Position numbers and translations under genes: made by a program. A DNA stretch of 64,000 bases from Limibacillus halophilus (GTDB taxonomy: Bacteria > Pseudomonadota > Alphaproteobacteria > Kiloniellales > CECT-8803), in assembly GCF_014191775.1 (NCBI RefSeq), contig NZ_JACHXA010000009.1, positions 1 to 64,000 of the forward strand, read 5' to 3'. Numbering within the stretch: the first letter of the stretch is position 1; each line of letters starts with the position of its first letter. Positions 1 through 64,000 of the stretch are shown one piece after another. The notes beneath the pieces are model-generated. The model made no database searches. It was not told where the DNA came from and was given only the letters and a program-made list of their open reading frames with translations.

Positions 1-459
1 GTTCGAGAAGAAAGGGCGCGTTCTGAGTTGAAGAGGTTGTAGACGGAGGCATGAACGGCGGCGAATTGCTGCAAACTTCGCATCTGCCTGAAGCGCAGCA
101 TAGCTTGCTCCCGTCGTCGGAATCGCAGATGCGAATTCTCAGCGCGATTGCTCAGCCAGCGGCTACATTCCTGTCTGTAGGCATTGCCAATGATCTTCAC
201 GATCATCTCGTCCAGGTGCCATCGCCAGAGGCTTGACCGCATGCTCTGGATCCGTCGCTTACGGATCTCGGCTGCGAACATTGGACCGAACCGCTGCCAC
301 CAAAAGCGCACGGTCTCGTGGCTGATATTGATGCCGCGCTCGCGCAGAAGATCCTCTACCTTCTGAAGTGAGAGAGGAAACCGAATGCACATCATGACCC
401 GCCAGGCGAATGATCTCGGGGCTGGTCTTGAAGTATCGGAATGGGCTGCGTTTGCTCAT
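1..459 (-). pseudogene. IS6-family transposase remnant, frameshifted and internally deleted
   Basis: Read on the minus strand from an ATG at 459, the first 22 codons (MSKRSPFRYFKTSPEIIRLA) match the N-terminus of IS6-family transposases as I know them. An extra G near 400-403 then shifts the frame. In the next frame, family-like sequence continues (FPLSLQKVEDLLRERGI, then HETVRFWWQRFGPMFAAEIR, then WRWHLDEMIVKI). It jumps straight to the C-terminal part (NRAENSHLRFRRREQAMLRF), which runs off the window edge. Roughly 85-90 codons of the DDE core, including the second catalytic Asp region, are missing. I could not identify terminal inverted repeats. The following 460-614 holds no gene that I can support. 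This is a dead element that marks past insertion beside the sensory locus. Confidence 0.8.
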
Positions 460-614
460 GATTTGGCGCTAGAACGTCGCCTTGGGCGCCGCGGTGCTTA
501 TTGCTCTGACATCTTCGCGCGTGTGAAAAAAAGTAAAAAAGACCCCAATAGGCCATGAAAGCTGGTACTCCAGTGGGACGAAACGCTTCTTGATTTAGGT
601 TGGTTGTAGAAAAT

Positions 615-2234
615 ATGTTTAAAAATGCCGCGCTATACTCATTATTAGCTGCTTTGATTTGCGCCTCCCTGGTGTATGTCACGACCAGCGCGATAACCGA
701 AGAGCGATCTTTGGATCGGCAGCGCCAACTCACCAATCAGTTATCGGCGACGCGCGCCAGGATCGAGTTAAGCCTCTTCAACAAGCTCAGCCTGCCGATA
801 GCCCTTGCCAGTTTCGTAAAATCAAACCGCGATTTCACTGAAGCGGAGTTTGAGCGCTTCGCCACCGCTCTAGAGGAGCGTGTCCCAGGCGTTTTGAGCT
901 TGCAGCTGGCGCCTGATGCTGTGGTTACGTACATCACCAACAAGGAACAGAACGCAAAGGCTATCGGACATGATCTGGTTGCCGACCCAAATCGTGTAAA
1001 AGAAGTATTGGATTCCATTAGCCGGAACGAGTTCATCGTCGCCGGACCGTTAACGTTGATTCAGGGCGGCAGCGCCATTATCGCCCGGTTGCCAATCTTC
1101 CTTGAGGGTGTGACATCACGTACGGGCATAGAGAATTTTTGGGGGTTTGCCACTGTTCTCGTCTCGGCCGATGCTGTTCTAGGCCCGGACCTGCTTGGAC
1201 GTTTCGAGACAGAGAAATCCGATCCGTTTCGCATCTCTGTTCGCGGCAAGCATGGGCGAGGCGAAAGCGGTGATATGGTGTTTGGCACCGAGGAGGATTG
1301 GGATCGCCGCGACGGTTCGCTGGAAATTCTACTGCCGAACGGTTCTTGGGTGATTGGGGGCACATTCCTCGCCCACCCTTCGAACTGGCTCTTACTGATT
1401 TTGGCGCCAATGGTTACTGGTGTTGCGGTGTTTATCGGCTTCTACATGACCTTGTCCGCGCAGGAGCGGTTAATTCAAGCCACCAAGGACAACGCGAAAC
1501 TACAGGCGGAAATGCTGGATCGTGAGAAATCCTTGGCGCTGTCAATGATTTCAAGCGGGGTGGCCCATGAGTTCAATAATCTGTTAATGGCTATCTCCAG
1601 CACTGTGGATGTCATCAAGCTGGATGATACCTTGAGCGAGCAAACCCTCGAAGATGTATCGTTGCTAAAAGGCGAGACCAAGCGAGGTCAAAGGCTAACA
1701 CAGCAGTTGCTGGCCTATAGCCGCGAGATGGAACTCAGCCCGCAAACGGTGAAGCTGAGCCAGCTCATAGCACAAACCCTCATAATGGCGCGCCCAATGG
1801 TCGGTGCGAGCATTACGATAGAATTGAAAAGCGATGACGTTTCCGATGACGAAGTCAGGCTTGACGTAGCAGAGTTTAAAGGGGCGCTTCTAAACCTCGT
1901 CCGTAATGCTCAGGACGCGATGCCAACGGGTGGTACGATAGCCTTCTCCGTCGCGGGCGCGACTAGGCGCACGACTTCAGGTGATGAGAAGAACGAGAAT
2001 TGGGTCGAGCTGCTAGTGGTCGATACCGGTGTTGGGATGTCTCAGGAGGTCCTTTCAAACGTTCTCGTGCCTTTCTACACAACAAAAGAGGTAGGAAAGG
2101 GTACGGGCCTTGGGCTGCCTATGGTAGCGGGGGTGGTTGAAGCATCGAAGGGTGAGTTGTCGATCAGCAGTATCGAGGGAAAGGGAACAACGATCCGGAT
2201 TCTATTGCCCGCTGCAACCGCCACCCTGTCATAA
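615..2234 (+). CDS. Sensor histidine kinase with CHASE-like periplasmic domain
   Basis: This is an inner-membrane two-component kinase of about 539 residues. A first membrane helix (about residues 5-24) is followed by a periplasmic region of about 220 residues. That region looks like a CHASE ligand-binding domain (RARIELSLFNKLSL, then FERFATALEERVPGVLSLQL). A second helix spans about 258-280. The cytoplasmic core has an H-box with the phospho-acceptor His near 318 (SGVAHEFNNLLMAI), an N-box (LLNLVRNAQDAMP, about 426-438), a G1 box (DTGVGM, about 470) and a G2 box (GKGTGLGLPM). There is no attached receiver domain. ATG at 615 is chosen; an in-frame TTG at 600 is possible, and neither has a strong ribosome site. 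It converges on a second kinase with a near-identical H-box. The likely partner regulators are the two response-regulator genes at 4.7-6.0 kb. Confidence 0.85.
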   Translation: MFKNAALYSLLAALICASLVYVTTSAITEERSLDRQRQLTNQLSATRARIELSLFNKLSLPIALASFVKSNRDFTEAEFERFATALEERVPGVLSLQLAPDAVVTYITNKEQNAKAIGHDLVADPNRVKEVLDSISRNEFIVAGPLTLIQGGSAIIARLPIFLEGVTSRTGIENFWGFATVLVSADAVLGPDLLGRFETEKSDPFRISVRGKHGRGESGDMVFGTEEDWDRRDGSLEILLPNGSWVIGGTFLAHPSNWLLLILAPMVTGVAVFIGFYMTLSAQERLIQATKDNAKLQAEMLDREKSLALSMISSGVAHEFNNLLMAISSTVDVIKLDDTLSEQTLEDVSLLKGETKRGQRLTQQLLAYSREMELSPQTVKLSQLIAQTLIMARPMVGASITIELKSDDVSDDEVRLDVAEFKGALLNLVRNAQDAMPTGGTIAFSVAGATRRTTSGDEKNENWVELLVVDTGVGMSQEVLSNVLVPFYTTKEVGKGTGLGLPMVAGVVEASKGELSISSIEGKGTTIRILLPAATATLS

Positions 2235-2306
2235 TCTCCGGGCGCTATGTCAGAGGTGCAATGAACGGGAGCGATTTGAGCCGTTCAAGTGGCACACTGA
2301 AGAAGG

Positions 2307-2342
2307 CTTGTGGTCCGGTGCCCGTGCCGGACGAGGCACAAG
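2307..2342. terminator. Inverted repeat between convergent kinase genes
   Basis: CTTGTG (2307-2312) pairs with CACAAG (2337-2342), and inside it TCCGG (2314-2318) pairs with CCGGA (2327-2331). The structure sits between the stop codons of the two convergent histidine kinase genes. There is no T-run on either strand, so intrinsic termination is uncertain. Confidence 0.35.
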
Positions 2343-2355
2343 AGCAAGCGCAGCC

Positions 2356-3735
2356 TTAGTTTGAGACGGGTAAATATATGCTCGCGCGCGTGCCTCTGCC
2401 GGACTTGCTTTCGATTGTGATAGCACCGTTGTTTGCCTCGGCAATTCGCGACACGATCCCCAAGCCAAGCCCTGCGCCTCTTCCCGCAGCTTTCGTTGTG
2501 TAGAAGCTCTCGCGGCAATGTGCCAGCACTTCGGGCGTCATTCCCGTTCCGTTGTCCGACACCGATAGTACAAAATAGTTCGCCTCGGTAAGACCAAGGG
2601 ATTTCGCGGCGGTCCGACGAAGGGATATCGAGCTGCCTGCCAAAGTGATGTTGCCGTTGTTTGTAGCATCTTCGGCATTGCTGATGAGATAGCTTACTGC
2701 CGTTGTCAAACCACTAACATCGACCCGCAACCTCAGGTCACTCCCGGTTGGCTTCGCGTCAAAGGAGTTGCGCTTGATAATAGTCTCCGCGGCGGCGGTG
2801 CACGCCTCGAAGAGTTCCTTTGCCGGCAAAGACCGAACATCCGTCGGAGCGTGCCCGATAAATCGCAACAGGCGTTGCGTCAAATCTACTCCGCGCCGTG
2901 ATTCTTCATGGATCGCTTCGAGATCCTGGAGTGCCTGCTCCCGGTTCCCATCGAGGGTCTCAAGACGAGCCATTTCGACGGTCGAGCGAATTGCCATCAG
3001 CAGATTATTGAATTCGTGCGCGGTACCGCTGGACATACTGATTATGGCGTTTTGCTGGCTTTCTATTTTCTTGCGGGCTTGCTCTCTCGCACGCGATGAA
3101 CTGATTACGAAGACAATCAGCGTGGCGATGGCGCCGAACAGTACGAAACCCAGACCGAGAATGTACTGAAACTTCCTTTTTAGGCCCGAATACAGGGACG
3201 TCATTACCTGGCTTTCGAGGAACAAACCGCCAAGCGCCACATTCCGTACCTTCAAGCCCCAGGGCTCCAATTGCGCCCTGAGAGGTTGGAGTTCGGCTAT
3301 TTTGGGATTTTTTGAGATCGCGACCCGCTCGTTTGAGAGCAGCAGCGCTTCCAAGCCTGAAACAAGGTCGTTGCCGCTCTCGATCTGGCCAATCATCGCA
3401 GCGGGTTGGCCCTCATTGAAAATATCAATCCGGCTCCAGAATATGGCGTATCGCTGATAAAGCATACTGCCGGCGCCGCCTTCCACAAGGCGCCCCTTTT
3501 CGATCTGACGGATCGTCGAATCGATGGCGCCGACAAGGCGATATAGTTCGATTTCGAGCTGGAACAGGTGGTAGTCGATCCGCTCGTGAGGCGCTTGATT
3601 CAACGATCTTTGCGCGCTTGTGATTCCCACACTGATCCAGGCGCCCAGCGAGATGCAAACCACAATGATGATCGCGACTAACGTGTATGTCACTTTTGGC
3701 AGTGGCAATGCGGATAGGAGCGCTTGCTTCGTCAA
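2356..3735 (-). CDS. Sensor histidine kinase with unclassified periplasmic sensor region
   Basis: A membrane histidine kinase of 459 residues. Transmembrane helices lie at about 16-38 and 189-212 and flank a periplasmic region of about 150 residues that I do not recognise; it is helical-looking and differs from the CHASE-like sensor of the neighbouring kinase. The kinase core has the phospho-acceptor His near residue 240 (SGTAHEFNNLLMAI), an N-box-like segment (YLISNAEDATNNG), DNGTGM and GRGAGLGLGI. It is strikingly close to the core of the kinase at 615-2234, so the two probably arose by duplication with a sensor swap. The start is a TTG at 3735, because no ATG precedes the first helix. The gene is divergent from the sulfite-oxidase-fold gene at 3969. 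Confidence 0.83.
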   Translation of the reverse strand: MTKQALLSALPLPKVTYTLVAIIIVVCISLGAWISVGITSAQRSLNQAPHERIDYHLFQLEIELYRLVGAIDSTIRQIEKGRLVEGGAGSMLYQRYAIFWSRIDIFNEGQPAAMIGQIESGNDLVSGLEALLLSNERVAISKNPKIAELQPLRAQLEPWGLKVRNVALGGLFLESQVMTSLYSGLKRKFQYILGLGFVLFGAIATLIVFVISSSRAREQARKKIESQQNAIISMSSGTAHEFNNLLMAIRSTVEMARLETLDGNREQALQDLEAIHEESRRGVDLTQRLLRFIGHAPTDVRSLPAKELFEACTAAAETIIKRNSFDAKPTGSDLRLRVDVSGLTTAVSYLISNAEDATNNGNITLAGSSISLRRTAAKSLGLTEANYFVLSVSDNGTGMTPEVLAHCRESFYTTKAAGRGAGLGLGIVSRIAEANNGAITIESKSGRGTRASIYLPVSN

Positions 3736-3968
3736 GGAATGACTCTTTCTTTCTAGGTAGACACGAGCCGGCGGATCGGTTGTTTTTTTAGCTCAGGCGT
3801 TGCATACAAGCCTGGGTGCGACGCTAAAACCTCGGCACCTGAACGCCATCTTAAAAACAATTAATAAGCTGCTTAGCAGGTAACCTGTCGGTCTTATGTG
3901 GCGATGCGACGCACTATGTCGACATCCTCACCACCTCCAATTTTACCTAGATGAAAGGCGCCAGTTTG
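3736..3968. promoter_or_regulatory. Divergent intergenic region with CAGGTAACCTG palindrome
   Basis: This 233-base gap separates the divergent kinase and sulfite-oxidase-fold genes, so it should hold promoters for both. It contains an imperfect palindrome, CAGGTAACCTG, at 3877-3887. Its core GTAACCTG recurs at 6082-6089, upstream of the pilus operon. I cannot assign firm -35/-10 boxes. An operator role is inference. Confidence 0.35.
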
Positions 3969-4508
3969 ATGAGTAGTTTTCCTATAGCAGTCCTGCAGCG
4001 CCGCCGGGCCTCGAAATCGCCGGCGTTGGCTTTTGCCTTTCTACCCCTTATCGCGTTCCTCGCTGTTGCAGCGTTCACGGTCTCAGCTTCGGCGGAGCAG
4101 GTTCTCCTGGAAATTTCGACTGATGAGTCCGGCGACAACCTACGCCGTTACGATAGAGCCGATCTTGCCGCGTTAGAACAGCAGACCATCCGAACGTCGA
4201 CTGCTTGGACCGATGGTGTGAAGGTGTTCAAAGGGCCCCTCGTCCGTGACCTGCTGACCGCCGAAGAAGAGCAGGCTTTTGAAACTGTTGAGGCGGTTGC
4301 AGCCAACGACTATCGGGTTTCTATCCCGATGTCGGATTTTGTTTCCTATGACGTGATTCTTGCTACCGAAATGGACGGCCAAGAATTAACGCTTCGCGAC
4401 AAAGGGCCTTTGTGGATCGTCTACCCAAGAGACGATTACACTGATTTGAATCAATCCGCTGTCGATGCCCGTTGGGTCTGGCAGCTTGTCCGGCTTGAAA
4501 TGAACTAG
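3969..4508 (+). CDS. Secreted sulfite-oxidase-fold (molybdopterin-binding-like) protein lacking cysteine
   Basis: A protein of about 179 residues with a signal peptide: an RRR-containing n-region, a hydrophobic stretch LAFAFLPLIAFLAVAAF, and a likely cut after SASA. The mature part resembles the small oxidoreductase molybdopterin-binding (SUOX-fold) domain family. The resembling segments are WTDGVKVFKGPLVRDLL, NDYRVSIPMSDF and GPLWIVYPRDDY. No cysteine occurs anywhere, so the Cys that ligates molybdenum in catalytic sulfite-oxidase relatives is absent. A catalytic Mo enzyme is therefore unlikely, and a binding or sensing role in the periplasm is more plausible. ATG 3969 is preferred because AAAGG lies 10 bases upstream; ATG 3951 is in frame but has no ribosome site. 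Its place inside a kinase/regulator cluster suggests it serves those sensors. Confidence 0.72.
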   Translation: MSSFPIAVLQRRRASKSPALAFAFLPLIAFLAVAAFTVSASAEQVLLEISTDESGDNLRRYDRADLAALEQQTIRTSTAWTDGVKVFKGPLVRDLLTAEEEQAFETVEAVAANDYRVSIPMSDFVSYDVILATEMDGQELTLRDKGPLWIVYPRDDYTDLNQSAVDARWVWQLVRLEMN

Positions 4509-4511
4509 ACG

Positions 4512-4572
4512 CGCTTCATCTGAAGCGAATGGACGGCGTCCGGCTTGGCCCCCCACCATGGCCGGACGCCGT
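4512..4572. terminator. Two adjacent hairpins between convergent genes
   Basis: CGCTTCA (4512-4518) pairs with TGAAGCG (4521-4527). Next to it, a perfect 12-bp stem pairs 4533-4544 (ACGGCGTCCGGC) with 4561-4572 (GCCGGACGCCGT). They lie just after the stop of the sulfite-oxidase-fold gene and downstream of the convergent OmpR-type regulator. No T-run follows, so they may block 3' decay or assist Rho rather than act as a classical terminator. Confidence 0.5.
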
Positions 4573-4713
4573 ACCGACGCTAGCCTCTTCCAAAAGCGCT
4601 CCTGCAAAAGTCAGATGCACCAAATGCCATCTCAGGCTTGCTGGCACCCCGGCCTAGTATTGCGGCTACGCGCCGTCGCGCGGAGTAACTGCAACCCGGG
4701 AGCCATGTCTGGC

Positions 4714-5406
4714 CTATTCGTTGGTCAGAAAAACATATCCCTCGCCGCGCACCGTTCGTACACGCTCGTTGTTGGGATCGAGGATCTTCAACGCCTTGCG
4801 AATCCGGTGAATATAAACGTCCAGGGATCGATCATCCGGGTCCAGAATTCTCCCGCGTGCGAACTCATAGAGATGTTCACGACTAACGACTTTGTTGGGG
4901 CTGGACATCAGGTAATGCAAAAGTTTGACTTCCCAGTCTGTTAGATCAATGACCGCCCCGTTCTTGCGCGATAACTTTCCTGCAGTTCGATCCAAAGTAA
5001 TGTCGTCGACCACGATTTCACCGGTCCGCCATTCGCCGGTTGAACCGCTGCGTGAGATGTTTCGACGCAAACGGGCGGCCAATTCCTCCAGATCGAATGG
5101 CTTCAGGATGTAGTCGTCGGCACCGGCATCAAGCCCTTTAATCCGGTCTTCTAGATCCGCCCGACCGGTTATCAGCAGGATCGGCTTGTCAGTGAGCTCC
5201 CGAAGTACTTGGGTGAGGGCGACACCGTTGCCGTCGGGTAGGTTGATATCCAAAATGAAGGCATCAGGCAGTTCGTCCGAGATTGAGGCGCGGAGCTTGG
5301 CTACTTTGTCAAAAGTCGACACCAAATAGCCTTCGCGTTCAAGGTAGCGTTTGACCGACCGAGCGATCTGCTCTTCATCTTCCAGCACCCAAATATACTT
5401 CTGCAT
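4714..5406 (-). CDS. OmpR/PhoB-type response regulator
   Basis: A DNA-binding response regulator of 230 residues. The receiver domain (about 1-120) has the acidic pair LEDEEQ, the phosphorylatable Asp near 53 (ILDINLPDGNG), ITG and a conserved Lys near 102 (ILKPFDLEEL). A winged-helix OmpR_C domain follows (LTDWEVKLLHYL, then SLDVYIHRIRKAL, then VRTVRGEGYVF). ATG 5406 is chosen because the receiver begins there and AGGAAA precedes it. A longer reading from ATG 5562 overlaps the upstream receiver gene by ATGA, but it adds 52 residues without domain character. It probably responds to one or both nearby histidine kinases and may act on the pilus promoter at 6.0-6.3 kb (inference). Confidence 0.88.
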   Translation of the reverse strand: MQKYIWVLEDEEQIARSVKRYLEREGYLVSTFDKVAKLRASISDELPDAFILDINLPDGNGVALTQVLRELTDKPILLITGRADLEDRIKGLDAGADDYILKPFDLEELAARLRRNISRSGSTGEWRTGEIVVDDITLDRTAGKLSRKNGAVIDLTDWEVKLLHYLMSSPNKVVSREHLYEFARGRILDPDDRSLDVYIHRIRKALKILDPNNERVRTVRGEGYVFLTNE

Positions 5407-5558
5407 CCCTGTTTCCTGTCCATCTTGTGATGATCTTGCCAACCTACTTCCCATTATCGATTTTTGCTCATTAGAGCAAACTTCGGCAGATTTGACCCCA
5501 GAAAATCCGAGATCGGCCGTGTTGGGAACTGCAATCATCCTATGGTCTTCCATTTTTC

Positions 5559-6014
5559 TCATGTCTTTGCTTCCGTCGGGTCGACCTTTGCCTGCAAAGG
5601 CTTAAACGGTGCTGAACCGTGTGTTTCCACCAGTATTTCCAGGCTTGAAAGTTCGAATGGCTTATCGATCCAAGCGGTGAACGGATCGTCGTAGGCGCAA
5701 CCATTCCCCAGGTTGTCCGGGCGAGCGCCGGTCATACATATGATAGCCGGCCGGTTGGCGGCGAGATGTTGCTCATGAATGTTCTGCGTCAGGTCTGCGC
5801 CCGACATCTGCGGCAGGTCGTAATCTACGAGGATTACGTCAAACGTATCCCGCTGCAGAGTTTGAATCGCAATTGAGGGGGTCTCCGCTTCGGCAACGCG
5901 GTACCCGGCACGGGTCAGCCACAGATTGACCGATCGGCGGGTAAGTGGATTGTCGTCGACAATCAACACCGCCGCTTTTTGGTTCGTTTTCACAAAGTGC
6001 TCATTTCCAAACAT
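5559..6014 (-). CDS. Stand-alone receiver-domain response regulator
   Basis: A protein of 151 residues made of a single CheY-like receiver. It shows the acidic pocket (VLIVDDNPLTRRSVN), a phospho-acceptor Asp near 64 (VILVDYDLPQMSG), a Thr in CMTGA and a Lys in IDKPFELSSL. There is no output domain, so it may relay or buffer phosphate between the two kinases and the OmpR-type regulator directly downstream. The last bases overlap a possible upstream ATG of that regulator, which suggests translational coupling. The start at 6014 faces the pilus operon across an AT-rich divergent promoter region. The exact role cannot be read from sequence. Confidence 0.82.
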   Translation of the reverse strand: MFGNEHFVKTNQKAAVLIVDDNPLTRRSVNLWLTRAGYRVAEAETPSIAIQTLQRDTFDVILVDYDLPQMSGADLTQNIHEQHLAANRPAIICMTGARPDNLGNGCAYDDPFTAWIDKPFELSSLEILVETHGSAPFKPLQAKVDPTEAKT

Positions 6015-6278
6015 TCTTTGGCCTCTCCAGCTGCGACCCTATGATTCATTTGTCCAGAAGATCGTAAAAAATAGAAAACAAGTAACCTGATTAAGTGTTT
6101 TTAATATTCAGATGTTTTTTAATAATAAATCTATAATTCCGCAGGTCTTAGAAAATTATCTACGCGGAGCGATAGAAATAGAGTGGCTAATATTTAAAAC
6201 AGTTAAAAATTTTCTTCTTATTCCAATGAATGGTCCTTTCTGCGAGCCAAATGGCTGTCGTATCAGAGGAGTAAGAAA
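6015..6278. promoter_or_regulatory. AT-rich divergent control region of pilus operon and receiver gene
   Basis: These 264 bases are much more AT-rich than the surroundings, and they lie between the divergent receiver gene and the first pilin. TATAAT at 6132-6137 is a candidate -10 for the pilin operon, but no good -35 sits at normal spacing. GTAACCTG at 6082-6089 repeats the core of the palindrome at 3877-3887. GAGGAG just before ATG 6279 is a strong ribosome site. AT-rich DNA of this kind often attracts silencing or xenogene-type regulators such as MucR, but that is inference here. Confidence 0.5.
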
Positions 6279-6827
6279 ATGAATGCAAACTACAAATTCG
6301 CAGTTGTCGGAGCCGTTGGGTTTCTGGCTGCTGTAGGTAACGCCGAGGCCGCAGGCGAATTGCGCGGCAACATGGATGTCCTTTTGGACATCGGCACGGG
6401 TTGTGCCGTCAACGTCGACACTTCCGGCGGCGAAAACCAGTGGGGCACGGTCGATTTCGGGTCGCAAGCGAGCCTCAGCAATATCATTGATGCGGAATCT
6501 TCGGGGACCACATCGGCGAACCAGCTGGAGATGACGTGTAACACGGGTCTTCCCTACGCGATTGGGATCGACTTGGGCCAGAACCAGTCCGGGGCCAACA
6601 CGCGCCGCATGTCGGGCGTGGTTTCTGGAGAGTTCGTTGCCTACGAGCTTTATCAGGATGCAGCGCATACACAGGTTTGGGGCCAAATTGGCACCGCCGG
6701 TGAGCTGCAGTCCACCGGCACAGGCGCAGCGCAAGAGTACGTAGTTCATGGACGTATTCCAAGCGGCCAGACCACGCCGTCAGCGGGATCTTACAAAGAT
6801 ACGGTCCGCGTGACCGTCCGCTGGTAA
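6279..6827 (+). CDS. SCPU-domain pilin, first and probably major subunit
   Basis: A secreted protein of 182 residues of the spore coat U (SCPU) family, the pilin type of archaic chaperone-usher pili. The signal peptide ends near residue 24 (GNAEA). The domain has the usual Cys pair (C42 in GTGCAVNV and C87 in EMTCNTG), a VDFGSQASLSN strand motif, the VAYELYQDA segment and a C-terminal SYKDTVRVTVRW strand. It is first in the operon behind a strong ribosome site and is followed by an intercistronic hairpin, as is common for abundant pilins. The name reflects family history only; sporulation is not implied. Confidence 0.88.
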   Translation: MNANYKFAVVGAVGFLAAVGNAEAAGELRGNMDVLLDIGTGCAVNVDTSGGENQWGTVDFGSQASLSNIIDAESSGTTSANQLEMTCNTGLPYAIGIDLGQNQSGANTRRMSGVVSGEFVAYELYQDAAHTQVWGQIGTAGELQSTGTGAAQEYVVHGRIPSGQTTPSAGSYKDTVRVTVRW

Positions 6828-6847
6828 GCGAAACCGCTCCTATCGAG

Positions 6848-6878
6848 ATCTCGGGTTCGTCACTGGGCGGCCCGAGAT
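6848..6878 (+). other. Intercistronic hairpin after first pilin
   Basis: ATCTCGGG (6848-6855) pairs with CCCGAGAT (6871-6878) around a 15-base loop, in the 115-base gap between the first and second pilin genes. No T-run follows. Such a hairpin could protect the major pilin message or cause partial termination, giving more of the first subunit than of the downstream ones. This is inferred by analogy with other fimbrial operons. Confidence 0.45.
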
Positions 6879-6942
6879 TCTCTCCCTTGAGACAAAAATC
6901 CCAAACGATGGCTTGAAGTCAAAGCCAGTACGGAGGTTAGGC

Positions 6943-7506
6943 ATGCCGCATGCATTGCACAAAATTCGAAACCTGGCAGTGAAGGTCGCTGGCCTGGGCT
7001 TCGGCTGTGTGCTGGCGATGTCAACAGGCTCTCCGGTTGGTCCGGCCTGGGCGCAAACGGCGATGTCGGCGATCGACCTAAAGGCGGAAGTGGTGTCGAG
7101 CTGCGCGGTTGCCGGCCCCATCCTTACCGATGGTCAGATTGATTTCGGCCAACTGCACTTCGGCGATCAAAGCGATCTTTCAAACTCGGTAACCACCCAA
7201 GGTGGTGGGCAGGACGGTGTGATCACGGTTACCTGTTCGCAGGGACAGGCCTACACGATCCTAATGGACGGCGGGAATAACGCCAATGCGGGGCGCCGGA
7301 ACATGGTCTTGGACGGCACCTCTGTTGCCTACGATCTCTACACGGATTCAGCGCACAGCAACCTATGGAACGATAGCACGGGAAAGCAGGCTATCGGTAG
7401 CGGTGCGCCTGACGATCACGTTGTTTTTGCAAAGACTTATCCGACAACCGCACTGGTTGCCCCTGGTCGTTACAGCGACCGGGTTGGCATCACGGTCAAA
7501 TGGTGA
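6943..7506 (+). CDS. SCPU-domain pilin, second subunit
   Basis: A protein of 187 residues with a signal peptide ending near residue 37 (GPAWA). The SCPU fold is shown by the Cys pair C54 and C98 (SSCAVAGPI and TVTCSQG), IDFGQLHFGDQSDLSN, VAYDLYTDSAHSNLW and a final YSDRVGITVKW strand. ATG 6943 is used because GGAGG at 6932-6936 sits just upstream; an in-frame TTG at 6913 is less likely. It is a paralogue of the first pilin. The next gene starts inside its final codons, so the two are probably translationally coupled. Confidence 0.86.
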   Translation: MPHALHKIRNLAVKVAGLGFGCVLAMSTGSPVGPAWAQTAMSAIDLKAEVVSSCAVAGPILTDGQIDFGQLHFGDQSDLSNSVTTQGGGQDGVITVTCSQGQAYTILMDGGNNANAGRRNMVLDGTSVAYDLYTDSAHSNLWNDSTGKQAIGSGAPDDHVVFAKTYPTTALVAPGRYSDRVGITVKW

Positions 7507-8066
7507 ACGCTATGAAGCAGAATTCAAGCACGGCTTTCAGCGCCCTCTTCTTTGTATCCGCGTTGCTTGCATCGGTCATGGTCTTGATTGGTCGGAGCTC
7601 CGCTCAGTCATTGACCGAAACCAAAGAGGTCGTATTCCGGATTCAAGTCGTAGAGGGCTGCGCGTTGGGTGTAGGTGCTACCGATCCCACAAGCCTTGGC
7701 CTGATCGACTTTGGACAAGTCAGCGATCTGTCCAATCCGATCGACGCGACCGGTGGGGCAGGAGCAGGTGGTGTTGTCGTCACCTGCACACCAGGCACGG
7801 CCTTCACGATGGCGATTGATGCCGGCCTCAATGGGCCGTCGACGGTAGACCGCAAGCTGTTGAACGCCGACATCGGGCAAACGCTTGACTACCAACTGTA
7901 TTGGGATGCCGGCCGGACGACCGTCTGGGGTGACACACCCGGTCAAAGTGCCGTTGCCGATGGCTCTGAGCAGGTTTTCCCGGTCCATGCGCGCCTAGTG
8001 ACCTCGGTCACATTGCCGGCGCCCGGAATCTACACCGACAGGGTCCTAGTGACCGTTACATTTTAA
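7500..8066 (+). CDS. SCPU-domain pilin, third subunit
   Basis: A protein of 188 residues with a signal anchor or peptide (FSALFFVSALLASVMVLIG, likely cut after RSSAQ). The SCPU features are C54 and C96 (EGCALGVGA and VVTCTPG), LIDFGQVSDLSN, LDYQLYWDAGRTTVWG and the terminal strand YTDRVLVTVTF. It overlaps the previous gene by 7 bases (ATGGTGA). ATG 7512, preceded by GGTGA, is an alternative start. It is a third pilin-like subunit, either minor or structural; its order in the pilus cannot be told from sequence. Confidence 0.85.
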   Translation: MVNAMKQNSSTAFSALFFVSALLASVMVLIGRSSAQSLTETKEVVFRIQVVEGCALGVGATDPTSLGLIDFGQVSDLSNPIDATGGAGAGGVVVTCTPGTAFTMAIDAGLNGPSTVDRKLLNADIGQTLDYQLYWDAGRTTVWGDTPGQSAVADGSEQVFPVHARLVTSVTLPAPGIYTDRVLVTVTF

Positions 8067-8078
8067 GGGGTACGCGAT

Positions 8079-8873
8079 ATGTTTGGAATGAATGGAAGTG
8101 TGAAGTTTCGGATCAGGATGTTCGTCATCATGGTCCTTACAATGATCACCTTTTGCTATGCCATCTCCCTTGGCAATGCAGCATCCGTGATGATTTCGCC
8201 CATCAGCCTGAACATTGGTTCAGAAAAGCCGGCCACGCTGCTGACGCTCAACAACCTTGGCGACAGTGACATTGCAATCCAAGTTCGCATAAAGCGTTGG
8301 GTTAGCGGTGGGTTCCAGGACACTCTGGTCGACCAAAGTGAGATCATTGCCAGCCCCCCCTATGTTGTGATCCCGGCCGGCGGTAGGCAGATCGTTCGCC
8401 TCGTCGACACCAATCGTGGTCAATCAAGCGATGGTGAGATGCCTTACCGGGTTTTGGTAGATGAGATTCCGCGAAGCGGGGTCGGCGAAGGTTCCGCAGG
8501 CAACGTATCCTTTCAAATGCGGTATTCGGTTCCTCTGTTTGTGGGTGGACCGGAGCTCAACGCCGCCGATCCCGAACAGCGTCAGGTTCTGGCAAACGAC
8601 TTGAGTCGGAATCTGAAAACGACTGTGGTCACCTCAAGCGACGGTCAGCCAGCGTTGAAAGTGTTTAACGGTGGTTCCTATCACGCCCGGATAACAAAGC
8701 TCCGTGTTCGGGGTGTGGATGGTCGTGCCGTACCAGTTGCAGAGGGGCTCCTTGGCTACGTGTTGGCGGGTGAAGAAGTTCAGTTCCCTATGCCCTCGGC
8801 GATCTCTGCGCTCCGCCCCGGCGCCAGTCTCGTAGCGGAAGTCAATTCCGTCGAACTTCTCCTCATCAATTGA
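8079..8873 (+). CDS. Periplasmic pilus chaperone (PapD-like)
   Basis: A protein of 264 residues with an N-terminal hydrophobic signal (MFVIMVLTMITFCYAIS). The first immunoglobulin-like domain shows family segments: SVMISPISLNI for the G1-like edge, PATLLTLNNLGDSDIAIQVR, and IIASPPYVVIPAGGRQIVRL. These are followed by PYRVLVDEIP, close to the usual YR(V/L)xxxE(I/V)P motif. A shorter second domain follows (ALKVFNGGSYHARITKL). It should cap and fold pilin subunits in the periplasm and deliver them to the usher encoded next. AAGGGG lies before the ATG. Family identity is firm; subunit specificity is unknown. Confidence 0.9.
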   Translation: MFGMNGSVKFRIRMFVIMVLTMITFCYAISLGNAASVMISPISLNIGSEKPATLLTLNNLGDSDIAIQVRIKRWVSGGFQDTLVDQSEIIASPPYVVIPAGGRQIVRLVDTNRGQSSDGEMPYRVLVDEIPRSGVGEGSAGNVSFQMRYSVPLFVGGPELNAADPEQRQVLANDLSRNLKTTVVTSSDGQPALKVFNGGSYHARITKLRVRGVDGRAVPVAEGLLGYVLAGEEVQFPMPSAISALRPGASLVAEVNSVELLLIN

Positions 8874-8907
8874 TCTGACAACCCAGTTTTTCGGAGGCTT
8901 GTGTCTG

Positions 8908-11238
8908 ATGCGTCATTTCTGCCAGGCGATAATCGCGCGGCTCCTCGTGGCTTCCATAACCACAGGAATGGCGTCGCTCAACCATGCACAGGCTTCTGAG
9001 GCACCTCAAGCCGCTGAAGCAGCCACGCTCCTTTACCTTGAGTTGGTGGTGAATGAAGTGTCGCTACGAGACCTCGTGGAAGTCAGACGGGACGGCGAAA
9101 GCTTGATCGTGACCCTGGGCGACCTGATGCAGGCTGGACTGCTTCTTGAAGGGTCTCCGGATTCCCAGGTAGACGCCAACTCCTTGCCGGGCGTAACGGC
9201 CTCCTACGATGTCGAAGGGCAGCGTTTGATGATCCAGGCGGACCCGGACCTTTTGCCAAGACAGACACTCAACAGCCGGAACCGCGTTCAACCGATGCGG
9301 GCCGAGCGCGATGCCGGTGGTGTTCTGAGCTATGATCTCTATATGACCGGAGGAACCGAACAGGCCTCCTCCGCAAGCCTTTGGAACGAGGTGCGCGGTT
9401 TCAACGACTTCGGTTCGATCTCAACTACGGGAGTGTTTCGTTTTTTCGAGGACTACAAGGGCGAACTGAATCAGGAGTATCTGCGGTACGACACTTACTG
9501 GGCCTTGGAAGACCAGGAAAGCATGCTGCAATTCCGGGCTGGTGACCTGGTGACGGGGTCGCAGGTCTGGTCACGGTCACTTCGCTTGGGTGGGTTCCAG
9601 ATTTCCAAGGACTTCAGTCTGCAACCAAGCCTTATCACCTATCCTTTGCCCGACTTTTCCGGTCAGGCTGTTGTTCCCTCGTCGGTCGATGTCTTCATCA
9701 ACAGCTCTCAGGTCTATTCCGGGGAGGTCGTTCCGGGACCTTTCGATATTCCATCCAACACGGTGATCAACGGTTTGGGTGACGCCGAAATCGTCGTGAC
9801 AGACGCTCTCGGTCGTCAGGTCTCCAAAACCATTTCATTCTATGTGTCCAACGAGTTGCTGAGCGAGGGCCTCTTCGATTTCAGCGTCGAAGGTGGGTTT
9901 TTGCGTGAGGAGTATGGTCTGAGCTCCTTCACTTATGACACGACGCCTGTTGGTAGCGCGACAATGCGCTACGGGTTGACTGACTGGTTAACCGCCGAGG
10001 CACACGTCGAGGGTTCGGAGGATGTGCAGAACGCCGGTGTGGGAGGTGTCGTCAAGCTTGGCAATATGGGCATCATCAACACCTCAATTGCAGCCGGGCG
10101 CGGGGACGACCAAGGGCTGCAGCTCGGGTTGGGGTACCAGTTCTCCAGCCGGAACTTCTCAATCGGCGTGCAGCATATTGAGCGGAGCGCTGGTTACTTC
10201 GACCTTGGACGGCAGAGCGGGTCTCCCTTGGGTAAACGGTCGACGCAGGTAACGGGCTCGCTCAATTTAGGTAATTTTGGAACGTTTGGCGCGGGTTACT
10301 TCCGCGTCGAAGATAACGAGCGTGATCTCTCAGAGATCGTGAATGTTTCGTACAGCCCACGGCTTTGGGAAGGGGTCAACCTCTACGCCTCTGCAAATGC
10401 CGACTTGCATGATAGTGAAAGCATGAACGTGTCGGTCGGACTCTCAATTCCACTGGGATCGTACGGCAATAGCTCGGTACGGACCCGATACGCGCGTGAC
10501 GGCGATTTGTCCTCCACTCTGGCGTACTCGAAATCCGCACCCATCACCGGTGGCCTGGGCGGTGGACTTGCCGGCACATGGGGCGATGAGAAATTCTTTC
10601 AAGGTAACCTGAACTGGAAGAGCCGCTTTATCGACACCTACGTAGGAGCCTATGGGGAGCCGTCCGAGCCCGTTGTTTGGGGTGAAGCCCGGGGTTCGCT
10701 GGTATTTATGGATGGCGCTGTATTCCCAACCAACCAGATCAGCGATTCCTTCGCTTTGGTTAGCACCAACGGCTATGAGGACGTGCCGGTCTTGTTGGAG
10801 AACCAGCTCGTCGGCACCACCGATGACAACGGCCATCTCTTGGTTCCCTGGGTCCAATCCTACAACCGTACAAATCTGTCGATCGACCCGGTTGACCTCC
10901 CTGCCGATGTTTCGGTCGAGGAGACTCGCAAGACCATTATGGCGGCCAGACGGAGCGGCGTTCGGACAGAGTTCAACGTGGCGCTTTCACAATCGGCTGT
11001 CGTCATCCTGCAGGATTCGACAGGCAAGCCGCTTGATGTCGGAACGGTCGTGAACATGGATGGTGGGGAAGCAAACCTTTACGTCGGCTGGGAGGGGCGC
11101 TTGTTCCTGGAACGGGTCGAAGAAGAAACCACACTCTTGGTGCGGCGCAACGACGCTGCCGACTGCAAAGTGGTCATTTCCTATAAGGCTGCGCCCGGAA
11201 CCATTCCCACCCTTGGGCCTTTTAGTTGTAGCGAATGA
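8908..11238 (+). CDS. Outer-membrane usher of chaperone-usher pilus
   Basis: A protein of about 776 residues, the length expected for an archaic-type usher (FimD/PapC superfamily). After the signal peptide comes an N-terminal periplasmic domain (YLELVVNEVSLRDLVEVR). A long beta-barrel region follows with many alternating aromatic segments, including the family-like stretch QVYSGEVVPGPFDIP and VVTDALGRQVSKTISFYV. The C-terminal domains contain VPWVQSYNRTNLSIDP and a terminal Cys pair (ADCKVV and GPFSCSE). ATG 8908 is preferred, with GGAGG at 8893-8897. It should receive chaperone-subunit complexes and export the fibre. Confidence 0.93.
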   Translation: MRHFCQAIIARLLVASITTGMASLNHAQASEAPQAAEAATLLYLELVVNEVSLRDLVEVRRDGESLIVTLGDLMQAGLLLEGSPDSQVDANSLPGVTASYDVEGQRLMIQADPDLLPRQTLNSRNRVQPMRAERDAGGVLSYDLYMTGGTEQASSASLWNEVRGFNDFGSISTTGVFRFFEDYKGELNQEYLRYDTYWALEDQESMLQFRAGDLVTGSQVWSRSLRLGGFQISKDFSLQPSLITYPLPDFSGQAVVPSSVDVFINSSQVYSGEVVPGPFDIPSNTVINGLGDAEIVVTDALGRQVSKTISFYVSNELLSEGLFDFSVEGGFLREEYGLSSFTYDTTPVGSATMRYGLTDWLTAEAHVEGSEDVQNAGVGGVVKLGNMGIINTSIAAGRGDDQGLQLGLGYQFSSRNFSIGVQHIERSAGYFDLGRQSGSPLGKRSTQVTGSLNLGNFGTFGAGYFRVEDNERDLSEIVNVSYSPRLWEGVNLYASANADLHDSESMNVSVGLSIPLGSYGNSSVRTRYARDGDLSSTLAYSKSAPITGGLGGGLAGTWGDEKFFQGNLNWKSRFIDTYVGAYGEPSEPVVWGEARGSLVFMDGAVFPTNQISDSFALVSTNGYEDVPVLLENQLVGTTDDNGHLLVPWVQSYNRTNLSIDPVDLPADVSVEETRKTIMAARRSGVRTEFNVALSQSAVVILQDSTGKPLDVGTVVNMDGGEANLYVGWEGRLFLERVEEETTLLVRRNDAADCKVVISYKAAPGTIPTLGPFSCSE

Positions 11239-11248
11239 GGGAACAGAG

Positions 11249-11647
11249 ATGTCCATTTTTTACCCACGTCTTTTGAAACACCTCTTCCCCTCGCTTCTGA
11301 TAGCCGTCCTTTGCGGTTTACCGATTGCAGGCTGGATGCTCAATGTCGCTCGTGCTCAGACCGAGGGGGGCGTGCTCGATCTAAATCCGCAGCAACTTCC
11401 CGGCCAAACAAGCAGTTTGCGGACGGTTGGCATGTTGGGAGTAGAATTCAAGATCACCCCAACCTGTATCGTCGAACGATTAGAGGAACTGGCATTACCT
11501 AAGTTCAGTGCCGAGGTTTCCAGCTATCGTAAGCGACATTCTTTCATCGACGGCTCTCTTTTCGTGGGCTGCACGGACCCCAATTCCTTCCATCTCGTAC
11601 GCCCGCCTCGCACTGATTCCGGCCAGGGAGCCACCATATCATGGTAA
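11249..11647 (+). CDS. Short secreted SCPU-like protein, apparently truncated
   Basis: A protein of 132 residues with a signal peptide (hydrophobic SLLIAVLCGLPIAGWML, likely cut after ARAQ). The mature part has a Cys pair (TPTCIVERL and VGCTDPN) spaced much as in the pilins, with a strand-like LALPKFSAEVSS between. It ends shortly after the second Cys (ATISW), without the C-terminal half seen in the other SCPU subunits. It could be a degenerate minor subunit, a terminator subunit or a short adaptor. It starts 10 bases after the usher stop and overlaps the tip-adhesin gene by 7 bases, so it is retained in a coupled operon. Confidence 0.65.
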   Translation: MSIFYPRLLKHLFPSLLIAVLCGLPIAGWMLNVARAQTEGGVLDLNPQQLPGQTSSLRTVGMLGVEFKITPTCIVERLEELALPKFSAEVSSYRKRHSFIDGSLFVGCTDPNSFHLVRPPRTDSGQGATISW

Positions 11648-12582
11648 GAAATCCAATCAGCAATCCAGGCCTTGGCGCGATAGTCGCCCTTGTGTTGCTT
11701 CTGTTTTCTGCTGGCGCGCGGGCTGAATGTTCTGTGTCCAGTTCGACCCAGGATATCGGCGCGATCCCCTCGGATCAGCTGCAGAACACACAGGTCGATT
11801 TTACGCTTTCGACCGGGTTTTCCTGCAACGTCCTGGCAAGTGTGGGCTCGGAGGATCGCATCGAGGCCACGCTTCTGGGATCGACAAACAATCTGGCATT
11901 GAACAACGGATCCGGTGGAAGCCTTCCATTCGCGCTGTTTCTCGATTCTGCGCGCAGCCAGCCTTTTAACGTGAACGACACCGTAGCGTTTGGCGGCTCA
12001 GAGCTTCTTAGTCTTTTCTCGGCAGCCGGTGGAGCGATTCCAATATATCTGACGACCGCGTTGGGGAACGTGCCCGCCGGCAGCTATAGCGACAGCCTGT
12101 CATTGCGTTGGGTGTGGGATGTTTGTGATCTGGGGGGGGCAGGTGATACCTGCGTCACGCGAAGCAGCGGTGACCAAGTTGTCAGCTTGACCATCACGCT
12201 GGTTGTATCGCCAGTCTGCGGGATAACCGCCGCCGAGCTTTATGATTTTGGCACGGCAACGCTCATGAGTGCAGTCGACCCCCTGAACGTGCCCATTTCA
12301 ATCGATTGCACCTTGCAACAGAGCTACAAGCTATATCTTGACGGCGGCGACAATCAGTCCGGAGGCCGGCGGAGAATGGTCGGTGCCGGCGGCAGCGTGA
12401 AGTATAATATTTTTGCGCAAGATGGCGTCACACCGGTCGGCCCAAAGGCGAAGGATTCCCTCAGTGGCTTGGGCAGCGGATTCGTTCAGTCCTTCAATCT
12501 GCTGGCAAAAGTAGACGCGTCTCAAGGTTCCCTGGCGGCAGGCCTCTATGAAGACAGAGTGCGAATAGTGGTGGAATACTGA
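11641..12582 (+). CDS. Two-domain SCPU protein, probable tip adhesin
   Basis: A protein of 313 residues with a signal peptide ending near residue 28 (GARA before EC). The first domain (about 29-180) is SCPU-like but divergent: GFSCNVLAS, LPFALFLDSARSQPF, GSYSDSLSLRWVWD. The second (about 190-313) is a regular pilin-type domain: VCGITAAELYDFGTA, DCTLQQSYKLYLDGG, LYEDRVRIVVEY. A two-domain subunit with one pilin-type module at the C-terminus, last in the operon, is the usual design of an archaic pilus tip adhesin. The receptor is unknown. The gene overlaps the previous one by ATGGTAA. The 277 bases after it (12583-12859) hold no gene I can support. Confidence 0.83.
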   Translation: MVRNPISNPGLGAIVALVLLLFSAGARAECSVSSSTQDIGAIPSDQLQNTQVDFTLSTGFSCNVLASVGSEDRIEATLLGSTNNLALNNGSGGSLPFALFLDSARSQPFNVNDTVAFGGSELLSLFSAAGGAIPIYLTTALGNVPAGSYSDSLSLRWVWDVCDLGGAGDTCVTRSSGDQVVSLTITLVVSPVCGITAAELYDFGTATLMSAVDPLNVPISIDCTLQQSYKLYLDGGDNQSGGRRRMVGAGGSVKYNIFAQDGVTPVGPKAKDSLSGLGSGFVQSFNLLAKVDASQGSLAAGLYEDRVRIVVEY

Positions 12583-12859
12583 CTATGTGGGCGGGGACGG
12601 TCGCTCTTGGTCGGATACTTTTTCCCAAAGATTAATGTGGGTGGTGTCATGGCTGGACGCTACGAAATCGCCCGACCTTGCTCAAGGTGATTTCTCTGAC
12701 AGCGCCAACCGTCTCAAAGAGCCTACTGAGACTCGGGCTATATTTTCGGCAGATCTGGGGTCCGCGGTGCGTCTCTGATAGGCCAACCCCTAGGTAACCC
12801 GCTGAAAACACGCGGTAATTCAGAGCAATTCCGAAACCTTCGAGAGAGACGGGGGTGAG

Positions 12860-12949
12860 TGGCGGAGGGGGAGGGATTCGAACCCTCGGTACGCTTTCGC
12901 GCACAACGGTTTTCGAGACCGCCCCGTTCAACCGCTCCGGCACCCCTCC
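12860..12949 (-). tRNA. tRNA-Ser(CGA)
   Basis: On the minus strand the 90-base gene begins GGAGGGG and ends CCCCTCC-G-CCA, so the 7-bp acceptor stem is perfect and CCA is encoded. The anticodon arm is GCGGT-CTCGAAA-ACCGT, placing CGA at the anticodon, which reads UCG. A long variable arm (TGTGCGCGAAAGCGTAC) marks class II tRNA-Ser. The T arm GAGGGTTCGAATCCCTC is intact. Confidence 0.95.
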
Positions 12950-13093
12950 GCTGAGATAGGTTGCATTCGAAGAGCGATACCAGGTAATCATCATGCCCTG
13001 GCCGAAGCGCCGCGGACACTACCCCAAGCCTTCACCGGCTGCAAGCCGTTGAAAGGGTCATCGGACATCATGAAGATTCTTCGCCAAAATCCG

Positions 13094-13121
13094 TTGACAG
13101 CCTCGGGTCCATGGCTATAGT
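13094..13121 (+). promoter_or_regulatory. Sigma70-type promoter of rplU-rpmA
   Basis: TTGACA (13094-13099) and TATAGT (13116-13121) are separated by 16 bases, a near-consensus housekeeping promoter. Transcription would begin near 13128, leaving a leader of about 80 bases before rplU. In that leader CGGGCA (13134-13139) can pair with TGCCCG (13164-13169), a possible regulatory hairpin. Confidence 0.75.
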
Positions 13122-13210
13122 GCGACGGCCTCACGGGCACTGAGGATTTGGATTTCCTGGTGATGCCCGCGAAAACGGTTTTCTGCACTAATTGAAGAAT
13201 GATGAACGCC

Positions 13211-13741
13211 ATGTTCGCTGTAGTTAAAACGGGCGGCAAGCAATATAAGGTCGCCAAGAATGATATCGTGGTCGTGGAGAAGCTGGCGGGTGACGCCGGT
13301 GCCACGGTCGAACTCGACCAGGTTTTGATGTTGGGTGACGGCGGTAAAGCCACGGTCGGTGCGCCGACTGTCGCCGGTGCGCTTGTGACCGCCGAGGTGG
13401 TGGAGCAGACACGCGGCCCGAAGATCACGATCTTCAAGAAGAAGCGCCGCAAGCACTATCAGCGCACGGCGGGTCACCGCCAGGACCTGACGGTGCTGCG
13501 TGTGACCGACATCCTGACCGACGGCGCAAAGCCGGCCAAGAAGGCCGCGGCTCCCAAGAAGGCTGAAGCAAAGACTGCGGAAAAGGCCGAGGCCCCCGCG
13601 AAAGCTGAGGCTCCCAAGAAAGCCGCGCCCAAGGCGGAGGCCCCTAAGAAGGCGGCTGCCGCTAAGGCTCCGGCCAAGAAGGCCGCTGCGCCGAAGAAGA
13701 CCACTGCCGCCAAGAAGGCGGCGGACAAGACAAAGGAGTAA
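13211..13741 (+). CDS. rplU: 50S ribosomal protein L21 with long Ala/Lys-rich tail
   Basis: L21 is a primary binder of 23S rRNA in the large subunit. Residues 1-102 carry the family fold, starting [14 protein letters not shown], with the rRNA-binding segment [22 protein letters not shown] 13211 is chosen because L21 proteins start at this Met; an in-frame ATG at 13199 would add four residues. The remaining 70 or so residues are a low-complexity tail of Ala, Lys, Pro and Glu repeats (AEAPKKAAP-type). Total length is 176 residues, against about 100 in typical L21. The gene forms an operon with rpmA 6 bases downstream. Confidence 0.96.
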
Positions 13742-13747
13742 GCAGCC

Positions 13748-14002
13748 ATGGCACATAAAAAAGCTGGTGGTAGCTCACGGAACGGTCGTGACTCAGAAGG
13801 TCGCCGTCTTGGCGTCAAGAAGTTTGGCGGCGAAGCGGTCCTGGCGGGCAACATCCTGATACGGCAGCGCGGCACCAAGTATCATCCCGGCACCAACGTC
13901 GGCATGGGTCGTGATCACACGCTGTTTGCGCTGGTCGAAGGCAAGGTGTCCTTCCACAAGACGCGCGACCGCACCACGATCTCGGTGGAGCCGCAGGCTT
14001 AA
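13748..14002 (+). CDS. rpmA: 50S ribosomal protein L27
   Basis: A protein of 84 residues. The N-terminus ([18 protein letters not shown]) is the conserved flexible arm of L27 that reaches the peptidyl-transferase centre, followed by [12 protein letters not shown] and the basic core [20 protein letters not shown]. The AAGGAG ribosome site lies inside the end of rplU. Length and sequence are typical. A perfect terminator follows, so rplU-rpmA is likely its own transcription unit. Confidence 0.97.
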
Positions 14003-14022
14003 GCGGACCCCACCGCAGGTGA

Positions 14023-16280
<2,258 letters not shown>

Positions 16281-16292
16281 GGAGTGATGGCG

Positions 16293-17576
16293 ATGAAAGC
16301 GGAAGTGTTTCCTGACCAGGATGATCTGCGCCGGTCAATGATGGCGCTCGGCAAGGCAGCGAAATCGGCGGCGGGCATTCTGGCGCAATCCAGTGACGCT
16401 CAACGCAATGCCGGCCTGTTGGCCGCTGCAGCCGCACTGCGCGCGCGCCAGAACGAGATCCTGGCTGCAAACGGCGCAGACATGGCCGAAGCCCGCGAGA
16501 AAGGTTTGACCGAGGCGCTTTTGGATCGCCTTGAGCTCAATCCCCAGCGCGTGGAGGCGATGGCGGTTGGTTTGGAGGAAATTGCCAAGCTCCCCGATCC
16601 GCTCAATCGTGTTCTGGAATCGACGACACGTCCCAACGGCCTGCGAATCGAGAAAGTGTCGGTTCCTTTGGGCGTCATTGGGATTATCTACGAGAGCCGC
16701 CCGAACGTGACAGCCGATGCCGGTGCACTCTGCCTGAAGGCCGGTAACGCGGCGATTCTGCGTGGCGGCTCGGAGTCCGCGCGATCATCCGCCGCAATTC
16801 TTGAAGCTTTGCAGAATGGCCTGGTAGCCGCTGGCTTGCCCGAATCGGCGATCCAGCGCCCGCCGACCAGCGACAGGGAGGCCGTCGGTATTCTGCTGAA
16901 GATGAGCGACAGCGTCGATGTGATCATACCGCGTGGTGGGCGCGGTTTGATCGAGAGGGTGATGAATGAAAGCCGGGTTCCGGTGCTGGCCCATCTGGAT
17001 GGTCTCTGTCACACCTATATCCATGCCGCCGCTGATCTGGACAAGGCCCGCGCCATCGCCCTTAACGCAAAAATGCGGCGCACGGGTATTTGCGGTGCAA
17101 CCGAGACGCTGCTTGTCGATCGTGCCGCCGTTGCCAGCCACTTGCAGCCGGTTCTCCGCGATTTGGCCGAGGCCGGTTGCGAGCTGCGGGGTGATGAATC
17201 GGTGCGCGCGTTGGTGCCTGATGTGAAGGCGGCCACTGACGCCGATTGGGATACTGAGTACCTCGCACCAATCCTCTCGGTCAGGGTTGTCGATGATCTG
17301 GTCGAGGCCGTTGCACACATCAATCGCCATGGGTCACATCACACCGAGTGTATCGTGACCGAGGATGCAGCAGCGGCACAGCGCTTCATGGCCGAGGTCG
17401 ACGCCGGTATCGTCCTGCACAACGCCTCGACCCAGTTTGCCGATGGCGGTGAGTTTGGCATGGGGGCCGAGATTGGCATATCGACGGGCAAGCTGCATGC
17501 CCGTGGGCCGGTCGGAGCCCAACAGCTCACCAGTACGAAATACCGCGTGCATGGCAGTGGCCAGGTTCGCCCCTAG
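16293..17576 (+). CDS. proA: Gamma-glutamyl phosphate reductase
   Basis: This enzyme reduces glutamyl 5-phosphate with NADPH to glutamate semialdehyde, the second step of proline synthesis. The 427 residues have the aldehyde-dehydrogenase-type fold, with [27 protein letters not shown] and the catalytic Cys near 267 in [15 protein letters not shown]. The ending matches the family: [17 protein letters not shown] and [16 protein letters not shown] 16293 has AGGAG 8 bases upstream; ATG 16287 and GTG 16284 are in frame. It starts 12 bases after proB. Confidence 0.96.
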
Positions 17577-17579
17577 TCA

Positions 17580-18236
17580 ATGACGCACCACCCAACAGCG
17601 TGGCGCTTGACCCCTCGCCAACTCGCAGAGGCGCTTGGCGGACGACTCCCGCCGCCGGGTGCCCGGATTGGGCTTTTGGGCGGCTCGTTCAACCCGGCCC
17701 ATGAAGCACACCGCGAACTGTCCATGGCTGCACTGCGACGCCTGGGTTTGGATGAGGTCTGGTGGCTGGTGAGTCCGCAAAACCCGCTAAAGCCCCAACA
17801 GGGCATGGCCCAGTTGGCGCGTCGCCGAGCCTCGGCCGAACGGAAGGCCAGTCATCCGGCCATCCGGGTGACGACCTTGGAAAGTCAGCTTGGAACCATT
17901 TATACCGCCGAGACGCTGGCGGTGCTTAAGGCCTTGTTTCCGCGTGTTCGCTTTGTCTGGCTGATGGGTGCCGACAACCTCTGCCAGATTGATCGATGGC
18001 AGGATTGGGAAGCAATCTTTCAGTCGCTTCCCGTTGCGGTTTTCGACCGTCCGCCCTATTCTATAAGAGCGACGTTAGCCAAGGCGGCTCAGCGGTTTGC
18101 CAAGTTTCGTCTGCCCGAGAAATCGGCCGGGCTATTGGTGACCACCCAGCCTCCGGCCTGGGTTTATGTTCATGGCCGGAAGAATCCGCTCTCGGCGACG
18201 CGCATTCGCGCTATCCATCCCGACTGGCCGGGATGA
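17580..18236 (+). CDS. nadD: Nicotinate-nucleotide adenylyltransferase
   Basis: This enzyme adenylates nicotinate mononucleotide in NAD synthesis. The 218 residues hold the nucleotidyltransferase fold: GLLGGSFNPAHEAH at about 23-36, LDEVWWLVSPQNPLK, WLMGADNL and the C-terminal SATRIRA motif (IS-x-T-x-x-R class). The usual (H/T)xGH signature reads HEAH here, a Gly-to-Ala change that keeps both His. It starts 3 bases after proA, and its stop overlaps rsfS by ATGA. Confidence 0.93.
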   Translation: MTHHPTAWRLTPRQLAEALGGRLPPPGARIGLLGGSFNPAHEAHRELSMAALRRLGLDEVWWLVSPQNPLKPQQGMAQLARRRASAERKASHPAIRVTTLESQLGTIYTAETLAVLKALFPRVRFVWLMGADNLCQIDRWQDWEAIFQSLPVAVFDRPPYSIRATLAKAAQRFAKFRLPEKSAGLLVTTQPPAWVYVHGRKNPLSATRIRAIHPDWPG

Positions 18237-18667
18237 AGGTGCAAAAGAGCGCAAACGACGGAGGTGCAGTCATAGGCGCAAAGAGTGAAACGAACGGAGG
18301 TCAGGCGCAGGTCGCCGCGCTTCCGAGCAGTGAAGAAATCCTCCAGCTTGTGGAGGGCTCCCTGGATGACGATAAGGCCGAAGACCTCATTGTTATCGAT
18401 CTCTCCGGAAAAACCAGCATTGCCGACTACATGGTGATCGCATCGGGCCGCTCCACGGTCCAGGTCGGTGCCATGGCTGAGCATCTGCGCGAGAAGTTGA
18501 AGAAGCGCAAACTCTCAGTGGCAGTGGAAGGCGCGGGACGCAGCGATTGGGTCCTGATCGACGCTGGCGATATCATCGTTCACCTGTTCCGACCGGAAGT
18601 ACGTGCATTCTACAATCTTGAGAAGATGTGGGGCAGTGACGTACTGGAAACCGCGGGCCAGGCCTGA
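18233..18667 (+). CDS. rsfS: Ribosomal silencing factor RsfS
   Basis: RsfS binds L14 and keeps the ribosomal subunits apart when nutrients are scarce. The 144 residues hold the Iojap/RsfS fold after a 30-residue leader: EDLIVIDLSGKTSIADYMVI, ASGRSTVQVGAMAEHL, GRSDWVLIDAGDIIVHLF and EVRAFYNLEKMWG. ATG 18233 overlaps the nadD stop, which favours coupling. nadD-rsfS-rlmH is a widely conserved trio. Confidence 0.94.
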   Translation: MKVQKSANDGGAVIGAKSETNGGQAQVAALPSSEEILQLVEGSLDDDKAEDLIVIDLSGKTSIADYMVIASGRSTVQVGAMAEHLREKLKKRKLSVAVEGAGRSDWVLIDAGDIIVHLFRPEVRAFYNLEKMWGSDVLETAGQA

Positions 18668-18791
18668 ACGATCCTGAGATTAGCCCAGAACCGGGCACCG
18701 GGGATGGAAGGACCTGACTGGCACCGGGTAGGCGAGTGCTGGAGCAGGCGGTGAGAATCTTGAAATTGGGCCGAGGTCTCGGGAGGGCGAC

Positions 18792-19253
18792 GTGCGCATC
18801 ACATTGGCCGCTGTTGGGCGGATGAAGCGCAGTGAACTGGCGCCAGCCTACGATGACTACGCCAAGCGTCTTTCCTGGCCGCTTACCCTCAAGGAAGTCG
18901 AAGAAAAACGGCCCTTGCCCGCCGAGCAATTGATGGTGGCGGAAGGCGCTGCCCTGTTGTCGAGCTTGCCTGCGGACGCTTACGTCATCGCACTGGAGCG
19001 CAGCGGCAAGAACATCTCGAGTGAGGCCTTCGCGGCGTTATTGCAAGGCCTGCAGGACGAGGGCCGCCGGGAGGTGGCCTTTGTGATCGGCGGTGCCGAT
19101 GGCCTGTCGGCAGAAGTCATCGAGAGGTCCGACTTCAAACTGTCCTTTGGCGCGATGGTTTTGCCCCACATGCTGGCGCGCACGCTTTTGGTGGAGCAGT
19201 TGTTTCGCGCTCAAACGATATTGGCGGGCCACCCTTATCACCGTGGCGTCTAA
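18792..19253 (+). CDS. rlmH: 23S rRNA (pseudouridine1915-N3)-methyltransferase
   Basis: This SPOUT-class methyltransferase modifies helix 69 of 23S rRNA. Its 153 residues carry the trefoil-knot features FVIGGADGLS and LSFGAMVLPHMLARTLL, and end with LAGHPYHR. The start is GTG 18792 behind GGGAGGG; the sequence from there (MRITLAAVGRMK) matches the family N-terminus. The 124 bases between rsfS and rlmH hold no gene that I can support. Confidence 0.94.
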   Translation: MRITLAAVGRMKRSELAPAYDDYAKRLSWPLTLKEVEEKRPLPAEQLMVAEGAALLSSLPADAYVIALERSGKNISSEAFAALLQGLQDEGRREVAFVIGGADGLSAEVIERSDFKLSFGAMVLPHMLARTLLVEQLFRAQTILAGHPYHRGV

Positions 19254-19361
19254 GGCTGCGACAGACGGCATGCAATCCCATATAATATCGACCGGAATCC
19301 CACGCACAATTGCTGCGTCCAAGGAGGCCGCGTCGAGAGATATGCTGAGAGCCATGCCGCA

Positions 19362-20705
19362 ATGAGGCCTTACTGCCCGGTTATTCTGCTTGCAACCCTG
19401 TTGGTCGGTAGCCCGGCTGCAGGGCAGCAGGCCGCGCTGAATGGCGACCAGGCGCCGACAGCGCTGATGGAGGTCGAAAAGGCCTTGGAAGCGGACCGCG
19501 AGAAATCTGAGGCTTTGAGTCTTAAAGCAAAGGAATTGCAATCCGAGATGCAGGCTATCCGCGCCAAGTTGGTTGATGGTGCTCACAGGGCGCAAGAGTT
19601 GGAGTCGGAGTTGTCTCGGATCGAGCAAACTTTGACGGTTCTCGAAGTCGAGGAGGCACGCGCGAGGGTGAACCTCAGGCAGCGCCGTCAGCAGATGGCC
19701 CGCATCATCCAGGGACTACAGCGTATGGCGCTACTGCCAAAGGAAAGTTTGTTGCTGGGCCCGGGATCGCCGGTTGACTTGGCGCGCGGAAATCTGGTGC
19801 TTCAGGCCGCACTCCCCCGGATTGAGGAGGAAGCGCGCGACCTTCGGACCGACCTTTCCGATCTAGCGGTGTTGCGCGGCCAGATCGAAACACAAAAACG
19901 AGACCTGCTGGCGACCGAGGTTGCGCTGGCGAAAGAACGTGATGGCCTTTCACAATTGCTTGAACGAAAGGTTGAGTTGGAAGCGGCGACGGGCGAGGAA
20001 CTCGCGGCTTCGCGGGCTCATGCGCAGGCTCTGTCGCAAAAAGCCGCCGACCTTCGTGACTTGATTGCCCGCCTTGAGAGAGAGCGGTTGTTGGCCAGCA
20101 TCACCCTGCCAGCGATCAAACCGGATGTGCCGCCGCCGCCCTCACCCGCGACGACACCGGCCTCTGTCACGCCGCCGGCGCCCAGCCAGACTGCCGATGG
20201 AACGGCGGAAAACATGGCTCCGGCTGTAGAAGAGCCCGCACAGACAGCGCTGTTGGCGCCCTCTGCAATGCCCGAGGATGTGCGTCCCTTTCCCGACAAC
20301 CCTGGCAGTCTCGTCATTCCTGCACGCGGACACCTGCGTTACCGGTTTGGCGCCGCCTTGCCGCAATCCAAAGCAGGCGGTAATGCCAAGGGGCTCTATC
20401 TGGAGACACGACCTGGCGCGCAGGTTGTCGCACCCTATGACGGTAAAGTAGTCTACGCCCAGAATTTCAGGGGCTATGGGCTTATCTTGATCATCGAGCA
20501 TTCCGGGCAATATCATAGCTTGCTGTCGGGCTTCGAGCGGATCGATGCCATTGAAGGACAGTGGGTCTTGGCCGGAGAGCCGGTTGGCGTGATGGGCGAT
20601 CCCGGTACCGGCAATCCAGAGCTTTATCTGGAGTTGCGGCGTGACGGGCGGCCGATCGATCCCTTACCCTGGCTGGCCCAGGAAAAAGAAAAGGTAAAAA
20701 GCTGA
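19362..20705 (+). CDS. envC: Murein hydrolase activator, EnvC-like
   Basis: A secreted protein of 447 residues: signal peptide (PVILLATLLVGSPAAG), then a long coiled coil (about 35-250) rich in Glu, Lys and Leu, a Pro/Ala linker (about 255-310), and a C-terminal LytM/M23-like domain. In that domain the position of the catalytic HxH reads LSGF, and the first zinc-ligand region reads GLYLETRPG. The metal site is therefore degenerate, as in EnvC, which activates amidases rather than cutting peptidoglycan itself. It overlaps ctpA by one base (TGATG). Confidence 0.88.
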   Translation: MRPYCPVILLATLLVGSPAAGQQAALNGDQAPTALMEVEKALEADREKSEALSLKAKELQSEMQAIRAKLVDGAHRAQELESELSRIEQTLTVLEVEEARARVNLRQRRQQMARIIQGLQRMALLPKESLLLGPGSPVDLARGNLVLQAALPRIEEEARDLRTDLSDLAVLRGQIETQKRDLLATEVALAKERDGLSQLLERKVELEAATGEELAASRAHAQALSQKAADLRDLIARLERERLLASITLPAIKPDVPPPPSPATTPASVTPPAPSQTADGTAENMAPAVEEPAQTALLAPSAMPEDVRPFPDNPGSLVIPARGHLRYRFGAALPQSKAGGNAKGLYLETRPGAQVVAPYDGKVVYAQNFRGYGLILIIEHSGQYHSLLSGFERIDAIEGQWVLAGEPVGVMGDPGTGNPELYLELRRDGRPIDPLPWLAQEKEKVKS

Positions 20706-22024
20706 TGCTAAGGAAGCTTCTCCCCGCCCTCTTGCTGCTGTTGCTCTTGGCACCGGGCGTCCTCCACGCGCAGAGCTCCAAGTCGGATACTTATGAACAA
20801 CTGAAGCTGTTCGGCGACGTATTCGAGCGGGTTCGTTCCTCATATGTCGAGGAAGTCACCGACAAGGAACTTGTCGAAGCCGCGATCAACGGCATGCTGT
20901 CATCGCTCGACCCGCACTCGAGTTATCTCGACGCCGATTCCTTCGGCGACATGCAGGTACAGACGAAGGGGGCATTTGGGGGTCTAGGGATCGAGGTCAC
21001 GATGGAAAACGGCTTCGTCAAGGTGGTTTCGCCCATCGACGATACGCCAGCCTTTCGGGCAGGTGTTGAAGCCGGCGACTTGATTACTCACCTGGACAGC
21101 GAGCCGGTTTTGGGATTGAACCTCTCCGATGCGGTTGACCGGATGCGGGGCGAAGTCGGAAGTGACATCGTACTGACGATCCGCCGCGGCGACCAGGAAC
21201 CCTTCGACATTACCATCACCCGCGATGTGATCCGTATTCAGTCGGTCCGCAGCCGCGTCGAAGGCAACATCGGCTATATCCGCGTGACGGCGTTCAACGA
21301 ACAGACGTCCCCCGGCCTCGATAAGGCCATTGCCGATTTGAAGAAAGAGCTGGGCGACAAGGTGATCGGTTGGGTCGTGGATCTTCGAAATAATCCCGGA
21401 GGTTTGCTGAATCAGGCCATCGCGGTCACCGATGCGTTCTTGGATAAGGGTGAGATCGTGTCGACGCGCGCGCGCGATCCGGAGGAAACCTATCGCTTCA
21501 ATGCAGAGCCCGGGGACATGGTGAACGGACAGCCGCTGATCGTGCTTATCAACGGCGGCTCCGCATCGGCCTCGGAGATTGTCGCGGGCGCGCTCCAGGA
21601 CCACGGCCGCGCGATTATCATGGGCACTCAGTCATTCGGCAAGGGCTCGGTGCAAACGATCATACCGCTGCCCGGGCACGGGGCTATGCGTCTGACGACC
21701 TCGCGTTACTACACACCGTCGGGCCAGTCGATACAGGCGACCGGCATCGTGCCGGACATAGAAGTGAAGCAAGCCAGGCTCGAGGAGATCGACGCCGGCA
21801 GCCGTCGCCGCGAGGCTGATCTGCGCGGTGCGCTAACCAACGGAGATGAGGCAGGGGCGCCGGCGACTGAAGAAGAAGGAGCACCCGCTCCGGAAGCACA
21901 GGAAGCTCCGAGCGAGGGCGAAGAGGCCGCACCGGCGGCAGCCTCTAGCAGCGACTACCAGCTTTCTCGTGCCCTTGACCTTCTGCGGGGCCTGGCTTTG
22001 TTCAAGGAGCGGGCGGCGAATTAA
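20705..22024 (+). CDS. ctpA: Carboxy-terminal processing protease, S41 family
   Basis: A periplasmic Ser/Lys protease of 439 residues. The signal peptide (KLLPALLLLLLLAPGVLHA) is followed by an N-terminal helical segment, a PDZ domain (GLGIEVTMENGFVKVVSPID, then AGDLITHLDSEPV) and the S41 core. The catalytic Ser lies in NGGSASASEIVAGAL and the Lys in SFGKGSVQT. The last 80 residues are an Ala/Glu-rich linker and a short tail. Pairing with EnvC is frequent in proteobacteria and fits a role in cell-wall enzyme turnover. Confidence 0.93.
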   Translation: MLRKLLPALLLLLLLAPGVLHAQSSKSDTYEQLKLFGDVFERVRSSYVEEVTDKELVEAAINGMLSSLDPHSSYLDADSFGDMQVQTKGAFGGLGIEVTMENGFVKVVSPIDDTPAFRAGVEAGDLITHLDSEPVLGLNLSDAVDRMRGEVGSDIVLTIRRGDQEPFDITITRDVIRIQSVRSRVEGNIGYIRVTAFNEQTSPGLDKAIADLKKELGDKVIGWVVDLRNNPGGLLNQAIAVTDAFLDKGEIVSTRARDPEETYRFNAEPGDMVNGQPLIVLINGGSASASEIVAGALQDHGRAIIMGTQSFGKGSVQTIIPLPGHGAMRLTTSRYYTPSGQSIQATGIVPDIEVKQARLEEIDAGSRRREADLRGALTNGDEAGAPATEEEGAPAPEAQEAPSEGEEAAPAAASSSDYQLSRALDLLRGLALFKERAAN

Positions 22025-22044
22025 GCCGATTGTTCCGACACATT

Positions 22045-22078
22045 CGGGAGAGGGTCGGTCAATCCAGGCCCTCTCCCG
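22045..22078 (+). other. Hairpin between ctpA and rppH
   Basis: CGGGAGAGGG (22045-22054) pairs perfectly with CCCTCTCCCG (22069-22078) around a 14-base loop, 20 bases after the ctpA stop. No T-run follows. It may mark an RNA 3' end or a processing site rather than an intrinsic terminator. Confidence 0.5.
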
Positions 22079-22120
22079 CCGGTGATTGATAAGAGAAGGC
22101 GGGAGATATCAGCGTCAACC

Positions 22121-22633
22121 ATGAGCTACGACCCTGAAGCAACACGAAGACTCACGGACGAAGAGATCGAGCGGCTGGAATATCGTCTGGGTGTGGGCGT
22201 CATGCTGCTTAACGCCGAAGGCAAGGTGTTCGTGGCCCAGCGTTGCGATATGAAGAGTGAAGCCTGGCAAATGCCCCAAGGTGGCATCGACAAGGACGAA
22301 GATCCCTTGCAGGCCGCGTTTCGTGAACTGGAGGAGGAGATCGGCACAGCCAGCGCCGAGCCACTCGCTGAAAGTCACGAGTGGATCACCTATGATTTAC
22401 CTGTTGATCTGATACCCAAGCTTTGGAAAGGCCGCTATCGCGGGCAAAAACAGAAATGGTTTGCCATGCGTTTTACCGGGAGCGACGCAGAGATCAATTT
22501 GGAGACCGGTGACCCGGAGTTCAACGATTGGCGCTGGGTCAATCACGTTCAACTCCCGGACCTGATCGTGCCGTTCAAGCAGGACCTTTACAAGCGCGTG
22601 CTTGCGGCCTTTTCGCACCTGCTACAGCCCTAA
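22121..22633 (+). CDS. rppH: RNA pyrophosphohydrolase (Nudix)
   Basis: This enzyme removes pyrophosphate from mRNA 5' ends or hydrolyses dinucleoside polyphosphates. The 170 residues carry YRLGVGVMLLN, WQMPQGGIDKDE and a complete Nudix box (GGID through RELEEEIG), then WKGRYRGQKQKWFAMRF, typical of RppH/YgdP. ATG 22121 begins at MSYDPEATRR; a GTG at 22082 would add 13 residues. Its end is only 3 bases from the end of convergent rsmB. Confidence 0.92.
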   Translation: MSYDPEATRRLTDEEIERLEYRLGVGVMLLNAEGKVFVAQRCDMKSEAWQMPQGGIDKDEDPLQAAFRELEEEIGTASAEPLAESHEWITYDLPVDLIPKLWKGRYRGQKQKWFAMRFTGSDAEINLETGDPEFNDWRWVNHVQLPDLIVPFKQDLYKRVLAAFSHLLQP

Positions 22634-22636
22634 AAA

Positions 22637-23926
22637 TCAGCCCTGATTAACGAGCCGGCAGGCATAAAAACCGTCTAGTCCCCCCAACTCTTGAAGGTGG
22701 CCGGGCAGGCTTTGCAGATCGCCGGCGGCGGTGATCAAGTTCTCCAATCCCGGAAGTTCTTCAGGTTGGATCGACTTGCGCGCGAAATCGCTCCTTTCAG
22801 CCAGAAACGAGTCTACGAGCTGCGGTCCTTCCTCCGGCTGCAGCGAACAGACCGCATAAACCAGCGTACCGCCGGGGGCGAGGAGCTTGGCGGCTCGCAC
22901 GAGCAGCTTTTGCTGTAACGTTACGATCTTGGCGATATCACTCGGCCTGCGTAGCCAGGCAATATCCGGGTGCCGCCTCAAGGTGCCGGTGGCCGAGCAG
23001 GGTGCGTCTAGCAGGATGGCATCGGCCTGTTCCACAGGCGTCCACGCACTTGCGTCCGCTTGCACGACAGTAGCCGTCAAGGACAAGCGACCGAGGTTCT
23101 CCCTGAGGACCGCCAGACGCTTTGCGTCTTGATCGAGCGCGGTGACCACAGCGCCGGCCAGGATGAGTTGAGCTGTCTTGCCGCCAGGCGCCGCGCAGAG
23201 ATCGAACACCCGCTGGCCGCTCAGGTCACCCAGCAAACGAGCGGGAAGCGCCGCCGCCGCATCCTGGACCCACCAAGCGCCTTCGGCGAAGCCGGGCAAG
23301 GCGGAAATCTCGCCGCTGCCGCCGGTCAAGCGCAGACTGCCGCCGGGCAGGATGGTGGCGCCAAGTCGGTTGGCCCAGGCCTCGGGGTCCTCCTTGACAC
23401 TGATGTCCAAGGGGGGATCTTCCATTTGAACGGCCATGATGTGCCGGGTCATGGCTTCGCCATAAGCCGACGCCCACGACGACCAGAGCCAGGACGGCAG
23501 GTTGAGACGGGCGGCGTCCTGGTCGGCCAACAGTCTCTCTTTCTCTCGTTCGAGACGGCGGAGCACCGCATTGGCTAGGCCCCGAAACGGGCTCAGCTTT
23601 CCATCAGCCAGGGCGACGGTTTCGCTAACCGCCGCATGGGCGGGCACGGCCATGAAGAGAATTTGTACCGCACCCAGGCGCAACAGGGCTCGCAAGTCGG
23701 CTTGACGGGGTTTTAATGGTTTGTCCAGGCAAGCCCCTAGGGCATTGTCGATCTGACCGAGCCGCCGCAAGGTCGTCGCGACCATCTGGCGCACGAAGCC
23801 GCGGTCGCGAGTCTCAAGCTGACCGAGGGCAACGTTTCCAGCGAGCAGGCGGTCCAAAGGTTGCCCACGCTCCAGACAATCGATGAGCAGGCGTAACGCG
23901 AGCGCTCTGCTGTTAGCCTTCGCCAA
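22637..23926 (-). CDS. rsmB: 16S rRNA (cytosine967-C5)-methyltransferase
   Basis: A protein of 429 residues with an N-terminal NusB-like domain (about 1-140: ALALRLLIDCLERGQPLD, LRALLRLGAVQILFM) and a C-terminal Rossmann methyltransferase domain. The SAM site is FDLCAAPGGKTAQL. The two catalytic-type cysteines are in LDAPCSATGTLRRHPDI and VYAVCSLQPEEG. A TTG start at 23926 is chosen because AAGGGA sits 8 bases before it and the family domain begins there; the frame stays open upstream to 24040 without family-like sequence. Confidence 0.9.
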   Translation of the reverse strand: MAKANSRALALRLLIDCLERGQPLDRLLAGNVALGQLETRDRGFVRQMVATTLRRLGQIDNALGACLDKPLKPRQADLRALLRLGAVQILFMAVPAHAAVSETVALADGKLSPFRGLANAVLRRLEREKERLLADQDAARLNLPSWLWSSWASAYGEAMTRHIMAVQMEDPPLDISVKEDPEAWANRLGATILPGGSLRLTGGSGEISALPGFAEGAWWVQDAAAALPARLLGDLSGQRVFDLCAAPGGKTAQLILAGAVVTALDQDAKRLAVLRENLGRLSLTATVVQADASAWTPVEQADAILLDAPCSATGTLRRHPDIAWLRRPSDIAKIVTLQQKLLVRAAKLLAPGGTLVYAVCSLQPEEGPQLVDSFLAERSDFARKSIQPEELPGLENLITAAGDLQSLPGHLQELGGLDGFYACRLVNQG

Positions 23927-24020
23927 ATTCTCGGTCCCTTCGTGCGGGTGTCGGGGGCGAGTTGCTTGTGCCGCTAGGGGCAGCAACCCAGAGGTGCTGC
24001 ATTCTCTCCGACAAAGCGTA

Positions 24021-24614
24021 TCAGTCAAGGTCCTGGGCAAGCGCGCTGCGGACCTCCTCGGAGATCTGAGTCATGTGATGGTAGTTCGGATGGCTAAAAC
24101 CGATGATAACTTCGGCGCCGGGTTGCTTGAAGGCCGTTGCCTGTGTGTCGGTTAGATCGAAATGCAGAAAGTGAACGGAAGACGCTTTGCCATCAGCGGT
24201 CGTTCGCTCCACGTCTTCCTCCGGGCGGGCGGTCACTTCCTCGCCGTTCACACGCAGGAAGGCTTTCAGCTCAATGCCGCCCAGTTTGCCGAGCAAACGC
24301 TTGCGGCGCTCGGCGTCGTCAATCTCGAACATGACGGTTGCAACAAGTTCACGGCCTTGTGGTATCAAGGGGTTGTAGGCGGACAGCTCGTCCGCAATCT
24401 GCGCCTCACCGCCACGCTCGATATAGAGCATTTCGTGAATCTGATTCCACATCGTCTCGTAGTTTTCGAAGTACCAGGTCGCGACGGGGCCAACTTCCAC
24501 GCGGCGGTTGCGTTTTAAAGCAACGAGGTCGCGGCGGCGCTCTTTGCGCTGACTTTCATAGATGTCCATCGGCAGGATGTCCTGGCGCGATATCTCACGA
24601 TTCTGGCGGGCCAT
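24021..24614 (-). CDS. DUF3501 family protein
   Basis: A soluble protein of 197 residues resembling DUF3501, a family of unknown function usually found beside rubrerythrin and a heterodisulfide-reductase-like Fe-S protein, as here. Recognisable segments are RQDILPMDIYESQRKERR, FENYETMWNQIHEML and AYNPLIPQGRELVATVMFEI, with a C-terminal ITIGFSHPNYHHMT-like stretch that reads VIIGFSHPNYHHMT. ATG 24614 has AAGGAG upstream. It lies 51 bases after the Fe-S gene, so the two are probably co-transcribed. No catalytic motif can be named. The His-rich HPNYHH could bind metal, but that is speculation. Confidence 0.82.
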   Translation of the reverse strand: MARQNREISRQDILPMDIYESQRKERRRDLVALKRNRRVEVGPVATWYFENYETMWNQIHEMLYIERGGEAQIADELSAYNPLIPQGRELVATVMFEIDDAERRKRLLGKLGGIELKAFLRVNGEEVTARPEEDVERTTADGKASSVHFLHFDLTDTQATAFKQPGAEVIIGFSHPNYHHMTQISEEVRSALAQDLD

Positions 24615-24665
24615 TGGTATCAGTACTCCTTGATCTTGAGCGCGGCACTCGGCCGCGCTGTGCAT

Positions 24666-26009
24666 TCACAGCCCGTATGCCCGGGCAAAGAGTTCAATCG
24701 GGTGACTGGCCAGCTCGATCTTTGGCCTCTCCGTCAACCCCAGGCGGTCTATTCCCTGCTGCAGATGCTCTCCGGCAAGAGGGCATTCGCTGGCCAAAAA
24801 GGTCTTGTTTTCCTTGGCGGCTTGGCGTGCGGCGGGTTTACCGACTTTCAGAGCGGTTTCGAAATTCTGCTTCATGACGCCCCAGGAGCCGCCGTGTCCC
24901 GAGCAGCGTGCAATCACACCCACATCTGCCTCGGGAATGAGTCGCATCATTTCAGCGGCTTTAGCACCCATGTTCTGCGCCCGAGCATGGCAGGCCAGAT
25001 GAAGCGCCACACCGCCCGGCAGGGGCTTCAGACCCTCGGCAAGGCCCTCCTTTCCGGCAATCTCCACGATGTACTCTGAGAGGTCGCGCGTGGCGCGGGA
25101 CAAGGTTGCTACGCCCTCGTCGGCAGGCAGGATCAACGGCCACTCGAACTTCAACATCAACGCGCAAGAAGGGATCAGTGCGATCACGTCATAGCCCTTG
25201 GCAATCCATGAGCCCAATTCAGCCGATACATGCCTGGCTTTCTCGCTGACTTTCGGAAAGTCGCCTTGCTCGAGTTGCGGCATGCCGCAGCATCCAGGGT
25301 AGACCACCTCGGTTTCGACACCGTTGTGCGCCAAGACTTTACGTGCCGCGATACCAATTTCCGGGTTGTTATAGTTGGCGAAACAAGTCGCATAAATCAC
25401 AGCCTTGCGACCATACGCAGGCGCTTCCTTGTTGACCTCCGGCACCTCGCTTTTGGCGCGTAAGGTGAGTGTTTTGCCGTGGAACTTAGGCAGGGCCGCT
25501 TCCCGATGAACCCCGGCCACCTTTTCGATTAACGGCCTTGTCAGCTTGTTCTCGGTACGACTTGCCCAATTGGCGAGTCCCGGCACCTTCGCAGCCAACT
25601 TTCCGTTGCGGTCCGTCTTGGTGATCTCCGCTTCCAAGCCGTCCTTGTGTTTGCCAAGCTTTCGCTCCGCATAGCGGTAGCGCAGCATCAGGTGAGGGAA
25701 GTCGATGTTGAACTCGTGCGGCGGCACGTAGGGGCAAGACACCATGAAGCACATGTCACAGAGCGTGCAGGCATCCACCACCGGCTTATAAGCTGCGCGA
25801 TCGACGCTATCGAGTTCACCGCTTTCCGATTCGTCTATCAGGTCGAACAGCTTGGGGAAGGAATCACAAAGATTGAAACAGCGGCGACAGCCATGGCAGA
25901 TATCGAAAACACGCTCCATCTCGTCGTTGAGCGCTTCCCAATCTGTAAAAGCCGGATCTTCCCAGTTCAACGGATAGCGCGTCGGCGCATTGAGACTGCC
26001 TTCACTCAT
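24666..26009 (-). CDS. Heterodisulfide-reductase-related Fe-S oxidoreductase
   Basis: A protein of 447 residues with two cysteine-rich [4Fe-4S] motifs near the N-terminus (CHGCRRCFNLCDSFP and CTLCDMCFMVSCPYVPP). Two CCG-type regions follow (VYPGCCGMPQLEQGDF and ARCSGHGGSWGVMK), as in GlpC/HdrD-type electron carriers. The flavin domain of GlcD-type partners is absent, so it likely passes electrons between other proteins. Rubrerythrin upstream and DUF3501 downstream form a recurring trio, which suggests it feeds electrons for peroxide reduction. The partner and substrate are not known. Confidence 0.87.
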   Translation of the reverse strand: MSEGSLNAPTRYPLNWEDPAFTDWEALNDEMERVFDICHGCRRCFNLCDSFPKLFDLIDESESGELDSVDRAAYKPVVDACTLCDMCFMVSCPYVPPHEFNIDFPHLMLRYRYAERKLGKHKDGLEAEITKTDRNGKLAAKVPGLANWASRTENKLTRPLIEKVAGVHREAALPKFHGKTLTLRAKSEVPEVNKEAPAYGRKAVIYATCFANYNNPEIGIAARKVLAHNGVETEVVYPGCCGMPQLEQGDFPKVSEKARHVSAELGSWIAKGYDVIALIPSCALMLKFEWPLILPADEGVATLSRATRDLSEYIVEIAGKEGLAEGLKPLPGGVALHLACHARAQNMGAKAAEMMRLIPEADVGVIARCSGHGGSWGVMKQNFETALKVGKPAARQAAKENKTFLASECPLAGEHLQQGIDRLGLTERPKIELASHPIELFARAYGL

Positions 26010-26119
26010 GATTCCCTATCTCCCTCTTGATCGGACTCAAGCGTACCGGAACCGTATGTGTCGCGATCATCAGCGGTGAGTGCGATTTACCGGCTGCAGG
26101 CGTGGGCTGCCGTAGTGCA

Positions 26120-26195
26120 CCGCCCGCAGAAGGGGGTGCAGCCGGGCGGGTGTCCCCGAAGCGGGGCTCACAGGGACTTTCGTGCCTGGGCCCTG
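26120..26195 (-). other. Structured intercistronic region between rubrerythrin and Fe-S genes
   Basis: The 286-base gap (26010-26295) contains three stacked inverted repeats: CCGCCCG (26120-26126) with CGGGCGG (26143-26149), CCCCG (26154-26158) with CGGGG (26162-26166), and CAGGG (26171-26175) with CCCTG (26191-26195). None has a T-run. They may protect the rubrerythrin message or reduce downstream expression. I see no gene in the gap. Confidence 0.4.
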
Positions 26196-26295
26196 TTTGC
26201 TCCGGGGTGCCCGTTCTGTTGCACTGCCAGCGGGCTCAATCTGATTTCTTTTCAGAACCAAGCGCCGCTCGCAGAACCTACCAAAGGTCGCGCCT

Positions 26296-26709
26296 TTAGA
26301 GGGTTTCCAGTGCCTTTTGGAAACGGCCGGCGTGGCTTTTCTCAGCCTTCGCCAAGGTCTCGAACCAATCAGCGATCTCGTCGAAGCCTTCCTCACGCGC
26401 GGCGCGGGCCATGCCAGGGTACATATCGGTGTACTCGTGGGTCTCGCCGGCGATAGCCGCCTTCAGGTTGGCCTGGGTTGGGCCGATCGGCTCGCCCGTG
26501 GCCGGATCACCGACCTCTTCCAAGAACTGCAGGTGCCCGTGCGCATGTCCGGTTTCGCCTTCAGCCGTGGAGCGGAAGACCGCGGCAACGTCATTGAAAC
26601 CTTCGATGTCTGCCTTCTGGGCAAAATAGAGGTAGCGGCGGTTGGCCTGGCTTTCACCGGCAAAAGCCTCTTTAAGGTTGGATTCTGTCTTGGTGCCCTT
26701 GAGAGACAT
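26296..26709 (-). CDS. Rubrerythrin, diiron domain only
   Basis: A ferritin-like diiron protein of 137 residues, cytosolic, that reduces peroxide in this family. The metal-ligand helices are seen as [57 protein letters not shown] and [15 protein letters not shown]. The C-terminal rubredoxin domain of classical rubrerythrin is missing, so an outside electron donor is needed; the Fe-S protein encoded downstream is a candidate. ATG 26709 has AAAGGGAGA upstream. The 268-base gap to irr includes an Irr-box-like sequence. Confidence 0.92.
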
Positions 26710-26908
26710 GGGTTCTCCCTTTCTGTTCAAACCTGTTCTGACAATTCGCCCCTGGGCCAAAGCTCGTCGAATCGGGCCCATTGATTAGGACCCGCGGCTT
26801 GATGCCCCGGAGCGCGTTCCCGTAGGGCGGCCCTCCTTGCGCGGCGTGCCTCGCAATTAAAAGCCGACCGTCTTTATAGGTAGAGCCGCTTCACCGGAGA
26901 GTCAATAG

Positions 26909-26925
26909 ATTAGAATCACTAAAAA
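26909..26925. promoter_or_regulatory. Irr-box (ICE)-like sequence upstream of rubrerythrin
   Basis: ATTAGAATCACTAAAAA matches the iron-control-element consensus TTTAGAA-N3-TTCTAAA at 10 of 14 positions, 6 of 7 in the left half. It lies about 200 bases upstream of rubrerythrin and just past the irr stop. Binding by Irr is inference. Confidence 0.4.
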
Positions 26926-26977
26926 CAATCAATTAGCGATCTGTCATAAATCGAATTTTTGGAATTGTAGAGGTGAA

Positions 26978-27412
26978 TCAGGCGCTCTTGCTCTGACCGA
27001 CGCGAATGATGATATCGACCTGGCGGACGGTCGTACCGTCAGGCGCTTCCGGCAATTTGGCAATCTCGATGGCGGCGCCCGGGATATCCTTGAGTTCACC
27101 ACGTTCTTCGATAAAGAAGTGGTGATGGTCGCTGGTGTTGGTGTCGAAATAGGACCGACCGGGATCAACCATCACTTCGCGCAACAAACCGGCAGTCGTG
27201 AACTGATGGAGCGTGTTGTATACGGTCGCCAAAGACACACCCACACCCGCATCCATCGCTTGGCAGTGCAGTTGTTCGGCGGTGGTGTGGCGATCGCCTT
27301 GAGCGAACAGCAGACGAGCAAGCGCCAAGCGCTGTTTGGTCGGTCGAAGACCGGCGCTCTTGAGTTGCTCAATCAGATGACTATAGGGGCGTGCCTGTAA
27401 CATGTCCTTCAT
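26978..27412 (-). CDS. irr: Fur-family iron response regulator Irr
   Basis: A protein of 144 residues. It has a winged helix (LRPTKQRLALARLLF, TAEQLHCQAMDAG, VSLATVYNTLHQFTTAGLL) and a Fur-type dimer domain with the triple His of Irr (TSDHHHFFIEERGEL). The Cys clusters of zinc-structured Fur/PerR proteins are absent. Irr is an alphaproteobacterial regulator that responds to heme status and controls iron and heme genes. The start ATG 27412 has no clear ribosome site; ATG 27403 is possible. It is divergent from fabA, a frequent alphaproteobacterial arrangement, and lies upstream of rubrerythrin on the same strand. Confidence 0.92.
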   Translation of the reverse strand: MKDMLQARPYSHLIEQLKSAGLRPTKQRLALARLLFAQGDRHTTAEQLHCQAMDAGVGVSLATVYNTLHQFTTAGLLREVMVDPGRSYFDTNTSDHHHFFIEERGELKDIPGAAIEIAKLPEAPDGTTVRQVDIIIRVGQSKSA

Positions 27413-27466
27413 ATAGGCTAGATTGAGAATAAATTAAAGAGGCAACGCCAATACCTTCAGAAGATT

Positions 27467-27483
27467 TCTAGAATGTCTATAAA
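27467..27483. promoter_or_regulatory. Irr-box (ICE)-like sequence between irr and fabA
   Basis: TCTAGAATGTCTATAAA matches TTTAGAA-N3-TTCTAAA at 11 of 14 positions. It sits about 55 bases upstream of the irr start, in the 237-base irr-fabA gap, where an autoregulatory site would be expected. A further left-half match (TTGAGAA) lies at 27423-27429. Confidence 0.45.
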
Positions 27484-27649
27484 GGAAAGTCGCAAGACTT
27501 GCGTTTGCACGCCTTAAGAGCCAAGTTCACCTTTGCGTTGTTTGCTTCAAGCCTTACTATAAAGCCGCGCTTGGACACTCGCGCCGGAGGCGGTGGATCG
27601 ATATTCATTGCCTTTGTTCTGGATGAAAAGACGCTAATTGGGGGATTCC

Positions 27650-28183
27650 TTGACAAGCCCACAGGAACCGAGAGCCAAGAATAGTTACAGCTATGATGAT
27701 TTGATCGCCTGCGGGCACGGTCAATTGTTTGGGCCAGGGAATGCCAGGCTCCCCCTGCCGCCTATGCTGATGTTTGATCGCATTACCAGAATTTCTGACC
27801 AGGGCGGTGCTTTTGCCAAGGGCGAAATCGAGGCAGAACTTGATGTCAATCCGGACCTCTGGTTCTTCAAGTGCCATTTTGAGAGTGATCCGGTGATGCC
27901 CGGATGCCTGGGGCTCGATGCACTGTGGCAGCTAGTCGGATTTTTCCTGGGCTGGATGGGAGCGCCCGGCAAAGGGCGGGCGTTAGGCCTTGGCGAATTG
28001 AAGTTTAGCGGCGAAGTACTGCCGACGGCAAAATTAGTGCGTTACCGCTTGGACTTGAAGCGCGTGATCATCCGCAAGTTGGTGATGGGTATCGCCGACG
28101 GTGCTTTGGAAGTGGATGGCAAAACCGTCTATGAGGCTAAGGATCTGCGCGTCGGTCTGTTTACCGCGGGTCAGGGTGCCTGA
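27650..28183 (+). CDS. fabA: 3-hydroxydecanoyl-ACP dehydratase/isomerase
   Basis: FabA dehydrates and isomerises C10 acyl-ACP, the branch point for unsaturated fatty acids. The 177 residues form a hotdog fold: [20 protein letters not shown], then the active His and Asp in [20 protein letters not shown], and [19 protein letters not shown] start at 27650 is chosen because GGGGGA precedes it and the length fits the family; a TTG at 27638 is the alternative. fabB follows 40 bases downstream, completing the FabA/FabB pathway. Confidence 0.95.
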
Positions 28184-28223
28184 TCAGGTGCTATTTAGAA
28201 CGAAGTGATTTCGGAGGAATGCC

Positions 28224-29444
28224 ATGCGTCGCGTGGTCGTCACAGGGCTGGGAGTTGTCTCCAGCATCGGCAACAACAAGCAGGAAGTCACCGAATCTCT
28301 CCGCAAAGGGCGCTCGGGGATTGTGTTCGCCGAGGAATACGCCGAGCGGGGTTTTCGCAGCCATGTTCATGGTGCACCCACGATAAATCTGGATGACCAT
28401 GTAGATCGCCGTGTCCGACGGTTCATGGGTGACGGTGCAGCCTATAACTACGTTGCGGCCCTTGAGGCAATCGCTGATTCAGGTTTAAGCGAGAGCGTGA
28501 TCAGCAACGAACGAACCGGTTTGATTGCCGGTTCGGGGGGACCCTCGACTTCCAATCAAGTCGACGCGGCCGATATCGCGCGCGAAAAGGGTGTTAAGCG
28601 CATGGGCCCCTACATGGTGCCGCGCTGTATGTCCTCGACAAATTCGGCGAATCTCTCCACGGCGCTCAAGATCAAGGGTCTGAGCTATTCCATTTCTTCT
28701 GCCTGTTCTACCAGTGCCCACTGTATCGGCAACGCTGCGGAGTTGATTCAATGGGGTAAACAGGACGTCATGTTGGCGGGCGGCGGCGAGGAACTGCATT
28801 GGACGCTCTCCATGCTGTTCGATTCAATGGGCGCGCTATCCAGCAAATACAACGACACGCCCCAAAAAGCTTCCCGGCCCTATGACGCCAATCGGGACGG
28901 CTTCGTCATAGCGGGCGGCGGCGGCATTGTGATCTTGGAAGAGCTGGAGCATGCCAAGGCACGCGGGGCAAAGATCTACGGCGAATTGGTCGGTTACGGC
29001 GCGACCTCGGACGGCGTTGATATGGTTGCGCCCTCGGGTGAGGGCGCCGTGCGTTGCATGCGTCAGGCCATTTCCACAATCGGCAACGCGCGAGTCGATT
29101 ACATCAATGCGCATGGCACCTCCACGCCGGCGGGCGACATCACCGAGTTGAATGCGGTTCGGGAGGTGTTCGGCACGGATCAGCCAAAACTGTCTTCCAC
29201 GAAATCCCTCACGGGGCACGCCCAAGGGGCCGCTGGTGTAACGGAGGCCATTTACTCGCTGCTGATGATGGAAGGCGGCTTCATAGCCCCTTCGATCAAC
29301 ATAGAAACCCCTGATGAAGGAGCGGCCGGAATGCCAATCGTGACGAGCACGGAAGAGAACGCGAAGCTCGATTGCGTGCTGTCGAATTCATTTGGGTTCG
29401 GTGGGACCAATGCCTGCCTGGTGTTCAGCCGCTACGACAGCTGA
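28224..29444 (+). CDS. fabB: Beta-ketoacyl-ACP synthase I
   Basis: This condensing enzyme elongates unsaturated acyl-ACPs. The 406 residues hold the thiolase fold: [15 protein letters not shown] at the start, the nucleophile Cys in [15 protein letters not shown], the two catalytic His in [11 protein letters not shown] and [14 protein letters not shown], and the C-terminal [18 protein letters not shown] precedes the ATG. Direct linkage with fabA supports FabB rather than FabF. Confidence 0.96.
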
Positions 29445-29499
29445 TTGACGAGGTCCAGAGTGGGCGTCAAGACCAAGACGCAAAAGAGAAGTGAGGAAC

Positions 29500-30333
29500 A
29501 TGACTGAAGCGCCTTCCTACCCCAAGGGTCAGTTGATGAGTGGCAAGCGTGGGCTGATCATGGGGGTTGCCAATGATCACTCCATCGCCTGGGGTATCGC
29601 GCAGGCCTTGGCGGCGCAGGGAGCGGAGTTGGCCTTTACCTATCAGGGTGAATCCTTTGGGCGCCGCGTTCAGCCGTTGGCCGAGAGTGTTGGGGCGACC
29701 ATCCTGGAACCTTGTGATGTCGACCGTCAGGAAGACATCGACCGCGTGTTCAAGCGTCTTGAAGAGGCATGGGGCGAGATCGATTTCGTACTTCATGCGG
29801 TGGCCTATTCCGATAAGAACGAGTTGAACGGGCTCTACCTCAATACGACGCGCGACAACTTCCGTCACACTATGGCGATCTCCTGCTATTCCTTCACAGC
29901 GGTCGCGCGCGCAGCCGCCCCCCTGATGAAGGCCGGTGGCAGTCTCCTGACCCTGACCTATTTGGGCGCGGAAAGGGTAACGCCTAACTACAACGTGATG
30001 GGTGTGGCAAAGGCGGCTTTGGAAGCCAGCGTTCGGTATCTCGCGGTCGATCTGGGAGACCAGAACGTACGTGTCAACGCCTTGTCGGCGGGGCCGATGC
30101 GCACGCTGGCGGGGTCGGCCATCGGCGCGGCGCGCTTCGTTTACCGCTGGACCGGAAATCAGGCGCCGCTGCACCGTAACCCACAGCTTGCCGAGGTCGG
30201 CCGTTCCGGTCTCTATCTGTTGTCGGGTCTATCGGCAGGCGTCACCGGCGAGGTTCATCACGTCGACTGTGGCTACCATGCCGTGGGCATACCCAACCCC
30301 AAACGGATGGACAGTCCTTCCAGCAAAGAGTGA
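29500..30333 (+). CDS. fabI: Enoyl-ACP reductase (NADH), FabI type
   Basis: FabI reduces enoyl-ACP with NAD(P)H, the last step of each elongation cycle. The 277 residues form a short-chain dehydrogenase fold: GLIMGVANDHSIAWGIA for the cofactor site, LHAVAYSDKNELNG, and the Tyr-x6-Lys pair in NYNVMGVAKAALEAS. AGPMRTLAGSAIG is also typical. ATG 29500 has GAGGA upstream; a GTG at 29491 is in frame. The gene ends 8 bases before the convergent phosphodiesterase gene. Confidence 0.96.
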   Translation: MTEAPSYPKGQLMSGKRGLIMGVANDHSIAWGIAQALAAQGAELAFTYQGESFGRRVQPLAESVGATILEPCDVDRQEDIDRVFKRLEEAWGEIDFVLHAVAYSDKNELNGLYLNTTRDNFRHTMAISCYSFTAVARAAAPLMKAGGSLLTLTYLGAERVTPNYNVMGVAKAALEASVRYLAVDLGDQNVRVNALSAGPMRTLAGSAIGAARFVYRWTGNQAPLHRNPQLAEVGRSGLYLLSGLSAGVTGEVHHVDCGYHAVGIPNPKRMDSPSSKE

Positions 30334-30341
30334 TACCGGCA

Positions 30342-31070
30342 TTACTCGCTTGATTTTGCGGCTTCGCCGATGGCCGTTACGTGGTCGGTGAAAACGCTGT
30401 CCACCTCCATATTCCAGAGCGCACGGGCGCGGTCGGGATCGTTGACCGTATAGGTCAGCACGCGCAGTCCGAGAGCCTTTGCCTCATCGACCAAGGCGGG
30501 CGTTGCCGAGCGCTGGTCAAGGTGTAGCGAGAAGGCACCCAAACGATCGGCGGCCCTGCGCCAGTCCGCATCGGGTGTATCCCTGAAGTCGATCAGAACG
30601 CCGCGAGGCCACTCGGGCATGACGTCAGCAGCGACCGCCAGGGCTTGCCAATCAAAGCTGGACAGCAAGGGCGGCGTATCATGGCCCCAATGCCCGCGCA
30701 GCGTATCGATGGTGCGCCGCGCGGTTTCGGTAGCCCTTCCCGGCGTCGGTTTGATCTCCACGTTGGCCAGCAAGCCGGCCTTGCCCAAGACCGCCAGCGT
30801 TTCCTCAAGCGACGGGATCGCAGTAGCCAGCGTGGCGTTTACTTCTTGAAGCTCAGCAAAGTCTGTTTCAGCCATGTCGCGATCAACGCCCGCGATACGG
30901 CGGAGGTTGTCATCGTGATGCACAACGGGCACCCCGTCGGCAGTCAGCATGACATCGAACTCAACCCAACTCGCCCCCAACTCTGCGGCTTTGCGGAAAG
31001 CCTCCAGGCTGTTTTCCGGTGCGTCGGCGGAAGCCCCCCGGTGGGCGATGAAGGGCGGTAGGGTCAGCAT
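30342..31070 (-). CDS. Glycerophosphodiester phosphodiesterase family protein
   Basis: An enzyme of 242 residues with the GDPD TIM barrel: FIAHRGASADAPENSLEAF near the N-terminus (catalytic His and Arg-Gly), WVEFDVMLTADGVPVVHHDD (metal-binding Glu/Asp and the second His), NVEIKPTPG and a C-terminal VDSVFTDH. It should hydrolyse glycerophosphodiesters to glycerol 3-phosphate and alcohols. No signal peptide is seen, so it is cytosolic (UgpQ-like). ATG 31070 has GGGAG upstream. It lies after the pnp terminator and seems to be a separate unit. Confidence 0.92.
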   Translation of the reverse strand: MLTLPPFIAHRGASADAPENSLEAFRKAAELGASWVEFDVMLTADGVPVVHHDDNLRRIAGVDRDMAETDFAELQEVNATLATAIPSLEETLAVLGKAGLLANVEIKPTPGRATETARRTIDTLRGHWGHDTPPLLSSFDWQALAVAADVMPEWPRGVLIDFRDTPDADWRRAADRLGAFSLHLDQRSATPALVDEAKALGLRVLTYTVNDPDRARALWNMEVDSVFTDHVTAIGEAAKSSE

Positions 31071-31145
31071 GGGAAACTCCCGTTTAAATCGAATGTGGAA
31101 TGCAGATGGTAAAACGAATCTTAGAAGTGCGGTTCGACACATCAA

Positions 31146-31183
31146 CAGAAAAAGGGCGCGTCCCGGAACAGGACACGCCCTTT
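31146..31183 (-). terminator. Rho-independent terminator after pnp
   Basis: On the minus strand AAAGGGCGTGTCC pairs with GGACGCGCCCTTT (13 bp with one G-U pair; arms 31171-31183 and 31151-31163 in plus coordinates). A short T-run follows. It sits 26 bases after the pnp stop. Confidence 0.85.
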
Positions 31184-31208
31184 CGTCTTAGCTACTTAGG
31201 GGAAGGCC

Positions 31209-33332
31209 TCAGGAGGCGCTTTCTTCCTTCGGCTCCAGGTCCTCGCCGGTTTCCTGGTTGACGCGCTTCATCGACAACTTGACCTTACCGCGGTCATCGA
31301 TGCCGATGCACTTCACGTACACTTCCTCGCCTTCCTTGACCACGTCGGTCGTCTGGTTGACGCGCTCCGGCTTCAATTCGGAGATATGCACCAGACCGTC
31401 GCGCTGCCCCATGAAGTTCACGAAAGCACCGAAATCGACGGTCTTCACGACCTTGCCACGATAGACCGTGCCGACTTCCGGCTCGGCCACGATGGAACGA
31501 ATCCAGTCGATGGCCGCCTGGCCCTTGACGCTGTCGACAGCGGCGACCTTAACGGTGCCGTCATCCTCGATGTCGATCTTGGCGCCGGTCACTTCCGTGA
31601 TCTCACGGATAACCTTACCGCCGGTGCCGATGATGTCGCGGATCTTGTCGCGCGGCACGTTGATCACTGTGATGCGCGGCGCATAGTCGGACACGCCTTC
31701 GCGGCTGGACTGCATGGCCTTGGACATTTCACCCAGGATATGCACGCGACCCGCACGGGCCTGCTCCAGAGCAATCTTCATGATCTCCGGTGTGATGGAG
31801 GTGATCTTGATATCCATCTGCAAGGCGGTGACGCCATCTTCGGATCCAGCAACCTTGAAGTCCATATCGCCAAGGTGATCTTCGTCACCCAGGATATCGG
31901 ACAGGACGGCGAACTCCTCGCCTTCCTTGATCAGACCCATGGCGATACCGGCGCAGGGACGCTTGAGCGGTACGCCCGCATCCATCAGAGCCAGGGAGGA
32001 ACCGCATACGGTTGCCATCGAAGACGATCCGTTCGATTCCGTGATCTCGGAGACCACGCGAAGCGTGTAGGGGAAGTCTTCCTTCGCCGGCAGCAGGGGA
32101 TGAATGGCGCGCCAAGCAAGCTTTCCATGCCCGATCTCGCGGCGGCCCGGGCCGCGCATGAAACCGGCTTCACCGACCGAGTAGGGCGGGAAGTTGTAGT
32201 GCAGCATGAAGTTCTCGCGGTATTCGCCTTCCAGCGCGTCGATGATCTGCTCATCAGAGCCGGTGCCGAGCGTTGAGGCAACCAGTGCCTGCGTCTCGCC
32301 GCGGGTAAAGAGTGCGGAACCGTGGGTGCGGGGAAGGATGCCAACTTCCGACACGATAGGGCGGACATCCGAAAGGCCTCGGCCGTCGATGCGCTTCTTC
32401 GTCTTCAGCACATTGCCACGAACGATGTCGCTTTCCAGGGACTTGAAGACCCCCGGGAACACGGCCAGCATTTCCTCGCGCTCAGCCAAGGTCTCAAGTG
32501 CGGCTGCCTTGACTTCGGCAACCTTGTCCTGACGGGCCTGCTTATCGGGTTCGCTGTAAGCCGCGGCCAATTTCTTGCCGAAAGCGCCTTCCAGCTCCTT
32601 GCGCAGAGCCTCGACTTCGGCAGGTTGTTCCGGAACGTCGCGGGGCTCCTTGGCGGCCAGTTCGGCCAACTCAATGATGGCGTTGATCACCGCCTGCATT
32701 TCCTGGTGGCCGTAGTTGACGGCGCCCAGCATGATTTCCTCGGAAAGCTCTTTGGCCTCCGATTCCACCATCAGCACACCTTCAGCGGTGCCTGCAACCA
32801 CGAGATCAAGGTCGCTCTCTGCGATCTCGGCGACGCGGGGGTTGAGGATGTACTCACCATCCTTGTAACCGACGCGGGCGGCCGCGATCGGGCCGAGGAA
32901 AGGCAGACCGGAGATGGTTAGCGCAGCACTTGCGCCGATCATGGCGACCACATCGGGGTCGTTCTCCAGGTCGTGGCTAAGCACTGTGCAGATGACTTGG
33001 GTCTCGTTCTTGTAACCCTTGGCGAACAATGGGCGGATCGGACGGTCGATCAGACGCGATACCAGGGTATCTTTTTCTGTCGGGCGCCCTTCACGCTTGA
33101 AGAAGCCGCCGGGAATCTTGCCCGTGGCGAAATACTTCTCCTGGTAGTTGACCGTCAGCGGGAAGAAATCAATCCCGGCCTTCGGTGTTTTTGCGCCAAC
33201 GGCGGTGCAGAGCACGACCGTGTCGCCGTAGCGGGCCAAGACTGCCCCGTCTGCCTGACGGGCAATGCGCCCGGTTTCCAGACTGAGGGTGCGTCCGCCC
33301 CACTCAATTTCCTTACGGTAGATTTCGAACAT
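31209..33332 (-). CDS. pnp: Polyribonucleotide nucleotidyltransferase
   Basis: PNPase is a 3'-5' phosphorolytic exoribonuclease of the degradosome. The 707 residues comprise two RNase PH domains joined by a helical domain ([70 protein letters not shown]), a KH domain ([20 protein letters not shown], about 565-600) and an S1 domain ([17 protein letters not shown], about 625-695). It is the last gene of the rpsO-side operon and ends before a strong terminator. Confidence 0.97.
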
Positions 33333-33649
33333 CAGTGGTTCATCCTTACTGGTTCCGGCCGGAACAAGAAAACCGGACCCGCGAAAGAAGCGCTGCCAAT
33401 GCTATTTTCAAGCGGCGCTGCTTGCGTCGGCCCGGTCGTTGAAATCCGCACTCCGGCCGTTGGCGCGAATTCCTGCATCAATGCATGGTTCAGGGTCATA
33501 GTCCGGGCAACGTCCCTTGACGCCGCAACGGGTTTGTCCCCGAGGAAAAAAGAAAGGGAGCTGACCGCAGCCGTCCGCTTGCGCAAATTCCCTGCGGGGA
33601 TTGCACACTTGGTCGACGAAACGATCACGCTCCCGATCATGTTTGCCGC
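33333..33649. other. Intergenic region between rpsO and pnp
   Basis: This 317-base gap holds no gene that I can support. A perfect palindrome GTTCCGGCCGGAAC (33352-33365) lies close to the pnp start, in the position of the pnp leader. At the other end the rpsO stop codon sits in a small GCCGC/GCGGC hairpin. In enterobacteria this leader region is the site of RNase III cleavage and PNPase autocontrol; the same role here is inference. Confidence 0.4.
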
Positions 33650-33919
33650 TTAGCGGCGCAGTCCCAGACGCTCGATCAGGCTCGCGTAGCGGCCGTGATC
33701 CTTGCGCTTCAGATAGTCCAACAGGCGGCGGCGCTGACCAACCATGATCAGAAGGCCGCGGCGTGAATGGAAATCCTTGTTATGCGACTGCAAGTGTCCG
33801 GTCAGGTTCTTGATCCGCTCGCTCAGGATGGCGACCTGGACTTCGGGTGACCCGGTGTCGTTGGCCTGTTGGGCGAACTCGTTGATCAGTTCCTGTTTAC
33901 GTTCGGCGGTAATAGACAT
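33650..33919 (-). CDS. rpsO: 30S ribosomal protein S15
   Basis: A protein of 89 residues that binds 16S rRNA early in small-subunit assembly. The sequence is typical throughout: [59 protein letters not shown] and [20 protein letters not shown]. It lies 23 bases after truB on the same strand, as in the conserved truB-rpsO-pnp order. Confidence 0.97.
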
Positions 33920-33942
33920 ACTTCATCCGTCCTTCGACATCG

Positions 33943-34878
33943 CTAAAGATTTAAGACACGGACCGGACTTAAAGCGCCCGCTTCATACCGTGCCAAAGCC
34001 ACCGGTTTGCCTCCTGCCAGGGCACAGACCACCTCGCCTTCGTCCAACTCCAGCGACGCGATCCGCTCCCGATGAAGACGAGAGAGGAGGGATACCGGCT
34101 GCCCTCGTCTGAGGCTTAGCGCCTCACCTTCCGATAGGGCCAGAGCCGGGATGTCGTCCAGCGCGGTCTCAATCGGAAGCAGTTGCTCGAAGGCGGCGGG
34201 ACTATGCCCCATCGCCTCCAGGGAATCCAGGGAAATCGCACGTTCCTCAGTGAAGGAGCCGACAGCCAGGCGGCGCAATTCCGTTACGTGGGCAAAGGTG
34301 CCCGCAGCCAGCCCGATGTCGCGCGCGAGCGCTCGCATATAGGTGCCTTTGCCGCAAGCGACCTCGAAAACCGCGTGGTCGGCATCGGGCATGGCGACAA
34401 GCGACAGCTCAAAGATCTCCACGCGACGTGCTTTCAGTTCGAAGACCTCGCCTTCGCGCGCCAGATCGTATGCCCGCTCGCCGGCAACCTTGATGGCGGA
34501 AAAGCGAGGCGGCGTCTGCTCGATTTCGCCAAGGAACCGGGGCAGTAACGCCTCTATCTCGGCTTTCGTCGGGCGGTTGTCGCTTTCTTGCGTGACACTG
34601 CCCTCGGTATCGTCGCTCGTCGTCGCCTGTCCCCAACGCAGCTTGAACCGGTATCGTTTGCCGCATTCCATCGCATAGGGAACGGTTTTGGTCGCCTCTC
34701 CGAGGGCGATGGGCAGGATGCCGGTTGCCAGGGGATCCAGCGTGCCGCCATGCCCGGCTTTCTGAGCGTTGAAGAGCCGTTTGATCCGGCTGACTGCTTG
34801 GGTCGAGGTGAGAGCGAGGGGCTTGTCCAAAACGAGCCAGCCGTTGACCGGGTCCCCTTTGCGCTTACGCGCCATCAT
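33943..34878 (-). CDS. truB: tRNA pseudouridine(55) synthase
   Basis: This enzyme makes the universal pseudouridine of the T-loop. Its 311 residues show GWLVLDKPLALTSTQAVS, the catalytic Asp in AGHGGTLDPLATGILPI, RYRFKLRWGQATTSDDTEG, KVAGERAYDLAREGE and CGKGTYMRALARDIG, then a PUA-like tail. ATG 34878 has GAGGAG just upstream and overlaps the rbfA end by 14 bases; ATG 34875 is the alternative. Confidence 0.95.
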   Translation of the reverse strand: MMARKRKGDPVNGWLVLDKPLALTSTQAVSRIKRLFNAQKAGHGGTLDPLATGILPIALGEATKTVPYAMECGKRYRFKLRWGQATTSDDTEGSVTQESDNRPTKAEIEALLPRFLGEIEQTPPRFSAIKVAGERAYDLAREGEVFELKARRVEIFELSLVAMPDADHAVFEVACGKGTYMRALARDIGLAAGTFAHVTELRRLAVGSFTEERAISLDSLEAMGHSPAAFEQLLPIETALDDIPALALSEGEALSLRRGQPVSLLSRLHRERIASLELDEGEVVCALAGGKPVALARYEAGALSPVRVLNL

Positions 34879-35296
34879 CCCGGTTCTCCTCAGGGTCAGG
34901 TGCGTCGTCGCCGGCCTCCCGGTTTGCCAGATCATGCGCGGCCTTTCCGCCTTTCAAGAGGCGGTTGATGCGCGCGGCTTCCTCGAAGGAGCGGTCCGCC
35001 TCGAAAGAAAGGCGTGGAACCGTGCGCAGGGTAACCTCGCGGGCCAACAAGCCACGCAGGTATGGCGCTGCTCGCTTCAAGGCCGTAACGACGTCATCCA
35101 ACTCCTCGCCGCCCAGTGGGGTGACGAAGGCGGTGGCGGCCCGTAGATCGGGGCTGAGGCGCACCTCGCTCACGGTAATAACGCGCCCGACAAGTGCGGG
35201 GTCGCGGAAGTCCGCGTTCATGAGAATGCGCGCCAGCGCGTGGCGAATTTCCTCGCCAACACGAAGCTGGCGCTGACTTGGCGGTTTAACTGTCAT
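34865..35296 (-). CDS. rbfA: Ribosome-binding factor A
   Basis: A small KH-fold protein of 143 residues needed for 16S rRNA 5' processing and cold growth. Family segments are SQRQLRVGEEIRHALARIL, ITVSEVRLSPDLRAATAFV, LKRAAPYLRGLLAREV and RTVPRLSFEADRSFEEAARI. The tail is acidic. ATG 35296 (MTVKPPSQRQ) is chosen because family similarity starts there; upstream in-frame sequence is Arg-rich and unlike any domain. It lies between infB and truB, as expected. Confidence 0.94.
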   Translation of the reverse strand: MTVKPPSQRQLRVGEEIRHALARILMNADFRDPALVGRVITVSEVRLSPDLRAATAFVTPLGGEELDDVVTALKRAAPYLRGLLAREVTLRTVPRLSFEADRSFEEAARINRLLKGGKAAHDLANREAGDDAPDPEENRDDGA

Positions 35297-35352
35297 ACCG
35301 AATGTCCGGTTTCCTGCCTGGTCTCGCGAGGTTCGGGAGAAAGCGGCGCGCC

Positions 35353-38025
35353 TTAAAGTTCGCGCTGCTTCTCCTCGATCTCGTAGCACTCGATCACATC
35401 GCCGACCTGGATGTCGTTGTAGTTCTCGAAGGCCATGCCGCATTCGTAACCGGATTTGACCTCCTTGACCTCGTCCTTGAAGCGACGCAGCGTCTTCAGG
35501 TTGCCATCGTGCACGACCACGTCGTCACGCAGCAGCCTGACCTTGCAGCCACGCTTCACGACACCGTCGGTGATCATGCAGCCTGCAACCTTACCGACCT
35601 TGGTAATGTTGAAGACCTCGCGGATTGCTGCATAACCCAGGAACTTCTCTGCCTGTTCCGGATCGAGTAGGCCACTAAGCGCGGCCTTCATCTCGTCCAC
35701 CACGTTGTAAATGATGGAGTAGTAGCGGATGTCCACGCCATCGCGCCGGGCCGCATCACGGGCCTGGGCATTCGCGCGAACGTTGAAGGCGATGACGATC
35801 GCATCGGAAGCGCGTGCCAAGGTGATGTCGGATTCGTTGACACCACCAACACCGGCATGAAGGACCCGCACGCGAGCCTCGTCGGTGCCAACCTTGTTGA
35901 GTGCTTGAACGATGGCTTCTTGGGAGCCCTGAACGTCGGATTTGACGACGACCGAGAGTTCCTTGATCTCACCTTCTTTGATCTTCGAGAGCATCTGCTC
36001 CAGACTGCCGCGACCCGAACGGGCCATGTCGGATTGGCGTTTTGCCTCCGAGCGGAACTCCGAAATCTCGCGTGCCTTGGTTTCATCCTCGACAACCACG
36101 AAGTCGTCGCCCGCATGGGGGGTGCCCTGCAAACCCGTGACCTCGACCGGGATCGACGGACCCGCCTCTTCGACACGCTCGCCACGGTCGTTGATCAGGG
36201 CGCGAACGCGACCCCATTCGTTACCCGTGACGAATACGTCGCCCATCCTCAGGGTTCCGCGCTGGACCAGGACGGTCGCAACGGAGCCACGCCCCTGCTC
36301 CAACCTTGCCTCGACCACCACGCCCTCAGCGGCGCGCAGTGCGTTGGCTTTCAGTTCGAGAATTTCCGCCTGAAGCTGGATAGCTTCCTCCAGATCGGGC
36401 AGCCCTTCGCGGGTTTTGGCCGAAACCGGAATGGCGATGATTTCACCGCCCATTTCCTCGACCACCAGATCATGGCTCAGGAGCTCTTGCTTGACGCGGT
36501 CGGGGTTTGCTTCGGGTTTGTCCATCTTGTTGATGGCGACAATGATCGGCACCTGTGCCGCCTTGGCGTGATTAATGGCCTCCACGGTTTGTTCCATGAT
36601 GCCGTCATCGGCGGCCACCACCAACACCACGATGTCGGTCACGTTGGCGCCGCGTGCGCGCATCTCGGTAAAGGCGGCGTGGCCCGGCGTATCGATAAAG
36701 GTGATCGACTGTCCGGACGCAAGGTGTACCTGATAGGCGCCGATATGCTGCGTAATGCCACCGGCTTCCTGGGCCACCACGTCACTGGCGCGCAAGGCGT
36801 CCAGGAGCGACGTCTTACCGTGGTCGACGTGGCCCATGACGGTCACGACCGGTGCGCGGGGCTCCAGGTTGGAATCGTCATCTGGGTCGCCGCGCATGCC
36901 GATTTCCACGTCGGAGTCGGAAACACGGCGCAGTTTATGGCCGAACTCCTCGACCACCAACTCGGCGGTGTCGGCATCAATGGTCTGGTTGATGGTTACC
37001 ATCACGCCCAATTTCATGAGCGTTTTGACGACTTCGCCGCCCCGTTCCGCCATACGATTCGCCAGTTCCTGAACGGTGATCGTTTCCGGCACCACGACCT
37101 CGCGAATAACCTTGCGGGCGGGCTGTGAAGCCATCTGCTCACGTAAACGCTGCTTCTCGCGCTCGCGCTGACGACGCAAAGAGGCGAGTGAGCGTTGGCG
37201 TTCCTGTTCGCCTTCACCTTCCAGGGCGCGGCTGATCGTCAGCTTGCCACGCCGACGGTCGTCGGGCGTCCGCCGTGTTGTCGGTGCTTTGGGAAGAGCG
37301 GCTTTGCGCTTGACGCGCCCGCCCATTTCCTCCGCCAGATCGGCAATGCTGTCTTCGCCTTCGGGGCGCTCCTTGTCGCGCCGCCGGCGGGCCGTGGCTT
37401 CCTCGTGGGTTTCTCCAGGGAAGACTTCAAGCGCGGCTTCGGCGCCATCGGCCGGCGTGGCGTCCTCGACGGGTTCCGGCTGCGGCTCCTCGCCGCGGGC
37501 GCGCGCCTCGGCTTCCTTTTCCTTTCGGCGCGCCTCGGCTTCGGCTTCAAGCTCGGCGCGTGCTTCTTCCTCAGCCAGCCTGCGCGCGTCCTCTTCTGCC
37601 TTGCGCTTGGCTTCTTCCTTGGCACGCTCCTTCTCTTCGATGCTGCGGCGCGCGTCCTCTTCTGCCTTGCGCTTGGCCTCTTCCTCGCTCCGCTTCTTTG
37701 CTTCCTCGACGACGCGCATGCGCACCTGGCGCTCCTGGCCAGTCAAGTGGGAGTCGTCTTCGGGAATTACAGTCGGAGCCTCGGTTTCCTCGCTTGTGCG
37801 GCGGCCGCGCAGTTCGATGCTCGGCTTTGCCGCAGCGGCCCGCGCCTCTGCCGGATTTGGCTGAGCACTGCGCGATCGCTTGACTTCCACCTGGACGGTC
37901 TTGCTGCGACCATGACTGAAGCTCTGGCGAACCTGACCGGCGTCCAGAGTTTTCTTCAGTTCGAGCCGCCCACTGCCGCTGAGGCTGAGAGGCTTTTTCG
38001 GCGTCTTCTCTTTGCTTTCGCTCAT
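35353..38025 (-). CDS. infB: Translation initiation factor IF-2
   Basis: IF-2 is the GTPase that brings fMet-tRNA to the 30S subunit. The 890 residues begin with a conserved alphaproteobacterial N-terminus ([15 protein letters not shown]). A highly charged coiled region rich in Glu, Lys and Arg (about 100-240) follows. The G domain has GHVDHGKT (about 398-405), DTPGHAAF (from about 445) and NKMD (about 499-502), and the C-terminal domains follow ([30 protein letters not shown]). Its start overlaps the ylxR stop by ATGA. Confidence 0.97.
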
Positions 38026-38675
38026 CTCTTCCCGTGTCTTTCCATCAGAGCGTCGGACCCATCGTTGGTCCTGCTCATAAATTCTTCAAATCTCGCGGCT
38101 TCCCGCCGCAACTTCGTTGCCAGACCGCCTGGCGCCAGGGCAACGTGCACCGACGTATCCCGGCCAAAGGCTTTACCCAATTCGGCGGCGGTGAAGATCT
38201 GAAAGATCCGCAGTCCTTCGCCGATTGCCTTGGCTAGGCCAATCATCCGTTTGCGGCCGCCTTCCGAAGCATCGCTAGCTTCCAACAAGACGGCAACGCG
38301 ACCACTTCCCAGCCAACTCCGAACCTTCTCCTGACCGGCCACGGCCTCGCCCGCGCGGCGCGCCAGCGCTATGGAGTCCAAACAGCGTTGCCGCATCAGC
38401 GCTTCAACCTGATCCGCCAAATCTTCAGGCACACGCACGGTACTCTTTGCCGCTTTGGCAAAAAGTCGCCTGCGTTGCGCATGCGCAATCATATCGCGTT
38501 GCGGCGCAATCCACAAACCGCGCCCAGGCAAACGCTCACTCAAGTCCGGCACCAACAGGCCGTCGGGGTCGACGACCAGACGGATCAGCGCTTCCTTGGG
38601 CCGACGTTTGCCGCTGGCCAAACATCTCCGAATCGCCTCGGAGCGCGGCGCGCGGCGCGGCTCCGATTCGCGCAT
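38022..38675 (-). CDS. YlxR-L7Ae-like RNA-binding protein
   Basis: A protein of 217 residues with two parts. Residues about 10-95 are a YlxR/DUF448 domain ([35 protein letters not shown]). Residues about 115-205 resemble an L7Ae-type RNA-binding fold ([32 protein letters not shown]). This two-domain form between nusA and infB is common in Alphaproteobacteria. YlxR proteins from other bacteria bind RNA, and one is reported to modulate RNase P; function here is inferred only as RNA binding. Confidence 0.88.
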
Positions 38676-38746
38676 CGACTCCCCGACACCCCTTTGTGGG
38701 ATCTCATCGGTCTTGTCTGCCTGTCGATCATCCTTAGGACTGGCGG

Positions 38747-40321
38747 TCAGGTTTTGTCCTCCTCGCTGGCATCCTTTTCGGCCACGTCTTCGTCGGCCGC
38801 TTCCGCAGGGGCTGCATCCTCGTCATCGAACCAATGAGCCCGTGCCTGCATGATCATGGCGTCAGCCTCTTCCGGTGTCGGAGCCTGATCGCCAAGAATC
38901 TCAATCAACTCGTCGCTTGCGAGATCACCGAGGTCATCCAGCGTTTTGACGCCTTCGTCACCGAGCTTTACCAGCATCGACGCCGTCAGACCTTCAAAGG
39001 CGGCGAGTTCGTCGCTGACGCCTAGTTCCTTGCGGCGGGACTCGGCCTTGCGGCTCTGTTCTTCCAGATAATTGTTGGCGCGCAGCCTCAGTTCTTCGGA
39101 GATATCCTCGTCGAAGCCCTCGATCCCAGCCAGATCGTCGGTAGCGACAAAGGCAACCTCCTCAACCGATGTGAAACCCTCTGCGACCAAGAGGTGCGCA
39201 ATGACGTCGTCAACGTCCAAGGCTTCCATGAAGAGTTGAGAGCGCTGCCGGAACTCTTCTTGACGGCGTTTGCTTTCCTCCTCCTCAGTCAGGATATCGA
39301 TATCCCACCCGGTGAGCTGAGCCGCCAGTCGGACGTTCTGCCCGCGCCGGCCGATCGCCAGGGAAAGCTGCTCGTCGGGAACCACAACTTCGATCTGCCC
39401 GGCATCTTCGTCAAGCACGACCTTGCTGACCTCGGCCGGTTGAAGTGCGTTCACAACAAAGGTAGCGGGGTCGGGCGACCAGGGAATGATATCGATTTTC
39501 TCGCCCTGAAGTTCGCCGACAACGGCCTGGACTCGGCTGCCGCGCATACCCACGCAGGCACCGACAGGGTCGATTGAGGTGTCATTGCTGATGACTGCAA
39601 TCTTTGCGCGGCTACCGGGGTCGCGGGCCACGGCCTTCACCTCGATAATGCCGTCGTAAATCTCCGGCACTTCCTGGGCAAAAAGCTTGGCCATAAACTC
39701 GGGCCGGGCGCGAGACAGGAGAATCTGTGGTCCCCGCTGCTCGGAGCGCACGTCGAAGATATAGGCGCGCAGGCGATCACCGTTGCGGAAGGCTTCGCGC
39801 GGGATCGACTCGTCGCGGCGCATAACCGCCTCCGCGCGCCCAAGGTCGACAGTGACGTTGCCGAACTCGGTCCGCTTGACGATACCGTTGACGACTTCGC
39901 CGACGCGGTCCTTGTATTCCTCGAACTGGCGTGCCCGTTCAGCCTCCCGGACCTTCTGGACGATAACCTGTTTGGCGGTCTGGGCGGCGATTCGGCCAAG
40001 GTCGATGGGGGGCAGATCGTCCGTCAGGAACTCACCGACCTGAACATCGGGATTCCGCACCTTCGCGTCGGCCAGCAGAATCTGTGTGACCTCGTTCTCG
40101 ATCGTTTCGACGACCTCGCGGAACCGCCGCAGGCGAATCTCGCCGGACTTGCGGTCGATTTCCGCACGCACATCGTGCTCATGCCCGTACTTGGCCCGCC
40201 CGGCCTTGGAGATGGCCTGTTCCATGGCCTCCAAGACTTCTTCTCGGTCGATGCTTTTTTCCCGGGCGACCGCCTCGGCCACCTGCAGGAGCTCGGTCTT
40301 AAATGCCGTTGCCGTTTCCAT
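38747..40321 (-). CDS. nusA: Transcription termination/antitermination protein NusA
   Basis: NusA binds RNA polymerase and acts in pausing, termination and rRNA antitermination. The 524 residues hold an N-terminal polymerase-binding domain (VAREKSIDREEVLEAMEQAI), an S1 domain (about 135-200: DRVGEVVNGIVKRTEFGNV), two KH domains (DPVGACVGMRGSRVQAVVGE, LAIGRRGQNVRLAAQLTGWD) and C-terminal helix-hairpin-helix repeats (about 360-510) ending in an acidic tail. It lies 32 bases after rimP. Confidence 0.97.
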   Translation of the reverse strand: METATAFKTELLQVAEAVAREKSIDREEVLEAMEQAISKAGRAKYGHEHDVRAEIDRKSGEIRLRRFREVVETIENEVTQILLADAKVRNPDVQVGEFLTDDLPPIDLGRIAAQTAKQVIVQKVREAERARQFEEYKDRVGEVVNGIVKRTEFGNVTVDLGRAEAVMRRDESIPREAFRNGDRLRAYIFDVRSEQRGPQILLSRARPEFMAKLFAQEVPEIYDGIIEVKAVARDPGSRAKIAVISNDTSIDPVGACVGMRGSRVQAVVGELQGEKIDIIPWSPDPATFVVNALQPAEVSKVVLDEDAGQIEVVVPDEQLSLAIGRRGQNVRLAAQLTGWDIDILTEEEESKRRQEEFRQRSQLFMEALDVDDVIAHLLVAEGFTSVEEVAFVATDDLAGIEGFDEDISEELRLRANNYLEEQSRKAESRRKELGVSDELAAFEGLTASMLVKLGDEGVKTLDDLGDLASDELIEILGDQAPTPEEADAMIMQARAHWFDDEDAAPAEAADEDVAEKDASEEDKT

Positions 40322-40353
40322 CCTCTCGCCTCTTTCTCATGCAAGGGTGCGGT

Positions 40354-40920
40354 TCAATCCGCATCCTGCGAAAACTGTTCGGCTTCTTTCTGCATGGCCT
40401 CGATCAAGGCGTCGGTAAGCAGAAGCTTGGCCTTCCTCAAACCGGCAAAGGGGAGCTTCACCACGCCCTCGGCCGTTTCCACAACAATCTCAGTTCCTTC
40501 AACGCCCATGAGTCTGCCGGACACACGCTTGTGTCCATCTATGGACTGTTCCATCTCGATGCGCGCTTCAAACCCGGCGAAACGCGCAAAATCACCAAGC
40601 CGCGTCAAAGGGCGGTCCAGTCCCGGGGAGGAAACCTCCAGCGTAAACTCGCTGTCGATCGGATCCTCGACATCCAGAATTGCGCTGGTAGCGCGGCTTA
40701 CGGCAGCGCAGTCCTCGACATCAATCATGGCGCCGTCCTTACGGTCGACCATGATCTGCAGGGTTGGCGAACCCCGACCGGATAGCAGCACCCGGACGAT
40801 CTCGTAACCCATATCTTCCAGCGTCGGGGCAATCAGCTTCTCGACAACACGAGCCCGGCCCTCACTCGTCTTGGAGGGCAGGTTGTCTTCCTGTTGATCG
40901 CCGCTGCTGCTTTCGGCCAC
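40354..40920 (-). CDS. rimP: Ribosome maturation factor RimP
   Basis: RimP acts in 30S assembly. The 188 residues have the family pattern: EKLIAPTLEDMGYEIVRVLL, TLQIMVDRKDGAMIDVEDCA, FTLEVSSPGLDRPLTRLGDF and an SH3-like C-terminal domain (RVSGRLMGVEGTEIVVETAE). The start is GTG at 40920 with GGAG about 10 bases upstream. It opens the rimP-nusA-ylxR-infB operon, directly after the trmB terminator, so the promoter must be within about 50 bases or transcription reads through. Confidence 0.94.
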   Translation of the reverse strand: MAESSSGDQQEDNLPSKTSEGRARVVEKLIAPTLEDMGYEIVRVLLSGRGSPTLQIMVDRKDGAMIDVEDCAAVSRATSAILDVEDPIDSEFTLEVSSPGLDRPLTRLGDFARFAGFEARIEMEQSIDGHKRVSGRLMGVEGTEIVVETAEGVVKLPFAGLRKAKLLLTDALIEAMQKEAEQFSQDAD

Positions 40921-40967
40921 TTAACAATACTCCGTTCCGGTCGCCATCGCTGGTTTCGGGTTCCAGA

Positions 40968-40994
40968 AATAAAAAAAGCGGGCCGGTGGCCCAC
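40968..40994 (-). terminator. Rho-independent terminator after trmB
   Basis: On the minus strand GTGGGCC-ACC-GGCCCGC forms a 7-bp stem with a 3-base loop (arms 40988-40994 and 40978-40984), followed by seven Ts and then ATT. It lies about 80 bases after the trmB stop and just before rimP. Confidence 0.88.
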
Positions 40995-41072
40995 CATTTT
41001 TCAATAACTCAACGACCTAGATCATCAAGTTCTATGGCATGGAGCGAAAAATAGCGACGCTGCGCAGTTTTC

Positions 41073-41804
41073 TCAAGTGCTTTCTCGCATTTTGGCGCGC
41101 CGGGTAAAACGCAGGTAAACAGGCTGGCGTCCTGCAGCCAGCGCCTTTTCCTCGTAACGGGTCGGCGGCCAATCGTCACTACGCCGACGCCAGTCCGCTG
41201 GCTTCTCAACATTCCAATCAAACCAAGGGTGGTTTGTTGCGGCTGCCAGAATCCAGCGACGATAAGAGGGGTCGTCGGTTGCGATCCTTAACTCGGCCCC
41301 AGTCTTGAGGAGTTCCGCAAGACGGTCGAGCGTTTGTTTTTGCACGATCCTACGTTTGTTGTGCTTGGCCTTTGGCCAGGGGTCGGGGAACAGGATGAAT
41401 GCCCGATCAATGGTTTGCTCCGGTAGCCGGTCGAGAAGATCGCGGGCATCGCCTTTATGGATACGCACATTCTTGAGGTTGGCATCCTCCACTAGCTTCA
41501 GAAGGTTGCCCACGCCGTTGATGAAGAACTCGGCGCCGATGATGCCGACATTCGGATTTTGTCCGGCTTGCCAGGCCAGGTGCTCACCGCCGCCGAAGCC
41601 GATTTCCAACCAAAGTGCCGCGGGGGTGGGGACGAATTGTCCTGTAGGGTCGCCGGCGGCGGCTTCAAGATTCAATTCAAGCTGCGGCAGCAGGGTATCG
41701 AGCAGCCGTTGGCGCGCTGCGCGGATAGGCCTACCCTTGCGGCGTCCATGCAGGGACCGCCGAGGCCTTTGGGTTTTCTCTCCGTCAGGGGGGGCGGCGC
41801 ACAT
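41073..41804 (-). CDS. trmB: tRNA (guanine-N7)-methyltransferase
   Basis: This SAM-dependent enzyme makes m7G46 in tRNA. The 243 residues show a basic N-terminal extension, the SAM motif LEIGFGGGEHLAWQAG, GAEFFINGVGNLLKLVED, the family signature FILFPDPWPKAKHNKRRIVQ, and ELRIATDDPSYRRWIL. It begins 4 bases after metK and shares its message. The pairing metK-trmB is frequent in this class. Confidence 0.95.
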   Translation of the reverse strand: MCAAPPDGEKTQRPRRSLHGRRKGRPIRAARQRLLDTLLPQLELNLEAAAGDPTGQFVPTPAALWLEIGFGGGEHLAWQAGQNPNVGIIGAEFFINGVGNLLKLVEDANLKNVRIHKGDARDLLDRLPEQTIDRAFILFPDPWPKAKHNKRRIVQKQTLDRLAELLKTGAELRIATDDPSYRRWILAAATNHPWFDWNVEKPADWRRRSDDWPPTRYEEKALAAGRQPVYLRFTRRAKMREST

Positions 41805-41808
41805 GGTC

Positions 41809-42981
41809 TCAGGCGTTAAAAGCCTGCTTCAATGCCTCCACGAGGTCAGTGCGCTCCCAGGAGAATCCGCCATCGACGTCGGGTGACCGTCCAAAATGGC
41901 CATAGGCGGCGGTACGCGCATAGATCGGACGGTTTAGCCCGAGATGCTCGCGGATACCGCGCGGCCTTAGATCGACGAGCTCCCGCAATGTCTTCGCGAG
42001 CTTGTCCTCATTCACTTCATTCGTGCCGTGGGTTTCAACGAAAAGGCTCAAGGGTTCGGCAACGCCGATTGCGTAGGAGAGCTGGATCAGGCAGCGCTGA
42101 GAAAGCCCGGCCGCCACCACGTTCTTAGCCAGATAGCGAGCCGCATAGGCTGCCGAACGGTCCACCTTGGTCGGATCTTTCCCGGAGAAGGCGCCGCCGC
42201 CGTGCGGTGCGGCTCCACCATAGGTGTCGACAATGATCTTGCGTCCGGTCAGGCCGGCATCACCATCGGGACCACCGATAACGAAACGACCGGTCGGATT
42301 GACGTAGAAGTCTTCCTCGGCGCACATCCAGCCGTTGGGCAGTACGTTCATGACATGAGGGCGAACGATCTCGCGCACTTCTTCCTGTGTCAGGCTTTCG
42401 CCGTGCTGGGTGGAAACCACAACCTTGGTAGCGCGCACCGGCTTGCCGTCGTGGTATTCCAGCGTGACCTGGCTCTTGGCGTCCGGGCCCAGATGCGGTT
42501 CTGCGCCGGAATGCCGGGCTTCGGCGAGCGATTTCAGTATATTGTGGGAAAAGTGAATGGGGGCGGGCATCAGCGCTTCGGTTTCATCGCAGGCATAGCC
42601 AAACATGATCCCCTGATCGCCGGCGCCTTCGTCCTTGTTGCCTTTGGCATCGACGCCTATCGCGATGTCCCTGGACTGCTCGTGGATGTGGTTTTCCACC
42701 GACGCGTTCATCCAGTGGAATCCATCCTGTTCGTAGCCGATTTCCTTGACCGCCTTGCGCGCCACATCCTCAATCAGGTCGCGGGTGACGCTGGCAGGAC
42801 CGCGTACCTCGCCTGCCAGAACGATACGGTTTGTCGTGCAGAGCGTTTCCACGGCGACACGCGCTTCTGGCTCGTGGCCAATGTATGTGTCCACGATGGC
42901 GTCGGAGATTCGATCAGAAACCTTATCGGGATGGCCTTCGGAAACTGATTCGCTCGTGAACTGATAGATACCCTTGCGCAC
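41809..42981 (-). CDS. metK: S-adenosylmethionine synthetase
   Basis: This enzyme makes SAM from methionine and ATP. The 390 residues show all three domains: [20 protein letters not shown] at the N-terminus, [16 protein letters not shown] in the centre, the P-loop-like [19 protein letters not shown], and a C-terminal [12 protein letters not shown]-type segment (reads [13 protein letters not shown]). The start is a GTG at 42981 with GGGGGAA upstream; in-frame sequence before it is not family-like. I looked for a SAM riboswitch upstream and saw none that I recognise. Confidence 0.96.
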
Positions 42982-43051
42982 GGTTATTCCCCCGATTGCG
43001 ATTTGCCGATTTCCTGAAGCGGGTTCTGCCTGGATTGCGGAGCCACGCGTG

Positions 43052-43077
43052 CGCGCACGCAAACAAAGGCGTGCGCG
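43052..43077. other. GC-rich hairpin in metK leader
   Basis: CGCGCACGC (43052-43060) pairs perfectly with GCGTGCGCG (43069-43077) around an 8-base loop, between the tandem XRE regulator and metK. No T-run follows on the minus strand. It may be a weak terminator or a leader element of metK. Confidence 0.45.
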
Positions 43078-43113
43078 AAAAACGCCGCATCCTGTGGTTT
43101 GACGAGCGGGGCG

Positions 43114-43845
43114 TCAAGTCCTCTTAGAATCCTCGCCGGTATTTGCATCGGATGCCGCGCTGTTGAGCTTAGCGATCGCCCTTGCGAGGTCGATTAGACC
43201 GCGGCGCAGTTCTGTGGATGGAATTTGCCGGAAAGCGCCTAGAAGTTCGGCAAGTTCCTTCGATTCCGTTCGGTCGGCTTCATAGCTCACCGGCTCATCA
43301 TGCCAAGCGTGGTGGCTTGTGCCTGACTGCGCTCTGACTTGCCCCGGCATATCCTCGAAGAAGAAGTTGAGCTCGACGTTCAAAGCCAGACAAATGTCGT
43401 AAAGTCGGCTCGCGCTGATCCGGTTGATACCTCTTTCATATTTCTGAACTTGCTGGAAACTGACGCCTAGGATTTCCGCAAGCCGTTCCTGGCTGAAACC
43501 GCGCTCTACCCGTCGCATAAAGAGACGGTTTCCGACATGCCGGTCGATAGGATTACCGGCAACGCGTGATCCTTTGCGGCGGGTTCCGGCCACCGCCTCA
43601 TTCTGCGGGACTTCAGCGAAAAGCACGTCTTCTGGAACGGCCAATAGGTTGGCCAGTGCCTTTTGGAGTGTTGCGTCCGGTAGATACAGACCGTTTTCGA
43701 TTCGCCGGAGTTCTCGAAGAGAAATCTGCAAAGCGTTGGCAGCTTCTTTTTGAGTAAGACCAATCTTGCGGCGGCTTTGCCATAAGGTATCGGCCGTCGC
43801 CGCGTAAGGACCCATTGCGGATCCACGCATCTTTCGTGATGTCAT
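43114..43845 (-). CDS. Tandem XRE-type transcriptional regulator (two HTH domains)
   Basis: A protein of about 243 residues with two Cro/C1-type helix-turn-helix domains. The first (about 15-75) is RKIGLTQKEAANALQISLRE. The second (about 100-165) is ERGFSQERLAEILGVSFQQV, then QKYERGINRISASRL. The second half closely parallels the whole neighbouring regulator (44043-44501), including the following NVELNFFFEDMPG and a C-terminal RRGLIDLARAIAKL. It therefore looks like a PraR-type protein with an extra HTH fused in front. ATG 43845 is used, with AGGGAT close before it; ATGs at 43830 and 43815 are alternatives. Targets are unknown; metK is the next gene. Confidence 0.82.
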   Translation of the reverse strand: MTSRKMRGSAMGPYAATADTLWQSRRKIGLTQKEAANALQISLRELRRIENGLYLPDATLQKALANLLAVPEDVLFAEVPQNEAVAGTRRKGSRVAGNPIDRHVGNRLFMRRVERGFSQERLAEILGVSFQQVQKYERGINRISASRLYDICLALNVELNFFFEDMPGQVRAQSGTSHHAWHDEPVSYEADRTESKELAELLGAFRQIPSTELRRGLIDLARAIAKLNSAASDANTGEDSKRT

Positions 43846-43977
43846 ATCCCTATTTCGCCCCCAAGGTGCTTCTTCTAGCGGTACCGCTCGTTTGGTCTTG
43901 GCGGCACCTAGGCGGAGCATATCATGATATGCACGCAAGGGAAGTCTTGTGGGCATTGGACACCAGTGTGGCCTGCC

Positions 43978-44010
43978 AAAAGAAAGAGGCGCCGGTTACC
44001 GGCGCCTCTT
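43978..44010 (-). terminator. Rho-independent terminator after PraR-like gene
   Basis: A near-perfect palindrome, with arms 43998-44010 and 43984-43996 (AAGAGGCGCCGGT read on the minus strand), is followed on that strand by TTTCTTTT. It begins about 30 bases after the PraR-like stop codon. The tandem XRE gene therefore needs its own promoter. Confidence 0.88.
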
Positions 44011-44042
44011 AATACCTAAGGGTCAAAAAGAATCGAAAGCCG

Positions 44043-44501
44043 TTACTCGGCATCCTCCGCCTTGGCCAGCGCCTTTGTCATCTCGAACAAGCGCCTGCGA
44101 ACCTGCTGATCGGTAATACGGTAGTATGCCCGCACCAGCTCAAGCGTTTCCCGCCGGGCCATCGGATCCTTTTCATAGGGATGCGGCTCATCGGGGTTGT
44201 CGCTGGTTAGTAGCTGGCTCGGCGACTTCCGCGCCGTGTCTTCCGGCATATCGTCGAAGAAAAACCCGATGGGTACGTCCAGAATGCGCGCGATATCAAA
44301 GAGCCGGCTGGATCCGATGCGATTTGCGCCTCGCTCATATTTTTGTACCTGCTGGAATGTGAGGCCGATTGCCTCACCCAGTTTCTCCTGGCTCATTCCC
44401 AATAGAGTGCGGCGCAGTCTTACCCGCGCACCTACATGCATATCGATTGGATTTGGGCCGCCCGGTCCAATGGCTTTCCCCGGTTTACGTCCTCGCGGCA
44501 T
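44043..44501 (-). CDS. XRE-family regulator, PraR-like
   Basis: A protein of 152 residues with one HTH domain (about 22-80: NPIDMHVGARVRLRRTLLG, SQEKLGEAIGLTFQQVQKYE, GANRIGSSRLFDIARILDVP), then GFFFDDMPED and a C-terminal helical tail (VRRRLFEMTKALAKAEDAE). This arrangement matches the rhizobial PraR group of regulators, which control biofilm and attachment genes in rhizobia. AGGAGG lies before the ATG, and a strong terminator follows. Since the window encodes a pilus, a link to attachment is tempting but unsupported by any site. Confidence 0.85.
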   Translation of the reverse strand: MPRGRKPGKAIGPGGPNPIDMHVGARVRLRRTLLGMSQEKLGEAIGLTFQQVQKYERGANRIGSSRLFDIARILDVPIGFFFDDMPEDTARKSPSQLLTSDNPDEPHPYEKDPMARRETLELVRAYYRITDQQVRRRLFEMTKALAKAEDAE

Positions 44502-44606
44502 TAGGTCGCCTCCTGATTGTCGGTTGTTCTACAGTCCAATATTCACTCAATTGATGGGAAAATCCATACACAATCTATGATTGGGTAGGACTAACTTTGT
44601 ACTCCT

Positions 44607-46202
44607 TCACAGGATCCGTCGGAGCAACAATACAAGCAAGTAGAAAAACCCCAATAAAAACATGGATGTATAGTGATTAATCTTTGAAAACAACGTGGGG
44701 TGCTGCAAGGGACGGGCGAGACCCACATCCAAGACGCCGCTGCGTCCAAGCGGCAGTTTTCCCAAAAAACGACCATAGGAGTCGATGGAGGCGGAGATTC
44801 CTCCGTTGGCGGCCCGCACCACGGGAAGGCCCTCTTCGACCGCCCGCAGGCGGGCCGCGGCAAGGTGTTGATAGGGGCCGGACGAGAGTCCGAACCAGTT
44901 ATCGTTTGTGAGGTTCAAAAGCCATTGCGGCCGGGCTGCACTTGCTTTTGGCGTGACGGCGCCGGGAAAAATGATCTCGTAACAAATCAAGGCTGAGTAA
45001 GGTGGCAGCCCGGGGATTTCCATAAGACTTACCCCGGGGCCTGCATTGAAATCCGCCCGACCGGCGGTCAACTTCGTTGCTCCGAGGATGCTCCGGAACG
45101 GAACATACTCGCCAAAGGGGACGAGGTGAGCCTTGTCGTAGGCGCTGACCTGCCGCCCGTTGCCGTCGAATGCAAATAGACTGTTCCAAAATCTGATGCT
45201 GCCGTCATCGGCGTCTTCACCACGCGGTGCGCCGGTAATGACCGCACCGCCCGGCGGCGCCAGATCGGACAGGGCTTGCTGCAACCCTTCCGCGCGATCT
45301 AGCAGGAACGGCACCGCTGTTTCCGACCATATTATGTGCGTGACCGTGTCGTACCCTGGACCTCGGCTCATCCTCAACTGTTGCCGCACATGCTCGGCCC
45401 GCAAGGCCTGATCCCACTTGCTTTCCTGCGGAATATCCGGTTGCACCAGACGCAAGCGGACCGAAGGCACCAGGTCGTCCTCGGTGTCAGGTGCGCCCGT
45501 AATTCTGATGCCGGCATAAAGACCGGACGTCATTAGGAAAAGGATCGCCAGCACAGCGGGGGCAAAGCGCTGCCGTGGGGAGGCCCGGTCACCAATCGCC
45601 GCAGGCGCGCTGGCAGCAAACACGGTAAACAGCGACAAGCCCCAAACGCCGATTAGTGCTGCCGGTTGCAGCGTCGTAGCCGAAAAGGCCCAGACGCTAC
45701 CTATTAGGTTCCATGGAAAGCCGGTCAGCAGCCACGCGCGAAGCAGTTCCGCAACAAGCCAAGCAATAGCCAACACGGCGATTCTTTGTGGACCGCCCCA
45801 GAAATACCGCCTGGAAATCCAAAGGGTGAGAGCGACGAACAGGCCAAGACCCAAGGAAAGGCCCAAGACGGCGAAGGGGCCGACCACCCCGAAGCGATCC
45901 GCCTCGACGAAGAATGCGATCGTGACCCAGTAGAGGCCCGCCAGGAAGAATCCGAGAGCAAAAGCCCAAGCGCGCAAGAATGCGGCCCAGCCGCGTCCGG
46001 CACCATCCAGCAGCCACGTAAGCCCGGTAAAGGCGGGCAATAGCAATGGCACGGCGTACAGCGGGGGCAGCGCACCGACAGCCAACAGGCCCAGCAGGAA
46101 CGAGAGGCAAAGGGCCCGCCATCGCCCCAGACCGGCCGTTCTTGCCGACAGTGCTTGAAAAAAGCCGACCGGGGCCGAAGAAGATACGGCCTTACCTTGC
46201 AT
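44607..46202 (-). CDS. lnt: Apolipoprotein N-acyltransferase
   Basis: Lnt adds the third acyl chain to lipoproteins in the inner membrane. The 531 residues comprise several membrane helices (about 20-210) and a nitrilase-type domain (about 240-490). The catalytic triad is visible: Glu in [13 protein letters not shown], Lys in [15 protein letters not shown] and Cys in [14 protein letters not shown] final helix ends in a basic tail. ATG 46202 lies inside the corC end; ATG 46211 is also possible. The corC-lnt order is conserved across proteobacteria. Confidence 0.95.
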
Positions 46203-47181
46203 CGCCGTCATTTGTCGTGGGTTTGGGCAGAATGTTGTGTACGCGCAGCCGCTTGATACGCCGGGGGTCGGCTTCCAGAACCTCGAAACTGATTCCTGAC
46301 GGGTGGGAAACCAATTCGCCGCGCGCCGGAACATGTCCCGCCAGGGAAACGACCAGCCCTCCCAGTGTATCGATATCTTCCTCCCGCTCTTCCTCGGTCA
46401 GGATCGGGCCAGTCTGGCTTTCAAACTCTTCGATATCCATGCGTGCGTCGACCACCAGATTGCCGTCGGGTCGTCGGATCAGACGCGGTGCGCTTGCAAC
46501 GTCGTGCTCGTCTTCGATCTCACCGACGATTTCCTCGACCAGATCCTCGATCGTCACTAAGCCGTCGATACCGCCATACTCGTCCACGACCATTGCCATG
46601 TGAACACGGCTGAGTCGCATATCCAGCAATAGATCTAAAACCCGCATAGAGGGCGCGATGATTAGCACCTCCCGGGCAATTCCGGTCAGGCGCTTGCGTT
46701 TACTCTGGTTGGCCAGGACATCCTTTATGTGTACGAAGCCGATGACCTCGTCCAAGGTCTCCCGATAAACAGGTAAGCGAGAGTGGCCCTTTTCAGCCAT
46801 CAGCTTCAACAGTGAGTCGAGGCTGGTGCCGGCCTCGACCGCCACGATATCCGCCCGCGGAACCATAACATCGTAGGCCGTCAGGTGCCGAAGCTTCAGC
46901 GTGTTCAGCAGCATGACTCTTTCGTGGTCGCTTATGGGGGTGTCGTCTTCGCCACTGCTATGCAGTTCGCTTTCCTCGAGTATCGTTTCGATGGATTCGC
47001 GCAGTGTCGAATCACCGTTGCGTAGCCCCAGGAATCCGCGAATTTTTGCGCGCAGGCGCTGCCAAGTCGTGAGACCGTTCGAGTTGCCGTTCTGTTGACC
47101 GGAGCTGGGACCGCAGTCTGCGCTGCGCGGACTACAGTCGCGAAACCGCTTAAACGAATCCGGATCGCTGCCGTCAGTCAT
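46192..47181 (-). CDS. corC: CBS-domain protein, CorC/HlyC family
   Basis: A cytosolic CorC-type protein of 329 residues. Two CBS domains follow an N-terminal region ([20 protein letters not shown], then [20 protein letters not shown] and [20 protein letters not shown]). Next comes the transporter-associated domain ([35 protein letters not shown]). No membrane DUF21 domain is present, so it resembles the soluble CorC form linked to Mg/Co handling. ATG 47181 overlaps the ybeY stop (TGATG), with AGGAA upstream. Confidence 0.92.
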
Positions 47182-47768
47182 CACATCACATTCCTTGCCG
47201 CCAGGGCCGCAGGCTCAGACTCGTCCAGGTAGGGGTCGGACACGCCCAGTCGCGCCAGTATGCGGCGCTCCAAGCTTTCCATTGCCGTCGCTTCTTCGGG
47301 TGCTTCGTGATCGTGACCCAGAAGATGCAAGGTTCCGTGCACCACGAGATGCAGGAAATGGTCGCGCAACGCCTTACCATCGGCGGCGGCTTCGCGCTGC
47401 AATGTATCCAGCGAAAGGACGATGTCGCCAAGCAGCAGCGGCCCTGCGCCCAGTGGCATACTCGGTGGTGCATCCTGGGCGTGGAGGTCGAATTGCGGAA
47501 AGGACAGCACGTTCGTGGGTTGGTCCTTGCCTCGGTAACGGGCGTTGAGATCCTGCAGGAAGGGGTCATCTGCCAAACAGATGCAAATTTCCGCAGCGAC
47601 CTGCTGGCTGTCCGATATCCGTTGCTCGGTCCGGAGCGTCTCCGTCACCGCCTGTTTGGCGTCCTCTTCGACAGAACCAATCTTTGCCTGCCAGTCACCG
47701 CTATGGAACACGATGTCCAGTTCCAGGAGCACGGGGCTGTCGATACTACTATCAGGGTCGTCGTTCAT
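47181..47768 (-). CDS. ybeY: Endoribonuclease YbeY
   Basis: YbeY is a metal-dependent RNase for 16S rRNA 3' maturation and ribosome quality control. The 195 residues show LNARYRGKDQPTNVLSFP, LLGDIVLSLDTLQRE and the metal-binding motif HGTLHLLGHDH (three His). It starts 23 bases after phoH and overlaps corC. The phoH-ybeY-corC-lnt order is widely conserved. Confidence 0.95.
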   Translation of the reverse strand: MNDDPDSSIDSPVLLELDIVFHSGDWQAKIGSVEEDAKQAVTETLRTEQRISDSQQVAAEICICLADDPFLQDLNARYRGKDQPTNVLSFPQFDLHAQDAPPSMPLGAGPLLLGDIVLSLDTLQREAAADGKALRDHFLHLVVHGTLHLLGHDHEAPEEATAMESLERRILARLGVSDPYLDESEPAALAARNVM

Positions 47769-47791
47769 TACCGTTTCAAAAGACCGCTTCT

Positions 47792-48850
47792 TCAGGGCTT
47801 TAGTTCCCTATCGAAGAGATCGCCTTCATTTTGTGGGTCACCCGCGTCTCGGGCTTGATAGGCCTGTACGATGCGGGTCACCAGATTGTGGCGCACGACG
47901 TCTTGATCCGTGAACTGAACGAAGGACACGCCTTTTAGCCCAGCCAGCAAACCCGCGGCGTCGCGTAACCCCGATGGCGTGCCGCTTGGCAGGTCGATCT
48001 GGGTCATGTCGCCCGTGACCGCCATACGGCTATGTTCACCCATTCGGGTCAAGAACATCTTCATCTGCACCGGTGTCGTATTCTGCGCTTCATCAAGGAT
48101 GACGAAGGCATTCGACAAAGTGCGCCCCCGCATAAATGCGAGCGGCGCGATTTCAATTTCGTGTGCGGCCATTCGTCTTTCAACCTGTTCGGCGGGCAGC
48201 AGGTCGAAAAGCGCGTCGTAAAGCGGCCGCAAGTAAGGGTCGACCTTCTCCTTTAAGTCGCCTGGAAGGAAGCCGAGACGCTCTCCTGCCTCGACGGCCG
48301 GTCGGGAAAGAATGATGCGATCCACCGACCCCTGAAGCAGACAATCAACCGCCATGGCAACGGCAAGGTAGGTCTTGCCTGTGCCCGCAGGCCCTATGGC
48401 GAACACGAGCTCATGCCGGCGGAGTGCTTCCAGATAGGTGCGTTGACCGGGTGAGCGTGCGGTGATGGTGCGCTTGCGGGTGCGGATGACGGCCTCGTCG
48501 CTTTCCGCTGTCGGGACGGCGGCGATTCCGATGTCGTTTGAAGGATCGCCTCCCGGTGCCGCGGATAATCTTGCCGCCGCATCCACTTCGGCGGGTGACA
48601 CCTCCAGCCCGCGTTGTAGGCGCTCCCAAAGAGCACGCAATGCCCGCCCGGCCCGCTCGACCGCTTCACTCTCGCCGGATACGGCGATGCGATTTCCCCG
48701 ACTGACCAGGGTCACGCCCAGATGTTCTTCCAAGCGTGCCAGATTCTCGTCGTGGCGCCCGAATAGCATCGGGACGAGCTGATTGTCGTCGAATTGGAGG
48801 AGGAGCGGCCGTTCTGCGTCGACCGAAGCGCGTCTGCCGGAAAGACTCAC
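47792..48850 (-). CDS. PhoH-like ATPase
   Basis: A P-loop ATPase of 352 residues. It has an N-terminal KH-like region ([19 protein letters not shown]), a Walker A motif ([15 protein letters not shown]), [20 protein letters not shown], a Walker B-type [20 protein letters not shown], and [12 protein letters not shown]. PhoH-like proteins are linked to RNA metabolism, often together with YbeY. The start is GTG at 48850, sharing GTGA with the miaB stop. Confidence 0.93.
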
Positions 48851-50247
48851 GCTGTTCGTATCTCCCTGGATGGCGCGGCCATATCATGGTCGCTGGTGAA
48901 GATATCCGTCTGAACCCGTCCCGAGAGCGAATTGGCGTGTGCCCCTTCGATCTCAACCTGGACAATTTTCCCCAACAGGCGATCGGGCGCCTGAACATGG
49001 ACCGATTGCATATGTGGGCTGCGCCCAACCAATTGGCCTGGAAATTTTCCCTTCCGCTCAAGCAGAAGCGGTACTACGCGGCCTACGCTGCCCTGATTGA
49101 ACGCCAGCTGTTGGGCGTTCAGCAACTGTTGCAACATGGCTAGGCGTTCCGCTTTCACAGTTTCATCCACCTGGTCCTCGACAGCCGCCGCCGGCGTGCC
49201 CGGGCGCGGGCTGTACTTGAACGAATAAGCCTGAGCGTATCCGACTTCCGTGACAAGTTTGAGCGTGTCGGCGAAATCCTGGTCTCGTTCGCCGGGGAAG
49301 CCAACGATGAAATCCGATGAAAGGGCGATATCCGGCCGAGCGCCGCGCAGACGGTCTATGATCCGTAAATAGTCCTCGGCAGTATGACGCCGGTTCATGG
49401 CGTCTAAAATGCGATCCGACCCAGACTGGACAGGCAGGTGAAGGAACGGCATCAGCGCATCAAGGTCGCGGTGGGCCTCAATCAGTTCATCGTCCATGTC
49501 GCGAGGATGCGAGGTGGTATAGCGCAGACGGGCCAATCCGTCGATCTCGGCCAGGGCGCGCAGCAAACGGCCGAGTCCCCATGTCTTGCCGTCCGGCCCC
49601 TCACCATGGAATGCGTTCACATTCTGCCCCAGGAGCGTGATCTCCGCCGCACCGGTCGCCACCATTTTCTTCGCTTCGTCCAAAAGGCTGCTTACCGGTC
49701 GGGAAAACTCGGCCCCGCGGGTGTAGGGTACGACGCAAAAGGTGCAAAACTTATCGCAACCTTCCTGAATGGTCAGGAAGGCCGCAGCACCCTGGCTCGC
49801 AGCCTCTTCGGGCAACGCATCGAACTTACTTTCGGCCGGGAAATCAGTGTCCACCAAGCCGCTCGCACCGGATACGCGCCCCAACACACGGGTCACCATC
49901 TCCGGCAAGCGGTGATACGTTTGCGGCCCGAACACCAGATCGACCTGTGGCGCGCGGCGAAGCATCTCCTCGCCTTCAGCTTGAGCGACGCACCCGGCGA
50001 CGCCCAGCAACAGGCGTCCGCCCTCTTGTGTTCGTTTTTCCTGTAACTGCCTCAAGCGCCCCAATTCCGAATACACCTTTTCGGCGGCCTTCTCTCGAAT
50101 ATGGCAGGTGTTGAGGATGATCATGTCGGCATCATCGGCTTGTTCCGTAGGCCGGTAGCCGAGTGGCGCCAATACATCCGCCATGCGCACGGAATCGTAC
50201 ACGTTCATTTGGCAGCCGTAGGTCTTGATGAAAAGTTTTTTGGTCAC
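48847..50247 (-). CDS. miaB: tRNA-2-methylthio-N6-dimethylallyladenosine synthase
   Basis: This radical-SAM methylthiotransferase acts on A37 of tRNA. The 466 residues show the UPF0004 domain ([19 protein letters not shown]), the radical-SAM CxxxCxxC motif in [49 protein letters not shown] and a C-terminal TRAM domain (about 385-445). The start is GTG at 50247. It shares four bases with phoH. Confidence 0.96.
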
Positions 50248-50413
50248 GTTTGCCTCTTTACCTCCAGGCTTCGGCTCTGGCGAAGCTCCAGGGGTGCTTT
50301 ATTGGCAGTCGAGGCGCTGCGGATCAAGGCTGGTCCCGATTCCTTTTCAAGTGACTCTGTTGACAAGATTAGCACTCCACGGGTCCCGGCGCCACTTTAC
50401 TGATGCATTTCAA

Positions 50414-51271
50414 TCAGGTGCCCTCGGTCACCGGCGTTTCGCCGCCGCCCGCGGGCGCTGCCGCCAAATCCTGGTGATGTTGCGGGCGCCCGGCGAGTGC
50501 GCTGGCAACGCCTTCGCTTACCTTCCGATAACAATGATCCGCAAGGGCCTTGCGTGTGCCATAGGCTTCTAGCGTGACCGGCGGGTGGAACTGTACGACG
50601 ACGGTCACTCGGCCAAGGCCCAGTGCCTGCCACAGGTGACTGCCGAGCTCCATGTCGCCATACCATGCGTAAAAGGGGCGAAGCGCCCGCCCCATAGGCA
50701 TACCGTCCAGATGCGTGTAGGCGATCGATACGGGCTGCACCGTCAAAGGCTCGCCGCGCGGTTTCAACGTGGCGACGGCGAAAAGTGCGGACTTGAAGGG
50801 GAGAACGCCGTTGCCGTCGCTACTGGTGCCTTCAGGAAACAGAATCAGATTGTCGCCGCTTTCCAGCCGACCGCCGATGGAGTCCCGATGGTTGGCGGCT
50901 TGACCTCGCTTGCGCTCGACAAAAACCGAACGCTGTAGTTTTGCGAGCCAGCCGAAGAAGGGCCAGCGGGCGACTTCCGCCTTGGCCACGAAGGAGGCCT
51001 TGACCAATGATCCAAGTATGTTGATGTCGAAATAGGATATGTGGTTGCAAACGAAGAGCGTCGGCTGGCTCCGAGAGATGCGGCCTCTGCGTTGTATGCG
51101 TATTCCGATCAGACGGCAGACCCGCTTGTGGTACCAAAAAGGAAGGTTGCGCTGCAGCGGAAGGTTGAAGGTCACGGCGATGAGTTGCACGGCCATCAAT
51201 GGCAAGGTTAGGCCGGCGAAGACCAAGAGCCGGAAAAAAGATAGCGTGGGCGAGAAAAGGGTGCGTTCCAT
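50414..51271 (-). CDS. olsA: 1-acyl-glycerol-3-phosphate acyltransferase family, probable OlsA
   Basis: A protein of 285 residues with an N-terminal membrane segment (FFRLLVFAGLTLPLMAVQLI) and the PlsC acyltransferase motifs H-x4-D (CNHISYFDINILGS) and FPEGTSSDG. It begins 6 bases after the stop of the OlsB-like gene. In ornithine-lipid synthesis OlsB adds the amide-linked hydroxyacyl chain to ornithine and OlsA adds the second, ester-linked chain. The tight pairing therefore favours OlsA over the housekeeping PlsC. General phosphatidic-acid synthesis remains possible. Confidence 0.82.
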   Translation of the reverse strand: MERTLFSPTLSFFRLLVFAGLTLPLMAVQLIAVTFNLPLQRNLPFWYHKRVCRLIGIRIQRRGRISRSQPTLFVCNHISYFDINILGSLVKASFVAKAEVARWPFFGWLAKLQRSVFVERKRGQAANHRDSIGGRLESGDNLILFPEGTSSDGNGVLPFKSALFAVATLKPRGEPLTVQPVSIAYTHLDGMPMGRALRPFYAWYGDMELGSHLWQALGLGRVTVVVQFHPPVTLEAYGTRKALADHCYRKVSEGVASALAGRPQHHQDLAAAPAGGGETPVTEGT

Positions 51272-51277
51272 GAGGGT

Positions 51278-52096
51278 TCAGGCTTTGCCGGTCTCTTCTC
51301 GTGGCGAGTAGTGCTTCAAGTAGCGTTCTGTTACTAAATCGGTTTTCACGATAATGCAGACGTCAGTGGTATTGAATTCATGGTCGACCACGGCTCCATC
51401 ACCGACAAATGCGCCGAGACGGAGATACCCTTTGATCAGGGGCGGCAGGGAAACCAGCGCCCGGCGCCGGTCCAGATCGCCTATGGCTAAACGGTTCATG
51501 TCGACAAAACGGTCCTTCACGGCGCGTGTTCGCAGGGCCGGCGGCGCAAGATGATGGTGATAGAGATAGGATAGCTGCTGGGTCATCTCATCAGGGTTGG
51601 TGCCATGCAGGCTGGCACAGCCGAACATAACCTCGATATCGTAGTAATGGACATATTCGGCGATTCCTCGCCACAACATCTGCATGATTGGTCCCGTACG
51701 ATACTCCTTGGCGACGCAAGAACGTCCAAGCTCCAAGACCTCGCCCGGATACTTGAGGAGCGGCGCGATATCGTACTCGCCGCTGGTGTAAAAGCTGCCG
51801 GCCCGCGCCGCGCCCGCCCGCCGCATCAACCGGTAGGTGCCGACGACGGCCTCCGCGCCCTTGCCTAGTCCCGCGTCCATGACAAGCACGTGGTCGCAAA
51901 AGGGGTCAAATCGGTCAAATTCGCGGCCTGTCCGCCGCATTTCTTCCGTCGGTTTTGCATGCATTTCGTCGCAAAACACACGATAGCGTAGCGCCTGGGC
52001 GGCCTCGACCTCCTCTTGCGTCTCAGCAAGACGGATAGACAGGTCTCCAGTCCTGACGTCGATGGGTTTTGTTCCTTTGCTTTCCACAGCAACCAT
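51278..52096 (-). CDS. olsB: L-ornithine N-alpha-acyltransferase OlsB-like
   Basis: A GNAT-fold acyltransferase of 272 residues of the OlsB/hemolysin-like family. Family segments are AQALRYRVFCDEMHAKP, FDRFDPFCDHVLVMD, VGTYRLMRRAGAARAGSFYT, VLELGRSCVAKEYRTG and LGAFVGDGAVVDHEFNTTDV. It transfers 3-hydroxyacyl from ACP to ornithine to make lyso-ornithine lipid, a phosphorus-free membrane lipid precursor. It forms a pair with the OlsA-like gene and lies 122 bases after a Fur-family gene. Confidence 0.87.
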   Translation of the reverse strand: MVAVESKGTKPIDVRTGDLSIRLAETQEEVEAAQALRYRVFCDEMHAKPTEEMRRTGREFDRFDPFCDHVLVMDAGLGKGAEAVVGTYRLMRRAGAARAGSFYTSGEYDIAPLLKYPGEVLELGRSCVAKEYRTGPIMQMLWRGIAEYVHYYDIEVMFGCASLHGTNPDEMTQQLSYLYHHHLAPPALRTRAVKDRFVDMNRLAIGDLDRRRALVSLPPLIKGYLRLGAFVGDGAVVDHEFNTTDVCIIVKTDLVTERYLKHYSPREETGKA

Positions 52097-52218
52097 CTAT
52101 CTGTCCTTTTGCGAAGCTTCCGCTTCCCGTTCCGGTACCCCGCGCCTACGGCTTGCCCGCCTTGCGGCAAGCGCTCGCGACTGTGGGTGAATGTCTGTTT
52201 CCGGCACGCCAACGTCCG

Positions 52219-52635
52219 TCACTTCGGATCCTTCAGCTTAACACCCAGAAGTTCCAACCGATGACCGATCAGCCTGTATCCCAGAGACCGGGCGACGGCT
52301 TCCTGCAATTTCTCAATCTCTTCGTTGGTGAATTCTATGACTTCACCGCTATTCATATCGATCAAATGATCATGGTGCTCTTCCGGCCGCTCTTCATAAC
52401 GCGCCCGACCGTCGCCAAAATCGTGGCGGTCGAGAATGTTGGCTTCCTCGAATAGCTTCACGGTCCGATAGACCGTAGCGATAGAGATCTTCGGATCGAT
52501 CTTGATGGCGCGTTGATAAAGAAGCTCGACGTCCGGATGGTCGTCCGATTCCGACAGCGCACGCGCGATGATGCGCCGCTGCTCGGTCATCTTGAGTCCC
52601 TTTTTTGCGCAAAGACGTTCTAGCCGCGAAGGCAT
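52219..52635 (-). CDS. Fur-family transcriptional regulator (Fur/Mur)
   Basis: A protein of 138 residues with the Fur winged helix (KGLKMTEQRRIIARALSE, DVELLYQRAIKIDPKISIAT, VYRTVKLFEEANILDRHDFG) and the metal-binding dimer domain with EEHHDHLIDMNSGEVIEF. The second zinc site Cys pair (CxxC) of E. coli Fur is absent. In many Alphaproteobacteria this orthologue acts as Mur, sensing manganese, while Irr takes over iron control. Since irr is present in this window, a Mur-like role is plausible but not decidable from sequence. Confidence 0.9.
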   Translation of the reverse strand: MPSRLERLCAKKGLKMTEQRRIIARALSESDDHPDVELLYQRAIKIDPKISIATVYRTVKLFEEANILDRHDFGDGRARYEERPEEHHDHLIDMNSGEVIEFTNEEIEKLQEAVARSLGYRLIGHRLELLGVKLKDPK

Positions 52636-52702
52636 GCGCTGTGACGACTCCCTGATTGCCTACTTTTTTCCCGGGCCACTATAACCGATAGGGCGCGGCG
52701 AG

Positions 52703-52729
52703 CCTACTGCCGATCAACGGCGCAGTAGG
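52703..52729. other. Hairpin between mucR-like gene and Fur gene
   Basis: CCTACTGC (52703-52710) pairs with GCAGTAGG (52722-52729). It lies in the 191-base gap downstream of the MucR gene and upstream of the Fur-family gene. No T-run follows. It could be a weak end of the mucR message. Confidence 0.4.
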
Positions 52730-52826
52730 TCTTCGGCCCGTCAGATCACGTCCATAGTGATCAACGCAAGCCGAAGGAGCCAGCGACCGCATACCTATAA
52801 GCAGCGCTTTGCTTATGACCTCAGGG

Positions 52827-53237
52827 TCAACCGCGGCGATTGCGTGTTCCCAAACCGATCTGCTTGGCCAGCTTACTGCGCTGCTTGGCGTAGTTGGGGG
52901 CAACCATCGGATAATCCGCCGGCAAACCCCATTTTTCCCGGTACTCTTCGGGTGACATGTTGTAAGCCGTTTTCAGATGGCGCTTAAGCATTTTCAGCTT
53001 CTTCCCATCTTCCAAGCAAACGATGTAATCCGGCGTAATCGAGCGCTTGACAGGTACCGCAGGTGCCGGCCTTTCCTCTTGCGCCGGCGCAACGCCGCCG
53101 AGAACTGAAAGAGTCTGATAAACTTCCCTGATAACTTGGGGCAGATCCGATAGCGCCACCGAATTATTCGATACGTGGGCCGCTACGATGTTGCTGGTCA
53201 GGGCCAGAATATCAGTGTTTTTTGCGTTGTCGTTCAT
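52827..53237 (-). CDS. MucR/Ros family transcriptional regulator
   Basis: A protein of 136 residues. An N-terminal helical part (about 1-45: NIVAAHVSNNSVALSDLPQV) likely mediates oligomerisation. The DNA-binding Ros/MucR domain (about 68-130) has ITPDYIVCLEDGKKLKMLKR, HLKTAYNMSPEEYREKWGLP and ADYPMVAPNYAKQRS. The zinc finger has one Cys, then Asp at the second ligand place, then His, as in Ros-type fingers that replace the second Cys. MucR proteins silence AT-rich targets such as exopolysaccharide, motility and surface genes. The AT-rich pilus promoter here is a possible target (inference). Confidence 0.92.
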   Translation of the reverse strand: MNDNAKNTDILALTSNIVAAHVSNNSVALSDLPQVIREVYQTLSVLGGVAPAQEERPAPAVPVKRSITPDYIVCLEDGKKLKMLKRHLKTAYNMSPEEYREKWGLPADYPMVAPNYAKQRSKLAKQIGLGTRNRRG

Positions 53238-53363
53238 TTTGAATGCAGTCCCCAGTTTTATAGAATTGCCTGCATATATAGAGACGTACTGTTAATACGC
53301 AAGACCATTTTGTTTAAATATTATTTGATAATTGGGAGTAGTTAGAGGAGAGGCGCTTTTTTC

Positions 53364-53386
53364 TGTAGTTTTTGTAATAAACTACA
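53364..53386. repeat. AT-rich inverted repeat upstream of mucR-like gene
   Basis: TGTAGTTT (53364-53371) pairs with AAACTACA (53379-53386), with a 7-base loop. It lies in the 159-base AT-rich gap between the rimI end and the mucR start, about 130 bases upstream of mucR. It could be a regulator site or a hairpin. It lacks a T-run in the rimI direction. Confidence 0.35.
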
Positions 53387-53396
53387 AGCTGTATTT

Positions 53397-53879
53397 CTAT
53401 AAACGTTCCTCTTCGATATGAAGTCGTAATAGCAAAGCGTCTTCGTTTGAGTTTTCTGTTCGGTAGTAACGCGGACGCGTTCCAACGGGAACAAATCCGA
53501 TCTTCCTGTATAGTCCTATCGCCGCGTCATTGCTTGCCGCAACTTCAAGCACGACCGTATTGAATTTTCGTTGTTGAGCATCTTCGAGCAAGGCCGCGAG
53601 GAGCCTTGAGCCGTGTCCTAACCGGCGGCTGCCAGCCGTAACCCCGAAGGTTAGAATCTCAACTTCGTTCAGCGTTTGCCGCGCTAGCAAGAACGCGCAG
53701 GGTTGGGTTTGGTTGTCGAGTAGGAGCCATCCGAAGGTGCCGGGGTGAGAAATCAAGCTGACACAGTCGGCCACGCTCCAGGGTGATTGCGGAAAGACAG
53801 CCTGTTGCAGGTCGGAAAGGATGGCTGCGTGAAGGCCGTCAAGGCGCTGCAACCCGGCTTGTGCTCTTGCAGCGGTCAT
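53397..53879 (-). CDS. rimI: GNAT acetyltransferase, probable RimI
   Basis: A protein of 160 residues with the GNAT fold: FGWLLLDNQTQPCAFLLARQ, VEILTFGVTAGSRRLGHGSR for the acetyl-CoA loop, NTVVLEVAASNDAAIGLYRK and IGFVPVGTRPRYYRT. RimI acetylates the N-terminus of ribosomal protein S18 in enteric bacteria. Overlap with tsaB (ATGA) supports this call, since tsaB-rimI is a classic pair. Confidence 0.88.
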   Translation of the reverse strand: MTAARAQAGLQRLDGLHAAILSDLQQAVFPQSPWSVADCVSLISHPGTFGWLLLDNQTQPCAFLLARQTLNEVEILTFGVTAGSRRLGHGSRLLAALLEDAQQRKFNTVVLEVAASNDAAIGLYRKIGFVPVGTRPRYYRTENSNEDALLLRLHIEEERL

Positions 53880-54580
53880 TTTTCCGTTTTCCGGGGGTCT
53901 TTCGACGGCAGCGTCACATCCGGGGAACGCAGATAAAGCGGCGCTGGTTGTGTCTTGCCATTGTTTGTCGAATACCGGGTTGCTGCCAACCGCGCCAGGA
54001 TCACGGCCTGGCAGTAGGACGGCGCAGCTGACCTTCGGATGTCGAAGGGATGGCGGTCGAGCGCGGGCTCTGCTTGGTCGCAGCCACTACCTGTGATCAA
54101 TAGAGGCATGGCTGGAAGCTGTGCGACCAACGTTTCCGAGGACGCCGAGAAGGGATTGCCCATCGGTATCAGGTTTTCGTCGAAAAGCTGCGCGAAGAAA
54201 TCCCGGCGTTTGGCATCTATCAAAATCAGAAGCGCCCGGTCGCGCCGTTCGGCTGGCGTGGTGGCGGCAGCCAACACCTCAAGGCTGGATGCGCCGATCT
54301 GCGGCAGGCCAAGCGCAAGGCCGTAGCCGCGCGCCGTAGCAAGGCCGATGCGTACGCCGGTAAAGGCTCCTGGGCCGGTCGTGACCGCCAGAGCGTCAAG
54401 CTGGTCATGCGAAAGCTTTGCCGTTTCCAACACGGTCTCGATCATGGGCACGAGGCGTTCGGCTTGCCCGCGTTCCATAAGCTGCTGCTCTGCCGCCAGA
54501 ATCCGGTCGCCCTCCAGGACCGCCGCGGCACAGGAGTTGCCGGAAGTGTCAAAGGCTAGAATGCGGAGGTTGTCGGCCAT
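53876..54580 (-). CDS. tsaB: tRNA threonylcarbamoyladenosine synthesis protein TsaB
   Basis: TsaB is the partner of TsaD in making t6A37 of tRNA. The 234 residues show the ASKHA fold: ILAFDTSGNSCAAAVLEGDR at the N-terminus, MIETVLETAKLSHDQLDALA and VTTGPGAFTGVRIGLATARG. The C-terminal half is divergent, as usual for TsaB. Its stop overlaps rimI by ATGA. Confidence 0.94.
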   Translation of the reverse strand: MADNLRILAFDTSGNSCAAAVLEGDRILAAEQQLMERGQAERLVPMIETVLETAKLSHDQLDALAVTTGPGAFTGVRIGLATARGYGLALGLPQIGASSLEVLAAATTPAERRDRALLILIDAKRRDFFAQLFDENLIPMGNPFSASSETLVAQLPAMPLLITGSGCDQAEPALDRHPFDIRRSAAPSYCQAVILARLAATRYSTNNGKTQPAPLYLRSPDVTLPSKDPRKTEK

Positions 54581-54623
54581 GGATGATCCATCGAAGGGCG
54601 GGAGAGAACGCTAAGCAGAGGCG

Positions 54624-55214
54624 TCAAAGAACATTGCAAGCCTCGTCGAACTCCAGGCGTGGGCCTCTCGGATGCAGCTTGTCTTTGTCACCATAACCGA
54701 GGTTGCAAATGAAGTTCGACTTGAAGGGGCGATTGGGAAAGAATTCTGCATCCAATGTCTTGTTGTTGAAGCCCGACATGGGGCCGCAATCCAGCCCCAA
54801 AGCGCGTGCTGCCAAGATGAAATACCCGCCTTGGAGCGAGCTGTTTCGAAACGCAGTATCGCGAATAAGATCGTCCTTGCCGAGAAAGCTGGAGCGGAGG
54901 TCGCGATGTGGAAACAGTCGGGGGAACTGGTCATAGAATGCCATGTCCTGTGCCAGAATCGCGGTGGCCGGAGCCGCCATCGTTTTATCCACGTTGCCCG
55001 CTGAAAGGTGTGGCCGCAACCGCTCCTTGGCCTCCACACTCTTTATGTAGACGATTCGAAGCGGGCTGCAATTTGCGCTTGTGGGTCCCCAACGGAGCAA
55101 ATCATAGATATCTCGAAGCGTCCCATCGCTGACCGGCTTGTCGAGCCAAGCCGTGTAGGTCCGCGCATTACGGAACAACAGGTCGAGCCCCGTATCGGTA
55201 AGTGTTTCAGCCAT
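54624..55214 (-). CDS. Nitroreductase family protein, RutE-like
   Basis: An FMN-dependent reductase of 196 residues. Family segments are LFRNARTYTAWLDKPVSDGT, DLLRWGPTSANCSPLRIVYI, SLQGGYFILAARALGLDCGP, MSGFNNKTLDAEFFP and NLGYGDKDKLHPRGPRLEFD. This pattern fits the RutE/HadB malonic-semialdehyde reductase group. No other pyrimidine-degradation (rut) gene is nearby, so the substrate is uncertain. It is a single gene between tsaB and nfuA. Confidence 0.85.
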   Translation of the reverse strand: MAETLTDTGLDLLFRNARTYTAWLDKPVSDGTLRDIYDLLRWGPTSANCSPLRIVYIKSVEAKERLRPHLSAGNVDKTMAAPATAILAQDMAFYDQFPRLFPHRDLRSSFLGKDDLIRDTAFRNSSLQGGYFILAARALGLDCGPMSGFNNKTLDAEFFPNRPFKSNFICNLGYGDKDKLHPRGPRLEFDEACNVL

Positions 55215-55326
55215 GTGGAGGCTCCCTCTTGGTTAATGAACATCGGATCGCAAGCCAAACTGCGAGCCGATGTTAACACGCCGGGATTCGATCAGGCTGT
55301 TTGATCCGGTGCCGGGGAGGGGGCGC

Positions 55327-55887
55327 TCAGGGAACGGCGCGAACTTCGACCACCTCTGGGATGTAGTGACGAAGCATATTCTCAATTCCCATCTTCAGCG
55401 TGGCTGTAGAACTGGGGCAACCCTGGCAAGCGCCTTGCATGGTCAAAGAAACGACCCCGTTTTCGAAGCTGCGGAAGATGATATCGCCGCCATCCTGTGC
55501 AACAGCCGGTCGGACCCGTGTGTTCAGCAGTTCCTTGATCTGTCCGACCACTTCATCATCTTCGCCCGCGTCGCTGTCAGCCGCGTCGGCATCTGCGGCG
55601 GTCTCTAGGATTACTGGGCGTCCCGCGGTGAAGTGCTCCATGACGATGCCCAGGATAGCGGGCTTTAGCAGGTACCACTCCCGATCATCGGCTTTGGTGA
55701 TAGAAATGAAATCCGCGCCCAGGAAAACACCCTCGACACCCTCGACTTGAAACAAGCGCTGGGCCAGGGGTGACCGTTCGGCCGCAGCCAAGTCGCGAAA
55801 ATCAACGGTACCTTCCACCATGACCGCGCGCCCGGGCAGGAACTTCAGCGTTGCTGGGTTAGGGGTCTGTTCGGTCTGGATGAACAT
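55327..55887 (-). CDS. nfuA: NifU-family Fe-S scaffold/carrier protein (Nfu)
   Basis: A protein of 186 residues. The N-terminal Nfu_N domain (about 1-90: MFIQTEQTPNPATLKFLPGR, GVEGVFLGADFISITKA) and the C-terminal NifU-like domain (about 110-180) carry the CxxC cluster ligand in GACQGCPSSTATLKMGIE. This is the form shared by Alphaproteobacteria and mitochondria (NFU1-like). It should carry [4Fe-4S] clusters to target enzymes. It stands alone between the RutE-like and universal-stress genes. Confidence 0.94.
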   Translation of the reverse strand: MFIQTEQTPNPATLKFLPGRAVMVEGTVDFRDLAAAERSPLAQRLFQVEGVEGVFLGADFISITKADDREWYLLKPAILGIVMEHFTAGRPVILETAADADAADSDAGEDDEVVGQIKELLNTRVRPAVAQDGGDIIFRSFENGVVSLTMQGACQGCPSSTATLKMGIENMLRHYIPEVVEVRAVP

Positions 55888-56039
55888 CGTCTCGGAAACT
55901 CCTAGAAATCAACTGGCCGCGCAAAACCGCGTCAAGCGTCACTGCTTGGCTGGAATGCCTAAAATGGGATGAAACGTCCTCAACTTCAACACTTCTGAGT
56001 TTGGGGTCTTTTGTCGTGCTCGGCGGCTGTTACAGCGGG

Positions 56040-56555
56040 CTAGGTAATAGACGCCAATTCCTCCTCGGTCAGATTGTCCGGAACCAGCGTCAAGGGAACC
56101 CGGAGGCGGCTGAGGAACTTGCCGGTAAGGGCGCTGACCAGTGGCCCTGGGCCGCTGCCGCTCGTGCTGGCCGCCAAAACCAAAATCGAGATGCTGGGAT
56201 CCTCGTCTAGCAAGGCCAGCAGTTCATCGCGGCGGTTGCCGTCGCGCAAGTACAGGATCGGCATTTGGTTGGTGAGTTTCTGTACCTCTCCCGCCCAGCG
56301 CTGCAAGCGCTTTTCCGCCTCCTGCCGAGCTTCATCGCGCATCAGGTTGCCGACCGACATCCAGTGCTGGAATTCGCCGGGTTCGATCACCTGTAGCAGG
56401 GCTACCCGGCCACCCGTGCGCCGTGCCCGAAGGCAAGCGTAATATAGGGCTAAATTCATCTCGGCGGATTCGTCGACCACCGCGAGGAAGATGCGCGGTT
56501 GATCCGTTGCTGGCGGAAGCGGCGGCAGCGCTGGATCGCGTTCCGTTTCGCTCAT
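56040..56555 (-). CDS. Universal stress protein family
   Basis: A cytosolic protein of 171 residues with one Usp domain. IFLAVVDESAEMNLALYYAC is the first strand-helix. A central ISILVLAASTSGSGPGPLVS lies near the nucleotide-binding loop, and LRVPLTLVPDNL is the last strand. The usual G-x2-G-x9-G(S/T) ATP motif is only partly present, so nucleotide binding is uncertain. It lies 68 bases after the TIGR02186 gene and may belong to the same message as the TauE/SafE pair. Confidence 0.85.
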   Translation of the reverse strand: MSETERDPALPPLPPATDQPRIFLAVVDESAEMNLALYYACLRARRTGGRVALLQVIEPGEFQHWMSVGNLMRDEARQEAEKRLQRWAGEVQKLTNQMPILYLRDGNRRDELLALLDEDPSISILVLAASTSGSGPGPLVSALTGKFLSRLRVPLTLVPDNLTEEELASIT

Positions 56556-56623
56556 GACTTGGTCCTCTTGTTAGGGCCTCCCCAAAGGCCGGGCAATTTG
56601 TAGCTCTTGTTTGTTGCGCCCAA

Positions 56624-57379
56624 CTAGTTGCGTCGGAAGATAACCTGGGCAAGCCATCCGGCAAAGAGTGCAATCAAAATAGCGCCCAGGCCGTAAAATA
56701 ACGAATGCTGCTTGGCCAGAAAATAGATGTCGGCCTCCATACCGACCCGGCTGACGATCAAGGGAGTCGAAAGGGCGCTGATCATCTCGCCATCGCGTAG
56801 CAGGTAAATCTGAATCAGGTAGCTTCCGGTCGGGACGGTCGATGGAAAACTGACGTTGGTTCTGAATAGCTTGCCGCCGACGAAGCGCACCTTGCCCACT
56901 GTCTTGGGGTAAAGTTTCTCGTTCTGCATGGCCTCGATCAAGGCGGTTTTCCATTGGGCGGCGATGTTGGGCGACGCCTTGGCGGTTGGGAGATCGCGTA
57001 TCAGTGCGTTCAGGTTTAGTTGGTGGCGCACCTGCAACCTAGGCGGCGCGATTTCCTCAATCGGTGCCGAGGAAGCAATGTGAAGAAAGCTGGGCACGCC
57101 CTCAAAGGTCTGCCGCGCAGTGTTTGCCCATACACCCAACACTCTGGATTTCCGATAGACCGCCACGTTGTTTGGGGGGCCCTTGATCACAACGATTATA
57201 TCTCCCTCTTCCTCGACCGCGCCGAATAGCAGGGTATCGCTACCGCTGAAATCCGTGGTGATGGCGACCAGGTGGCTGGAGAGGTCGACAATCAACGGTG
57301 CCGTCGAGCGCGAAGCGGAGGGGCCGATCATCAACAAGGCCAGCATCGCTGTGATTGTCAGGAAATGTTGTCTCCTCAC
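56624..57379 (-). CDS. TIGR02186-like membrane-anchored periplasmic protein
   Basis: A protein of 251 residues: signal peptide (FLTITAMLALLMIGPSASRS), a periplasmic part of about 200 residues rich in beta strands, and one C-terminal membrane helix (FYGLGAILIALFAGWLAQVI) with a short basic end. I recognise it as the conserved hypothetical family TIGR02186 from VDLSSHLVAITTDFSGSDTL, LFGAVEEEGDIIVVIKGP and VWANTARQTFEGVPSF. It starts with GTG inside the TauE/SafE stop (GTGA), so the two are coupled. A partner role for that transporter is likely; no molecular activity is known to me. Confidence 0.82.
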   Translation of the reverse strand: MRRQHFLTITAMLALLMIGPSASRSTAPLIVDLSSHLVAITTDFSGSDTLLFGAVEEEGDIIVVIKGPPNNVAVYRKSRVLGVWANTARQTFEGVPSFLHIASSAPIEEIAPPRLQVRHQLNLNALIRDLPTAKASPNIAAQWKTALIEAMQNEKLYPKTVGKVRFVGGKLFRTNVSFPSTVPTGSYLIQIYLLRDGEMISALSTPLIVSRVGMEADIYFLAKQHSLFYGLGAILIALFAGWLAQVIFRRN

Positions 57380-58290
57380 GACAGCACCTCGAGCACATAG
57401 ATCGAAGAAGGCCTTGCAAAGAGATCAACGAAGAGCTTGCTGCACACCAAAAGCACCATTCCGGCAAGCAGAATGCGCAGCGTATCAGCGGGTATGCGCG
57501 ATACCAGACGACTGCCGAACTGGGCGCCGATCACGCTTCCGGTCAATAGCAGTAATGCCATTACAATGTCGACGGTCTGGTTCTGTGTGGCCTGAAGCAA
57601 GGTCACGTTGGCGGCGACGAAGATAATCTGAAACAGGGAGGTTCCGATAACGACCGACGTCGGCATGCCAAGGAGGTAGATCATTGCCGGGACCAGAACG
57701 AAACCGCCGCCCACGCCCATGATGGCAGCGAGCACGCCGACAACGAAACCAGCCGCCAGAGGCAGGAGCGCGCTGATGTAAAGACGCGATTTGCGGAATC
57801 GCATCTTCAGGGGCAGCCCATGAATCCAGGTGTGTTGATGCAGCTTTCGGCGTTGGCCGGGACTGCGTCGCCGGCGCAGCAGAGCACGCACGCTTTCCCA
57901 AAACATCAACCCGCCGATCGTGCCCAGGAAGATGACATAGACGAGGTTGATGACGAGATCGATCTGACCAACCTGGCGGAGCAGGCTAAACAGCGCGACA
58001 CCCAAAGTAGAGCCCGCAAAACCGCCGACCAGCAAGACCATGCCCATCTTGAAATCGACGTTGCCGCGTTTCCAATGCGCCAGAACCCCGGAGACGGATG
58101 ATGCGACGACCTGATTGGCCTGCGTCGCCACAGCGACTGCCGGCGGCACGCCGATGAAAAGCAGCAGGGGAGTCATGAGGAACCCGCCGCCGACGCCAAA
58201 CAGCCCGGATAAAAAACCAACAATCCCGCCCAGGCCAAGAAGCAGGAAGATATCCAGCGAGATCTCGGCAATGGGTAGGTATATCTGCAT
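57376..58290 (-). CDS. Sulfite exporter TauE/SafE family protein
   Basis: An inner-membrane transporter of 304 residues with about eight helices in two similar halves: FLLLGLGGIVGFLSGLFGVG then GGFLMTPLLLFIGVPP, and LAAIMGVGGGFVLVPAMIYL later. These Gly-rich repeats are typical for TauE/SafE. The central loop is basic (about 145-165). Family members export sulfite, sulfoacetate or other organic anions; the substrate cannot be read here. Coupled by GTGA with the TIGR02186 gene. Confidence 0.9.
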   Translation of the reverse strand: MQIYLPIAEISLDIFLLLGLGGIVGFLSGLFGVGGGFLMTPLLLFIGVPPAVAVATQANQVVASSVSGVLAHWKRGNVDFKMGMVLLVGGFAGSTLGVALFSLLRQVGQIDLVINLVYVIFLGTIGGLMFWESVRALLRRRRSPGQRRKLHQHTWIHGLPLKMRFRKSRLYISALLPLAAGFVVGVLAAIMGVGGGFVLVPAMIYLLGMPTSVVIGTSLFQIIFVAANVTLLQATQNQTVDIVMALLLLTGSVIGAQFGSRLVSRIPADTLRILLAGMVLLVCSKLFVDLFARPSSIYVLEVLS

Positions 58291-58451
58291 TGTCTTCTGG
58301 CAGGGCCCGCGCTGGCGGTTAGCGAGACCCGCGAGTCGCCCCCCGCGGCCCGCAATGATCTCTGAGAAACCTTAACGCCGTTTCGCCGCGCCTAGCAACG
58401 GGCCATGACCAAATTCACCAGGTTTTTACGAGGTTTTCCAAAGAGAATGCC

Positions 58452-59480
58452 TTAGGGGCGCAAAAACCCAACTAAATCATAAACCTCTTTCAAGATTGGC
58501 ATAGCCAGCGCTCGTGCGCGCTCGCCACCGTCCCGCAGAACCGCATCCACATGATCGGGGTTGGCCATCAGGCGCTTCATTTCTGCTCCGATCGGACCGA
58601 GCTTTTCGACGGCGAGATCGGTGAGCGCTTTTTTGAAGCCGGAAAACGGTTGTCCGGCGAATTCGCTCAGGACGTCCGGCAACGATTGATCCGCCAGGGC
58701 CGCATAGATGCCGATCAGGTTGAAAGCCTCGGGCCGGGCCTTGCGGGCCGCCTCGGAAACGCGGCCGCTATCGTCCAGGGCTTCCAGGCCAGGCATCGCT
58801 TCGGTATCGGTCTTCGCCTTGCGCACCTTCTGTGCAATGGCGTCGGCATCGTCGGTCATATTGATGCGGCTCATGTCCGAAGCCTCGGACTTGCTCATCT
58901 TGCGAGTGCCGTCGCGCAGGGACATGACACGTGTCGCACTGCCCAGAATCAAAGGCTCGGTTAACGGAAAGAAATCGCGGCCGAAGTCGTTGTTGAACTT
59001 CTGCGCAATATCGCGCGCAAGTTCCAGGTGTTGCTTCTGGTCTTCCCCGACCGGAACGTGGGTGGCTTTGTAAACCAGGATGTCCGCCGCCATCAGGTTT
59101 GGATAAACATAAAGGCCCGCACTGGCGTTTTCCTTGTGTTTCCCGGCTTTTTCCTTGAACTGGGTCATACGGTTCAACCAACCGATGCGCGCGACGCAGT
59201 TGAAAATCCAAGCCAGTTCCGCGTGTGCTGCAACTTGGCTCTGGTTGAAGATGATGCTCTGCGTCGGGTCGATCCCGGCGGCCAGATAAGCCGCGGTCAC
59301 TTCGCGCGTGTGGCGGCGCAGTTCTTCGGGGTTTTGCCAGACCGTAATCGCGTGCATATCGACGACACAAAAAATGCTTTCGTAGTCGTCCTGAAGAGTC
59401 ACGAAATTACGAATCGCGCCCAGGTAGTTGCCGAGATGAAGATTGCCAGTCGGCTGCACGCCGGAAAAAATACGGTTCAT
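58452..59480 (-). CDS. trpS: Tryptophanyl-tRNA synthetase
   Basis: A class I aminoacyl-tRNA synthetase of 342 residues. The HIGH-type motif reads [17 protein letters not shown] near residues 7-23, and the KMSKS loop is [11 protein letters not shown] near the middle. [20 protein letters not shown] and [15 protein letters not shown] are conserved. The start is ATG 59480. It follows murJ by 105 bases on the same strand, a frequent alphaproteobacterial arrangement. Confidence 0.97.
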
Positions 59481-59585
59481 TATCGTTTCCTGGTCCCTGG
59501 TGCCTGTCGGTTCGAGGTTGTCTGAAGAGGGCTAAGTTTGCTGCATTCAGGGCGCTGGGGTTATCGCCCCAAGGGCAACCTCCGG

Positions 59586-61136
59586 TCAAGGGTTACGCCG
59601 GAACAAAACCTTAAAATCCCTCGCCGAAAACGCACCGGCCGCCAGCGCCAGCCCAAAATAGGAAATCATGCCGCAGGCAACGAGAATCGCCAGGGATGCG
59701 GCCTGCAGGGCGATACCGTCGTCCAACCAGGGGAGGAGCGGTATCGACAGCCCGTAGAGCAACGCGCCCATGACAAGGCTGGCGACGGTCATTCGTGGCA
59801 GCCGCTGCTTCAGGCGCAGATCAAGGTGGAAGAAGTCACGGCCTTTGAGGGATAGGATCAACAGGGCAACATGCAGCCAGGCGGCCAGGGAAGTCGCCAG
59901 TGCGATGCCAACATGCCCCAACCAGAAAAACAAACCGACGCACAGCACAATGTTGGCGATCACCGAGACGCTCGCCATCTTCAACGGCGTTACGGTGTCT
60001 TCCTGGGCAAAGAAGGCGGCCTGGAAGGGCTTGACGAGGATGAATGCCGGAAGACCGCTCGCATAGGCGGCAAGCGCGGCGGCGGCGGCATCGCTTGCCT
60101 GACGGTCGAAGGCGCCGCGCTCGAACAAGGCCACGACGATCGGCAAAGGTACGATCAGCAAGGCAATGGTGGCGGGCAGGGTGAGCAGCAGCGCCATCTC
60201 CAGGCCCCGATTAAAAGAATGCAGCGCGGCGTCTCTATTACCCGCGCGCAGTTTTCGCGACAGCTCGGGCAGCAAGACAACGCCCAGCGCCACGCCGATC
60301 AACCCCAGCGGCAACTGGTACACCCGGTCAGCGTAGTAGAGCCAGGACACGGCGCCGGCTTGCAGTGAGGCAACAATCGTGCCGACCATGATGTTGATCT
60401 GTACCGCACCACCGGAGAGGATTCCCGGTCCCATCAAGCTAAAGAGCCGTTTGACGCCGGGCGTAAAACGTGGCCGCGGCAGGCGCAGCGCCATGCCGTG
60501 CTTGGCGGCCACCACATAGACCATCAGAAACTGCGCAAGCCCTGCCAGGGTCACGGTATAGGCAAGGGCGGGTCCCGTCTGTTCAGGGCTCAGGAAAGGA
60601 AGAACGCCGGTCAGCGTAACCAGGAAACAGAGGTTTAACAGGACCGGCGCGGCGGCCGCGGCCGTAAATCGATACAGCGAGTTTAGTATCCCGCCGATCA
60701 GCGCGGCGAGACTCATGAACAGGAGATAGAAAAAAGTGATCCGCGACAGTGTCACGGTCTGTTCGAATTTGTCGGCGTCGTCCAGGAATCCCGGAGCGAT
60801 CACAGTCACCAATCCGGGCATGAAGATCAGTGCGGGAACCGTCACCGCCAGCAGCAAAACCAGCAACGCGGCCAGGCTGTCCTCGGCAAAGGCCTTGGCG
60901 CTGGATTCGCCCTCTTGTTCCAGGCGGCGGGAGAAAAGCGGTACGAACGCGGCGTTGAAGGCGCCTTCGGCAAAGAGCCTGCGAAAGAAGTTCGGTAGCT
61001 TGAAGGCGACAAAAAAGGCGTCGGCGACCGGGCCGTCGCCCAGGACACCCGCCAGCAAAACGTCGCGTAGAAAGCCCAGGAAGCGACTCGCCGCTGTCCA
61101 GCCCCCCACCGTCGCCAAGGAACGCACCAACGCCAT
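59586..61136 (-). CDS. murJ: Lipid II flippase MurJ
   Basis: An inner-membrane protein of 516 residues with about 14 hydrophobic helices of the MOP/MATE-like superfamily. Family marks are SLATVGGWTAASRFLGFLRD, PVADAFFVAFKLPNFFRRLF, AEGAFNAAFVPLFSRRLEQE and VALFERGAFDRQAS. It moves lipid II across the membrane for peptidoglycan synthesis. The start is ATG 61136. The 220-base gap upstream (61137-61356) holds no gene that I can support. Confidence 0.96.
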   Translation of the reverse strand: MALVRSLATVGGWTAASRFLGFLRDVLLAGVLGDGPVADAFFVAFKLPNFFRRLFAEGAFNAAFVPLFSRRLEQEGESSAKAFAEDSLAALLVLLLAVTVPALIFMPGLVTVIAPGFLDDADKFEQTVTLSRITFFYLLFMSLAALIGGILNSLYRFTAAAAAPVLLNLCFLVTLTGVLPFLSPEQTGPALAYTVTLAGLAQFLMVYVVAAKHGMALRLPRPRFTPGVKRLFSLMGPGILSGGAVQINIMVGTIVASLQAGAVSWLYYADRVYQLPLGLIGVALGVVLLPELSRKLRAGNRDAALHSFNRGLEMALLLTLPATIALLIVPLPIVVALFERGAFDRQASDAAAAALAAYASGLPAFILVKPFQAAFFAQEDTVTPLKMASVSVIANIVLCVGLFFWLGHVGIALATSLAAWLHVALLILSLKGRDFFHLDLRLKQRLPRMTVASLVMGALLYGLSIPLLPWLDDGIALQAASLAILVACGMISYFGLALAAGAFSARDFKVLFRRNP

Positions 61137-61356
61137 GACCCGCAGTATCTAGAGCATTGCGGCAGAATTAGGAAGCTGTGGCTTTAGGGCGGCCGCAGAC
61201 ATTCATGAAACCGAGGCAATTTCATGCCAATGAACAGCTTGCCCGGCAGGTCTCTTGACCTTTGCGGTCGGCTGACGCAAACCAGTGGACGAAAGTCACA
61301 CGTTCGAACCCCCTGGCGATAGGCTGTCCTGCCGCCGAACGTTATAGTCTGGACCC

Positions 61357-62028
61357 ATGCGAACGCTCTATCACCTCTGGCTTGATTCCGGCAGCCGCAA
61401 AATCCGTATCCTGCTGAAGGAAAAGGGCCTCGACTTTCAGATGAAGGTCGAGAAGCTTTGGGAGCGACGGGAAGAATTCCTGCGCCTCTCGCCGTCCGGC
61501 GAATTACCGGTTCTGATTGAAGAGAACGGCATTTCCCTTCCCGGGCAAAACGTCATCACGGAGTATTTGGAGGAGGCCTTCCCGGAGCCGTCTCTTCTGG
61601 GTGGCAGCGACCCTCTGGACCGGGCCGAAGTGCGCCGCGTGGCGCAGTGGTTTGACGTCAAGTTTCGCCAGGAAGTGACGGACAACCTGGTCGAGGAAAA
61701 GGTGATGAAGCGCTTCCTGAGGCTGGGCGCGCCGGAAGCGGCGGCCATCCGCGCGGGTCACGCGAACATACACTATCATTTGGACTATATTGCCTGGTTG
61801 TCGGAGCGGCGGAAATGGCTGGCAGGGGACCACTTCAGCCTCGCCGATGTCGCCGCGGCCTCGCAGCTTTCCTGTCTGGATTATCTGGGTGATGTGCCTT
61901 GGGAGAAACATGAGGCGGCCAAGGACTGGTATGCACGCGTCAAATCGCGGCCAAGCGTGCAGCCGCTGCTGGCCGACCGCATTCCCGGGCTGTTACCGCC
62001 CGCCCATTACGCCGATCTGGATTTTTAG
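61357..62028 (+). CDS. Glutathione S-transferase family protein
   Basis: A cytosolic protein of 223 residues. The N-terminal thioredoxin-like domain (about 1-80: LYHLWLDSGSRKIRILLKEK, PSGELPVLIEENGISLPGQN) is followed by an all-helical C-terminal domain (WLAGDHFSLADVAAASQLSC). No CxxC is present; a Ser lies near the usual active-site position. The substrate is unknown. TATAGT at 61343-61348 lies only 8 bases before the ATG and no ribosome site is visible, so the message may be leaderless (inference). Confidence 0.9.
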   Translation: MRTLYHLWLDSGSRKIRILLKEKGLDFQMKVEKLWERREEFLRLSPSGELPVLIEENGISLPGQNVITEYLEEAFPEPSLLGGSDPLDRAEVRRVAQWFDVKFRQEVTDNLVEEKVMKRFLRLGAPEAAAIRAGHANIHYHLDYIAWLSERRKWLAGDHFSLADVAAASQLSCLDYLGDVPWEKHEAAKDWYARVKSRPSVQPLLADRIPGLLPPAHYADLDF

Positions 62029-62049
62029 CTTCTCCATTTGAAGAAGTAC

Positions 62050-62931
62050 TCAGCGCCAGGGGTTGCGGGTCTGCTTCTGGCCCATCCCCGCGGCCATCTC
62101 CCGTAGCTTGGTGATGCGGTTTGCCGTGTTTGGATGGGTGGAAAACAGACTATCGACCTTCTGGGCGTGTAGCGGATTGATGATGAACAGCGAGGCGCTT
62201 GCCGGATTGCGCTCTGCGGTCACGTTGTCGATTCGGCTGGCGCTCACCTGCATCTTCTCCAATGCGCTGGCCAGCCATAGAGGCCGGCCGCAAATCTCCG
62301 CGCCGATGCGGTCGGCTTCGTACTCGCGGGTGCGCGAAATGGCCATCTGCACGAGCATGGCGGCCATGGGCGCCAGGAACGCCATCAGCAAGACGCCGAC
62401 GATACCCAGCGGGTTGTTACGGTTTCCGCCTCCGAATGCGCCAAACCACAAACCCATGTTGGCCAGCATGGAGATGGCGCCCGCCACCGTGGCCGTCAGG
62501 GTCATGGTGAGGGTGTCGCGGTTTTTGACATGCGCCAGTTCGTGCGCCATGACGCCGGCCACTTCCTCCTGATTGAGCGTATTGAGCAAGCCCGTGGTGG
62601 CCGCCACGGCCGCATTCTGCGGATTGCGCCCGGTGGCGAAGGCATTGGGCTGCGGGTTGTCGATGATATAAACCTTGGGCATCGGCAAGCCCGCGTTGGC
62701 GGCTAACTGGGAGACAATGGCATGGAGCGCCGGTGATTCAGCGGCTGTCACCTCGCGCGCCTTGTACATCCGGAGCACAACCTTGTCGGCGTTCCAGTAG
62801 GCGAAGAAATTGGTTGCAGCGGCGATCAACAGAGCGATGATCATGCCGCCCTGGCCGCCGATCAGAAAACCGGCCAGCATGAAAATTGCGGTCAGTGCCG
62901 CAAGCAGCATACCCGTGCGAAACAACCTCAT
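62050..62931 (-). CDS. htpX: Membrane zinc metalloprotease HtpX
   Basis: An inner-membrane protease of 293 residues for membrane-protein quality control. Two N-terminal helices (about 5-50) precede the M48 domain, which has [20 protein letters not shown], the HExxH zinc site in [15 protein letters not shown] and the third ligand region [19 protein letters not shown]. Two further helices lie at about 145-200. It is convergent with the GST gene, with a 21-base gap. Confidence 0.95.
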
Positions 62932-63043
62932 CGAATTCAGACCACCTAGCGGTTGACACAGTAAAAACAGAGCCTAGAGATTGGGTAGAACGCGGGTTGC
63001 TTCAAGACTTGGCGAAAGCCTCCGTAATCGCCATATTTGCGTC

Positions 63044-63298
63044 ATGACCGAGTCGTACAAAGTTCATCAACCGCAAGGCCGCAAGGCAGCGACCGTCGGG
63101 TCGAGTCCTCTGCCACGCGACCAGCGTCAACGCCGCGTTGCCGAGGCGGCGGAGCGTGCAAAACAAGAGGCCGAAGCGCGCCGCCGGAAGCAAGACGCCG
63201 CCGCACAAGTACGCCCTGTCGAGCGTCAGGGCCCCGAAGGTCCGGAGCCAACTCGTTACGGCGATTGGGAAAAGAAGGGTATTTGCTACGACTTCTGA
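63044..63298 (+). CDS. DUF1674 protein, SdhAF4-like
   Basis: A small protein of 84 residues. The N-terminal 60 residues are charged and helical (RQRRVAEAAERAKQEAEARR). The C-terminus carries the DUF1674 signature PTRYGDWEKKGICYDF. This domain is shared with eukaryotic succinate dehydrogenase assembly factor 4, which stabilises flavinylated SdhA. A matching bacterial role is plausible. ATG 63044 is chosen because family features follow it; upstream in-frame sequence is not family-like. No sdh gene is in the window. Confidence 0.82.
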   Translation: MTESYKVHQPQGRKAATVGSSPLPRDQRQRRVAEAAERAKQEAEARRRKQDAAAQVRPVERQGPEGPEPTRYGDWEKKGICYDF

Positions 63299-63402
63299 CC
63301 TGTTGCTTTAGCGCTTGCCCAAGCCCGAGCCCGAGCCGGAACCCAAATCCTGCGCCATTTTGACCATTGACCAAAGTGCGAAGTCGATACAATCCTCTGC
63401 AC

Positions 63403-63807
63403 ATGAGAAATCTTTTCTTGGCGGCTATCCCCGTTCTTTTGACCAGCACAAGTGCCTTTGCCGCGAGCGATGGCGCCACGCTTTACCAACAGAATTGTGC
63501 ATCATGTCACGGAAGCAATCTGGAAGGTCAGCCGAACTGGAAACAACGGAAGCCGGACGGCAAGCTCCCGGCACCGCCGCATGACGTCTCCGGGCATACT
63601 TGGCACCATAGCGATCAGCAGAATTTTGAGATCACCAAGCTGGGGATCGAGGCACTGGTGTCCGGCTACAAGTCCGACATGATCGGATTTGGCGATAAGC
63701 TGAGCGACGACGAGATATGGGCAATCTTGGACTACATCAAATCCACTTGGCCCGAGGAAATCCGTGCCCGGCGAAAGGCAAACGGGTTGGAGCGGCCCGA
63801 AGGCTGA
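63403..63807 (+). CDS. Small periplasmic c-type cytochrome
   Basis: A protein of 134 residues with a signal peptide (NLFLAAIPVLLTSTSAFA) and one heme c site CASCH in YQQNCASCHGSNLEGQPNW. A Met that could be the distal ligand occurs in YKSDMIGFGDKLSDDEIWAI, the usual C-terminal pattern of class I cytochromes. It should transfer electrons in the periplasm; the partner is unknown. ATG 63403 is used because the signal peptide starts there; ATG 63367 is in frame but adds 12 residues before it. Confidence 0.9.
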   Translation: MRNLFLAAIPVLLTSTSAFAASDGATLYQQNCASCHGSNLEGQPNWKQRKPDGKLPAPPHDVSGHTWHHSDQQNFEITKLGIEALVSGYKSDMIGFGDKLSDDEIWAILDYIKSTWPEEIRARRKANGLERPEG

Positions 63808-63843
63808 CGCAAATTCAAACCAGAGCGGGTAAGCGAATGGATT

Positions 63844-63879
63844 GGTCCATCGGCGTAAATATGGTCCTATAGCAGGTCC
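63844..63879 (+). promoter_or_regulatory. Three direct GGTCC boxes upstream of MocR-like gene
   Basis: GGTCC occurs at 63844-63848, 63863-63867 and 63875-63879, within TTGGTCCAT, ATGGTCCTAT and CAGGTCCAT. The boxes lie just upstream of the partial regulator gene. MocR-type regulators often bind direct repeats near their own promoters, so this is a candidate operator. Confidence 0.45.
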
Positions 63880-63899
63880 ATTTTGCGAGGGTTGGATCG

Positions 63900-64000
63900 A
63901 TGGCCAAGCGCGTCAATGCGGCGCCAATACTACAGTTCGACCTTGGTCGATACGACGGCCCCGTTTATCAGCGTCTTTATCTTGCGCTGCGGGAAGCTGT
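63900..64000 (+). CDS. GntR/MocR-type regulator, N-terminal fragment at window edge
   Basis: The window ends after 33 full codons from ATG 63900, with GAGGG about 9 bases upstream. The visible sequence (LGRYDGPVYQRLYLALREAV) matches the start of a GntR winged helix as found in MocR/PdxR proteins, where PLYxQLYxxLRxAI is typical. Such proteins carry a PLP aminotransferase-like domain after the HTH. The class beyond GntR cannot be proved from this fragment. Confidence 0.6.
   Translation, partial: MAKRVNAAPILQFDLGRYDGPVYQRLYLALREA

Follow-up and report, generated by a model that had tools for sequence, protein, structure and literature searches.

PruR proteins are periplasmic pterin-binding proteins whose family mark is a missing Moco cysteine, and in the Agrobacterium protein the pterin is bound by Tyr104 and Trp160 (PMC13259868). 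Two types of PruR partner have been described, namely DcpA, which works through c-di-GMP, and DTB, in which a DcpA-like periplasmic domain is carried by a sensor kinase (PMC13259868). In the sections of that review used here, the only output worked out is c-di-GMP turnover through DcpA; for DTB partners, conservation and domain content are reported and no target gene is named. Two-component control of archaic chaperone-usher pili has been established elsewhere (excerpts of PMC12124856 and PMC3510237). Both halves of the locus analyzed here are known separately. Their pairing appears to be undescribed, and our search of the open-access literature found no description of PruR signalling joined to a pilus.

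The locus lies in the first 64,000 nucleotides of a Limibacillus halophilus contig (NZ_JACHXA010000009.1), a stretch that is called the window below, and occupies positions 615-12582 (Table 1). An earlier, sequence-only reading had listed a sensory gene cluster beside a pilus operon; all of its genes were found about where it had placed them, with domains assigned by Pfam. The same reading knew of no described system of this composition, a claim that does not hold for the sensory half, since PruR-DTB systems are already on record (in the sections of PMC13259868 used here). We judge it probable, by a modest measure, that the locus couples pterin sensing, by a two-component module of the PruR-DTB kind, to an archaic chaperone-usher pilus.

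Table 1. Genes and candidate regulatory sites of the sensory and pilus cluster, in window coordinates.
Feature	Coordinates	Strand	Evidence
HK1, membrane histidine kinase, CHASE + HisKA (AHEFNN) + HATPase_c	615..2234	+	Pfam CHASE 3e-11, HisKA 3e-6, HATPase_c 4.9e-18
HK2, predicted PruR partner kinase (DTB type), DcpA-like periplasmic domain + HisKA + HATPase_c	2356..3735	-	PruR-adjacent-kinase profile, E 1.3e-18
Candidate regulator site, copy 1, TTAAAAACAATTAATAAG, TTAA repeated at 10 bp, HK2/pruR divergent promoter region	3851..3868	+	
PruR-type periplasmic protein, predicted pterin-binding, SUOX fold, cysteine-free	3951..4508	+	PF00174 9.6e-8; PDB matches
OmpR/PhoB-type response regulator, possible inner start at 5406	4714..5562	-	Response_reg 3.1e-24, Trans_reg_C 1.4e-20
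Stand-alone receiver, 151 aa, without output domain	5559..6014	-	Response_reg 4.8e-20
Candidate regulator site, copy 2, TTAAAAACACTTAATCAG, between receiver gene and pilin 1	6087..6104	-	
SCPU pilin 1	6279..6827	+	PF05229 8.4e-32
SCPU pilin 2	6913..7506	+	PF05229 3.8e-25
SCPU pilin 3	7500..8066	+	PF05229 1.3e-28
PapD-type periplasmic chaperone	8079..8873	+	PF00345 4.1e-13
Outer-membrane usher	8899..11238	+	PF00577 1.6e-34, PF13953 7e-9
Small secreted protein, minor-subunit candidate	11249..11647	+	ORF, no Pfam match
Two-domain SCPU protein, tip-adhesin-like	11641..12582	+	PF05229 9.7e-31, two stretches

A search of the PDB with the SUOX-fold protein returned, at E up to 0.01, four sequences only (7kos/7kou, 2.3e-22; 7rkb, 1.7e-18; 7kp2, 1.8e-16; 7kom, 1.9e-14), three of them named as pterin-binding and the fourth, 7kom, a close homologue of those. 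The protein has 185 residues (PruR proteins have about 170 and a secretion signal), none of them Cys, and an N-terminus that reads as hydrophobic and signal-peptide-like, ending in SASA. Residues Y121 and W177 align with Tyr104 and Trp160 of AtPruR, at an ungapped 56-residue spacing in both proteins, and are invariant in an alignment (A2) of 12 homologues. Judged by sequence, it is a periplasmic protein of the PruR family, for which pterin binding is predicted; the zero cysteine count and the presence of the PruR residues rule it out as an enzyme. The ligand may be supplied by a PTR1/FolM/PruA-like reductase with the motif TGGGKRIG, encoded in the same genome (contig C6:108113-108835), for which a generic SDR equivalog model scores above cut-off and the named pteridine reductase family comes second, below its cut-off.

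The kinase that would read the PruR-type protein was sought with a profile of N-terminal sequences, taken in other genomes from the 68 kinases whose genes directly follow those of the closest PruR proteins. The profile finds HK2, and it does so with the N-terminal 212 residues alone, the sensor part (1.9e-16). It also finds PruR-adjacent GGDEF (DcpA-type) proteins in two Rhizobiales (3e-24 and 4e-22) and, at 8e-9, the kinase of a paralogous, pilus-less cluster of the same genome. Residues of HK2 fit the family columns (Y55-x3-Q59-x3-E63, R102, G109): Gln59 and Arg102 are each kept in 68 of 68 relatives, Gly109 in 66, and the family motif W-x7-E is Y-x7-E in HK2, at a column that holds 65 Trp and 3 Tyr among the 68. 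HK1 is not found by the profile, which rules it out as a PruR partner. We conclude that HK2 is the predicted partner, through its DcpA/DTB-type periplasmic domain, and that HK1 would provide a second, non-PruR input through an unrelated CHASE domain. Two proposals of the sequence-only reading gain from this: that the kinases take two different inputs, because the CHASE domain of HK1 fails to match the partner profile, and that a kinase may receive a periplasmic signal from the SUOX-fold protein, given the PruR-type identity of that protein and the matching domain on HK2.

The sensory half would thus be of a described kind, PruR-DTB, since a PruR-type protein stands next to a kinase with a DcpA/DTB-type domain; its layout is a variant. 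The canonical two-gene operon is absent, pruR and HK2 being adjacent and divergent (3951+ and 3735-), and a kinase lies downstream of pruR on the same strand in 68 of 80 related loci. We treat the module as a variant because family and partner type fit while the canonical operon does not. Its regulator is also unusual, as an OmpR-type regulator occurs in only 4 of the 80 related PruR loci, and the regulators neighbouring the other PruR-DTB loci sampled are LuxR-type or receiver-HD proteins. The top NCBIfam match of the window's regulator is PhoB (161 bits, below cut-off). Its gene and that of the lone receiver overlap by ATGA, a translational overlap, and the two run divergently from the seven-gene pilus operon (6279-12582).

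The pilus half is, by gene content, an ordinary archaic (Csu-like) chaperone-usher operon, in which SCPU pilins, a PapD-type chaperone, an usher and a two-domain tip protein are encoded together. It had previously been called a seven-gene SCPU operon; the seven genes are present, but the SCPU label holds for only four of them, since a Pfam search with the sixth gave no match. The usher is 35% identical to a plasmid-borne Acinetobacter CsuD and 38% identical to a Novosphingobium usher.

An 18-nt sequence of the form TTAA-N6-TTAA, TTAAAAACA[AC]TTAAT[AC]AG, is common to two intergenic regions, HK2/pruR and receiver/pilin. A TTAA repeat at 10 bp has the spacing expected of sites for OmpR/PhoB-class regulators. 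When the 3.48 Mb genome was scanned with at most two mismatches allowed, the site occurred only at the two divergent promoters of the cluster; at three mismatches there were 4 copies, against 3 for the reversed control. A third site, which at three mismatches lies close to a rubrerythrin gene (26919), is at background level. Among 300 dinucleotide shuffles, 0-1 were as similar as the real pair at widths of 18-24, and 5 were at width 16. Among 351 intergenic pairs, this pair ranked joint first, tied with another at width 20. The site is AT-rich and was found by comparing about five pairs of regions, and is for the latter reason suggestive and not proof. An 8-mer, GTAACCTG, also present in both promoters, was dropped, since shuffles reached its count of three copies in the window in 5 of 100 trials. 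Scans for sigma-70 promoters and terminators gave nothing above shuffles.

Whether the two halves belong together elsewhere can be judged from gene neighbourhoods. The 80 PruR loci closest to that of the window have an adjoining kinase in 73 cases and a pilus in one, leaving 79 of 80 without a pilus. Of the 385 genomes covered from the class, 33 encode an usher and 85 a PruR-like protein, and no usher and PruR lie close together except in the window. Outside the window, 17 of 19 distinct usher regions (with the genome G013, described below, counted apart) have no adjacent PruR or two-component match; in the 20 usher neighbourhoods that were annotated, PruR is absent from all and a kinase is nearby in 2. 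A plasmid search gave many PruR matches and many usher matches, counted separately rather than as linked pairs. The genome of the window itself has, on contig C8, an OmpR-kinase-PruR-receiver cluster without a pilus, whose regulator is a second OmpR-type paralogue (8e-61). An obligatory unit of sensory cluster and pilus is ruled out by this separability across PruR loci, ushers and the C8 cluster. The sequence-only reading had named, as grounds for giving up its proposal, sensory genes without the pilus and the pilus without them in other genomes; such is largely the outcome, and it tells against an obligatory unit, not against functional coupling in this genome.

One other neighbourhood pairs the two. 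In G013, a second genome from the same order, a hybrid HK-PruR operon and a pilin-chaperone-usher operon are arranged divergently. The SCPU-like pilin of that locus scores just under the Pfam cut-off, its usher is distant from that of the window (28% identity over part of the length), and its regulator is NtrC-type. By our own estimate, from 9 usher-bearing genomes in 61, about 0.05 PruR-usher neighbourhoods within 10 kb would be expected by chance. Only G013 counts as independent, because the window was chosen for its PruR-pilus pairing.

These counts also feed the most serious competing reading, in which a low-GC segment, gained by horizontal transfer and bounded by an IS6-type element and a tRNA-Ser, carries two unrelated modules. 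PruR, HK2 and the OmpR-type regulator would then control other genes (for example for exopolysaccharide or c-di-GMP turnover), and the pilus would be controlled separately. Besides the mostly unlinked state of PruR modules and ushers, the absence of an adjacent kinase from most archaic pilus loci sampled, and the pilus-less cluster in the same genome, which makes cross-talk or a different target possible, this reading draws on base composition (GC 0.54-0.56, against about 0.60 in the rest of the window) and on IS6-like copies, which occur both at the contig end and in other parts of the genome. The window starts where the contig does, inside a degenerate IS6-type transposase. Integration at the tRNA-Ser is unsupported, however, since no exact second copy of its 25-nt 3' end occurs in the assembly, whose contig ends at the IS copy; the tRNA-rplU neighbourhood is conserved. 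The independent pairing in G013 also speaks against unrelated modules, as does the arrangement at the pilus itself, where the receiver-ompR genes diverge from the pilin promoter and share with the pruR/HK2 promoter a site that is unique genome-wide at two mismatches or fewer. We consider this reading unlikely, while giving it real weight.

The kinase cores bear on a further alternative. Those of HK1 and HK2 are mutual best matches in the 58 genomes searched, if marginally, and at positions H+11/+12 of the DHp domain both have Ser-Thr, where nine other distinct AHEFNN-type H-boxes from the loci fetched, a small sample, have Gly at H+11. Together, the best match and the shared residues hint that the two kinases have a common receiver. 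That the OmpR-receiver pair answers mainly to HK1, with PruR and HK2 signalling to a regulator elsewhere such as that of the C8 cluster, so that pterin never reaches the pilus, is therefore quite improbable, even though the regulator shares an operon with neither pruR nor HK2 and the second OmpR-type paralogue lies beside another PruR kinase, because the HK1 and HK2 cores pair with each other and the DHp residues they share are missing from the C8 kinase.

If PruR-DTB sensing is indeed joined to the pilus, a mechanism can be outlined. Periplasmic PruR would bind a pterin, probably reduced, and the complex would dock on the DcpA-type domain of HK2 and shift its balance of kinase and phosphatase activity. 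A second signal would enter at the CHASE domain of HK1, the two kinases would both act on the OmpR-type regulator, and the lone receiver may compete for phosphate as a sink or relay. The regulator, which we infer to be the protein that binds the TTAA-N6-TTAA site, would do so at the receiver-ompR/pilin and HK2/pruR divergent promoters, and would thereby switch the expression of the pilus and, as feedback, set the level of the sensor. Control of the pilus by the OmpR-type regulator, as proposed in the sequence-only reading, is favoured by the G013 neighbourhood and the shared promoter site, rather than demonstrated by them. In Agrobacterium, reduced pterin together with PruR lowers attachment. 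Repression of the pilus by pterin is for that reason the simpler guess, and the sign may be either. The bolder proposal, that extracellular reduced pterins acting through PruR and HK2 directly switch transcription of the archaic pilus, with the CHASE kinase acting on the same regulator as a second input, is put forward tentatively, at somewhat less than even confidence; this would be the first pilus under pterin control, an arrangement with at least two origins (in the window and in G013). The locus offers an adhesive pilus as a concrete candidate target for PruR, together with a second input and a candidate binding site, and so makes the pterin signal testable against a single promoter.

Among known systems, the Csu and CupE pili resemble the pilus half in having several SCPU pilins, a two-domain SCPU protein that looks like a tip subunit, a chaperone and an usher; the window differs in the low usher identity (just 35-38% to the nearest plasmid-borne examples) and in an additional gene, for a small secreted protein, ahead of the tip gene. 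In Pseudomonas aeruginosa, the two-component regulator PprAB directly activates the archaic chaperone-usher pilus CupE, but PprAB lies in the flp-tad locus and not beside cupE, and has no pterin-binding partner (PMC3510237). BfmSR of Burkholderia thailandensis, like the regulators of the window, stands beside an archaic pilus locus, csuFABCDE, and is required for its effect; unlike in the window, no PruR, second kinase or lone receiver is reported in the excerpt used (PMC12124856). PruR-DcpA of Agrobacterium tumefaciens shares with the window the PruR family, a homologous periplasmic partner domain and the expectation of a biofilm-related output, but DcpA, in the sections used, is a c-di-GMP cyclase/phosphodiesterase, while the partner in the window is a histidine kinase whose likely output is transcription (PMC13259868). 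Closest are the PruR-DTB systems as covered in those sections, with a secreted, cysteine-free, SUOX-fold PruR that has the pterin Tyr and Trp and an adjacent kinase with a DcpA domain (PMC13259868). From these the window departs in its divergent pruR and kinase genes and in the Tyr that replaces Trp in the kinase motif, and to them it adds a second, CHASE-domain kinase, an OmpR-type regulator, a lone receiver and an adjoining pilus operon.

Base composition sets the sensory and pilus region apart: GC content is about 0.54-0.56 from the contig start through it, whereas most of the window lies at about 0.60. The low-GC stretch stops just before tRNA-Ser(CGA), a gene that is conserved together with rplU in relatives, and may represent an acquired segment.

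The IS6-type transposase at the contig end is degenerate and apparently frameshifted. Elsewhere the genome contains no fewer than ten related elements, either copies or fragments, many of them grouped on contig 2 (141-191 kb).

Coordinates of features discussed
Feature	Location	Content
IS6-type transposase	window 1-520	
Low-GC stretch	window 1-12600	
tRNA-Ser(CGA)	window 12860-12949	
Rubrerythrin locus	window 26296-27412	adjoining Fur-family regulator and rubrerythrin genes
AT-rich site	window 26919-26936	within the rubrerythrin locus; similar to the cluster's 18-nt candidate site, with 3 mismatches
Paralogous cluster without pilus	contig 8, 61.7-65.1 kb (L042:6712-10054)	OmpR-type regulator, kinase, PruR, lone receiver

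The same genome encodes a paralogous cluster that lacks the pilus, and its kinase carries the canonical W-x7-E motif in the PruR-partner domain.

Among PruR-kinase loci of other genomes, most of those whose kinase has a DcpA-type periplasmic domain (L030, L035, L239, L240 and about 45 more) encode a receiver protein of 320-380 residues downstream. Those tested contain a LuxR-type output domain, often preceded by an extended central region that matches no Pfam family. Receiver-HD (HD-GYP-like) proteins adjoin the pairs in Agrobacterium sp. and Devosia (L235, L238), which suggests that signals from kinase-type PruR systems can also lead to the breakdown of c-di-GMP.
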